Assembly (NCBI GenBank): GCA_009841105.1
Contig: VXMM01000029.1
Coordinates: 1-39,111, forward strand
Direction: 5' to 3'
Origin: Acidimicrobiia bacterium
GTDB taxonomy: Bacteria; Actinomycetota; Acidimicrobiia; Spongiisociales; Spongiisociaceae
DNA: 39,111 nucleotides
Below the pieces are notes generated by a model. It worked only from the letters and a program-made list of their open reading frames with translations, searched no databases and had not been told where the DNA came from. Shown piece after piece: positions 1 through 39,111 of this stretch. A program made the translations under genes and the position numbers. Numbering within the stretch: position 1 is the stretch's first letter; the number at the start of each line of letters is the position of its first letter.

Positions 1-535
1 GCACCACCGCCGTATCGCCCGGCCGGAGTTTCCCCTGCCGAAGGGCGTGGAGCGCCACCGACATAGGTTGGACCAGAGCAGCCCCGTCGTCGTCGAGACC
101 GAGCCGTCCCACCTCCAGACACGCCGCCGAGCTGGCAACCACGTACCGTGCCAGACCACCGTGCGCGTCGATGCCTAGCGTGAAGTACCTGTCACAGAAA
201 TTGCTGGTCCCGGCCATGCACGCCGCACAGGCGCCGCAGGAGATCCCGGCCACGCAGGCCACGAGGTCGCCCGCCCCGAAACCATCCACCTCCGGTCCGA
301 GGCTCACGACCCGGCCACCGAACTCGTGGCCCAGGATGGTCGGACCCTGGTGTCCCGACACCGGATGGGGGTGGTCCACGGGCGTGAGGATGGGACCGCG
401 TTCCCATTCCAGGGCGTCAGTGCCGCAGATTCCGGCCGAGCGGACCTCCAGTAGCAGTTCTCCTGGGCCAGGGATGGGCACCGGCAGACTCTCGATCCTG
501 ATGTCCCGGGCACCGTAATAGACGGCAGCGCGCAT
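1..535 (-). CDS. Zinc-dependent alcohol dehydrogenase (MDR family), C-terminus cut off by window edge
   Basis: Translating the minus strand from the ATG at 535 gives about 178 residues of a medium-chain dehydrogenase. It opens with MRAAVYYGAR. The catalytic-zinc Cys lies in AGICGTD (about residue 37), a GHE motif follows near residue 70, and then comes the structural-zinc cluster CGACAACMAG with a further Cys. The family oxidises alcohols or polyols with NAD(P) in the cytoplasm. The nucleotide-binding half lies outside the window, so substrate cannot be judged. The gene is divergent from the MFS transporter at 605 across a 69-bp gap that probably holds both promoters. The reading frame is clean and GC-rich. 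Confidence is high for the family and low for substrate. Confidence 0.85.
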   Translation of the reverse strand, partial: MRAAVYYGARDIRIESLPVPIPGPGELLLEVRSAGICGTDALEWERGPILTPVDHPHPVSGHQGPTILGHEFGGRVVSLGPEVDGFGAGDLVACVAGISCGACAACMAGTSNFCDRYFTLGIDAHGGLARYVVASSAACLEVGRLGLDDDGAALVQPMSVALHALRQGKLRPGDTAVV

Positions 536-604
536 TTGCGCCCTCCCACTCGTGCCTAGCATTGGATGACCCGACCTCCCTGACCTCCAGGACCGGAGGC
601 TTCC

Positions 605-1843
605 GTGACCCGCTCCAATCCTCCCTCCCCCTGGTGGAAGTCACCCGCAGCCGTCATAGCCGCCGGATGTCTCATCGGGATGATCGGATTCGGCATACGC
701 TCCATTTTTGGCCTCTTCTTGACGCCGATGACCCTGGCCCAGGACTGGAGCCGCGAGACTTTCGCCCTGGCACTGGCCATTCAGAACCTCCTGTGGGGCG
801 TCGGTCTACCCTTCGCCGGCGCCCTCGCCGACCGCTACGGCCCACGATACGTACTGGCCGGTGGTGCTGTCGTCTACTCGGTGGGCGTCTGGGGGATGGC
901 CCAGGCCCGGGACACCCTCTTCCTGCACCTCACCGCCGGGTTGATCGTCGGAATGGGAGTGGCGCTCACCGCCTTCTCGCTGGCCATGGTGGCCATCGCC
1001 AGGGCGGTCGGACCGGACCGGCGGTCGCTGGCCCTCGGCCTGGGCACCGCGGCGGGATCGTTCGGCCAGGTGGTGTTCTCGCCCGTCGGACAGGGGTTCA
1101 TCAGCTCTTTCGGATGGCACCAGGCCTTGCTCCTGCTGGCGGCCATCAGCCTGCTGATAGTCCCCCTCGCCTTCCTAGTTCCCAACACCACCACCGCCAA
1201 GGGCGAGGTCTCAACCGACCAGACGATGGGAGAGGCGCTGGCGGAGGCCCGCGGCCACCCGGGCTACCTGCTCCTAACCACCGGATTCTTCGCCTGCGGC
1301 TTCCACATCGCCTTCATCACCGTTCACTTCCCGGCGTTCGTGCAGGATCTGGGCTTTGCCGCTGTGGTAGGCGCCATCTCGATCGCCCTGATCGGCATCT
1401 TCAACATTCTCGGCTCTTTCGGGAGTGGCATCTACGGCCAGCGATGGTCCAAGAAGATTGGTCTGGCAGCCCTCTATGCCCTGAGGGCGGTGGTCACCCT
1501 TGGGATGCTGCTGGCGCCCAAGACGAACCTCACCATCTATCTCTTCGCCGCAGCGCTGGGGGTGCTGTGGCTGGCCACGGTGCCCCTGACCTCCGGAATT
1601 GTCGAGCAGGTGTTCGGCCCGCGTTACCTCGCCACCCTGTTCGGAATCGTGTTCCTGTCCCATCAGGTGGGAAGCTTCATCGGGGTATGGCTGGGCGGGT
1701 TCATCTACGACAGCACCGGCGCCTACGACCTGATGTGGTGGATCGCCATCGCCGTCAACCTGGCCGCGGCGGCCGTTCACATCCCGATTGACGAGCGTCC
1801 CCTCCCACGCCGTCTGGGGCAGCGGCAACCGTCCGGCGAGTAG
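605..1843 (+). CDS. MFS transporter, 12 transmembrane segments
   Basis: A 412-residue hydrophobic protein of typical major facilitator length. The loop between TM2 and TM3 carries the family signature as DRYGPRYVLAGG. About twelve hydrophobic segments can be traced, with a charged central loop around residues 190-215. The GTG at 605 is preceded by GGAGG at suitable spacing and fixes the start; a longer overlapping reading frame beginning at 562 is an arginine- and proline-rich shadow. The profile resembles monocarboxylate/oxalate-formate type MFS carriers, but the substrate is unknown. It is followed after 7 nt by cofC, so the two may be co-transcribed. Confidence 0.9.
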   Translation: MTRSNPPSPWWKSPAAVIAAGCLIGMIGFGIRSIFGLFLTPMTLAQDWSRETFALALAIQNLLWGVGLPFAGALADRYGPRYVLAGGAVVYSVGVWGMAQARDTLFLHLTAGLIVGMGVALTAFSLAMVAIARAVGPDRRSLALGLGTAAGSFGQVVFSPVGQGFISSFGWHQALLLLAAISLLIVPLAFLVPNTTTAKGEVSTDQTMGEALAEARGHPGYLLLTTGFFACGFHIAFITVHFPAFVQDLGFAAVVGAISIALIGIFNILGSFGSGIYGQRWSKKIGLAALYALRAVVTLGMLLAPKTNLTIYLFAAALGVLWLATVPLTSGIVEQVFGPRYLATLFGIVFLSHQVGSFIGVWLGGFIYDSTGAYDLMWWIAIAVNLAAAAVHIPIDERPLPRRLGQRQPSGE

Positions 1844-1850
1844 GAATCCA

Positions 1851-2450
1851 ATGGATGAGCCACTGGTAGCCCTGCCGATCCGATCGTTCCGGGATGCCTA
1901 CCAGCGCTTGGCAGGGTCATATAGCCCGGACGCGAGGATGGTGCTGGCCCGGGCACTCGCCTCGCGCACCGCCAGCACCGTACTCCGGGCCGGGATGACC
2001 CCCCACATCGTCACCTCAGCGACGGAAGTTCGGGAGTGGGCACTGACAGAAGGGCACCGGGTAGTAGCCGACCCTCCGGGCGGAGGTCTCGACGGCGCTG
2101 CCGGCGAAGCCGTCCGGCTGGCCGCCGGGAGACCCTGGCTGATTCTCCACGCCGACCTCCCCTGCCTCAGTCCCGCCGAGGTGCTACTGGCCTTGGATGT
2201 GGCGCGATCGGGGGAACGGGTGCTGGCCCCGTCCTACGACGGGGGTACTTCCGCGCTGGGAGGGCAGGGACCCCACTCGTTCCGGTACGGCGCGGCCAGC
2301 TTTCATCGCCACCTCCCCGCCGGGCGTCCGCCTCGCGTGATCGTTTCCCTGGGGTTCCTGCTTGACATCGACCGGCCACAGGACCTCGTGGTGGCTGTCC
2401 GCCACCCGCAGGGAGCCTGGCTGGCCGAAAGCGCAGTACCACTAGGATGA
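1851..2450 (+). CDS. cofC: 2-phospho-L-lactate (phosphoenolpyruvate) guanylyltransferase CofC/FbiD
   Basis: A 199-residue nucleotidyltransferase of coenzyme F420 biosynthesis. The family charges phospholactate or PEP with GMP, giving the donor for the FO-to-F420 step. Family marks visible in order: an N-terminal LVALPIRSFRDAYQRL (the family normally has a K-R-F type stretch here), ADLPCLSP near residue 100, APSYDGGTSALG, RYGAASFHRHL and LDIDRPQDL near the C-terminus. The start is ATG 1851, 7 nt after the MFS stop; an upstream in-frame ATG at 1788 lies inside the MFS gene and is not used. The neighbouring LLM-class oxidoreductase (3233) and the Ddn-like protein (34683) are likely F420 users, which supports the call. 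Confidence 0.85.
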   Translation: MDEPLVALPIRSFRDAYQRLAGSYSPDARMVLARALASRTASTVLRAGMTPHIVTSATEVREWALTEGHRVVADPPGGGLDGAAGEAVRLAAGRPWLILHADLPCLSPAEVLLALDVARSGERVLAPSYDGGTSALGGQGPHSFRYGAASFHRHLPAGRPPRVIVSLGFLLDIDRPQDLVVAVRHPQGAWLAESAVPLG

Positions 2451-2486
2451 CCGCGGCCCTGCTGTCCAGTTCCGGGAGTCGTCCTA

Positions 2487-3236
2487 TTGCCCCGTAAGAA
2501 CGGCGCTCCCCACGCCTCCCTGGTAACCGGCGGAGCCCGAGGGATCGGACGGGGCATCGCTGAGCGCTTGGGACGCCGGGGCGACACTGTGTTCATCGCT
2601 GACATCGTCCGAGCGGACGAGACAGCCGCCGAACTCAGGGACGAGGGTCTCGACGTTCGTTCCCTCCGGTTGGACGTCTGCGATGTCGCCGCTATCGGGA
2701 AAGCGGTCGCCCGTATCGACGAACAGGCGCCTCTGGCGACCGTGGTCAACAACGCCGGTACCGGATGGGCAAAGCCGCTGGTGGAGGTCACACCCGAGGA
2801 GTTCGACGGCCTCATGGCCCTCAACCTCCGGGCCGTCTTCTTCGGCATCCAGGCAGCGGCTCGCGTGATGATCCCCCGCCGTACCGGATCGATAGTCAAC
2901 CTGGCCTCGACCTCGGCCTTCTCGGCATCCACCATGCCGATGGTCCCGTACGACACCTCGAAGGGAGCCGTGCGCATCCTGACCATCGCCGCCGCCCGGG
3001 AACTCGCCGAGCACAACGTTCGGGTCAACGCGGTGGCGCCGGGCACGGTCGACACCGACCTTGTCCGGGCGGTGCTGGGCGAGGAGGCCTCGCAAGCCCA
3101 GACCACCACCCACATCCCGCTCGGCCGTCTCGGCCAGCCCGCCGACGTAGCCGCGGCGGTGGACTACCTGACGTCGGTCGACGCTTCCTACGTGACCGGC
3201 CACGTCCTGGTTGTCGACGGAGGTTGGCTGACATGA
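2487..3236 (+). CDS. SDR family oxidoreductase
   Basis: A 249-residue classical short-chain dehydrogenase. It has the cofactor motif TGGARGIG near residue 14, NNAG near residue 90, an active-site Ser in LASTSAFSAS and the catalytic pair in YDTSK, ending with the usual VVDGGWLT. The start is TTG 2487; no strong Shine-Dalgarno is seen, so the start is moderately certain. Family members reduce or oxidise ketones/alcohols with NAD(P). The stop overlaps the start of the next gene (ATGA, 3233-3236), so it is translationally coupled to the F420 oxidoreductase, suggesting two redox steps on one substrate. Confidence 0.88.
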   Translation: MPRKNGAPHASLVTGGARGIGRGIAERLGRRGDTVFIADIVRADETAAELRDEGLDVRSLRLDVCDVAAIGKAVARIDEQAPLATVVNNAGTGWAKPLVEVTPEEFDGLMALNLRAVFFGIQAAARVMIPRRTGSIVNLASTSAFSASTMPMVPYDTSKGAVRILTIAAARELAEHNVRVNAVAPGTVDTDLVRAVLGEEASQAQTTTHIPLGRLGQPADVAAAVDYLTSVDASYVTGHVLVVDGGWLT

Positions 3237-4096
3237 GGATCGGGGTCACCCTGCCGGGTTACGGCGCCGACCAGCCGGTGACGATCACCGATGCAGCCCG
3301 GATGGCGGAGCGCATGGGCTTTGACTCGATCTGGAACACTGACCATGTCGTCATGGTGGCCGACGCTGCCTCGCCCTATCCGTTCGACTCTCAAGGGGTG
3401 ATGCGCTGGGATCTCGACCACCCTATGTTCGACGCGCTGATCGCCCTGGCCGCAGCGGCCTCGGTAACCACCCACGTGGAGGTGGGCACCTGCGTTCTGA
3501 TCGCACCGATGCGCAACCCCATCATCCTGGCCAAGCAAGTCTCGACTCTGGATGTGATTTCTGGAGGGCGTTTCGTGCTTGGGGTCGGTGTGGGATGGCT
3601 GGCCGAGGAATTCGCCGCCCTGGACGCGCCGTTCGAAGACCGGGGAACTCGCATGGACGACTGGATCGACATCCTGAGGGACTGCTGGACCGGCACCCCT
3701 ACGGCCCGCAGCTACCGGCACTACGAGGTCCCGGAGGGGATGCGCTGCTACCCGACCCCGCTCAGGGAACCGCCCGTCCTGGTGGGTGGGGACTCGCCAC
3801 CGGCGCTGCGGCGCACGGCCCGGCGAGGCGATGGCTGGCTCGGCTTTTCCTACACGGACGAACTTGACCCGGCCCGGATCAGGGACAGTATCGAGACCAT
3901 CCGGACCGAGGCCTCCGTGGCGGGACGTGAGCCGCCCACCCGTCTGGCCGTCCAGACACCGGGCCCGGTAGCGCCGCTGGCCGGGCAACTGGCCGAGTTG
4001 AAGAGACAAGGCGTCACCGAGGTCGTGACTTCGGCGGACTGGACGGCGCCCGACCGGGTGCAGGACGGTTTGAACCTGCTCCGACGATCCGCATAG
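3233..4096 (+). CDS. LLM-class F420-dependent oxidoreductase
   Basis: A 287-residue luciferase-like monooxygenase-fold protein. It starts with MRIGVTLPGYG and contains AERMGFDSIWNTDH, VGTCVLIAPMRNP (beta strand and helix of the TIM barrel), QVSTLDVISGGRFVLGVGVGW and PVLVGGDSPPALRRTARRGDGWL. These match the F420-using LLM subfamily of actinobacteria rather than FMN luciferases, although only a structure or assay would settle the cofactor. The start ATG overlaps the stop of the upstream SDR. cofC lies two genes upstream. The substrate is unknown. Confidence 0.85.
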   Translation: MRIGVTLPGYGADQPVTITDAARMAERMGFDSIWNTDHVVMVADAASPYPFDSQGVMRWDLDHPMFDALIALAAAASVTTHVEVGTCVLIAPMRNPIILAKQVSTLDVISGGRFVLGVGVGWLAEEFAALDAPFEDRGTRMDDWIDILRDCWTGTPTARSYRHYEVPEGMRCYPTPLREPPVLVGGDSPPALRRTARRGDGWLGFSYTDELDPARIRDSIETIRTEASVAGREPPTRLAVQTPGPVAPLAGQLAELKRQGVTEVVTSADWTAPDRVQDGLNLLRRSA

Positions 4097-4149
4097 ACAT
4101 TGTTCCGCCGGCCTGCCACCAGGCTGCCAACCCCAGAGGAGGAGTGCCC

Positions 4150-4536
4150 GTGTCCGAACAAGCCGTGATCAGCCAAGACGCTCCCGAGCCGCGCGGTCCC
4201 TACCCGCACATCCGTGTCCATGGCGACTCCGCCTGGATAACCGGCCAGATCGGGCGGGATCCAGCGACCGGGGACTTCGTGGAGGGCGGCTTTGAAGCCG
4301 AGTTCCACCAGGCGATCACCAATCTGGAGAACATCCTGGCCGAGGTGGGAGCGACGCTGGCCGACGTGGTCCACACCAACGTCCAGTTCGTCAACGAGGA
4401 TGACCTCGACGCCATGAACCGCATTTACGGGGAGCGCTTTCCGGTCCCCTACCCGGCTCGCATCAGCTACGGCGTGGCCTTCCTCTGGAAGGGCGCCCAG
4501 GTCCAGATCGACGCCGAGGTCCGACTGGCGTCCTGA
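4150..4536 (+). CDS. RidA / YjgF-family protein
   Basis: A 128-residue protein of the Rid family, whose best-known members hydrolyse reactive enamine/imine intermediates to keto acids. Family features: GQIGRDPATGDFVEGGFEAE, NLENILAEVGATLADVV, FVNEDDLDAMNRIYGERF and YPARISYGVAFLWKGAQVQIDAE, where the Arg in PARIS corresponds to the substrate-binding Arg. Two GTG codons, 4144 and 4150, could start the gene. The purine-rich SD covers 4135-4144, so 4150 has proper spacing and is chosen. It follows the LLM oxidoreductase by 53 nt and may belong to the same transcript, where it could remove an imine product. Confidence 0.85.
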   Translation: MSEQAVISQDAPEPRGPYPHIRVHGDSAWITGQIGRDPATGDFVEGGFEAEFHQAITNLENILAEVGATLADVVHTNVQFVNEDDLDAMNRIYGERFPVPYPARISYGVAFLWKGAQVQIDAEVRLAS

Positions 4537-4690
4537 GCCTGCCGAGGAACCCGGCGCCGCAACCATCCCGACCGCACAGTGGCCCTGCCCGAGACAGCCA
4601 CAAGTCCCGGACAGCGGGCGGCGTCCCATCTCTCCTGTTAGCATGTGGGCTACACGGCGCGTGCTAGAAATGGGGGAGGACCGGTAACAG

Positions 4691-4894
4691 GTGTCGGCCT
4701 TCGTGCTAGACCGGTTGGGAGCGACTGTGATTGACTGGGCAGAATTCAGTGCGGTATTCGGAGCGGTAGGTCCCACGGTCGTCGCCCTAGCGGTCGTGAT
4801 CCTCAACCGGCGGGATCGGCTCGCCGACAAGGTCCAGGAACTCTCCGAGCGGGTGGGTCGCATCGAGGGCATCCTGGTCAACCAGGACAGCTAG
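4691..4894 (+). CDS. Small membrane protein with C-terminal coiled coil
   Basis: A 67-residue reading frame with a GTG start preceded by GGGGGAGGA at 4672-4680. Residues about 20-38 (FGAVGPTVVALAVVILNRR) form one hydrophobic helix ended by arginines. A heptad-like amphipathic helix follows (LADKVQELSERVGRIEGILV). The design, one membrane anchor plus a short coiled coil, is common in small uncharacterised proteins. No family is recognised. It is convergent with the NifU-domain gene at 4930. Confidence that it is real is moderate, resting on the SD and the protein-like composition. Confidence 0.55.
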   Translation: MSAFVLDRLGATVIDWAEFSAVFGAVGPTVVALAVVILNRRDRLADKVQELSERVGRIEGILVNQDS

Positions 4895-4929
4895 TCCGAC
4901 GGCGCTCTCCCAGTAGTGGCGGGATGGGC

Positions 4930-5238
4930 TCAGTCGTAGCCAGGTAGGTGCACGGTCGGGGTCTGGGCTACCACCCCGGTCACCCCGGGAACCCGCTGCT
5001 TGAACAGGGCTTCGATGCCGGCGGTCATCGTGACCACTGAGAGCGGGCAGGTACCGCAGGCGCCCACGAGTTCGACCGCGACCACCCCCTCGCTGTCCAC
5101 ATCCATCAGGATGAGGTCACCCCCGTCGGCGTGCAGGGCGGGGCGCAGGAACTCGACCGCCTCCCGCAGGGCATCCATGTCGACCGGGGATCCCTGCTCG
5201 GGAGTCACGGGCCCGGCGAACACCGATTCTGTGGCCAT
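4930..5238 (-). CDS. NifU C-terminal domain (Nfu-type) iron-sulfur protein
   Basis: A 102-residue protein consisting mainly of the Nfu domain: FLRPALHADGGDLILMDVDSEGVVAVELVGAC, then the CGTCPLS cluster-binding CxxC, then MTAGIEALFKQRVPGV. Nfu domains carry [4Fe-4S] clusters to target apoproteins in the cytosol. Here the domain stands alone, without the scaffold or A-type domain found in NfuA. It is the last gene of the minus-strand operon; its ATG at 5238 abuts the stop of the cyclodeaminase-like gene (5239-5241). Its partner protein is not obvious because no Fe-S enzyme is in this operon. Confidence 0.88.
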   Translation of the reverse strand: MATESVFAGPVTPEQGSPVDMDALREAVEFLRPALHADGGDLILMDVDSEGVVAVELVGACGTCPLSVVTMTAGIEALFKQRVPGVTGVVAQTPTVHLPGYD

Positions 5239-6279
5239 CTAGAAGACCTCGATCCAGGTGCCGGCGCCGGCCTCCAATGCCAGGTCGTAAACGAGCGAGG
5301 CCACCGCCGCGTCGAGCGCGGGCATTCCCATGTGGGTCATGATGGTGCGCTCCCGGTCATCCTCGCGGCCCGGCTTGTGGCCCGGCAGGATCTCGGTGGC
5401 GATGTCACCGTAGATGTCGGCTCTGGAGAGTGCGCCGGGCCGGAGACCCCCGAGCCGACCCACCTCATCGCCCTCCACCCAGGCCAGGTCCCGCCCGTAC
5501 CAGCCGACCGCCCACTTGTCGAAGGCGGTGGCACAGCCGGGATCGACATCACGGAACCCGGTCGCCGCGCAGACATGTGCCCCGCGGGGAACCCACTCCT
5601 CCATGAGCACCGGACGCGGAGCGGTGGTGACCGCGCAGATGATGTCTGCGTCAGCCACTGCTGTCTCGACATCGGGGGCCACTACGACGGGTACGCCGAT
5701 CCTGGCTGTGATCTCGTCAGCGAACCGATTGGCCTGCTCCTCGTAGATGTCGAAGGCCACCACCTCCTCCAATGGGAACACCTCGTTGAGCGTGAGAGCA
5801 TGGGTGCGGCCCTCGTGACCGCATCCGATGATCGCCAACCGGTTCGACTCCGGCCTGGCCAGGTACATGGCCCCCACCGTGGAGTGTCCACCGGTGCGGG
5901 CGTTCGTCACCGAAGTCCCGTCCACCAGGGCCAGCGGCATCCCCGTTTCGGTGTCGGTCACCAGATCGAGGGCCGAGATGGCCGGCAGGTCCCGCTTGGG
6001 GTTCATTCGAAAGCTGGACAACCACTTCACCGCCGCCCGGTCCAGCGGCCGGATCAGCGCCGGGAAGGCTTGAACCACGCCGTGGCCGTACGGTGGCTCG
6101 GGACCGAGCCGGTCGTGGATGTAGAGGTTGACCGGATTGATCTGCTCGACCTGGCCCTTTCCCACCCACCGGAAGGTCTCCAGGCAACGCTCGAGGCACC
6201 GGGCCGGGGATAGCAGGCTATCGACCTCCCTCCCCGACACCACCAGGACCTCACCGGGACCGCGCCGGTCAGAGGTCAT
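5239..6279 (-). CDS. Ornithine cyclodeaminase / mu-crystallin family protein
   Basis: A 346-residue protein with the OCD/mu-crystallin layout: an N-terminal substrate half containing KWLSSFRMNPKRDLP and LVDGTSVTNARTGGHSTVGAMYLA, then a Rossmann half with LAIIGCGHEGRTHALTLNEV, ADADIICAVTTAPRPVL and GAHVCAATGF. The family includes ornithine cyclodeaminase, alanine dehydrogenase and ketimine/imine reductases, all NAD(P)-dependent. The start ATG at 6279 overlaps the stop of the DapA-like gene in an ATGA; an upstream extension of the frame to 6504 is inside that gene and is not used. Coupling with a Schiff-base aldolase suggests that it acts on an imino or amino acid made by that enzyme, but this is inference. 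Confidence 0.85.
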   Translation of the reverse strand: MTSDRRGPGEVLVVSGREVDSLLSPARCLERCLETFRWVGKGQVEQINPVNLYIHDRLGPEPPYGHGVVQAFPALIRPLDRAAVKWLSSFRMNPKRDLPAISALDLVTDTETGMPLALVDGTSVTNARTGGHSTVGAMYLARPESNRLAIIGCGHEGRTHALTLNEVFPLEEVVAFDIYEEQANRFADEITARIGVPVVVAPDVETAVADADIICAVTTAPRPVLMEEWVPRGAHVCAATGFRDVDPGCATAFDKWAVGWYGRDLAWVEGDEVGRLGGLRPGALSRADIYGDIATEILPGHKPGREDDRERTIMTHMGMPALDAAVASLVYDLALEAGAGTWIEVF

Positions 6280-7220
6280 AGGTCGGCCTCCAGATCCTGC
6301 AGTGCGGCCGCCGCGGACTTCAGTTCCACCATGGCGGCATCCGGGAGCGGCCCGTAGGGCTTGCGAGGGACACCCGTCCGGGCACCGCCCAGGCCGGCGA
6401 TGGCATTGAGATAGCCGTGCTCGTAGCTGAGCATCGAGGGCATGTCGGGCCGCCGGATGGCCGCCGAGAAGTGCTGTAGGGCGGCGAAGGCGCTCCTGAC
6501 CCACGGATCGTCATGGTTACCGCGGCGGCACTCGTCCACGAAGCGGGTGCCGGCCCGGAGTGCGGCCCAACTGAAGATGCCGGTGGCTCCGGCGGCACCG
6601 AGGGTCGAGGCGTGGAAGAAGGCCGGGTCATTGCCGGCGAACACGTTTATGCGGTCGGCGATGGTGATCAGGATCTCGTCGAAGTGGGGCAGGAAGGTGT
6701 TGGACTCCTTGATGGCCTTGATGTTCGGGATGTCGAGGAGCGTCTCCCACATCTGCGCGGTGAGGTTCATGCCTGTGAGCGGCGAGTAGTTGTAGAGCAT
6801 GAGCGCCATCTCGCCGTCCAGCGACCCGGCCACCTCTGTGAAGAAGCGGAGCGCCCACTCCGCGGTCACCGGGAGTGCGTAGGGCGCAGCCAGCATGGAA
6901 CCGTCCGCGCCGGCCCGCTCGGCCACCCGCGCCCGGCGGATCGCCTCCCGCTGGTAGGAGGCGGTGCTGCCAACCACCACCGCGATGCCGCCGGCGTGGC
7001 CCGTTGCCACGGCCATCTCGCAGACTGCATCGAACTCCTTCTCCGTGACGCTGGTCATCTGCCCCATGGACCCGAAGACGATGCAGCCCGGCGCGCCGGA
7101 GGCAGCAACCAACTCGATGCTCCTGCGAACGCCTTCGAAGTCGATCTCCTGATCCTCGTGGAGGCTCAGAGGTATCAGCGGGAACAGTCCCTCCAAGGGC
7201 TTGCGGACGAACTCAGGCAC
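6276..7220 (-). CDS. Dihydrodipicolinate synthase / N-acetylneuraminate lyase (DapA) family aldolase
   Basis: A 314-residue class I aldolase-fold protein. The Schiff-base lysine is in NIKAIKESN (Lys171) and the catalytic tyrosine in MLYNYSP (Tyr143). The usual GTTGE pyruvate-carboxylate motif is altered to GSMGQ (residues 50-54), so it is probably not the biosynthetic DHDPS. The start chosen is GTG 7220 (protein VPEFVRK) with AGGAG upstream; the long N-terminal extension of the frame to 7472 is not homologous-looking and overlaps a structured element at 7234-7336. It is coupled to the cyclodeaminase-like gene downstream. It probably cleaves or condenses a 2-keto acid. Confidence 0.85.
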   Translation of the reverse strand: MPEFVRKPLEGLFPLIPLSLHEDQEIDFEGVRRSIELVAASGAPGCIVFGSMGQMTSVTEKEFDAVCEMAVATGHAGGIAVVVGSTASYQREAIRRARVAERAGADGSMLAAPYALPVTAEWALRFFTEVAGSLDGEMALMLYNYSPLTGMNLTAQMWETLLDIPNIKAIKESNTFLPHFDEILITIADRINVFAGNDPAFFHASTLGAAGATGIFSWAALRAGTRFVDECRRGNHDDPWVRSAFAALQHFSAAIRRPDMPSMLSYEHGYLNAIAGLGGARTGVPRKPYGPLPDAAMVELKSAAAALQDLEADL

Positions 7221-7233
7221 GGCTCTCACTCCT

Positions 7234-7336
7234 AGGAGGGTGCTGACAAAGACGGGGATGGGTTGGCCCTCGATGCTGTGAACTGGGGTTATGTTGCTGA
7301 CTACCGGGCCAACTGGACATGTTTCAGTACCCTCCT
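7234..7336 (-). promoter_or_regulatory. Candidate structured RNA element, copy 1 (upstream of DapA-like gene)
   Basis: A 103-nt segment whose minus-strand transcript begins AGGAGGGTAC and ends GCACCCTCCT, so its ends pair over 8 bp (7336-7329 with 7241-7234). After an A/C mismatch, CUGA (7327-7324) pairs with UCAG (7246-7243). Inside, GUUGGCCC (7313-7306) pairs perfectly with GGGCCAAC (7269-7262). A second copy with the same ends, similar length and conserved internal blocks lies at 17541-17645. The element overlaps the last codons of the upstream oxidoreductase and ends 13 nt before the GTG of the DapA-like gene. I do not recognise it as a known riboswitch. Confidence 0.55.
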
Positions 7337-8433
7337 GTAACCAAGCGCCGGTACAGATCCTGGAGTATCCGGCACCGGTCGGCCAGGTCGTCGAACTCCA
7401 CCGCCTCGCATCGGTAGCCCAGATTCTCCATGGCTCCAAGCGCCTCGCGAGTGTAAACCACAGTCCCGTCACTCTCGACGCGCTCTATGGCGTCGAACCG
7501 GGCCGCCTCGTTGTTGATCCTCACCGCCTCGTCATGGGTGAGCGGAGCCGGCAGGTCGAGATCCACCCGGCCGGCTGAGACGACGGCCGGGTATCCACCC
7601 GGCAGGCCCATCGGACCCGACACGTGGGTCCGGACCGGTTCCGAACCGACCAGTGCCAGGGCGTTCTTCACCGCCGAGGCGCCGAAGAGCGAGAACCAGC
7701 CGGTCCGCCCCCAGTCGATCCTCGACGGCCAGGACGACAGGATGGAGGCCAAGTCGTACCGGGCCGTCACATCCCTTCCCTCGACCTCGATCTGGAAGTG
7801 ATGGGGCACCCGCGCCGCGCCGTAGGCCATGAGGGCGTGCGACCCCACCAGCGACACGTCGATAGCCGAGGGGGGCAGGCCGGTGGCCTCCATGGCGAAC
7901 CGGAGCACGGTGGCGGCGCTGACCTCCACGTTGCCTGCGCCCGCGATCGGGCCATGCCCGAAGTGACCCCAGAGTGCCTGGTTGACGACATCGGGGAAAC
8001 AGGTGTTCACGATGCTCGTCTCGATCCCGGCCCGACCCACCGCCCGGACCAACCGGCTGGCGGGCAGCAGATGCCAGGGGAGCCACAGGCTGAAGGTGGC
8101 CGCCCGGATGGTCGCGCGGAGTCCCTCGTCGATGTCGGCGTTCATGAACACCCGGGGTGACTGGACCGTGGCCGAGTGGACGATGACATCCGGCCTGACA
8201 TCCGCCAGGAGCCGCGCCATATCCTCCTCATCGGCCAGATCCGCCTGGTAGTGGTCGAAGCGCTTGTGGTGGCCCTGGAAGACCGACCCCAGCATGGCCA
8301 GATCGACTCTCGAGGCGGCGCCCCAGGGGCTCCGCTTGGTGGTGACGATCCGGTCGACCCCCGGGCTGCGGGCCAGGAACTCGAGGGCCCAGCCACCCAG
8401 GTCCCCCACCCCGACCAGCAGGACCGTGCTCAT
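7324..8433 (-). CDS. NAD(P)-dependent oxidoreductase of unknown substrate (Rossmann-fold, DapB/saccharopine-reductase-like)
   Basis: A 369-residue protein beginning MSTVLLVGVGDLGGWALEFL, a GxGxxG dinucleotide-binding start. VDLAMLGSVF follows, then a region (ADVRPDVIVHSATVQSPRVF) that resembles the second half of a Rossmann domain. The C-terminal half is not recognised. The family is therefore only broadly assigned. The ATG at 8433 lies 2 nt after the stop of the NTF2-like gene. Its last codons (GTT ACA GGA GGG TAC TGA) form the 5' strand of the structured element before the DapA-like gene. It is probably part of the same five-gene pathway, supplying a reduction or oxidation step. Confidence 0.6.
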   Translation of the reverse strand: MSTVLLVGVGDLGGWALEFLARSPGVDRIVTTKRSPWGAASRVDLAMLGSVFQGHHKRFDHYQADLADEEDMARLLADVRPDVIVHSATVQSPRVFMNADIDEGLRATIRAATFSLWLPWHLLPASRLVRAVGRAGIETSIVNTCFPDVVNQALWGHFGHGPIAGAGNVEVSAATVLRFAMEATGLPPSAIDVSLVGSHALMAYGAARVPHHFQIEVEGRDVTARYDLASILSSWPSRIDWGRTGWFSLFGASAVKNALALVGSEPVRTHVSGPMGLPGGYPAVVSAGRVDLDLPAPLTHDEAVRINNEAARFDAIERVESDGTVVYTREALGAMENLGYRCEAVEFDDLADRCRILQDLYRRLVTGGY

Positions 8434-8435
8434 GC

Positions 8436-8894
8436 TCAGGGACGCCGTCCCGTGGAGTGCATCGTGTCCCGGTGGAAGTTCTTCATCCCCATCACCTTGA
8501 GCGTGAGCTCGGAGATCCTCCAACCCTCCTTTGTGCGCCGGAACCGGCAGTGGTACTGCCCCCACATCTCGCCATCGCCACCCCTGTCGTGGTACGTGTG
8601 CCAGGCATAGATGTAGAAGGTGCCGGTCGCCTCGTCATCACCGTCGACCCAGACCCGCGGGTTGGTGATGTGATGGGCCGACGAGGAGAAGAGGTTGCTC
8701 AACCCGGGCTGGATGGCTGCCACGATGGCATCGCGTCCGACGATGTTCTCGAACTCCGGCCCGTAGTCGATTACCGAATCGGAGGTGAACAACGCGGCCA
8801 GCTTCTCGGGCTCGTTCTGGTCGAAGTGCCACGCATAGGCGTACAGCAGGTCGACGATGGCGCCCCGATCAGCTGGGTCGACGGCCAGGGTCAT
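8436..8894 (-). CDS. NTF2-like / SnoaL-like fold protein
   Basis: A 152-residue protein of the nuclear transport factor 2-like superfamily, whose members include steroid isomerases, polyketide cyclases, dehydratases and ring-hydroxylating dioxygenase beta subunits. Visible marks: IVDLLYAYAWHFDQNEPEKLAALFTSDSVIDYG, VGRDAIVAAIQPGL, AHHITNPRVWVDGDDEATGTFYIYAW and YHCRFRRTKEGWRISELTLKV. These are the usual alpha-helix pair plus curved sheet. The start is ATG 8894. It is the first gene of the minus-strand operon and is divergent from the VOC gene at 8979. It is probably a small cyclase, isomerase or dehydratase. Confidence 0.75.
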   Translation of the reverse strand: MTLAVDPADRGAIVDLLYAYAWHFDQNEPEKLAALFTSDSVIDYGPEFENIVGRDAIVAAIQPGLSNLFSSSAHHITNPRVWVDGDDEATGTFYIYAWHTYHDRGGDGEMWGQYHCRFRRTKEGWRISELTLKVMGMKNFHRDTMHSTGRRP

Positions 8895-8978
8895 ACTGTT
8901 ATCCTCTCGCTCGGTCCGGTTGGACTGCATCCCCATCCCCAGTACGGGGTTGCGTCGCGACAAGGTTAGGAGAGATCG

Positions 8979-9452
8979 TTGACGGACAAGCCGGCACTCC
9001 GAGAGGACCTCTGGTCGAGGACATATCAGGTGGGCGTGGTGGTCCGGGACATCGAAAAGGCCGCCGCCTTCTACGAGCGGCTCGGAGTCGGGCCCTTCGT
9101 GGAAGGTCCGTCTGCCCACGCCCTGGAGCGCAAGATCTACGGCAAGGACTGTCCCGATGTGGAGGTCAAGGGCCTGATCACCCAGATGGGCAACGTCGAG
9201 TTCGAGCTGCTGCAACCGGTGTCGGGCGATGGCATCCAGATGGAGTTCCTGAAGACCCACGGCGAGGGCGTGGTCCACCTGTGTGCCCACACCGACGACC
9301 TGGACCGCGATGTGGAAGCCCTGACCGCCCTGGGCTACGAGGTGATCTCCTCGGCCATCCTGGAGGACGGCGGCAAGTTCGCCTACTTCGACACCCGTGA
9401 GGTGGGGGGCCTGATCCTGGAACTCTTCCAGACCGGCGCCGACTGGCAGTAG
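8979..9452 (+). CDS. VOC superfamily (glyoxalase/epimerase fold) protein
   Basis: A 157-residue protein with two beta-alpha-beta-beta-beta modules. Candidate metal ligands are Gln17 (TYQVGVVVRD), Glu76 (VEFELLQP), His100 (GVVHLCAHTDD) and Glu148 (LILELFQ). The Q/E/H/E set resembles that of glyoxalase I more than the H/Q/H/E set of methylmalonyl-CoA epimerase, but the substrate cannot be named. The start is TTG 8979, supported by TAGGAGAG at 8967-8974. It is followed by the ATC-hydrolase-like gene and a dehydrogenase on the same strand. Confidence 0.8.
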   Translation: MTDKPALREDLWSRTYQVGVVVRDIEKAAAFYERLGVGPFVEGPSAHALERKIYGKDCPDVEVKGLITQMGNVEFELLQPVSGDGIQMEFLKTHGEGVVHLCAHTDDLDRDVEALTALGYEVISSAILEDGGKFAYFDTREVGGLILELFQTGADWQ

Positions 9453-9554
9453 ACCATCCACCGGGGCAGCCCTCGGCCGGGCGGGACGGCCCCGGCGGTA
9501 GGCTGTGGTCAACGGCACCCGGAATGACCGTCTGAAACGGAGGTGGACGCTGAA

Positions 9555-10226
9555 ATGAGCGAGTACGCACGGGTCGACATCGCCCAGCCCGAACTGAAGC
9601 AACTGGCCGACGCCATCGATGACGCACCGGGCGACCGGCTCGCCAAGACGAAGCTCAAGTCCGACCTCGAAGGCGAACTGCGCTACATGGAGCGCTACCG
9701 CGAGGTATCCGCCGACGACCCCATCCAGCAGGGATGGGACGCCAACGAGGCCGAGTTCCACGCCAAGACCAAGATCTTCTCGGTACTCGCCGACGCTATG
9801 GAGGTCGAGCTAGGCCATGAGGAGGGCCGAGCGGCCGTGGCCAGAGCCCGTAAGCGGCAGGGCGACCAGATGGGCGCCGAGATGGCCGCCAAGACCCGTG
9901 GGAAGGGCGAGCGGCTCAACCTGAACAACTTCTTCAAAGAGTTCTGGGGCTACTTCCAGTGGTCGCCGAAGCTGGACACCGAGCGCTACTACGACGACGA
10001 GGGCAACATGGTCAAGTACGTGCTGCGGCTCAACTGCCCCATCGGGGACTACCTGCGTGACAACGCGCCTGACGTGGAGTTTTCCTCCAACTTCTGCGAC
10101 CTCGACGAGCACATCGCCCTCGCCTACAACCCCAACATCCGGTACTCGAGGAAGCGCTGGGTGCCGGGCGGTTACCAGTTCAGCGAGCTGATCTGGGAGC
10201 TCGACACCGCCGGCGTCATCGACTGA
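9555..10226 (+). CDS. Possible L-2-amino-thiazoline-4-carboxylate hydrolase-family protein
   Basis: A 223-residue protein rich in charged helices in its first 120 residues. The C-terminal part has conserved-looking features: LNCPIGDYL (Cys161), SSNFCDLDEHIAL (Cys181), YNPNIRYSRKRWVPGGYQFSE. This spacing of Cys-Pro, a second Cys with Asp, and a basic R-x-x-x-x-G-G strand resembles the ATC hydrolase family, but the last Cys usually seen in that family appears as Ser here, so I treat it as a weak match. The GGAGG at 9539-9543 and the ATG at 9555 decide the start over the GTG at 9543. It sits between a VOC gene and a zinc dehydrogenase. Confidence 0.5.
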   Translation: MSEYARVDIAQPELKQLADAIDDAPGDRLAKTKLKSDLEGELRYMERYREVSADDPIQQGWDANEAEFHAKTKIFSVLADAMEVELGHEEGRAAVARARKRQGDQMGAEMAAKTRGKGERLNLNNFFKEFWGYFQWSPKLDTERYYDDEGNMVKYVLRLNCPIGDYLRDNAPDVEFSSNFCDLDEHIALAYNPNIRYSRKRWVPGGYQFSELIWELDTAGVID

Positions 10227-10259
10227 ACGCCCTCGACCGCTTCTCTAAGGGACCCACCG

Positions 10260-11309
10260 ATGCGTGCTCTCGGCTTGTACGAGGGGGGTAGGTTCGAGCT
10301 CGAGGACATCCCGGTGCCGAAGACACCTCCCGGCTGGGGATTGATCCGCACCATCGCCTCTGCGGCCGGTTTGTTCCAGGCTCAGATGGCCGCCGGCATG
10401 CTCGACACCCTCGGATTCCCCCGCATTCTCGGCCACGAGATAGTAGGCGAGGTGGTAGGGGTCTCGTCCGACGCCGCACCGCAGCCGGGATCGGTCGTGG
10501 TGGCCGACGCAGTAGTCGGCTGCGGGGTGTGCGAGTGGTGCATCCGCGGCGACGACATGATCTGCCCGTGGATGCGTCACCTGGGGATCAATATCGACGG
10601 TGGCTTCGCGGACTACGTAGCGGTTCCGGAATCCCACATGTTCCCCATCAAGCCCGGGACACCGGTAGAGGAGGCCGTGATGCTGGGATCGGCCCTACCG
10701 GCTTCGGTTCATGCCGCACGGCGGGCCGGTATAAGGGGCGGCCACCGGGTGGTGGTGACAGGCGTAGGCAGTATCGGCCTCACCATCTGCCAGGTAGCGC
10801 GGGCGATGGGGGCTACCTCGGTGGTAGCGGTCGACATAGCCGAAGATCGCCTTGATGCGGCGGCACCATGGACCGACGGGGCAGTGAACGTGTCCGGCGT
10901 CGAACCCAGAGAGGCGGCGCAACTGGTCAGGGAAACCCTCGGCCCTCCGGCCGGAGCCGATATCGTGTTCGAGGCGGCGGGCCACATAGACAGCGTGGAC
11001 CTGGGTCTGCATGCGGTGCGCCGGGGCGGAACCGTGCTGCTGATGGGCATCTGCGAAGGCAGGACATCGATCACGTTCGACAGCTTCCTCCGCGACTTCT
11101 TATCGAGGGAGGTGTCGCTGATCACCACGTTCGGCTTCACCCGGCAGGACTTCGTGATCGGGAACCGCTTGCACGCGACTGGAGACCTCGACCTCACCGC
11201 GCTGACTGGAGAGACCATCACCCTCGAGCAGGTACCGGCAGCGCTGGCGAAGATCGCCGCCTCCGGGACCCTGGGCAAGCGCCTGGTAGTGGACGTGGCG
11301 ATCGACTAG
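10260..11309 (+). CDS. MDR-family alcohol dehydrogenase lacking the catalytic-zinc cysteine
   Basis: A 349-residue medium-chain dehydrogenase. The structural zinc cluster is intact (Cys88, Cys91, Cys94, Cys102 in CGVCEWC and the following ICPWM), GHE is present at 58-60, and the Rossmann motif is VVVTGVGSIGLTICQVARAMGA. In place of the usual G-x-C-x-T-D that provides the first catalytic zinc ligand it reads GLFQAQ (37-42), so that Cys is Phe39. The enzyme may bind catalytic zinc differently or work without it. The start ATG is at 10260, 33 nt after the previous stop, with a weak AAGGGA. It is convergent with the SDR at 11405. Confidence 0.85.
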   Translation: MRALGLYEGGRFELEDIPVPKTPPGWGLIRTIASAAGLFQAQMAAGMLDTLGFPRILGHEIVGEVVGVSSDAAPQPGSVVVADAVVGCGVCEWCIRGDDMICPWMRHLGINIDGGFADYVAVPESHMFPIKPGTPVEEAVMLGSALPASVHAARRAGIRGGHRVVVTGVGSIGLTICQVARAMGATSVVAVDIAEDRLDAAAPWTDGAVNVSGVEPREAAQLVRETLGPPAGADIVFEAAGHIDSVDLGLHAVRRGGTVLLMGICEGRTSITFDSFLRDFLSREVSLITTFGFTRQDFVIGNRLHATGDLDLTALTGETITLEQVPAALAKIAASGTLGKRLVVDVAID

Positions 11310-11356
11310 CTGCCGTTCCTGCGAACCGGCCCGGCCTCGCCCTACGCGAACCGGAG

Positions 11357-11394
11357 CCGCTCCGCAACACCGCACCCTCTCAGTCGCGGAGCGG
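11357..11394. terminator. Hairpin between convergent genes, possible bidirectional terminator
   Basis: CCGCTCCGC (11357-11365) is the exact reverse complement of GCGGAGCGG (11386-11394), a 9-bp GC-rich stem with a 20-nt loop. It lies in the 95-nt gap where the dehydrogenase (+) and the SDR (-) converge. No clear U-tract follows on either strand, so termination is only suggested. Confidence 0.4.
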
Positions 11395-11404
11395 GAACCA
11401 GCAC

Positions 11405-12133
11405 CTACGAGGCCAGCCAACCCCCATCGACAGGCACGAAGGCGCCGGTCATGAAACTGGCGCCGTCCGAGGTCAGGAAGGCCACTACTTCGGCGATCTC
11501 GCGGGGATGGGCGGGCCGACCCAACGGGGTGCGTCCCATCAGCTTGGCCCGCCTGCCGGGATCGGCCAGGCTCACCGCACTCATGGGCGTGTCGGTCACC
11601 CCTGGGCCGACAGTATTCACGCGGATGCCGTGCCGGGCAAAGTCCACCGCCAATGCCTGGCCGAGCAACAACACTCCGCCCTTGGATGAGGCGTAGGCGG
11701 CGGTCCCGGGAAGCACCACCTTGGAGTTGATGGAGCCGATAAGAACGATGGCGCCCCCGTGTCCCTGGTCCACCATGGCCTGCGCCGCCCGCTGAGCGGT
11801 CAGGAAACTGCCGGTGAGGTTGACATCCACAATGCGGCGGAAGGTTGCGAGATCGAAGTCGATGGAGTCTCCGCCCATCTCGATTCCGGCGCAGGCGACC
11901 GCGGTATCGAGGCCCCCGAACCCGTCCACCGCCGCCTCCACCATGGAGTCACACCCGGCCGGGTCGGTCACATCGGCAGCCACCGCTATCGCGTTTCCGA
12001 TCCGGTCAGCCACCTCGGCTGCTCGGGCACCGTCAAGGTCGACACAGACCACATGATCTCCGCGGCCCGACAGTAGTTCTGCCACGCATGTGCCGATCCC
12101 CGAGCCTGCGCCCGTTACCAGAGCTACCGCCAT
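11405..12133 (-). CDS. SDR family oxidoreductase
   Basis: A 242-residue classical SDR: ALVTGAGSGIG (cofactor glycines), CVDLDG (an acidic residue after strand 2 suggests NAD preference), VACAGIEMG in the NNAG position, active-site Ser in LIGSINSK, YASSK catalytic pair, and the end FVPVDGGWLAS. The start is ATG 12133 (MAVALVTG) with GGGAGGAAA upstream; the longer frame to 12277 is rejected because it gives arginine-rich sequence before the fold. It converges with the MDR dehydrogenase and diverges from the glutaredoxin-like gene at 12269. Confidence 0.88.
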   Translation of the reverse strand: MAVALVTGAGSGIGTCVAELLSGRGDHVVCVDLDGARAAEVADRIGNAIAVAADVTDPAGCDSMVEAAVDGFGGLDTAVACAGIEMGGDSIDFDLATFRRIVDVNLTGSFLTAQRAAQAMVDQGHGGAIVLIGSINSKVVLPGTAAYASSKGGVLLLGQALAVDFARHGIRVNTVGPGVTDTPMSAVSLADPGRRAKLMGRTPLGRPAHPREIAEVVAFLTSDGASFMTGAFVPVDGGWLAS

Positions 12134-12226
12134 AGCCGTTTCCTCCCTTGAATGCTGCCTCCGCATCCTACAAACTGGTGCCCGATTCCTGGCCGAGCAG
12201 GTCCGTCGGCGGTGGAGTCGATGTTC

Positions 12227-12232
12227 TATAGT
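12227..12232 (+). promoter_or_regulatory. -10-like hexamer TATAGT upstream of the glutaredoxin-like gene
   Basis: TATAGT stands out in a GC-rich gap, 36 nt before the ATG at 12269. No good -35 hexamer is seen at 16-18 nt upstream, which is common for actinobacterial promoters. It is a weak prediction. Confidence 0.3.
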
Positions 12233-12268
12233 GACGCGCATCGGGGTAGCCGACCGAGGGAGACACCG

Positions 12269-12547
12269 ATGGAACAACCCATCCTCTACAGCCTCAACAC
12301 CGATGCACGAACCCCGACCTGACAGGAGTGCTGCCGGGTGCGGGATTACCTGGAGGCCAACTCCGTCGAGTTCGACGACCGCAACATCCGTCAGAGCGAG
12401 GAAGCTCGCCAGGAGCTACTGGCCCTGACCGGAGACCTGATCGTGCCCTATCTGATCTACGAAGACCGGACGGTCACCGGCTTCGATCCTGAGGGACTCG
12501 ACGCCGTTACCGAGGCGTACCGCGCCGCAACCGCGGTCGTGTCCTGA
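12269..12547 (+). CDS. Glutaredoxin-like protein with in-frame UGA at the redox site (candidate selenoprotein)
   Basis: Reading from ATG 12269 (SD GAGGGAG at 12256-12262), a 92-codon frame runs MEQPILYSLNTDARTPT, UGA (12320-12322), QECCRVRDYLEANSVEF, then on to VPYLIYEDRTVTGFDPEGL. The second half is clearly glutaredoxin-like: the cis-Pro VP, the GFDPEGL end, and C-R-V-R-x-Y-L after the redox site. The UGA falls where the first Cys of CxxC belongs, giving U-Q-E-C. A hairpin at 12331-12355 fits a bacterial SECIS (listed separately). The loop before the redox site is about six residues longer than usual. Without Sec insertion only a 17-residue peptide, or a protein restarting at GTG 12338 that lacks the active site, would be made. 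Pseudogene or sequence error remains possible. Confidence 0.65.
12331..12355 (+). promoter_or_regulatory. Candidate bacterial SECIS hairpin
   Basis: Immediately 3' of the in-frame UGA, CCGGGU (12334-12339) pairs with ACCUGG (12348-12353), with one G-U. C12331-G12355 and U12332-A12354 extend the stem around a bulged G12333. The 8-nt apical loop GCGGGAUU starts with G, and its first base is 18 nt after the UGA. Known bacterial SECIS models ask for a G in the first two loop bases and a loop about 16-37 nt from the UGA, so the fit is good. The hairpin was found by eye and no folding program was run. Confidence 0.5.
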
Positions 12548-12571
12548 GAAGCTCCCGGATCCGAGGTCACC

Positions 12572-12829
12572 GTGTCACATCCTCCAGGTAACTCACTGCA
12601 AGCCGACCAGGGCGCCCGGGTATCCGAACCGGGCACGAGCCTGGAAGAAGGGATCCTCCACCTCATCGAACGGGTCCGTGAAGAGCTCGACTACAGCGAC
12701 GCCAAGGGAGCTAGCGGCTACCGCCTCGGCATGCACGACGGGCTCCGGTTCACCGAGGATGCGCTGGTGAATCTCCTGAATCGCCACGGATACGAGGCTC
12801 GGGCGCGCGCGACCTCCATGGACACCTAG
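12572..12829 (+). CDS. Small conserved-looking hypothetical protein
   Basis: An 85-residue reading frame starting at GTG 12572, with GAGG 5 nt upstream. The N-terminal 25 residues look disordered. The rest is helical and protein-like: LEEGILHLIERVREELDYSDAKGASGYRLGMHDGLRFTEDALVNLLNRHGYEAR. No family is recognised. It lies between the glutaredoxin-like gene (25 nt upstream) and the ABC transporter ATPase (7 nt downstream), so it is probably co-transcribed with both. Confidence 0.6.
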   Translation: MSHPPGNSLQADQGARVSEPGTSLEEGILHLIERVREELDYSDAKGASGYRLGMHDGLRFTEDALVNLLNRHGYEARARATSMDT

Positions 12830-12835
12830 CGGAAA

Positions 12836-13606
12836 GTGAGCCAGCCCAACGGCACCTCCCGGCCGGTCGTCCAGCTACGCAAGATCCACAAGTCGTTCGG
12901 CGCCAACCATGTGCTGAAGGGCATCGACCTGACGGTGGGACAGGGCCAGCACGTGGTGATCTTCGGGCCTTCCGGTTCCGGCAAGTCAACCCTGCTCCGG
13001 ACCGCCAACCTTCTAGAGACCCCAGATTCCGGTTCGGTCTGGTTCGAGGGCAAGGAGTACGGCGCCGGCATCGAAGGGGAAGACCTTCCTCGCGGCAAGG
13101 CTCGACTGCTCCGCCAACAGATCGGCATGGTATTCCAACAGTTCAACCTCTTTCCCCATATCACGGCCCTGGACAACGTGGCGCTTGCTCTCCGACGTGT
13201 GAAGCGGATAAAGCGTGACGAGGCCGAGCACAAGGCCGCCACCTACCTCGACCGGGTAGGCCTGCTCGACAAGCTGGGCGCCTTCCCGTCGCAATTGTCG
13301 GGCGGCCAGCAGCAGCGGGTGGCGATCGCCCGCTCCCTGGTCATGGAACCCAAGGTGATGCTGTTCGACGAGCCCACGTCGGCGCTCGACCCGGAGTTGG
13401 TCGGCGAGGTGCTGGCCGTCATGCGTGACCTGGCTGAGTCGGGTATGACGATGGTGGTAGTCACCCACGAGATGGGGTTCGCCAGGGAAGCCGGCGACCT
13501 GAACATATTCATGGATGAGGGCGTGGTGGTGGAGACCGGGGGGCGGGAGTTGTACGACCACGCCCGGGAGCCCCGAACCCGGGCGTTCCTGCAGGCAATC
13601 CTATGA
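12836..13606 (+). CDS. Polar amino-acid ABC transporter, ATP-binding protein (GlnQ/HisP type)
   Basis: A 256-residue ATPase with Walker [11 protein letters not shown]-loop [10 protein letters not shown], signature LSGGQQQR, Walker B VMLFDEP, D-loop SALDPE and switch His in VVTHEMGF. The FNLFPH stretch and the EVL..M..LA.SGMTM segment are typical of the polar amino-acid uptake (PAAT) group. It starts at GTG 12836 and overlaps the permease start by four bases (13603-13606). The peripheral membrane protein would pair with the permease at 13603 and the binding protein at 14543. Confidence 0.93.
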
Positions 13607-14418
13607 ATCCCTTTCTGGTGATCCCGGTGCTGGCCCAGGCCCGTTTCAGGCCTGAGTTCATCTGGGAGAACCGGGACGTCTTTCTCGGTGGAGTAAGGCT
13701 CACCGTGTTCATCGCCATCGTGGCTTTCGCGCTGGCGACGGTATTAGGCCTGGGGGTCGCTCTCCTGCGCATGTCGAAGAATCGGCTTGTCGCCCCGATC
13801 ATGGCCGCCTACATCAACATCTTCCGGGCTATACCTCTGCTGGTCTTCGTCGTCTTCGTGTACTACGGGATCGCGATCCAGTTCGATGTCAGGATCTCCG
13901 CCATCCAGGCCGGGATCCTCGTTCTCACCCTTCAATACTCAGCCTGGCTCGGCGAGATCTTCCGCGGTGGCATCCAGGCGGTCTCCGACGGGCAGACCCA
14001 GGCGGCCCTGTCGGTGGGTATGAGTCGTCCCCAGACCTTCTTCCGGGTGGTGCTGCCGCAGGCCATCCGCATCGTCATCCCGCCCACGGGCAACATGTTC
14101 ATCGGCATGATCAAGGACTCGTCTCTGGTCTTCATAATCGGTGTACCCGAGCTTTTCCGGGTGAGCAGCGTGATGGCCAACAGGACATTCCGCTACTTCG
14201 AGGTGTATCTCGGCGCGGTTATCTTCTACCTCATTCTCACCACCGCGGCGTATTTCGGAGTGAAATACCTCGAGAAGCGGTTTGCCCTGGTCGACGTCCT
14301 CACTACCAGAGTGAGATCACCCCTCGCCCGACGCAGGGGTGTACGTCTGAGGATGATCCAGGAAGCTGTCGCATCTGAACGTGAGTCCAAATCGTCCGGG
14401 ACGGCTACGGCATTGTAA
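13603..14418 (+). CDS. Polar amino-acid ABC transporter, permease
   Basis: A 271-residue inner-membrane protein of the His/Glu/Gln/Arg permease family. Hydrophobic segments lie at about 29-55, 66-93, 96-110 and 205-222. The coupling EAA loop reads as [20 protein letters not shown] near residues 138-157, and [18 protein letters not shown] is a family block. Residues 230-271 form a basic, probably cytoplasmic tail longer than usual. ATG at 13603 overlaps the ATPase stop, so the genes are coupled. Only one permease gene is present, so it may form a homodimer. Confidence 0.92.
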
Positions 14419-14542
14419 GATGGCTTGTTCGACGTCACATCTCGGACGTCACAACTCACAGATGATGGATGATCTTGGCTTGTCTCACGGTTAGCCGGTC
14501 ACTCGCATGGAAGCACATCGAATCCCTGGAAGGAGACACAGT

Positions 14543-15391
14543 ATGAAGAGCCGCATGAAGTGGCTAGTCCCGGTACTCGCATTAGTAATGCTCGCGGGTG
14601 CCTGCGCGAGCGAGGACGAGGGCGGCGATGGCGGACCGACGGCTGCGGCGCAGGCCGCGGTGGAAGGCAACCTCCTCGACCAGATCAAGGACCGTGGGAC
14701 CCTCCACGTCGGCATGGTCCTCCAATTCCCGCCGCAGATGTACATCGATGACGCAGGGAACCCCGCCGGATACGACGTGGACCTGATGAACATGCTCGCC
14801 GAGGACCTCGGCGTGACGCTCGAAATCTCCAACCTCGAGTTCGACGCGATGATCCCGGGCCTGATCGCCAACCAGTTCGACATGGTGTCGGTCGGTCTCG
14901 TCGGTCGTCCGGCTCGGCTCGAGCAGCTCTGGTTCACATGTCCGTACGTTCCTTACCGCCAGGTGGTCGTGGTCAACAACGACTCGGGAATCAACGACAT
15001 CAGCGAATTGAACAGCAGCGGCGTGACCATGACCGCCCTGATCGGTTCCACCGCGGCCAGCCTCACCGAGACCCGGTTCCCGAACGCGGAACTCGTGGAG
15101 CTCGATCAGGCCCCCGCGTTGCTCGAAGTCGCCTCGGGCAGGGCCGACGCCATCGTCATCGAGGAATACCTCGCCCTCCCGTTCGTGGCCGAGAACCCGA
15201 GCACCAGCGTCCTGAATCCCAACGCGCCGTTCGTCGCGGAGGAGTACGGGGCATGGGCTCTTCCCCGCGGTGAGGTCGTGTGGCTCGAATACCTGAACGG
15301 CTGGCTGGCCTACTACATCTCGAGGGGCACCCTCGACGAGGTCTACGAGCGGCACATCGGCCCGACCGAGGGTATGCCCGCCTGTAACTAG
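14543..15391 (+). CDS. Amino-acid ABC transporter substrate-binding protein (SBP family 3)
   Basis: A 282-residue exported protein. MKSRMKWLVPVLALVML is a signal peptide followed by LAGAC, a near-lipobox (Ala at -3), so it is probably a lipoprotein anchored at Cys21. The mature protein begins with an acidic linker, then GTLHVGMVLQFPPQMYID, GYDVDLMNMLAEDLGV, EFDAMIPGLIANQFDMV and TCPYVPYRQVVVV, all typical of family 3 periplasmic-type binding proteins for polar amino acids. ATG 14543 is set by GGAAGGAG upstream; the in-frame ATG at 14507 would put a basic extension before the signal peptide. It completes the ABC operon. Confidence 0.92.
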   Translation: MKSRMKWLVPVLALVMLAGACASEDEGGDGGPTAAAQAAVEGNLLDQIKDRGTLHVGMVLQFPPQMYIDDAGNPAGYDVDLMNMLAEDLGVTLEISNLEFDAMIPGLIANQFDMVSVGLVGRPARLEQLWFTCPYVPYRQVVVVNNDSGINDISELNSSGVTMTALIGSTAASLTETRFPNAELVELDQAPALLEVASGRADAIVIEEYLALPFVAENPSTSVLNPNAPFVAEEYGAWALPRGEVVWLEYLNGWLAYYISRGTLDEVYERHIGPTEGMPACN

Positions 15392-15441
15392 ACGGACAAG
15401 GGATCCGGTCGCCTCGCCCGACCTGACCCATCGATTGAGAG

Positions 15442-15471
15442 ATCCGGCGCCCGCCGATGTGGGCGCCGGAT
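15442..15471 (+). terminator. Hairpin after the ABC transporter operon
   Basis: ATCCGGCGCCC (15442-15452) pairs perfectly with GGGCGCCGGAT (15461-15471), an 11-bp stem with an 8-nt loop, 50 nt after the binding-protein stop. The following TTCTCGC is only slightly T-rich. It probably ends or attenuates the ABC transcript before the VOC gene at 15500. Confidence 0.6.
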
Positions 15472-15499
15472 TCTCGCGCCAGACAGGAGGCAACTGACC

Positions 15500-15997
15500 A
15501 TGCCCGATGTTCCCGAACACCTCGAACCCCTGAGCGATCTCATCGAATACTTCGATCACCTAGCCATCGGGGTCCGTGACGTGGCTGCAGCGGCCAATTT
15601 GCTCGAGTTGCTCGGCGGGACCTTCCTCACTGGGGCGGACAACCAGCGGCGGGGATTCCGGTGGATCCAGTACCGGCTGCCGGGCGGCACGAAGATCGAA
15701 GTATTGGCCCCCATGACCGATGACTGCTTTCTATGGCGCTTCCTGCGATCTCGGGGGGAGGGGATGCACCATCTCACCTTCAAGGTGTCTTCGGTGGCCG
15801 AAGCCGCCCGGAGAGCTGAGGAAGCCGGACTGGAGGTAGTCGGTCTGCACATGCAGCCAGGCGGCTGGAGCGAGTGCTTCATCCATCCAGCCAGCTCCCA
15901 CGGCACGCTCATCCAGTTGGCCGACTGGCCCGAGGGCCATTACCCGCAGGCTTCGCTGGACCAAGTGCTGGCCGGAGAGGTCTTCGATTACGACTGA
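15500..15997 (+). CDS. VOC superfamily protein (methylmalonyl-CoA epimerase/glyoxalase-like)
   Basis: A 165-residue VOC protein. Candidate metal ligands are His20 (YFDHLAIGVRD), Glu67 (TKIEVLAP), His91 (GMHHLTFKV) and Gln139 (TLIQLAD). The GEGMHHLTFKV segment and its position are typical of epimerase-like members. The SD CAGGAGG sits before ATG 15500. It follows the amino-acid ABC operon after a hairpin and converges with sodC. The substrate is unknown. Confidence 0.8.
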   Translation: MPDVPEHLEPLSDLIEYFDHLAIGVRDVAAAANLLELLGGTFLTGADNQRRGFRWIQYRLPGGTKIEVLAPMTDDCFLWRFLRSRGEGMHHLTFKVSSVAEAARRAEEAGLEVVGLHMQPGGWSECFIHPASSHGTLIQLADWPEGHYPQASLDQVLAGEVFDYD

Positions 15998-16021
15998 CCG
16001 CCCGGCGTGGGGGCCAGCGGA

Positions 16022-16555
16022 CTAGGTGCGTTGGATGATGCCACAGGCGATGCGGTCTCCGGCGCCGGGCTCGGGGCCGTAGCTGTCGGGTTTGGCGTGG
16101 ATGATGATGGCGGAACCGTCCGCATCGAAGATCGACGTGTCAGCATCGGCTGCCAGCGTGATCTTGTCCGTGAAGACGTCGGCCCTGGCAACTCCATCCG
16201 CACCCGCATAAAGGTTCGGTAGGTCTCCCGCGTGGGACCCGTCCTCGTGCTGAAAGCCATGACCTTCGCCGCCGGGAGCAAAGTGCCCGCCCGCCGCTGA
16301 GAAGTCGGGCGCGCAAGCGCCCACACCATGGATGTGGAATCCGTGTGCTCCGGGGGAGAGCCCCGTCACGTCAGCCGAGATCAGGACACCATTGGGTCCT
16401 TCCGTGAGGGTGACGGTGCCTAGAGCGGCGCCGTCGGGACCCGACATCGAGGCAACTGCCCCTTGTCCCGCCGCGGACGTCTCTCCCTGGCATGCCACCA
16501 ATCCCATCAAAGCAAGCAGTCCCACAACGGTGACTACGACCTGGCGAGTTCTCAC
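16022..16555 (-). CDS. sodC: Superoxide dismutase [Cu-Zn], lipoprotein
   Basis: A 177-residue exported SOD. A signal peptide ends in the lipobox LVAC (Cys22). Copper and zinc ligands are visible: His74 and His76 in HGFHIHGVGAC, His91 in GGHFAP, His99, His108 and Asp111 in GSHAGDLPNL, and His153 in IIIHAKPD. Cys81 and Cys171 would form the conserved disulfide, and the end GAGDRIACGII is typical. GTG 16555 is supported by GGAGG upstream; the long upstream frame is a shadow. It converts superoxide outside the membrane. It lies 82 nt downstream of the XdhC-YHS gene and may protect against superoxide made by molybdenum hydroxylases. Confidence 0.93.
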   Translation of the reverse strand: MRTRQVVVTVVGLLALMGLVACQGETSAAGQGAVASMSGPDGAALGTVTLTEGPNGVLISADVTGLSPGAHGFHIHGVGACAPDFSAAGGHFAPGGEGHGFQHEDGSHAGDLPNLYAGADGVARADVFTDKITLAADADTSIFDADGSAIIIHAKPDSYGPEPGAGDRIACGIIQRT

Positions 16556-16637
16556 GATTCCTCCAATCCCCGGCCGCGCCAGTCTGTTGCAGCCTCGCAC
16601 GGAGCGATTCCCCGTCCGGAACAAGGATAGATCGGGG

Positions 16638-17531
16638 TTAGAGCTGCGCGGGGTAAGCGGAGGGATCGGACTCGAAGGCGCTGCGGCAGCCGGCAGCGCA
16701 GAAATAGACCTCTTCTCCGGCATGGTTGCTGACGAAACCGGCCGTGGCCACGTCCACCAGCATCCCGCACACCGGATCGACCGCCTGGGGGGGCATCTCC
16801 ACCTGCACCACCTGGGCACCAGCCCCGGCCGCCTTGAAGGCGACCAGCTCGGCCATGACCGACACCGCTATCTCCTCGTGGGCGGTACGCCCCAGGTCAA
16901 CACCCGCCGGGGCGTGCACTCTTGCCAGGTCGCATGCTCCCACTCCCCTCTCCCGGAGCCAAGCCAGCACCGAAGAGGCCCTCTTCTCGGAGGACACCAG
17001 ACCCACGTAGGCAGCAGGGGTGGCGAGAGCGGCTTCCAGGGCCGGCTCGTCGAAGTGGCCCTGGGTGGCAACCACTACGTAGGATCGCTCGCCGGCCCGG
17101 CCGATGTCCTCTACGTCGGTTACGACCTCGGCCCGCCACCCGACCACCTCGGCTATCCCCCGCAGGGTGCCGGTCATCGGGGAGAAGCCGACAACTATCA
17201 GGTGAGGAGAGGGGAGGACCGGTTCCACGAACACCTCCATCGCTCCTTCGCTGTCACAGGCCATAGCCACGTCCGTGACGCCTGGCCGCCTGCCGGCCTC
17301 CCCTAGCATCAGCACCCGGGCCTCGCCATCTTCCAGCCCCTCTAAGGCATGGCGAACCACGGTCGGGGATGCGCAGGCACCTCCCATCCAGCCTTCCACC
17401 CGGCCGTCCGGGTGGATTATCGCCTTGTAACCACCCTTGCCCGACGCCGGCCCGCGCGACCATGTGACGGTTGCCAGTGCGAATGGCCGCCCCTCCTCGT
17501 GGAGCCGGGCCGCCTTCCGGAGGATGCTCAT
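16638..17531 (-). CDS. XdhC/CoxI-family molybdenum-cofactor maturation protein fused to a YHS domain
   Basis: A 297-residue protein. Residues 1-100 form the XdhC/CoxI N-terminal domain (ATVTWSRGPASGKGGYKAII, GWMGGACASPTVV). Residues 108-235 are a Rossmann-like domain (HLIVVGFSPMTG, VVVATQGHFDEPALEAAL, VGLVSSEKRA). Residues 250-297 are a YHS domain with DPVCGM, then VYFCAAGC, the family's presumed metal-binding cysteines. XdhC proteins bind Mo-cofactor and help insert or sulfurate it in xanthine or CO dehydrogenases. ATG 17531 overlaps the stop of a mini reading frame, and a structured element lies just upstream (17541-17645). It follows coxL, so its client is probably CoxL. The fused YHS domain is unusual. 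Confidence 0.88.
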   Translation of the reverse strand: MSILRKAARLHEEGRPFALATVTWSRGPASGKGGYKAIIHPDGRVEGWMGGACASPTVVRHALEGLEDGEARVLMLGEAGRRPGVTDVAMACDSEGAMEVFVEPVLPSPHLIVVGFSPMTGTLRGIAEVVGWRAEVVTDVEDIGRAGERSYVVVATQGHFDEPALEAALATPAAYVGLVSSEKRASSVLAWLRERGVGACDLARVHAPAGVDLGRTAHEEIAVSVMAELVAFKAAGAGAQVVQVEMPPQAVDPVCGMLVDVATAGFVSNHAGEEVYFCAAGCRSAFESDPSAYPAQL

Positions 17532-17540
17532 CGCATCCTT

Positions 17541-17645
17541 AGGAGGGTGCCAAGGAGGACGGGGAGCGGGCCGGCCCAAGACACCACGACTGACGGCCCT
17601 GTTGCCGGCTCATCGGACCACCTGGACATCTCTCGGTACCCTCCT
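17541..17645 (-). promoter_or_regulatory. Candidate structured RNA element, copy 2 (between coxL and xdhC)
   Basis: A 105-nt segment related to 7234-7336. On the minus strand it starts AGGAGGGTACCGAG and ends CACCCTCCT, pairing over 8 bp (17645-17638 with 17548-17541). After the same A/C mismatch, CCGA (17636-17633) pairs with UUGG (17553-17550): a U-A in copy 1 has become C-G, a two-sided change. The inner stem GGUGGUCC (17622-17615) with GGGCCGGC (17577-17570) keeps seven of eight pairs. ATGTCCAG, GCAACA and CCCCGTC are conserved. It begins 4 nt after the coxL stop and ends 9 nt before the xdhC ATG. Confidence 0.55.
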
Positions 17646-17649
17646 GGGT

Positions 17650-20022
17650 TCAGGGACTCACTTCCACACCGTTGAGCGCTCCCCACACCCGGTGCGGCAG
17701 CACAGGCATGTCGATGTTGCTCACACCCCTGGACCAGAGCGCGTCGATGACGGCGTTGGTGAAAGCGGCCGGAGATCCCACCGTCGCCGACTCGCCTACG
17801 CCCTTCGCCCCGATCGGGTGATGAGGGGAGGGAGTCACCGTCTCGCCCAACTGGTAGCGGGGCGTCTCCCACGCGGTGGGCACCAGGTAGTCCATGAAGT
17901 TCGACCCGATGCAGTTGCCGTCATCGTCGAAGGTGATCCACTGCATGTTCGCCTTGGCGAAGCCCTCGGTGAGACCGCCCGCGATCTGCCCGTCCACGAT
18001 CATCGGGTTGATCCGCACGCCGCAGTCGTCGACCGCCACCATTTCCAGCACCTTCCAGGTGCCGTCACCGGTGTCGACCTCCACCACCACGATGTAGGTC
18101 CCGAACGGGTAGGTCATGTTGGGCGGGTCGTAGTAAGTGACGCCCTCGAGGCCTGCCTCCATGCCTACCGGATGGTTGGTGTAGGCGGCGAAGGCGACAT
18201 CCTGGATGGTGACGCTCTGGTCGGTTCCCTTCACGGTGAACTTCCCGGGCTCCCAGTCCAGGTCCTCCTCGGCGGCCTCCAGCAGGTGGGCGGCCAGCTT
18301 CTGCGCCTTTGCCCGGATCTTCCTGGACACCACCGCCGTGGCCGCCCCACCCACCGGGGTGGAACGCGAGGCGTAGGTGCCGAGGCCGTATGGGGTGTTG
18401 TCGGTGTCGCCGTACATCACCTTGATGTCCGAGTAGGGGATGCCGAGCTCCTCCGCCACGATCTGGGCGAAGGTGGTCTCGTGACCCTGTCCCTGCGTCT
18501 GGACCCCCAGCTTCAGAATGGCCTTGCCGGTCGGATGGATCCGCAACTCGGCGGAGTCGAACATCTTCAGACCCAGGATGTCGTACTGGCGCGAGGGACC
18601 GGCCCCGACGACCTCGGTGAATGAGGCCACGCCAATGCCGATCAGCTTGGAGGCGTCCGGGTCGGAGTTCTGCTCCGCCTGGCGATCCCGCCATCCGTCG
18701 TAACCGATCATCTCCTTGGCCTTGTCCATCGCCCCGTGGTAGTTGCCGGAGTCGTAGACGAACCCGGTCGGGGACAGGTAGGGGAACTGGTCCTCCCTGA
18801 TGAAGTTGAGCGCCCGGAAGTCGGCCGGGTCCATCCCCACCTCACGGGCGGCGTTGTCCACCAACCGCTCGATCAGGTAGGAGGCCTCGGTCACCCGGAA
18901 AGAGCACCGATAGGCAACGCCACCGGGCGCCTTGTTCGTGTAGGCGCCCTTGGCAGTCACATGCGCAGCCGGGAAGTCGTAGCTCCCGGTGCAGATGTGG
19001 AACAGACCGGCCCGGAACTGGGTGGGCTGGGCGTCCGAGAAGAAGGCGCCCTGGTCGGACAGGATGCCGGCCCGCATGGCGGTGATCCGGTTGCTCCCGT
19101 CCAGGGCCAGTTCGGCATGCATGTGGAAGTCGCGGGCGAACCCGGTAGAGATCAGGTTCTCGGTGCGACTCTCTATCCACTTCACCGGCTTCCCGATCAG
19201 AAGCGATGCGGCCGTGGCGACCACGTAGCCCGGATACACCGGCACCTTGTTACCGAAACCGCCTCCGATGTCCTGGGTGACGATCCTGATCTTCTCCTCC
19301 GGAAGCCCGGCCACCAGGGCGAAGACCGTCCTGATGGCATGGGGCGCCTGGCTGGTCATGTAGATCGTGGCCTGGCCGGTGATGGAGTTGACATCCGCCA
19401 CCACCCCGCACGTCTCCAGCGGCGCCGGATGCGAGCGCGGGTAGTGAGTGTCGAGGCTGACCACCCGGGCCGCAGCCGCGAAGGCGGCATCGGTCGAGTC
19501 CTGCTCGCCGGCCTCCCAGGTGTAGGCGACGTTGTCGGTCTGGCCCTCCTTCTCATCCCGGATGAGGGTGCTGGTGGCTAGCGATTGCTGGGGGGTCGTG
19601 ATGGCCTCCAGTTCCTCGTAGTCCACATCGATGTGCGACAGGGCATCATGGGCGATGTAGGGATCGGTGGCGATCACGGCCGCCACCTCCTGGCCCTGGA
19701 ACCGGACCTTGTCGGTAGCCAGCACCGCCTGGGTGTCACCCGAGAGGGTCGGCATCCAGGCGAGGCCGTGGGCGGCCAGGGCTTCGCCGGTGACCACCGC
19801 CAGCACCCCTTCGATCTCCATCGCCGCTGACGAGTCGATCGAGTTGATCGTGGCGTGGGCCACGGGGGAACGGAGGATGGCCATATGGAGCATCCCCGGA
19901 AGGTTCAGATCATCCATATAGCTGCCCGCGCCCCGGATAAACCGGTCGTCCTCCTTGCGGCGGACGGAGTGCCCGATACCCCCGACTTCGGGGCTGGTGC
20001 GTGGTTCGTGAACCGTGGTCAT
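17650..20022 (-). CDS. coxL: Aerobic carbon monoxide dehydrogenase, large (Mo) subunit, form I
   Basis: A 790-residue molybdenum hydroxylase large subunit, the expected length. The active-site loop reads AYRCSFR (370-376) with Cys373; AYxCSFR is the known signature of form I CO dehydrogenases, whereas form II has AYxGAGR. Other marks are QDIGGGFGNKVPVYPGY (250-266), TNKAPGGVAYRC, and KGVGESATVGSPAAF near the C-terminus with the catalytic Glu. It oxidises CO to CO2 at a Mo-Cu centre and passes electrons to CoxS. ATG 20022 follows the coxS stop by 1 nt, consistent with the coxM-S-L order. Many actinobacteria use this enzyme to scavenge trace CO. Confidence 0.95.
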   Translation of the reverse strand: MTTVHEPRTSPEVGGIGHSVRRKEDDRFIRGAGSYMDDLNLPGMLHMAILRSPVAHATINSIDSSAAMEIEGVLAVVTGEALAAHGLAWMPTLSGDTQAVLATDKVRFQGQEVAAVIATDPYIAHDALSHIDVDYEELEAITTPQQSLATSTLIRDEKEGQTDNVAYTWEAGEQDSTDAAFAAAARVVSLDTHYPRSHPAPLETCGVVADVNSITGQATIYMTSQAPHAIRTVFALVAGLPEEKIRIVTQDIGGGFGNKVPVYPGYVVATAASLLIGKPVKWIESRTENLISTGFARDFHMHAELALDGSNRITAMRAGILSDQGAFFSDAQPTQFRAGLFHICTGSYDFPAAHVTAKGAYTNKAPGGVAYRCSFRVTEASYLIERLVDNAAREVGMDPADFRALNFIREDQFPYLSPTGFVYDSGNYHGAMDKAKEMIGYDGWRDRQAEQNSDPDASKLIGIGVASFTEVVGAGPSRQYDILGLKMFDSAELRIHPTGKAILKLGVQTQGQGHETTFAQIVAEELGIPYSDIKVMYGDTDNTPYGLGTYASRSTPVGGAATAVVSRKIRAKAQKLAAHLLEAAEEDLDWEPGKFTVKGTDQSVTIQDVAFAAYTNHPVGMEAGLEGVTYYDPPNMTYPFGTYIVVVEVDTGDGTWKVLEMVAVDDCGVRINPMIVDGQIAGGLTEGFAKANMQWITFDDDGNCIGSNFMDYLVPTAWETPRYQLGETVTPSPHHPIGAKGVGESATVGSPAAFTNAVIDALWSRGVSNIDMPVLPHRVWGALNGVEVSP

Positions 20023-20023
20023 T

Positions 20024-20485
20024 TCAGCTCCCCTCTCCGCCCGCGGCCTGGATGGCAGTCACGATATTCATGTAGCCGGTGCAGCGGCAGATGTTGCCGG
20101 ATATGGCCCAGCGGACCTCTTCGTCGGTCGGTTCCGGATTCTCCTCGAGCAGCGCGCTGCCCACCAGCATCATTCCCGGTGTGCAGAAGCCGCACTGCAG
20201 GCCGTGGTGCTCCTTGAAGGCGGCCTGGACCGGATGGAGTTCGCCACCCTCGGCCAAGCCCTCCACGGTCTTCACCTCGCTGCCGTCGGCCTGGACCGCC
20301 AGCACGGTGCAGGATTTGACCGGACGGCCGTCCAGCAGGACGGTGCAAGCACCGCACGAGGAGGTGTCACAGCCGATATGGGTTCCGGTCAGGCCGGCGT
20401 CCGAGCGGATGAAGTCGACCAGCAGGCGCCTGGGCTCGACATCCCGGGTCTCGCTGGCGCCGTTGATGTTGACGGTGATCTGCAT
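20024..20485 (-). CDS. coxS: Aerobic carbon monoxide dehydrogenase, small [2Fe-2S] subunit
   Basis: A 153-residue protein carrying two [2Fe-2S] clusters. The plant-type ferredoxin cluster uses Cys39, Cys44, Cys47 and Cys59 (GCDTSSCGAC and KSC). The C-terminal helical cluster uses Cys98, Cys101, Cys133 and Cys135 (QCGFCTPGM and CRCTGY). It passes electrons from the CoxL molybdenum site to the FAD of CoxM. ATG 20485 overlaps the last base of the coxM stop (TGATG), so the two genes are translationally coupled. Confidence 0.95.
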   Translation of the reverse strand: MQITVNINGASETRDVEPRRLLVDFIRSDAGLTGTHIGCDTSSCGACTVLLDGRPVKSCTVLAVQADGSEVKTVEGLAEGGELHPVQAAFKEHHGLQCGFCTPGMMLVGSALLEENPEPTDEEVRWAISGNICRCTGYMNIVTAIQAAGGEGS

Positions 20486-21360
20486 CAGCCCTCCCCTCTT
20501 GCCTGGGCCAGCGCTTGGGCGAACCCGCGCCTGGTGTACTCGGCTACCACGGCCCGCTTGTACTCGGCCGGACCCCGGACGTTGTCATCGGGGTCACAAG
20601 CACTGGCCGCGATGGCGGCGGCCTCGGCGAACAGTTCCGGTCCGGGGACCTGCCCGACCATCATGTCCTCCGCCTCCGTGACCTTCAGGTTGTGGCCGTA
20701 GACGGCGGTCAGGCCCAGGCCCGCCTCCGCCACGTTGCCCGAGCCGTCGAGTACCAGATGGGTGGCCACTCCTACGGTGGCGTAGTCGCCGACCTTGCGC
20801 TCCAGCTTGAGGTAAGCGCCCCCGGCCGATCCCTGGTACGCGGGGATCCGGACCTCGGTGACCATCTCCCCGGAGTCGAGCGAGTTGGTGAAGAAGTCAA
20901 CTATGAAGTCCGTGATGGGGATCACCCGCTCGCCCGACGACGATCGGGCCACCACCGAGGCGCCCACCGCCAGCATCACCGAGTTCCAGTCGCCCTCGGG
21001 ATCGCAGTGGGCCACGGACCCGCACAAGGTTCCCCGGTTCCGCACCAGCGGATCGGACACCCAGGGCGCGGCCGAGGCCAGGGTGTGGTTGTGGCGGCTC
21101 ACCGCCTCCGATGAGGCTACGTCGGCGTGACGAGCCAGCGCGCCCACCGCCAGATGGCCGTTGGACTCGCTGATGTGTGCCAACTCGTTGACGCCGTTGA
21201 TGTCCACGAGATGGCCGGGGGCCGCCAGCCGGAGCTTCATCATGGGGATAAGGCTCTGGCCTCCGGCTAGAACCCGGCCCTCGTCGCCCAGTTCAGCCAG
21301 GGTGGCCAGGGCCTCCTCGAGACTGCCGGGCGCCGAGTATTCGAACGCGGATGGATACAC
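20485..21360 (-). CDS. coxM: Aerobic carbon monoxide dehydrogenase, medium (FAD) subunit
   Basis: A 291-residue FAD-binding subunit. FAD contacts are visible in AGGQSLIPMMKLRLA (residues 32-46) and in LVRNRGTLCGSVAHCDPEGDW (about 105-125). The C-terminal CO-dehydrogenase flavoprotein domain begins near EMVTEVRIPAY. It takes electrons from CoxS and donates them to the respiratory chain. GTG 21360 has a strong SD (AGGAGGTGAGG, 21364-21374). It is the first gene of coxM-coxS-coxL-xdhC(YHS), so the promoter should lie in 21375-21509. Confidence 0.94.
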   Translation of the reverse strand: MYPSAFEYSAPGSLEEALATLAELGDEGRVLAGGQSLIPMMKLRLAAPGHLVDINGVNELAHISESNGHLAVGALARHADVASSEAVSRHNHTLASAAPWVSDPLVRNRGTLCGSVAHCDPEGDWNSVMLAVGASVVARSSSGERVIPITDFIVDFFTNSLDSGEMVTEVRIPAYQGSAGGAYLKLERKVGDYATVGVATHLVLDGSGNVAEAGLGLTAVYGHNLKVTEAEDMMVGQVPGPELFAEAAAIAASACDPDDNVRGPAEYKRAVVAEYTRRGFAQALAQARGEG

Positions 21361-21509
21361 CGAACCTCACCTCCTGCGGCCGCTGGCCTCACCTTATCGG
21401 GATAGGCGCTCATCCCGCCGGTAATCGCCGGTTTCTTTCCGCACAGTGGGAGCCCGTGAGGCAGGGCCGAACCCGGTGATGGACGATTGGGTGCGATCCC
21501 GGGGGTGGC

Positions 21510-23225
21510 TCAGAGGCCGAGGACGGATAGCTCGTCCGCGTAGTCGGCTATCTCGTTCGTTGCCCGGTGGGAGGACCAGTCCAGCACGGACGAGAGCGTC
21601 GAAGCTATCCGCGGCGCATGCGAGCGGCCATGGTCGGGACTGCTCCAGGCAAGTCGGGTTCGCCGCAGGGCGAAGTCACCGATCGACGCCACCGACTCGT
21701 GGAGAGCGGTGTAGGCAACCTCTGCCGCCGAGATCCGAGCCGGGGCCATCAGGCCGCGCCAGGCCGGCCGCTGCTCCAGGATGTGGAGCACTTCGCCGGC
21801 CTCAGTCCCGTAGCGCCCGATCAGATCATCCCCGTAGTCCTCCGGGAGTTGGATGCGTGCCAGGCCGGTCCGGATCCGCTCCCGGAAGGCGGCGTCTGCG
21901 CCCGCGCCGACGAGTGGTTCGGAGGCGGTCCCGGATGGCTGGTCGATCCGCAGGCGGGCACAGGCGCGGTCGACCGCCTTTGCTCCGATCACACGGGCCG
22001 AACTCAGCTTGCCCCCGACCACTGCGAACACACCGGGCGCCCTCTCGACGATCCGGTGCTCCCGTGAGGCGGCGGAGACGGGTTCTCGATCCGCCGCCAG
22101 GGTACGGAGCCCGGCGAAGGCGGCCATCGGAGAAGCGGAATGGTCCAGATAGCGGGCCAGGTGCCGCTCCAGGTACTCCATGTCGTCCTCGTCGGGGCGG
22201 ACCCGGTCGGGATCCTGGCGGTAGGGCGTGTCGGTGGTCCCGACCAAGGCCAACCCTCGCCACGGAACCACGAACAGGAGGCGCCCGTCATCGGTCTCGG
22301 GGAGTACGAGAGCCGTGTCCCGGACGCCGAGGTCTTCGGCCCGGTAGACCAGGTGAACCCCCTTGGACAGGCGTCGGGACACCTCCGGAGACCGGCCGTC
22401 GAGCGGAGGAGGGGCGAACGCCCATGTGGCCGATACGACGGTCCTGGCCCGGACCACCACCGGCCGGCCATCGCCCTCCGGACCGTTGTCCGTCAGCCCG
22501 ACCCTGAGCTCGTCACCGGCCGTGTCAATCGAACAGGCCGCCATCCGGGAAACGGCCACGGCCCCGTGGGAAGTCACCGCGGTCTTGAGGAACGCAACGG
22601 TCAGCCGGGAGTCATCGGTCAGAGCATCCCGGTACGAGAACCCTTCCACCAGTGATTCGGTCCGCAGCTTGGGGAAGGCCCTCATCAGGTCCGGCTTCCC
22701 CAGCCTCCGATGCCTGTCGGATCCCCGCCTCCCGCCCAGCCCGTCGTACAGCGACAGTCCCGCTCTGAGGCTGACGGAAGCCAGCGGTCCCGCGGTCAGC
22801 CAGCGTGGAAGGCTCACGATCCGTCGGCCCCTGATGAGAGGTATGACGAAGTCCAGGTCGGAGTAGAGGAAGTCGGCCGTCCGGCGCAACACATCCTGCT
22901 CGCGCAGACCCTGGCGAATCAGCCGTAACCGCATCTGGGGGAGGTACCGGATACCCCCGTGCAACAACTTGGTGGACCTGCTCGAGGTCGCGCCGGCGAA
23001 GTCGTCCTTCTCCACCAGTGCTACGGACAGGCCCCGGCTCGCCGCGTCCCTGGCCGCGGCGGCGCCGATCACTCCCCCGCCGATTACCGCCATGTCGAAC
23101 AGCCGGGATTCCAGCAAGGCTCGGCGGGAGTCGGCGCGTGTCCAGGTCCCGGTTAGGGCGCGGCCTGACCTGGTGGGGATGAGGGACTGCGGGAGGGAGG
23201 GGTTCCGCACCATCCGAGCGTACAT
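21510..23225 (-). CDS. glpD: FAD-dependent glycerol-3-phosphate dehydrogenase
   Basis: A 571-residue flavoprotein. The dinucleotide motif VIGGGVIGAAAARDAASRG lies near residue 47, followed by EKDDFAGATSSRSTKLLHGGIRYL, a GlpD hallmark. Other family blocks are FSYRDALTDDSRL, VPWRGLALVGTTDTPY and GKLSSARVIG, with an alpha-helical C-terminal domain. It oxidises sn-glycerol-3-phosphate to DHAP at the membrane and feeds quinones. Two in-frame ATGs, 23225 and 23213, could start it; neither has a well-placed SD, so the first 20-40 residues are uncertain. No glpF or glpK is nearby. Confidence 0.9.
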   Translation of the reverse strand: MYARMVRNPSLPQSLIPTRSGRALTGTWTRADSRRALLESRLFDMAVIGGGVIGAAAARDAASRGLSVALVEKDDFAGATSSRSTKLLHGGIRYLPQMRLRLIRQGLREQDVLRRTADFLYSDLDFVIPLIRGRRIVSLPRWLTAGPLASVSLRAGLSLYDGLGGRRGSDRHRRLGKPDLMRAFPKLRTESLVEGFSYRDALTDDSRLTVAFLKTAVTSHGAVAVSRMAACSIDTAGDELRVGLTDNGPEGDGRPVVVRARTVVSATWAFAPPPLDGRSPEVSRRLSKGVHLVYRAEDLGVRDTALVLPETDDGRLLFVVPWRGLALVGTTDTPYRQDPDRVRPDEDDMEYLERHLARYLDHSASPMAAFAGLRTLAADREPVSAASREHRIVERAPGVFAVVGGKLSSARVIGAKAVDRACARLRIDQPSGTASEPLVGAGADAAFRERIRTGLARIQLPEDYGDDLIGRYGTEAGEVLHILEQRPAWRGLMAPARISAAEVAYTALHESVASIGDFALRRTRLAWSSPDHGRSHAPRIASTLSSVLDWSSHRATNEIADYADELSVLGL

Positions 23226-23296
23226 CCGTATAGGCCATAGCTCCTACCCGGCCGGGCTTTGCGCGGCACATACGCAGGAACCGACCGTCCGGATGC

Positions 23297-24940
23297 CTAG
23301 GAGGGCGGGTAGTACCGTCTCGCCCTAGTCCGTCCCTCCGCCCTGGCCAGCCCTGCTCGCACGAGATCGTTCAGCAGATTGCGGACCACGCCGAGTTGCT
23401 CACCTACCAACTCGGCCCCCTCGACGGTGGATAGGCTACCGCGCCGACCGATCTCGTCTAGAAGTAGCTGCTGCTGGCGGCTTCGGGCTTGGATGCCGGT
23501 GGTACCGGCGCGCAGTACTACCTCGTCGGACAGAACGTAGCGGGCGCCGCCCCGGACCCCGACCCGAGTGAGCAAGCCCTTGGCGACAGCGCCCGCCAGA
23601 ACGGCGCTGGCATCGGTGCCCGCCCTTAGTGCACGAAGTCTGCGGGGAGTAACCGCGCCCTCCGAACGAGCCGTCACCAGCGCAAGGCGCTCTTCTACGG
23701 TCATTGAGTGGTCCGCGAACAACTGAAGCCAGGCCTGATCCTCCACTCCCACAAGGGCTCGGCTTCGCAGGGTGACCGTCACCGAGTCGGGGTTGGCAGA
23801 AAACACGGGGCGTTCCATCAGACGAGACTCCATCCCCCTGATCATGAGATCCACACCCTCTCCGTACTCCTCGACCAGGCCCATCGTCTTGAGCACGCCC
23901 ATAATTCGGCGGTTCCGGCTGTAGTGCTCGGTTTGGATGTTGTCGGGCGTTATGTGTCCGGGTAGAGGGCCGGGACTTGTTATCTCGACGCGGTCATCCC
24001 AGACTGTGATATCCACCGTGGCCCCCACCAAGCCATAATCACGGTGGGCAAGGGCATTGGCCACCGCCTCGCGCAATACCTGCGTCGGGTATTCCGGGAT
24101 GACCTCCCTCCTGACTCCCATCACTGCCTCGAATCGGCGGGTGTTGTCTCCGATCATCGCCAGACACTCTTCGAGGAGACGCGGCAGGGGTCCCTTGATC
24201 TCGGCTCGCCGCGTGGTAGGAGCGGGGCCGGGCCCCACTGCGGCCCGACGAACGAACTGAACGGTGGCGCCGGATACATGCTCCGCGGGGTCCTTGCAGA
24301 ACAGGATCGCCGCAGCTCTCAGGACGAGGGGGCCAGATGTTCCCTGCGCTGGCTTGGCGACTCGAAGATCAACGAGTGCCCGCTCCAAACCGGCTAGGCC
24401 GACCGGCTCCCTGCCATCCGCCCTCAGTGCCTGGTTAATCATGTCTAGGGCAAAGTCGTCTGCGTTGAAATGAGGGACAATCTCCTCCTCACCCGGATAC
24501 TCCGAGCGGGCCAGAACGAATCTTCGAAGCGCGTCGCCCCGCAACGGCAGGGAGTCACCCCCCACACGGCGGACGAGGCGACCGTCGGGTGTAGTGACGA
24601 TGCGGCCGGCGATCTCGGGAACAGACGTGATGGTGAGTTCTGTGCCTCCGACGCGAATCGATCTGACGTGGACTTGCACATCGCACTCAGACGCGTAGCG
24701 GAGGATCCGGTCCTGCGTTGTCTGCGTGAGCGGGCACCCGACGATGGAACGGTCGTCGTCCACACCATGGACTACGTACCCGCCGGAGGTCATGGCCATC
24801 GCAGGAATAGCGACGAGCAGCCCACGGTTCACCCCGCGCTTGAAATCGAGGCCGGTGTGTTCCCGCCTACCGAAGAACCCCCAGAACTGATCGACGCTCA
24901 GTTCTTCGGGTAACTCGAGAGGGTCGCCTGTTGCGTTCAC
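23297..24940 (-). CDS. AlbA_2 (Schlafen-like) / ATP-binding winged-helix protein
   Basis: A 547-residue protein with an N-terminal AlbA_2-type domain (FGRREHTGLDFKRGVN, then AMTSGGYVVHGVDDDRSIVG, about 25-70) and a GHKL-like ATP-binding region with QVLREAVANALAHRDYG (about 290-306) and WDDRVEITSPGPLPG. A C-terminal stretch looks like winged helix (LLLDEIGRRGSLSTVEGAELVGEQLGVVRNLLNDLVRAGLA). Such proteins are often annotated as RecG-like helicases or regulators, but no helicase motifs are present. It starts with GTG 24940, only 4 bp from a palindromic site. Two operator-like pairs lie upstream, suggesting autoregulation. AlbA_2 proteins occur in defence islands, but no defence genes are adjacent. 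Confidence 0.8.
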   Translation of the reverse strand: MNATGDPLELPEELSVDQFWGFFGRREHTGLDFKRGVNRGLLVAIPAMAMTSGGYVVHGVDDDRSIVGCPLTQTTQDRILRYASECDVQVHVRSIRVGGTELTITSVPEIAGRIVTTPDGRLVRRVGGDSLPLRGDALRRFVLARSEYPGEEEIVPHFNADDFALDMINQALRADGREPVGLAGLERALVDLRVAKPAQGTSGPLVLRAAAILFCKDPAEHVSGATVQFVRRAAVGPGPAPTTRRAEIKGPLPRLLEECLAMIGDNTRRFEAVMGVRREVIPEYPTQVLREAVANALAHRDYGLVGATVDITVWDDRVEITSPGPLPGHITPDNIQTEHYSRNRRIMGVLKTMGLVEEYGEGVDLMIRGMESRLMERPVFSANPDSVTVTLRSRALVGVEDQAWLQLFADHSMTVEERLALVTARSEGAVTPRRLRALRAGTDASAVLAGAVAKGLLTRVGVRGGARYVLSDEVVLRAGTTGIQARSRQQQLLLDEIGRRGSLSTVEGAELVGEQLGVVRNLLNDLVRAGLARAEGRTRARRYYPPS

Positions 24941-24944
24941 GAGA

Positions 24945-25015
24945 GAAACATAATCGAATCTTTTGTGAGAACGGGTCTTCTGGCCCCTTATTCGTGAAAG
25001 ATAGTACTATCTTTC
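24945..25015 (-). promoter_or_regulatory. Operator-like unit 1: two palindromes 51 bp apart
   Basis: Contains the perfect 20-bp palindrome GAAAGATAGTACTATCTTTC (24996-25015) and a degenerate partner GAAACATAATCGAATCTTTT (24945-24964). The centre-to-centre distance is 51 bp, about five helical turns. The inner site ends 4 bp before the GTG of the AlbA_2 gene, so a bound regulator would block transcription or initiation. A second copy of the unit lies at 25261-25331. Confidence 0.6.
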
Positions 25016-25085
25016 GCGATGCATGCGTCCATCCACGGCCAGTAGAGCCGCCACGGTGGAAACACCAAACCATCCGAGGAGGTCG

Positions 25086-25256
25086 TCAGCCTAAGCCCCT
25101 GGTCCTTGGCTGACCAGGCCCTCGCCAGGCACGGTGTCCCCCGGCGAGGAACGGCCGACCGAGGAGTCCCTCTGGAGGGAAGCTCTGCCTGCCGATTCTC
25201 ATCCCGTGCGTTCTCGCAAGGATCTGGAGCAGAGGCTCCTTCCATAAGGTGACCAT
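25086..25256 (-). CDS. Possible small gene or remnant controlled by operator unit 2
   Basis: A 56-residue frame from the ATG at 25254-25256 to a TGA at 25086. Its start lies at exactly the same offset from operator unit 2 as the GTG of the AlbA_2 gene does from unit 1. The sequence (MVTLWKEPLLQILARTHGMR...) matches no family I know and is rich in Arg, Gly and Pro near the end. It may be a short real protein, the remains of a duplicated gene start, or chance. Confidence 0.25.
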   Translation of the reverse strand: MVTLWKEPLLQILARTHGMRIGRQSFPPEGLLGRPFLAGGHRAWRGPGQPRTRGLG

Positions 25257-25260
25257 GCCG

Positions 25261-25331
25261 GAAAGATAGGACAATCTTTCCTGAGAATCGGGCCATTTCG
25301 TGTTTATTCGTGAAAGATAATACTATCTTTG
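25261..25331 (-). promoter_or_regulatory. Operator-like unit 2: second copy of the paired palindromes
   Basis: GAAAGATAGGACAATCTTTC (25261-25280) and GAAAGATAATACTATCTTTG (25312-25331), again 51 bp centre to centre. With unit 1 it shares the flanking blocks TGAGAA and TTATTCGTGAAAGATA, so the whole ~71-bp unit is a direct repeat, not only the palindromes. It could also act on the divergent PIG-L gene, whose ATG is at 25400. Confidence 0.55.
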
Positions 25332-25399
25332 CGAATCCAACTGTCGGACCTCGATCGACCGCGACGTTCACCCGTCCAGCCGTCTCCTAGGCTCGGGCC

Positions 25400-26155
25400 A
25401 TGGTCGATTACCGAGCTCCGCAGTACGGCAGGACCTCCGACCTACCGGTTCCGAGGCGAGCGCTGGCCATCGGCGCACATCCGGACGATGCCGAGTTCGG
25501 CGCCGGTGGGACCCTGGCCAAGTGGACCGCCGCAGGGACGGAAGCGACCATCCTGGTGCTGACCGACGGTTCCAAGGGATCGTGGGACCCTTCGGTCAGC
25601 CCGTCCGACCTGGTCCGAATGAGAATGAACGAACAGACCCGCGCCGCCGAGGCTCTCGGCGTGGACAGCGCCCTGAACCTCTCCTACATCGATGGTGAGT
25701 TGGAGTACACCATGGAGCTGCGCGCCGAGGTTTGCCTGTGGATCCGCAGGCTGCGGCCCGACGTGGTCCTGACCCACGATCCGTGGCGCCGCTACATGCT
25801 GCATCCCGACCACCGGGCGACCGGTTGGGCGGCCATCGACGGGGTGGTGGCTGCACGAGACCATCTGTTCTTCCCGGAGCAACTGGTCGGAGATCTGACC
25901 CATCACCGCCCCGGAGCCATTCTGCTGTGGGCAGCGGACGAACCGGATCATCACGAGGACGTGGCCGGCTTCGTCGATCGCAAGGTGGCCGCTCTGCTGT
26001 CGCACTCCAGCCAGGCCACCACGACCATGGACGGCGCCGGCGACTCGGTCGAAGCCACCGAGGCATTCCGCCTCGAGATCGACGACCGCGCCCGGGTGAC
26101 AGGCGCCGAGGCCGGACTCTCCCGGGCCGAGGCGTTCAAGCGGATCAAGCCCTGA
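25400..26155 (+). CDS. PIG-L family deacetylase (LmbE/MshB-like)
   Basis: A 251-residue zinc hydrolase. The N-terminal AHPDDAEFGAGGTLAKW (residues 26-42) provides the His and Asp zinc ligands and the catalytic Asp; HPDHRATGWAAIDGV (134-148) provides the third ligand. The family deacetylates N-acetylglucosaminyl compounds, such as the mycothiol precursor (MshB) or mycothiol conjugates (Mca); which applies here cannot be told. Its stop overlaps the start of the glycerate kinase gene (TGATG), so the three-gene group 25400-28186 is probably an operon. Confidence 0.88.
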   Translation: MVDYRAPQYGRTSDLPVPRRALAIGAHPDDAEFGAGGTLAKWTAAGTEATILVLTDGSKGSWDPSVSPSDLVRMRMNEQTRAAEALGVDSALNLSYIDGELEYTMELRAEVCLWIRRLRPDVVLTHDPWRRYMLHPDHRATGWAAIDGVVAARDHLFFPEQLVGDLTHHRPGAILLWAADEPDHHEDVAGFVDRKVAALLSHSSQATTTMDGAGDSVEATEAFRLEIDDRARVTGAEAGLSRAEAFKRIKP

Positions 26156-27471
26156 TGGGACTGGCCGGCGACCGGCTCGGTGACCTCCGCGCGGTCAATC
26201 CTCAAGCTACGGGCCGACTGCTCGGCGCCGTGGACGCTGCGTTGGAGGAGGTGGACCCCCGGCGGCTGGTGCGCTCCGCGCTCGTTCCCGCGGAGGGTGG
26301 AATTCTCGCCGGAGGGCAATTCATCGCGGCACGGCAGGTGGCGGTACTGGCCTTTGGCAAGGCGTCCACCGGTATGAGCCTCGGCGCGGCGGACGCCTTG
26401 GGACCGCTGGTGTCACGGGGCCTGGTGGTGACCGATCGGACCGAGCAGGCGCCCGATTGGGCTGAACTGCTAGTGGGTGGCCATCCGGTTCCCGATGAAG
26501 GGAGCGTAAGGGCAGCCGAGCGCGCCCTCTCCCTCGTTAGGGAAGTGGGGCCGGGCGAACTCCTGCTGGCTCTCGTGTCCGGGGGCGGATCAGCCCTTCT
26601 GGAAGCGCCGGCGGAGGGTCTCAGCCTCGAAGACGCCCAAGACCTGAACGACCAGCTGATCCGCTCCGGCGCCCCCATCGAGACGATCAACAGGGTCCGC
26701 CAGGCGGTGTCGCGGGTGAAGGCCGGACGCTTGGCGGCACGCTGCCGGAGCCCGGTGGTAACGCTGGTGGTCTCCGACGTAGGCGACGACCCGGCGGTGG
26801 TGGCTTCCGGCCCCACCGTTACCACAGCCCGGGACGCGGCCCCCTTGAGTGACATACTCGACCGGTACTCCATCCGGGGTGGCGCGGCGGACCTGGCCCG
26901 GCGGGTGGTCACCGCCGGGGTCGAGGTCTCCGATGCCCGGCACCGTCGGGGGAACGATCTCGCCCTGATCCTGGCTGACGGGATGACCGCCGGGCGGGCT
27001 GCGGTCCGGTCCCTGTCCTCAGCCGGCCTGGACGTGTCGCCGGCCCCCGAGCGGCTGGCAGGGGATGCCCGCGACGCCGTCCTAGGGGAGCTGGCCGCCA
27101 CCCCGGAAGGCACGGTTCGGGTCCTGGCCGGAGAAACCACGGTGGAGGTGCGAGGGCAGGGCAAGGGCGGTCGCAACCAGCACGCCGCCGTGACGGCCGG
27201 GATCGAGATCGCCGGCAGCCACCACCGATTCGTCGCCTTCGGGACCGACGGCGTCGACGGCCCCACCGATGCGGCCGGCGGCTGCGTGGACGGCGCCACG
27301 GTCACCGATCCGGCTCTGGCCCGGCGTCACCTGGACGCCTGCGACTCCTATGCGTATCTGGAGGCGACCGGGGGGCTGCTCCGGACCGGGAGGACCGGGA
27401 CCAACGTGGCCGACCTATGGATCGTCGATAGATCAGATGGTCCTGCCGACCAACGGATCGTTATATCCTGA
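26155..27471 (+). CDS. Glycerate 2-kinase, GckA/TtuD (MOFRL) family
   Basis: A 438-residue protein. The N-terminal DUF4147-type domain has LAFGKAS, GGHPVPDEGSVRAAERAL and LVSGGGSALLEAP (about 138-150). The C-terminal MOFRL domain has GKGGRNQHAA and AFGTDGVDGPTDAAGG. The enzyme phosphorylates D-glycerate at C2 with ATP, feeding glycolysis. ATG 26155 overlaps the PIG-L stop; the larger upstream frame inside the PIG-L gene is a shadow. The next gene, an SDR, starts 7 nt downstream; in other bacteria this kinase is often linked with hydroxypyruvate or tartronate-semialdehyde reductases. Confidence 0.9.
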   Translation: MGLAGDRLGDLRAVNPQATGRLLGAVDAALEEVDPRRLVRSALVPAEGGILAGGQFIAARQVAVLAFGKASTGMSLGAADALGPLVSRGLVVTDRTEQAPDWAELLVGGHPVPDEGSVRAAERALSLVREVGPGELLLALVSGGGSALLEAPAEGLSLEDAQDLNDQLIRSGAPIETINRVRQAVSRVKAGRLAARCRSPVVTLVVSDVGDDPAVVASGPTVTTARDAAPLSDILDRYSIRGGAADLARRVVTAGVEVSDARHRRGNDLALILADGMTAGRAAVRSLSSAGLDVSPAPERLAGDARDAVLGELAATPEGTVRVLAGETTVEVRGQGKGGRNQHAAVTAGIEIAGSHHRFVAFGTDGVDGPTDAAGGCVDGATVTDPALARRHLDACDSYAYLEATGGLLRTGRTGTNVADLWIVDRSDGPADQRIVIS

Positions 27472-27478
27472 GCCCATC

Positions 27479-28186
27479 ATGAGCGAACCTGTAGCAGTGA
27501 TCGTCGGCGCCACCAGCGGGCTCGGCACCGCCCTTACGGGTCGGCTGATCCGCCGGGGTTACCGCATCGGCGCCACCTATCTGAGGCCCATCGACACGGA
27601 CGAGTTCGAGGAACGGTTCCCCTTCGATGAGGATCAACTGGTCCTCCGCCGCGTCAACGCCACGGAGTCCGGGGAGGTCGAGGACTTCATGGCCAGGGTG
27701 GCAGCCCGGTTCGGCCGTATCGACGCGGTCGCCTCGATGGTCGGAGGCTGGGCCGCCGGCCGGGATGTGAAGGACACCGACGACGTGCGGTTGGACTGGA
27801 TGATCGACCTCAACCTGCGGTCGGCCTTCTACACGGTACGGGCCGCCATCCCCCACCTCGAAGCGACCGGCGGCGGCCGCATCCTGCTGGTGGGGAGCCG
27901 TGCGGTGGTGGACAACCCGCCCGGCCAGGCGGCATTCAACATCGCCAAAGCGGGGGTCGTCGCTCTGGCCAAGACCGCCGCGGCCGAGGTAGAGGATGCC
28001 GACATCACCGTCAACGTGATCCTGCCGTCGGTGATCGATACACCCGCCACCCGCCGGGCGCTGCCCTTCGCGGAGTACGTCAAGTGGCCCACCCCAGACG
28101 AGATCGCGGCCGTGGCTGAGTTCATCCTGACCGGGGAATCGAGTGTCATGTCAGGAGCGGTCGTCCCCGTGTACGGACGGGCCTGA
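27479..28186 (+). CDS. Atypical SDR family protein with Phe at the catalytic Tyr
   Basis: A 235-residue SDR-fold protein with VIVGATSGLG at the cofactor site, active-site Ser140 in LLVGSRAVV and Lys157 in FNIAKAGV. The YxxxK tyrosine is Phe153. The end VMSGAVVPVYGRA fits the family. Loss of the general-acid Tyr suggests a non-oxidoreductase role, a different acid, or a regulatory binding protein. ATG 27479 lies 7 nt after the kinase stop, so it is probably co-transcribed with it. Confidence 0.82.
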   Translation: MSEPVAVIVGATSGLGTALTGRLIRRGYRIGATYLRPIDTDEFEERFPFDEDQLVLRRVNATESGEVEDFMARVAARFGRIDAVASMVGGWAAGRDVKDTDDVRLDWMIDLNLRSAFYTVRAAIPHLEATGGGRILLVGSRAVVDNPPGQAAFNIAKAGVVALAKTAAAEVEDADITVNVILPSVIDTPATRRALPFAEYVKWPTPDEIAAVAEFILTGESSVMSGAVVPVYGRA

Positions 28187-28537
28187 CGCGACCCTGCGCC
28201 CACCGGCCCAGAGCCTCCGTGACAGGAACATTTTTCGCGCTCTCGCAGATCGCGGCCGGAAACGTCACACCCCCGCGATACGTTGCCCAACGCCAAGCAC
28301 CTACACCGGCCGATGACGCGAACCGATCGGAGCGGCCGGCCCCAGGGAACACAAAGGCTTCATGGAGCGAACGGCCGATGCCGGCATCCGGCCGCGGCCG
28401 ACCACGGTCCGAGGCAGGACAGGTGGCGGCGGGGGTGGGTCCCGGTGCGGAGCACCGGATTTCGCGGGCGGCGCTGCCGGCCCGACGCAGACCCCACCTA
28501 ACTCCTTCGCGGAAGCCGTCCGAGACCCAAAAGGAAT
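28187..28537. other. Gene-free stretch between the SDR and the tRNA genes
   Basis: About 350 bp of GC-rich DNA with only arginine- and proline-rich shadow frames. It is interrupted near 28229 by the A/T-rich run ACATTTTTCGCG and by GGGAACACAAAGGC near 28346. I see no recognised RNA, promoter pair or repeat. It ends at the terminator hairpin for the minus-strand tRNA genes. Confidence 0.5.
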
Positions 28538-28581
28538 GACCCGACCGGAGCCCTTCACACGGTGATGGGTCCGACCGGGTC
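28529..28581 (-). terminator. Intrinsic terminator after tRNA-Glu(CUC)
   Basis: On the minus strand GACCCGGTCGGA (28581-28570) pairs with TCCGGTCGGGTC (28549-28538) as a 12-bp stem with two G-U wobbles. ATTCCTTTT follows at 28537-28529. On the plus strand the wobbles would be A/C mismatches, so the hairpin works for minus-strand transcripts. It lies 10 nt beyond the 3' end of the tRNA. Confidence 0.6.
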
Positions 28582-28590
28582 GTTCTATCG

Positions 28591-28663
28591 CAGCCCCGAC
28601 CAGATTTGAACTGGCGTCTCCGCCTTGAGAGGGCGGTGTCCTAGGCCCCTAGACGACGGGGCC
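28591..28663 (-). tRNA. tRNA-Glu (anticodon CUC)
   Basis: A 73-nt cloverleaf: acceptor GGCCCCG with CGGGGCT (first pair G-U), anticodon stem CCGCC/GGCGG around the loop CTCTCAA with anticodon CTC, and T-arm CCAG-TTCAAAT-CTGG. The discriminator is G. CCA is not encoded. It reads GAG codons. A terminator hairpin follows. Confidence 0.93.
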
Positions 28664-28690
28664 ACTGCGTGTGGCGAATGATACCAACCG

Positions 28691-28762
28691 CTCGGGAGAG
28701 AGGACTCGAACCCCTACTAACAGGGCCAGAACCTGTCGTGCTGCCGATTACACCACTCCCGA
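28691..28762 (-). tRNA. tRNA-Gln (anticodon CUG)
   Basis: A 72-nt cloverleaf: acceptor TCGGGAG with CTCCCGA, anticodon stem ACAGG/CCTGT around TTCTGGC giving anticodon CTG, and T-loop TTCGAGT. The discriminator is G and CCA is not encoded. It lies 27 nt upstream of tRNA-Glu(CUC), so the two are probably one transcript. Confidence 0.92.
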
Positions 28763-28831
28763 TCAGGCCGTCAAGTTACCAGGTATGGCGGGGCTCGCGT
28801 CAACCGGACATCGCGCCGGACGGACGATGCC

Positions 28832-30031
28832 CTATTGCCCGGACCGGCCGCCACTCCATTCGACGCGGGGTAACCGCTTCTCCTTGTCCACGAACGGCAG
28901 GGTGTCGACAGTCGCCCGGTTGGGGGTTCCCTTATGGTCGAGCAACCAGACCGTCTTGCCGAGCCAGTCACCTCCCGGCAGAGGCCGATCGAAGCGCACG
29001 TAGCCGACTCCGGCTCCCAGAGTGGGCGACCAAGTACCGATCGTGACATGCCCGACTTGGCCCTCCTCGAAGCTCACCTGCAAACCGGCGTCCGGCGTAG
29101 CGGTAGCACAGACCAGGCCGAACAGGAGTTGGCTGCGATCGGCCTTAACCAACGCAGAGCGTCCGATGAAGTCCCCCTTGTCGAGTGCCACAAAGTTACC
29201 GAGGCCAGCGCCGAACGGTGTCAGGTCCGGTTCGATGTCGGTGCCATTGTCCAGGATGCCGGCTTCGATGCGCCGTATGCCCATGGATGACGAGGAACTG
29301 AACTCCATACCGAAGGGCTCCCCGCAGGAGAACAGATGATCCCAGAGGGCGTCATGATCCGTCGGCTCGGGGCCGCTGTTGCAGTAGATCTCGATCCCCG
29401 CCTCTCCCGTCCAACCGGTCCGGGAGACCCACAATGTCTGCCCGCCGATATCGAAGAATCCGGCGTGAAAGTACCTGAAATCGGTCGATAGCCCGCCGCC
29501 GATCGCCGCGTCCAGCACATCGAGGGACTTCGGTCCCTGGATCTGAAGGACTCGCGAATCCGGATCAGAGACTTCCGCGTCGAGCCCGATCGCATGTGCC
29601 TCGAGCCAGCTCTCGAACTCCCCGTTCGCCTTCACGTACCAGAAGCGATCCTGCGTGAGGCGCATGACCACCCCGTCCATCAGAACAGTGCCGTCCTCAT
29701 TGCACGCGATGCCGTAGCGAGCACGACCCACGGCGAGCGTTCCGACCCTGCAGGTGAGGACTCTCTCGAGCACTCGGGCCGCATCCGGTCCGATGATCTC
29801 AAGGGGCTTCTCGGGGACGTCGTAGAGCAGCACCCCGCGACGCAGCTTCCAGTACAGCGGAACAGGGTCCTCGTCGGGGGCGCTCTTGAGGGGATAAAGG
29901 CGACCGCAGTACAGGCAGAAGACCGTCTGATCCGTCACATACCGGTGCGCGAAGGGCGACTGACCGATCCGGTACGAACTCAAACGGACCGTGTCGAACG
30001 AGTCGACGTAGAAGTGTCTGTCCCCGGTCAT
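28832..30031 (-). CDS. GcvT-like aminomethyltransferase (folate-dependent) family protein
   Basis: A 399-residue protein with the GcvT/YgfZ fold. Visible blocks: GVLLYDVPEKPLEIIGPDAARVLERVLTCRVGTLAVGRARYGIACNEDGTVLMDGVVMRL, LQIQGPKSLDVL, SRTGWTGEAGIEIYC and GIRRIEAGI, and a C-terminal barrel domain with PLPGGDWLGKTVWL. The family moves one-carbon groups from methylamino or methylthio substrates to tetrahydrofolate (glycine cleavage, sarcosine, DMSP demethylation). The first 60 residues carry a Cys-rich CLYCGRLYP segment not usual for GcvT. ATG 30031 has GAGGTG upstream. No gcvH or gcvP is near, so a catabolic demethylase is more likely than glycine cleavage. Confidence 0.8.
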   Translation of the reverse strand: MTGDRHFYVDSFDTVRLSSYRIGQSPFAHRYVTDQTVFCLYCGRLYPLKSAPDEDPVPLYWKLRRGVLLYDVPEKPLEIIGPDAARVLERVLTCRVGTLAVGRARYGIACNEDGTVLMDGVVMRLTQDRFWYVKANGEFESWLEAHAIGLDAEVSDPDSRVLQIQGPKSLDVLDAAIGGGLSTDFRYFHAGFFDIGGQTLWVSRTGWTGEAGIEIYCNSGPEPTDHDALWDHLFSCGEPFGMEFSSSSSMGIRRIEAGILDNGTDIEPDLTPFGAGLGNFVALDKGDFIGRSALVKADRSQLLFGLVCATATPDAGLQVSFEEGQVGHVTIGTWSPTLGAGVGYVRFDRPLPGGDWLGKTVWLLDHKGTPNRATVDTLPFVDKEKRLPRVEWSGGRSGQ

Positions 30032-30080
30032 CTACACCTCACTAAGGCGGGGTGGGGGGTGGAATTCTCGGTGGTAGTGG

Positions 30081-30154
30081 TGGCCCCGACGGGATTCGAA
30101 CCCGCGTTTCTGGCTTGAAAGGCCAGCGTCCTAGGCCAGCTGGACGACGGGGCC
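30081..30154 (-). tRNA. tRNA-Glu (anticodon UUC)
   Basis: A 74-nt cloverleaf: acceptor GGCCCCG with CGGGGCC, anticodon stem CTGGC/GCCAG around CTTTCAA giving anticodon TTC, and T-loop TTCGAAT. The discriminator A is followed by an encoded CCA (30080-30078), unlike the other two tRNAs here. It lies upstream of the GcvT-like gene on the same strand. Confidence 0.93.
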
Positions 30155-30244
30155 TCTGGTTCCGGTGATCCTACGCCGTCGGTGGGCGTCCGGAGAACCT
30201 CGATCAACAGTCGGCGTTGCTCGGGGACCGGAGGCTAGTTGAGA

Positions 30245-31015
30245 TCAGCCCCGTTCGGACAGGGCGGCGGCGAGCTCGTCCGTGCCGAGCGACTCCTTGC
30301 GGACCCGCAGATCGAGGTAGATGACAGCACCCACAGCGGCGCTCAGCGGAATCGACAGAAGGGTGGCTACGTGCTGGACAAGGGAACCGGCCAATTCACC
30401 GCTCACTCCCAGGACAGGCGAGAGGATGAGCCAGATCACGGCCGAGACGATCCCAAACACGATGATCGAGAGGATTATGACAAGCAAGACGGCGCCGAAC
30501 ACCCGCCAGCGCTCTCCCGCCACCAGGCGCCACGACCGCTTAATACTCTCCATCGGGCCGACACCTTCGATAATCAGAGCCTCCCAGGCCACCGCGAGAG
30601 ACACGGCAAGGAAGATCCCCGGGATGATCAAGAGCACGAATCCGATGGCGACCAGCACCCCGGCCACGATCGTCGCCCCGATGATCGCGAGGGTTCTACG
30701 GAGTCCGATCCTCGTCGCTCGCCGCCAGTCGGACGGGACGCCTGCATACGCTTCGGCCGCCACCAGGACGCCGGCCACGCTCGCCACAAGGGTGCCGATC
30801 GAGCCTGCGATGTACCCGAGCCAACCGATGGGAGACGTACACGTCGTCGTGCCCCCCGCGTCGAGGCCGCAGCCCCCGACCAGGCTGACGAGGAAGGGGA
30901 TGGACACGAGCATCAGCGCGATGGCGAACATCGGGCCGAAGCGGCGCCGGTAGACGGTGAACGTGGCGTCGACGATCTCGCCGACACCGAGCGGACGCAG
31001 TTGTAGTTGAGCCAT
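30245..31015 (-). CDS. Multi-spanning membrane protein (GDPD membrane-domain-like)
   Basis: A 256-residue protein with an amphipathic start, LRPLGVGEIVDATFTVYRRRFGPMF, typical of an actinobacterial family annotated as glycerophosphoryl diester phosphodiesterase membrane domain. About six transmembrane segments follow at roughly 30-48, 65-88, 110-140, 143-152, 170-198 and 218-237. No catalytic GDPD motif is present, so the enzymatic name should not be taken literally. ATG 31015 lies back to back with the region upstream of the P450 fusion gene. The role is unknown. Confidence 0.75.
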   Translation of the reverse strand: MAQLQLRPLGVGEIVDATFTVYRRRFGPMFAIALMLVSIPFLVSLVGGCGLDAGGTTTCTSPIGWLGYIAGSIGTLVASVAGVLVAAEAYAGVPSDWRRATRIGLRRTLAIIGATIVAGVLVAIGFVLLIIPGIFLAVSLAVAWEALIIEGVGPMESIKRSWRLVAGERWRVFGAVLLVIILSIIVFGIVSAVIWLILSPVLGVSGELAGSLVQHVATLLSIPLSAAVGAVIYLDLRVRKESLGTDELAAALSERG

Positions 31016-31286
31016 GGCGCCAGCCTACCGGACGGCCACAGCCCTGTCCATGGTTGACCCCCAACTGTACCGGATCGAAAGACCGACAATCGGACCTGGG
31101 CCGCCGTTGCTGCGCCCGGACGCGCCAGAACGGCTGCCGGCCGTGACTCCGGAGGCGTATCGCGACCAGCCCGGCCCTATGGAGGCCACCGCTACCTCAC
31201 CGGCCCGGCCCGATGCCGTCCCTTATGCTTCCGAACAGCCCTACATGCTAAGGTTTCGGTGGTTGGACAACGGAGGGGCCAGACCG

Positions 31287-33320
31287 ATGACTCTGACCGC
31301 TGACCGTGCGGCCACTCATACGCTGAGCCTGCTAGACGAACTCGTCCTCACCCTGCTCAATGAGGAGAGCGGCTACTTCCGGCAGGTTCCCGGCTGGAAC
31401 CTGAACTGCGCCGTCATCGGGGGCGTGCTGGGCGAGCTTTCACTTCTATCCCGTATCGACACGGATATGGACTCTCTTATCCTGCTGGATCGAACGAAAA
31501 CGGGAGACCCTGCCCTTGATCCAATCCTCGAGGAAATCGCCGCAGAACCGGTGCAACGGAACGCCCGTTACTGGATCGAGCGCCTCGCTCCCCGGGCAGA
31601 TTCGATCATAGACCTGACCTTGGAGCGTCTGGTCGATCTGAAGATCCTCCGCCACCACGACGGCGATTTCTGGTCGCTGGCCCCTAGCGGATCGCAGACA
31701 GACTCGTACGCCAGAATCGGAGACAGCACTGCCGTTGACTTCGTGAAGACACGCCTCAGTAGAGCGATCTTCGCCAACGAGATTCCAGACCCCAGAGACA
31801 TCATCATTATCTGTCTCATCAACACATGCGACGTTCTCCGCTACATATTCGAACTCGATGACGAAGCGGAGCAGCGTGTCGAAATCATCCGCAAGATGGA
31901 TTTGATCGGCCGTTCCATCGCCGCTGCCGTTAGCCAAAACATCGCCGGACACTTGTTCAGGCACTCCACTCTAGCCAAGCCCATCCCGGTTGTCCCGCTA
32001 CGCAAGTTTTTGCTCAATCGTCATGCCCGTGACGGCAATATTCCTGCGCTCTTCGCAGAGCTGGCAGAGGCCTATGGACCGGTGTTCAAGATCCGCCCAC
32101 CGTTCGCCGATCCGATACTTTTTCTGGCCGGACCTGAGATAAATCACTGGGTACATCGTCACGGACGCATGTACCTAAGGGCCAGAGACTATCTGGAGGA
32201 CTTTGAGAAGATATACGGAGGATCAGGGATATTACCTACTCTGGATGGTGCCGATCACTTCCGGTATCGTAAGTCGATGCAACCAGCCTATTCGCGCTCG
32301 AGACTGGAAGGCCAACTAGACGAGTACTACTCGAATGTGCGGAGCCATATAGCATCCTGGTCTGCAGGCGAAACCCTTCCGGCAAAAGACACGTGTAGGC
32401 GGTTAGTTAACGCGGCTCTGTCACCACTTACTGTGAGCATTGATACTCAGGATCTTGTCGACGACATGCACAAATACAAGGAACGAGCCCTCCAGACTCA
32501 CGTCATCAGGAACCTGCCCAAGTTCATGCTGTACACACCGGGAATGAGGCGCCGAGCGAAGTTGCTAGGTGAGGTCGTTGAGCGCGTCCAGAGTGTCCAC
32601 ACACCCGCCCAGAGAGCGGGATGTCCTCGGGACCTGGCTGACGACCTGCTGAGCATGCACACTAGCGATCGCCAGTTCCTCCCGGAGTCGAATCTGCCCT
32701 TCGTATTCTCCGCGCCGCTGATAGCCAGCATGTATGTGGGTGATCAGCTTGGCTTCCTCCTCCACGCGATGGTGTCACAGCCTGCGCTCTACGAGAGGAT
32801 CCGCATTGAAGCCGATGCCATGTTTGCCAACGGGGACCCGGGCCGCAAGGAAATCACGGGACCGGGCACCGACGTCACCCACCGCTTCATCTTGGAATGC
32901 ATGCGCCTCTACCCGATCGTACCGGCGTCTTTCCGGAACGTGATGAATACGTGCGTAGTGGAAGGATACGAACTACCTGAAGGGGCTCGGGTCGTTATAG
33001 CCCAGACAGCCACTCACTTCATGGAGGGCTCCTTCCCCGATCCCTTCACGTTCGACATCGACCGCTACCTGGCCCCGCGCAAGGAACACCTAGGGACGAC
33101 ATACGCACCCTACGGCCTGGGGACACACACATGTCTCGGATCCCGGGTCACGTCACTACAGCTGGTGATCAATCTGCTGATGCTGACGCACTACTTCACG
33201 CTTGAGATCTCCCCTGCCAAGCAAGAGCACAAGCCGAAGATCAGCGCGTTTCCATCGGCATCCGTGAACAAGAAGCTGAAGTTCATCATCACTGAGCAGA
33301 GGCACGAACTGCCGGTGTAA
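31287..33320 (+). CDS. GPP34 (Golgi phosphoprotein 3-like) domain fused to cytochrome P450
   Basis: A 677-residue protein. Residues 10-215 form a GPP34 domain (HTLSLLDELVLTLLNEESGYF, AVIGGVLGELSLLSRID, LTLERLVDLKILRHHDGDFWSL, RDIIIICLINTCDVLRYIF). Residues about 235-670 are a P450: EYYSNV in the C-helix region, ExxR as ECMR (537-540) and a heme loop YGLGTHTCLG with Cys616. The I-helix reads YVGDQLG: the acid Asp486 is present but the usual Thr is Gln487. ATG 31287 with GGAGGGG 8 nt upstream is chosen; the open frame reaches 31014 but that extension looks non-coding. Codon third positions are visibly more A/T-rich than in neighbours, a hint of transfer. The substrate is unknown. Confidence 0.85.
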   Translation: MTLTADRAATHTLSLLDELVLTLLNEESGYFRQVPGWNLNCAVIGGVLGELSLLSRIDTDMDSLILLDRTKTGDPALDPILEEIAAEPVQRNARYWIERLAPRADSIIDLTLERLVDLKILRHHDGDFWSLAPSGSQTDSYARIGDSTAVDFVKTRLSRAIFANEIPDPRDIIIICLINTCDVLRYIFELDDEAEQRVEIIRKMDLIGRSIAAAVSQNIAGHLFRHSTLAKPIPVVPLRKFLLNRHARDGNIPALFAELAEAYGPVFKIRPPFADPILFLAGPEINHWVHRHGRMYLRARDYLEDFEKIYGGSGILPTLDGADHFRYRKSMQPAYSRSRLEGQLDEYYSNVRSHIASWSAGETLPAKDTCRRLVNAALSPLTVSIDTQDLVDDMHKYKERALQTHVIRNLPKFMLYTPGMRRRAKLLGEVVERVQSVHTPAQRAGCPRDLADDLLSMHTSDRQFLPESNLPFVFSAPLIASMYVGDQLGFLLHAMVSQPALYERIRIEADAMFANGDPGRKEITGPGTDVTHRFILECMRLYPIVPASFRNVMNTCVVEGYELPEGARVVIAQTATHFMEGSFPDPFTFDIDRYLAPRKEHLGTTYAPYGLGTHTCLGSRVTSLQLVINLLMLTHYFTLEISPAKQEHKPKISAFPSASVNKKLKFIITEQRHELPV

Positions 33321-33344
33321 GGGCGAACCCGTCGGCTCCAGGTG

Positions 33345-34391
33345 CTAGCCGGTCTCCGGATCGCCCGGGTCCGGATAGAACTGGGCGCAATATCGCCGGA
33401 ACTGCATGATCTCGCCGTCGGAACGACAGAGGAGCGGACGGGATCGGTACTGCTTACGGCTCCAGATGATCAAATCCTGCTTGACGTCGCCGTGTTGCTG
33501 AGCCGAGATGAACTGGTTCATGATGGGGCCTCGTAACTTCACGGGCAGGAACCCCAGGCCCGCCATCCACCGCCTCGGCTTGCGTATCTCCCCCACCTGC
33601 GAAACCAGCGACAGGTCGATGAGCGAACCGTCGACAGGGGTGGCCAGCACCCACAGCCGCAGATCCATTCCGATCGAACGCTCCCGTATCCGCACGTACG
33701 AGTAGCCCAGCCCGAAGATTCGGGTACGGGCGGAGACGTCGAAGGTAAGGGTCATGCCCCCGGCAATCTTGCGGGCACGCCTGAAGTCGAAGTCGCTCTC
33801 GAGACGCGGCCCGTCCACCGACACCCGCCCCACGCGGTCCACGCTGTCGTAGCCGTGTACGTAGCGCAGGTGGCCCACGTCGACCGAGTTCTCCGTCGTC
33901 TCCTGGGGATGGCCGGGGAACCGGAGGGTCCTGATCCGGAGACCGGTCCATCCGACCTGATCCGGTCCGTCGGGCAGGCTCTATTGCGGCGCCCGTCCCC
34001 CGCTCCCCCACCAGGCGAAGATCAGGCCCGCGACTTCCTCGGTCTCGAAGACACCCAACCTCGCGGTCGTGGGCGGTGGAGAATAGGGCGTGGCCACGCA
34101 CTGGCCGGTCGCGTCGAACTCGTAGCCGTGGAACGGGCAGACCAGCCGCCCGTCACAGATGCGTCCCCCTGCGGTCGGTCCCATATCTGCGCCCAGATGC
34201 GGGCAAAAGGCCCCGGCGACGCACACGTTCCCGTCCTCGTCGCTCCACGCGACGATCCTCTCCCCCATCCACGTCTTCTCGATCATCCCGGCTTTCAGCA
34301 GCGCCTTACGGCTCGTGACGAAGTACCAGCCCTCGGGAAACGGAGAAGCTAGCGGGGCGTTTTCGAGCAGCACCCTACGCCGGGTTGACAT
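33345..34391 (-). pseudogene. Rieske non-heme iron oxygenase interrupted by an in-frame amber codon
   Basis: From ATG 34391 (SD GGAGGAGG) the frame encodes a Rieske domain: FCPHLGAD (Cys63, His65) and VCPFHGYEF (Cys85, His88). Codon 137 is TAG (33983-33981), followed in the same frame by SLPDG, then HPQETTENSVDVGHLRYVHGY with the mononuclear-iron ligands His174 and His179, running to 33345 (348 codons in all). The layout matches KshA/Neverland-type steroid oxygenases. The interrupted residue follows APQ where a Trp is expected, and TGG to TAG is a single change. Without readthrough only a ferredoxin-like fragment is made. It converges with the P450 gene. Confidence 0.8.
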
Positions 34392-34682
34392 CGCTGGCCC
34401 TCCTCCCCGTAATCCGCTTATGGGGCCGTCCACACGGTTCCGCATACCCTACCCCCGAACGCGTGCGTCTCAGGCGTAACAGCACCACCAAATGGCCGCT
34501 GTTAACGCTCCTGTGGAGATCAGAACGGCGGTTCCTGAGGATGGCGAGGACTTCTCTACCAGCCAATCCACAATGACCGCAAGGAAGACCGGCAGACCCG
34601 GCTTCGCGTTGTCGCAGGACCATGGCATCATCACCGCGGGGGTCGACAGGCCTTGGAGCAGGACGAGGATCGGGAGCGCCGG

Positions 34683-35108
34683 ATGAGCGACTGGACGAGG
34701 GACGTGAACGACTGGAACGAGGCGATCATCGAAGAGTTCCGCTCCAACGACGGTCGGGTGGGTGGCATGTTCGAAGGGCAGCCCCTGCTACTTCTTCACC
34801 ACAAGGGCGCCCGCACGGGGACCCGGCGGGTTACACCTCTCACGTACCAGGACTTGGCCGATGGCTACGCGGTCTTCGCCTCCAAGGCCGGGGCGGACAC
34901 CAACCCCGACTGGTACCACAACGTGGTAGCCAATCCGGGGACGGAGGTGGAGATCGGGACCGAGACGATCCGGGTCCGCGCCCGGGTCGCCTCAAGAGTG
35001 GAGCGGGACCGGATCTGGAGCAGGCAGAAGCAGGACTATCCGCAGTTCGCGGAGTACGAAGCCAAGACAGCTCGGGTCATCCCGGTCATCGTGCTCGAAC
35101 GTACCTGA
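34683..35108 (+). CDS. Deazaflavin (F420)-dependent nitroreductase family protein (Ddn-like)
   Basis: A 141-residue split-barrel protein with LLLLHHKGARTGTRRVTPLTYQDLADGYAVFASKAGADTNPDWYHNVVANPG, a block typical of the Mycobacterium Ddn family that binds F420. ATG 34683 (MSDWTRDVND) with CGGGAGC upstream is preferred to the TTG at 34653. Members reduce quinones or nitroaromatics; the natural role is often protection of menaquinone. In mycobacteria, to my knowledge, an F420-binding gene also lies near gltX and the Glu/Gln tRNAs. It is followed by the aminotransferase after 34 nt. Confidence 0.88.
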   Translation: MSDWTRDVNDWNEAIIEEFRSNDGRVGGMFEGQPLLLLHHKGARTGTRRVTPLTYQDLADGYAVFASKAGADTNPDWYHNVVANPGTEVEIGTETIRVRARVASRVERDRIWSRQKQDYPQFAEYEAKTARVIPVIVLERT

Positions 35109-35142
35109 GACCGTTGCTGCCTGATCTGGCAAACTCGACCGT

Positions 35143-36399
35143 GTGAAGCCCGACCCGGATACTCCGCTGCGGCCCATCGACGTCGAGTTCGCCCGCCGCC
35201 AGTTCCCCGCATTCTCCGACGCCCGTCTCGCCCGGTGGGCTCACTTCGAGAACGCCGGCGGCTCCTATGCCTGCCGCCAGGTGATCGATCGGCTGACCGG
35301 CTTCTATAGCCGCACCAAGGTCCAGCCCGGTCACGCCTTCCCGCTCTCGGTCGAGGCCACCGAGGCGATGGAGCACTCATACCGGCGGATGGCAGCGTGG
35401 ATGGGCGTGGGCGTGGATGAGATCCACTTCGGGCCGTCCACCTCGCAGAACACCTACGTCCTGGCCCGGGCGTTCCGGTCCATGTGGCGCGACGGGGACG
35501 AGATCGTCGCATCCACGCAGGACCACGAGGCCAACGCCGGGGTATGGAGGCGGTTGGAGGACAAGGGGATCGTCGTAAGGGAGTGGCGGGTGGACCCCGA
35601 GAAGGGAACCCTGGACCTGGCCGATCTCGACCGATTGATGACCGAACGCACCAGGCTGGTCGCCTTCCCCCATGCCTCGAACATAGTGGCCGCCATCAAC
35701 CCGGTCACAGAGGTAGTGGCCCGGGCGGCGGAGGTGGGCGCCCGGGTGGTGGTCGACGGAGTGTCCTACGCACCCCACGGCCTACCCGACATCGGGGAGC
35801 TCGGAGTCGATGTCTACCTCTTCTCCGCCTACAAGACATGGGGCCCGCACCAGGGCGTGATGTACGTCGGCCGCGACCTGGCCGGCCGGCTCGGGAACGA
35901 GGGCCACTACTTCGTGGCCGACCAGCTCCGATACAAGCTGGTGCCCGCCGGTCACGACCACGCCCAGGTCGCGGCGTGCGCGGGGGTGATCGACTACTTG
36001 GACGACCTGTATGCGCACCATGGAGGACCCTCTGCGACTCCGGTGGAACGGGGACGGGCGGTCCATGATTTGTTCCGGGCCTACGAGACGAGGCTGCTGG
36101 ACCGCCTGCTGCGTTACGTGGCGGGGCGGGACGACGTTCGGGTGGCCGGCCCGACCGACGCTACCCGGCGGGCCCCCACCGTGTCGATCGTCCCGTTGCG
36201 GCGCCCGGTAACAGACGTCGCGGAATCTCTGGTCCGCGACCGGATGATGGTCGGCGTCGGGGACTTCTACGCCCCCCGCCTCCTCGACGAGATGGGGATC
36301 CCGACGGATCCCGGCGTGCTGAGGATGTCCTTCACCCACTACAACACCGAAGACGAGATACAGCGGCTCATCGAAGCCCTCGACTTTGCTCTCGGCTGA
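35143..36399 (+). CDS. Cysteine desulfurase-like / class V aminotransferase
   Basis: A 418-residue PLP enzyme. Marks: AHFENAGGSYACRQVIDRL (about 32-50), FGPSTSQNTYVLARAF in the cofactor phosphate region, the His of TQDHEANAG, VVDGVSYAPHGLPDI with the PLP-binding Asp, and Lys in FSAYKTWGPHQG as the Schiff-base residue. The C-terminal domain ends with GVLRMSFTHYNTEDEI. It belongs to the SufS/Csd-like branch, but the substrate Cys loop of true desulfurases is not obvious, so an isopenicillin-epimerase-like or lyase role is possible. The start is GTG 35143 and no SD is seen. Confidence 0.85.
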   Translation: MKPDPDTPLRPIDVEFARRQFPAFSDARLARWAHFENAGGSYACRQVIDRLTGFYSRTKVQPGHAFPLSVEATEAMEHSYRRMAAWMGVGVDEIHFGPSTSQNTYVLARAFRSMWRDGDEIVASTQDHEANAGVWRRLEDKGIVVREWRVDPEKGTLDLADLDRLMTERTRLVAFPHASNIVAAINPVTEVVARAAEVGARVVVDGVSYAPHGLPDIGELGVDVYLFSAYKTWGPHQGVMYVGRDLAGRLGNEGHYFVADQLRYKLVPAGHDHAQVAACAGVIDYLDDLYAHHGGPSATPVERGRAVHDLFRAYETRLLDRLLRYVAGRDDVRVAGPTDATRRAPTVSIVPLRRPVTDVAESLVRDRMMVGVGDFYAPRLLDEMGIPTDPGVLRMSFTHYNTEDEIQRLIEALDFALG

Positions 36400-36565
36400 C
36401 CGACGGATATCAAGTCACCGGGTACTAACAGGTAGTTGACTTCCGGATCGTTCTTCCCGCATCGTCGTGAAGCTCCGGAGGGAGTTGGCAATGGCCGAGA
36501 GTCGGTCGCACTTGCGAGATACACTGTCTCAGTGATCCCCCCAGTTCGCCTCGGTGGCTGGGTGC

Positions 36566-36591
36566 GAGGCTCGCCCGTGGTGGCGAGCCTC
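36566..36591 (+). terminator. Strong hairpin between the aminotransferase and gltX
   Basis: GAGGCTCGCC (36566-36575) pairs perfectly with GGCGAGCCTC (36582-36591) around CGTGGT, followed on the plus strand by TGCGTTTCTC. It lies 167 nt beyond the aminotransferase stop. It may end that transcript or a small RNA starting in the gap. The 243-bp gap also contains CACTGTCTCAGTG (36519-36533 region) and CCCAG...CTGGG stems. Confidence 0.45.
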
Positions 36592-36642
36592 TGCGTTTCT
36601 CACGGTCTTCAGCCTGCGGTGTCCCGGCGGGGACGTCGTAGG

Positions 36643-38106
36643 TCAACCGTTCGCCGGGGAGAGCCGGTCGATTGCAGCCGCGATCCGGGCGAGGGCGACC
36701 GCCCTCGGGAGAGCCTCCAGGCTCTCGAACAGGGGTGGTGAGATGTTGGAGCCGGTGATCGCCACCCGGATCGGCTGCCAACCCTTGCGGGGGTTGAGGC
36801 TCTCGACGGCCAGCATGTCCCGCAAGGCCTGCTCGATGTTCCCGGCGGTCCACTCCCCGACGCCTTCGAGCATCGTCCGGGCGGCGACCAGTGCTCGCGG
36901 GGCGTCGGACTTCATCACCTTCCGCCAAGCCTTCTCCTCGTAGGTGATGTCCGAGAACAGGAAGCGCGCTGCCGGACCGATATCGGTGGTCAGCTTGGCG
37001 CGCTCCTGTATGAGGGGCGCAAGTCCGGCCAGACGGCTCCGTTCATCATCGTCCAAGTCGCGCCCCAGGTCCTCCTCGACCGAGACGACCGCCAGATCGG
37101 CGAAGTGCCCGGTTGCCATCGACCGCATGTACACACCGTTCATCCAGCCCAGCTTGTCGGGGTCGAATACGGCCGCGCTCTTCTGGACATCCGCCAGATC
37201 GAAGGCGGCGATCGCCTCCTCCCGACCGAAGACCTCGTTGTCGGGATCGAGCGACCAGCCCAGCAGACCCATGTAGTTGAACACTGCCTCCGGTAAGTAC
37301 CCGCCCTCCCGGTAGGCCCGTAGCGAGGTGTCGCCGTGCCGCTTCGACAGCTTCCGCCCGTCCGGACCGAAGAGGAGCGGGAGATGGGCGTAGACGGGCC
37401 GGTCACCTCCGAGCGCCTCGGTGATCAGGATGTGCTTGGGAGTCGAGGAAAGCAGGTCCTCCCCCCTGGCTACGTGGGTGATCCCGTAGTCGATGTCATC
37501 GATTGTGGACGCCAGGTGGTAGGTCGGTGAGCCGTCGGAGCGCAGGATCACGAAGTCGTCGATAGCCTCCGCCTCGAACCGCACCTCGCCCCGGACCACA
37601 TCCGTGAACCCCACCGCCCGGCCCGGATTCGAAAATCGGACCACCGCCCGCTCCCCGGCCCTGAGACGCCGCCGGGTTGTGTCCGGGTCGCTGCCGGGAG
37701 GACGCCGCACGTAGTGGCCGGGGGCTTTCTTCTCGGCCCGGGCCCGCGCCCGCAACTCCTCCAACTCCTCTGCCGAGCGAAAGTCGTGGTAGGCGCGTCC
37801 CATGTCGATCAACCGGTCCGCCGCCTCCCGGTAGCGATCGAAGCGGTCGGACTGGCGATACGTACCGTGCGGCCCTCCCACCTCCACACCCTCGTCCCAA
37901 TCTAGACCCAGCCAGCGGAACCCGGAGACGATGTCCTCTATGTAGTGGTCGTCAGAGCGGGCCCGGTCGGTGTCGTCGATGCGGATGATGAAAACACCAC
38001 CGTGACGCCGGGCGTACAGCCAGTTGAACAGCGCCGCCCGGACGTTGCCAACATGCAGGTAGCCGGTCGGCGACGGGGCGATTCGGACCCGGGGATGACT
38101 GCTCAT
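36643..38106 (-). CDS. gltX: Glutamyl-tRNA synthetase
   Basis: A 487-residue class I synthetase. The HIGH motif appears in APSPTGYLHVGN, KMSKS as GRKLSKRHG (about 245-253), with RIDDTDRARS, HYVRRPPG, YHLASTIDDIDYGITHVARGEDLLSSTPKH and FNYMGLLGWS as family blocks. It charges tRNA-Glu and, in bacteria lacking GlnRS, also tRNA-Gln for amidation. ATG 38106 overlaps the stop of the FAH-family gene (ATGA). Both tRNA-Glu isoacceptors and a tRNA-Gln lie within 8 kb. Confidence 0.95.
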   Translation of the reverse strand: MSSHPRVRIAPSPTGYLHVGNVRAALFNWLYARRHGGVFIIRIDDTDRARSDDHYIEDIVSGFRWLGLDWDEGVEVGGPHGTYRQSDRFDRYREAADRLIDMGRAYHDFRSAEELEELRARARAEKKAPGHYVRRPPGSDPDTTRRRLRAGERAVVRFSNPGRAVGFTDVVRGEVRFEAEAIDDFVILRSDGSPTYHLASTIDDIDYGITHVARGEDLLSSTPKHILITEALGGDRPVYAHLPLLFGPDGRKLSKRHGDTSLRAYREGGYLPEAVFNYMGLLGWSLDPDNEVFGREEAIAAFDLADVQKSAAVFDPDKLGWMNGVYMRSMATGHFADLAVVSVEEDLGRDLDDDERSRLAGLAPLIQERAKLTTDIGPAARFLFSDITYEEKAWRKVMKSDAPRALVAARTMLEGVGEWTAGNIEQALRDMLAVESLNPRKGWQPIRVAITGSNISPPLFESLEALPRAVALARIAAAIDRLSPANG

Positions 38107-38864
38107 TCGGAAACGACCGGATTGGTGAGGGCGCCCACTCCCTCGAGCGACACGTCCACGACATCGCCGCTCCTGACAGGCCCGCCGCCCGGGGGGGTAC
38201 CGGTGAGGATCACGTCGCCGGGTAGCAGGGTCATCACGTAGGTCACGAAGGAGATCAGCTCTGCAACCCCGAAGATCATGTCGTTGATCGATGTTCCCTG
38301 GCGCAGTACGCCGTTCACCCGGCACTCGAGAGAGAAGTCCTCCAGGGGATCGTATTCGGTCTCGATGGCGGGCCCGAGCGGGCAGAAGGAGTCGAAGCTC
38401 TTGGCCCGGGCCGGCTGCCGCTCCTCCCGCAGAAGGTCCTCGGCTGTGATGTCGTTGCCGGCGGTGTAGCCGAGCACCACCGAGGAGGCATCCTCGACCG
38501 CCACCTTGCGGGCGACCTTGCCGATCACCACGGCCAGGGCTGCTCCGTGGTGGACCTCGCCGGACAGGGCGGGCAGCACGATCGCCTGGCTCGGGCCGAT
38601 GACCGACGTGGAGGGCTTCATGAACAGGCTCGGCCTGTCCGGCAGCACGCTCCCGGCCTCGTCCGGACCGGAGGCGTAGTTGGCGGCGACTCCGATCACC
38701 TTGGTCGGGAACACCGGCGACAGGAGCCGGGCCTGGCGGAAGTCGACCACCACCTCGGTCGGTTGCCAGGCCACGAACGGAGTACCGTCGTGGATGCGGA
38801 TTCCCTCCGGCTCGACAGCGCCGTAACGGATACCCTCGGGGGTCTGCATCCGGACGATCTTCAC
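38103..38864 (-). CDS. Fumarylacetoacetate hydrolase-family protein lacking the usual metal ligands
   Basis: A 253-residue FAH-fold protein with IGVAANYASGPDE (58-69), LFMKPSTSVIGP, VHHGAALAVVIGK (104-116), LGYTAGNDITAED (131-143), AKSFDSFCPLGP, NDMIFGVAELISFVTYVMTLLPGDVILTGTPPG. The fold and blocks are clear. The usual H-x-x-E of the NYADHxxE loop has Gly66 for His, and the E-x-E metal pair (HHExEL) is Gly107 and Ala109; only Asp138 of the metal triad remains. It may be catalytically inactive or have a changed activity. GTG 38864 is the start. Mycobacteria carry a related gene at this place before gltX, to my knowledge. Confidence 0.88.
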   Translation of the reverse strand: MKIVRMQTPEGIRYGAVEPEGIRIHDGTPFVAWQPTEVVVDFRQARLLSPVFPTKVIGVAANYASGPDEAGSVLPDRPSLFMKPSTSVIGPSQAIVLPALSGEVHHGAALAVVIGKVARKVAVEDASSVVLGYTAGNDITAEDLLREERQPARAKSFDSFCPLGPAIETEYDPLEDFSLECRVNGVLRQGTSINDMIFGVAELISFVTYVMTLLPGDVILTGTPPGGGPVRSGDVVDVSLEGVGALTNPVVSE

Positions 38865-38948
38865 CGGCCCACGCTCCCCGACGCATGCGGCGATCCGAGT
38901 CCCTGCCGGAGGTTTTTTCGCGTTCTCGGGGTGATGTAGCCGGATCTG

Positions 38949-39111
38949 TCATACGGTCGCACCATGCTGGGGACCACCAAATACCCGGCGGATCCGAGCC
39001 CAGACGTCGGCCCGGCCGCCCGAGGGGTTATCGAACATCGAGAGCGGGCCCCGAGGCCCGGCCCGGCGGAGCGCGCTCTCATCCCAGGAGAGGTGGCGGT
39101 GGGGGAGGGCC
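38949..39111 (-). CDS. Probable C-terminal end of an unrecognised gene, cut by the window edge
   Basis: On the minus strand a frame enters from the window edge and ends at TGA (38951-38949). It reads HLSWDESALRRAGPRG, then SMFDNPSGGRADVWARIRRVFGG near the end. The third codon positions are GC-rich and the residues look protein-like, unlike the other frames here. It points the same way as the FAH and gltX genes. The competing plus-strand frame from ATG 38964 looks poorer. No family can be named from 53 residues. Confidence 0.35.
   Translation of the reverse strand, partial: ALPHRHLSWDESALRRAGPRGPLSMFDNPSGGRADVWARIRRVFGGPQHGATV

Follow-up and report, generated by a model that had tools for sequence, protein, structure and literature searches.

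In redoxins with a UxxC active site, the selenolate attacks first, and the cysteine at the second site (C21 in the protein described here) then achieves resolution. Native cGrx1, a glutaredoxin of Clostridium (Alkaliphilus) oremlandii, reportedly carries selenocysteine (Sec), and its crystallized form carries Cys. Crystal structures of this protein (PDB 7c10, 7c12) represent the same glutaredoxin fold as that considered below, with a dithiol-type motif. A review, which cites Kim 2011 for the Sec in native cGrx1, tabulates glutaredoxins with UxxC among the established selenoproteins, above the merely predicted ones (PMC13188914). Other described relatives are the YruB-family glutaredoxins (TIGR02196), the NrdH redoxins (TIGR02194), the Uxx-star families (NF041212, NF041211, NF047338), which likewise consist of short Grx-like (seleno)proteins whose active site has Sec, and the mycoredoxins (TIGR02200), also actinobacterial glutaredoxins.

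Here we describe a gene at 12269-12544 of a 39,111-nt stretch of DNA from an Acidimicrobiia bacterium (contig VXMM01000029.1 of assembly GCA_009841105.1; hereafter, the window), which very likely encodes a Sec-containing glutaredoxin of the NrdH/YruB-like, UxxC type. We computed its family, the UGA at the active site, the Sec machinery, conservation, RNA structure, the co-occurrence and fusion of a partner gene, and the operon.

The product matched Glutaredoxin (PF00462) with 42.1 bits against a cut-off of 22.9 (E 1e-10), and the match spans the UGA. A fold search with the predicted structure retrieved Grx and NrdH structures, in agreement with the glutaredoxin fold read from motifs in an earlier first-pass annotation of the window. 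The closest solved relative by sequence was cGrx1 (7c10; 37% identity in the structure alignment, TMt 0.88 in the fold search), which was also among the best fold matches. The cGrx1 protein lacks the six-residue insert LNTDAR, the second Cys and, in its chain, the helical partner described below. The fold and the VPxL...VxGFD region, which extends to VxGFDP, are shared with NrdH- and YruB-type redoxins. The scores were 51.3 bits for TIGR02196 (cut-off 88.55) and 26.8 bits for TIGR02194 (cut-off 85.75), both below threshold, and the distant homologues found here have CxxC instead of UxxC. The Uxx-star models NF041212 (32.8 bits, cut-off 66), NF041211 (24.4, cut-off 100), NF047338 (21.2, cut-off 97) and NF041114 (13.3, cut-off 72) and mycoredoxin TIGR02200 (21 bits, cut-off 89.5) also fell short, and the Sec-glutaredoxin group as a whole reached the cut-off of none of the named NCBIfam glutaredoxin or Uxx-star families. 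Judged from the NCBIfam models and PMC13188914, Sec-glutaredoxins are already known, and what is new here is an invariant insert preceding the active site, the UxxCC motif and an obligate partner. No plasmid homologue was found.

A glutaredoxin frame with UGA at the active site

Direct reading and translation of the sequence placed the ATG at 12269, preceded by a plausible Shine-Dalgarno-like AGGGAG (12257-12262), and gave a frame of 92 codons on the + strand with its stop TGA at 12545-12547. The sole interruption of this frame is a TGA at codon 18 (12320-12322), followed by Q-E-C-C. If the UGA is read as Sec, it supplies the first residue of U-Q-E-C and the active-site motif is UxxCC, in which codons 21-22 (12329-12334) encode the putative resolving C21 and an extra C22, both invariant in the orthologues. 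The insert LNTDAR (codons 9-14, 12293-12310) lies between strand 1 and the active site. In an alignment of 14 orthologues (identity 68-92%), its consensus was LNT(D/E)AR with N10, T11 and R14 invariant. It is absent from the Cys homologues, whose match begins just before the active site. The first-pass annotation had proposed a continuous frame with Shine-Dalgarno sequence and ATG broken only at codon 18, U-x-x-C at the CxxC site of glutaredoxins and an unusually long loop before U. The frame and its start signals were seen again, the loop proved to be the conserved insert, and the residue at the active-site column is taken up below.

Close orthologues were present in 13 genomes of the same order besides that of the window (67-91% identity), and all 13 have TGA; the weaker matches in this order were ordinary CxxC glutaredoxins without the stop. 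The phylum sample contained one further orthologue, from a different family (G403/L064), and a scan of named genomes gave 16 loci in metagenome-assembled genomes labeled Acidimicrobiia or unnamed bacterium, five of them new. In total, 20 distinct orthologous sequences were collected, so that at least 20 related uncultured bacteria have the gene, and TGA followed by QECC was found in 20 of 20. A Cys version of this family was not found among the orthologues in the order, phylum-sample and named-genome searches. At the U18 column, distant glutaredoxins retrieved by these searches have a Cys, the first of CxxC, for example in STPTCPYC..VKDYL. Thus, a UGA conserved across species stands at the position of the catalytic Cys, as is expected of a bacterial selenoprotein. 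In every pair with a computable dS, dN was well below it both 5' and 3' of the UGA. After the UGA, the only plausible codon for a translational restart is GTG at codon 24, which is GTA, GTC or GTT in other orthologues, and a conserved alternative start 3' of the UGA was not found among the compared orthologues. Chance is excluded chiefly by comparison: the TGA persists in all 20 distinct orthologues, and dN stays well under dS wherever the latter could be calculated.

The frame is formally interrupted, as it would be if the UGA were a true stop in a decayed glutaredoxin gene or a product of sequencing or assembly error. The first-pass annotation had singled out a read error, frame damage in homologues and the residue aligned with U18 as points to examine. 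Codon 18 is TGA in each of 20 distinct genomes that were assembled separately, and such independent copies refute an error. Decay is refuted by purifying selection downstream of the UGA, and the orthologues retain the TGA with no other damage to the frame. We therefore regard a true stop as hardly credible.

The stem-loop and the selenocysteine machinery

A SECIS-like stem-loop occupies 12320-12368, with a minimum free energy (MFE) of -24.2 kcal/mol and a z score of -3.67 against synonymous recoding. In its upper hairpin (12334-12353), CCGGGU (12334-12339) and ACCUGG (12348-12353) form a stem closed by an 8-nt loop, as the first-pass annotation had described. The MFE fold adds one G-U pair, which extends the stem to 7 bp and shortens the loop to 6 nt (CGGGAU), at a distance of 18 nt from the UGA. 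The full structure is larger than described there; both the UGA and GGAGUGC are base-paired with positions further 3', up to 12368. Bacterial SECIS models call for a loop of 3-9 nt, a stem of 4-16 bp, a G in the first two loop positions and a distance of 16-37 nt from the UGA (PMC13188914). The hairpin conforms in its loop, 7-bp stem and 18-nt spacing, as had been noted at first reading, but 7.6% of all TGAs in the GC-rich window score as well, so that the fit to the model alone proves little. The bare pattern match was dropped as stand-alone evidence, as 67% of the window's TGAs satisfy the minimal model.

The hairpin becomes improbable only once the protein sequence is kept constant. We used a protein-preserving null, in which synonymous codons were redrawn for the same protein, and the hairpin was significant against it. 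Among the 20 orthologues, z scores ranged from -1.3 to -4.7 and were below -2 in 18; two loci (L056 and L059) showed no clear difference from the null. Scanning along the gene in nine orthologues gave a mean z of -3.3 for the segment starting exactly at codon 18, -2.2 to -2.5 for those starting at codons 16, 19 and 22, and -0.6 to +0.4 elsewhere. Synonymous differences were 0.24 at codons 19-34 and 0.13 at codons 35-43 versus 0.46 on either side. The orthologues show two registers of the upper stem, and covariation tests in both yielded little because the region hardly varies. In the register of the window, a single pair had both of its partners changed, which did not exceed the shuffled controls. 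The fit to the bacterial model and the z scores at the UGA suggest that a SECIS element is situated just after it, as in bacterial selenoproteins generally. It should be mentioned that the low synonymous variation at codons 35-43 (12371-12397) lies 3' of the hairpin, which does not explain it; a further RNA element may be present there, or the footprint of SelB may be longer.

The parent genome (3.05 Mb, 97.5% complete) contains the whole Sec machinery, the presence of which the first-pass annotation had named as a point to verify: a tRNA-Sec with anticodon TCA (UCA; 77 bits with the RF01852 model), adjoining selA and selB, and selD. The genes expected for a bacterial selenoprotein are thus in place, and every check that the first-pass annotation had named came out in favor of its reading. 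The selD gene has an in-frame TGA of its own, at GGGU (L025, 1501-2427; G000:C50), and is itself likely a selenoprotein gene. Across the order, selA was above the cut-off in 110 of 138 genomes and in 13 of the 14 that hold the Sec-glutaredoxin; since selA is common in the order, this co-occurrence says little. The exception, G033 (L034), rated 96% complete, has the TGA-bearing glutaredoxin and gave no match to selA, probably owing to an assembly gap.

A reassigned code, in which UGA would mean Trp or another amino acid, or leaky read-through would equally leave the frame open. Yet TGA serves as the normal stop of the glutaredoxin gene itself and of the neighboring ATPase gene, codon 18 corresponds to the catalytic Cys of the homologues, and the genome combines complete Sec machinery with the SECIS-like structure. 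Decoding of this UGA as something other than Sec is accordingly very improbable.

The predicted helical partner and the ABC importer operon

The gene that follows (12572-12829, + strand), which is absent from the first-pass annotation, encodes a protein of 85 amino acids with no match in Pfam or NCBIfam. Within the order, its distribution over 138 genomes matches that of the TGA-bearing orthologue exactly: both are present in the same 14, and the remaining 124 lack the partner gene. Of the phylum sample, G000 and G403 alone have it. In five loci (L058 and L060-L063), it forms the C-terminal domain of the glutaredoxin protein. This co-occurrence and fusion mark it as an obligate partner. The protein is predicted to be a two-helix hairpin (AF2 pLDDT 83), a fold search with it gave no significant match, and its strongly conserved motif is AKG...R.G.HDGLRF..DA...LL. 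In the predicted structure of the fusion, the glutaredoxin domain is joined to the hairpin by a linker of low confidence. In the window, the terminal UGA of the glutaredoxin gene is in frame with the partner, which begins eight codons later (12545-12572 region), and a second read-through at this codon would yield a fused form like that of L060-L063. This arrangement is probably due to chance, because close relatives are out of frame there.

The pair is followed on the + strand by genes for a polar amino-acid ABC transporter ATPase (12836-13606), an ABC permease (13603-14418) and a family-3 extracellular solute-binding lipoprotein (14507-15391, start probably 14543; PF00497, E 1e-27). In NCBIfam, the ATPase and the permease were closest to subunits of cystine transporters (TcyN for the ATPase). 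Scores for TcyN-type importers were below the cut-off for the ATPase (290 versus 406 bits), the permease (158.6 versus 300) and the solute-binding protein (76.4 versus 312), and the class is therefore given as polar amino acid, with cystine as a candidate substrate. Nearest solved relatives of the solute-binding protein were amino-acid binding proteins and cyclohexadienyl dehydratases. Elsewhere in the window, one ORF of 768 residues (31014-33320) has the unusual combination of a GPP34 (Golgi phosphoprotein 3) match at residues 106-306 and a cytochrome P450 match at 521-746, and molybdenum hydroxylase genes (large subunit, FAD subunit) lie on the - strand at 17650-21360.

The order of pair, ATPase, permease and family-3 solute-binding protein recurs in the loci long enough to tell, except for the fused loci and L064, where no importer adjoins. 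A cystine role is therefore not general, and these exceptions would suit a role unrelated to transport, in which the Sec-glutaredoxin and its partner would serve as reductants of a protein in the cell, with the ABC operon simply adjacent. Against this stand the other loci, in which the importer does follow the pair, and L055, where the gene order has changed (partner-ATPase-permease-SBP-Grx) yet the set stayed together. Weighing both, we see a non-transport role as a real possibility.

The extra invariant Cys22 and the similarity, below cut-off, to the Uxx-star models raise another reading: the protein would be a selenoprotein, but its UxxCC would be a binding site for a metal or a metalloid, a role suggested for UXX-star proteins, and the partner and ABC proteins would form a trafficking module. 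Possible metal-ligand roles of the UXX-star Sec have been mentioned (PMC13188914). However, the best matches are models of the redoxin type (YruB/NrdH) and cGrx1, a dithiol redoxin, and the ABC subunits resemble importers of amino acids, not metal transporters. Metal binding thus appears unlikely, and we return to the Sec-containing redoxin.

Proposed role and significance

What follows is inferred from the above, namely the insertion of Sec, the catalytic role and the identity of reductant and substrate. SelB with Sec-tRNA would read the UGA of codon 18, directed by the stem-loop 3' of it. The selenolate of U18 would attack a disulfide or a related oxidized group, and C21 would resolve the mixed selenenylsulfide. 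Re-reduction might proceed via thioredoxin reductase or a mycothiol-type pool; a TrxR gene in the genome scored above the cut-off, and an MshA-like gene scored below it. The glutaredoxin presumably works jointly with the small helical product of 12572-12829, which is its C-terminal domain in some relatives and probably positions it on a partner.

In the operon, to which the pair belongs in most genomes, the most likely job would be to reduce an imported disulfide such as cystine; alternatively, the protein may keep the transporter or its product reduced. We put forward a role in disulfide import only tentatively. The more specific picture is of a selenium-dependent redox module, in which a dedicated helical adaptor would couple an obligate-Sec glutaredoxin to the amino-acid ABC importer and a disulfide, whether cystine, selenocystine or a thiol conjugate, would be reduced as it is taken up; this is speculative and rather doubtful as it stands.

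A standard gene caller would probably cut the gene at the UGA, and the active site would be lost in every relative. The Acidimicrobiia add a Sec-only subfamily of glutaredoxins, for which no Cys form was found. Fusion and shared distribution give a first functional handle on an undescribed family of small proteins. If the link to the importer is true, a role for selenium in the uptake of nutrient disulfides becomes testable.
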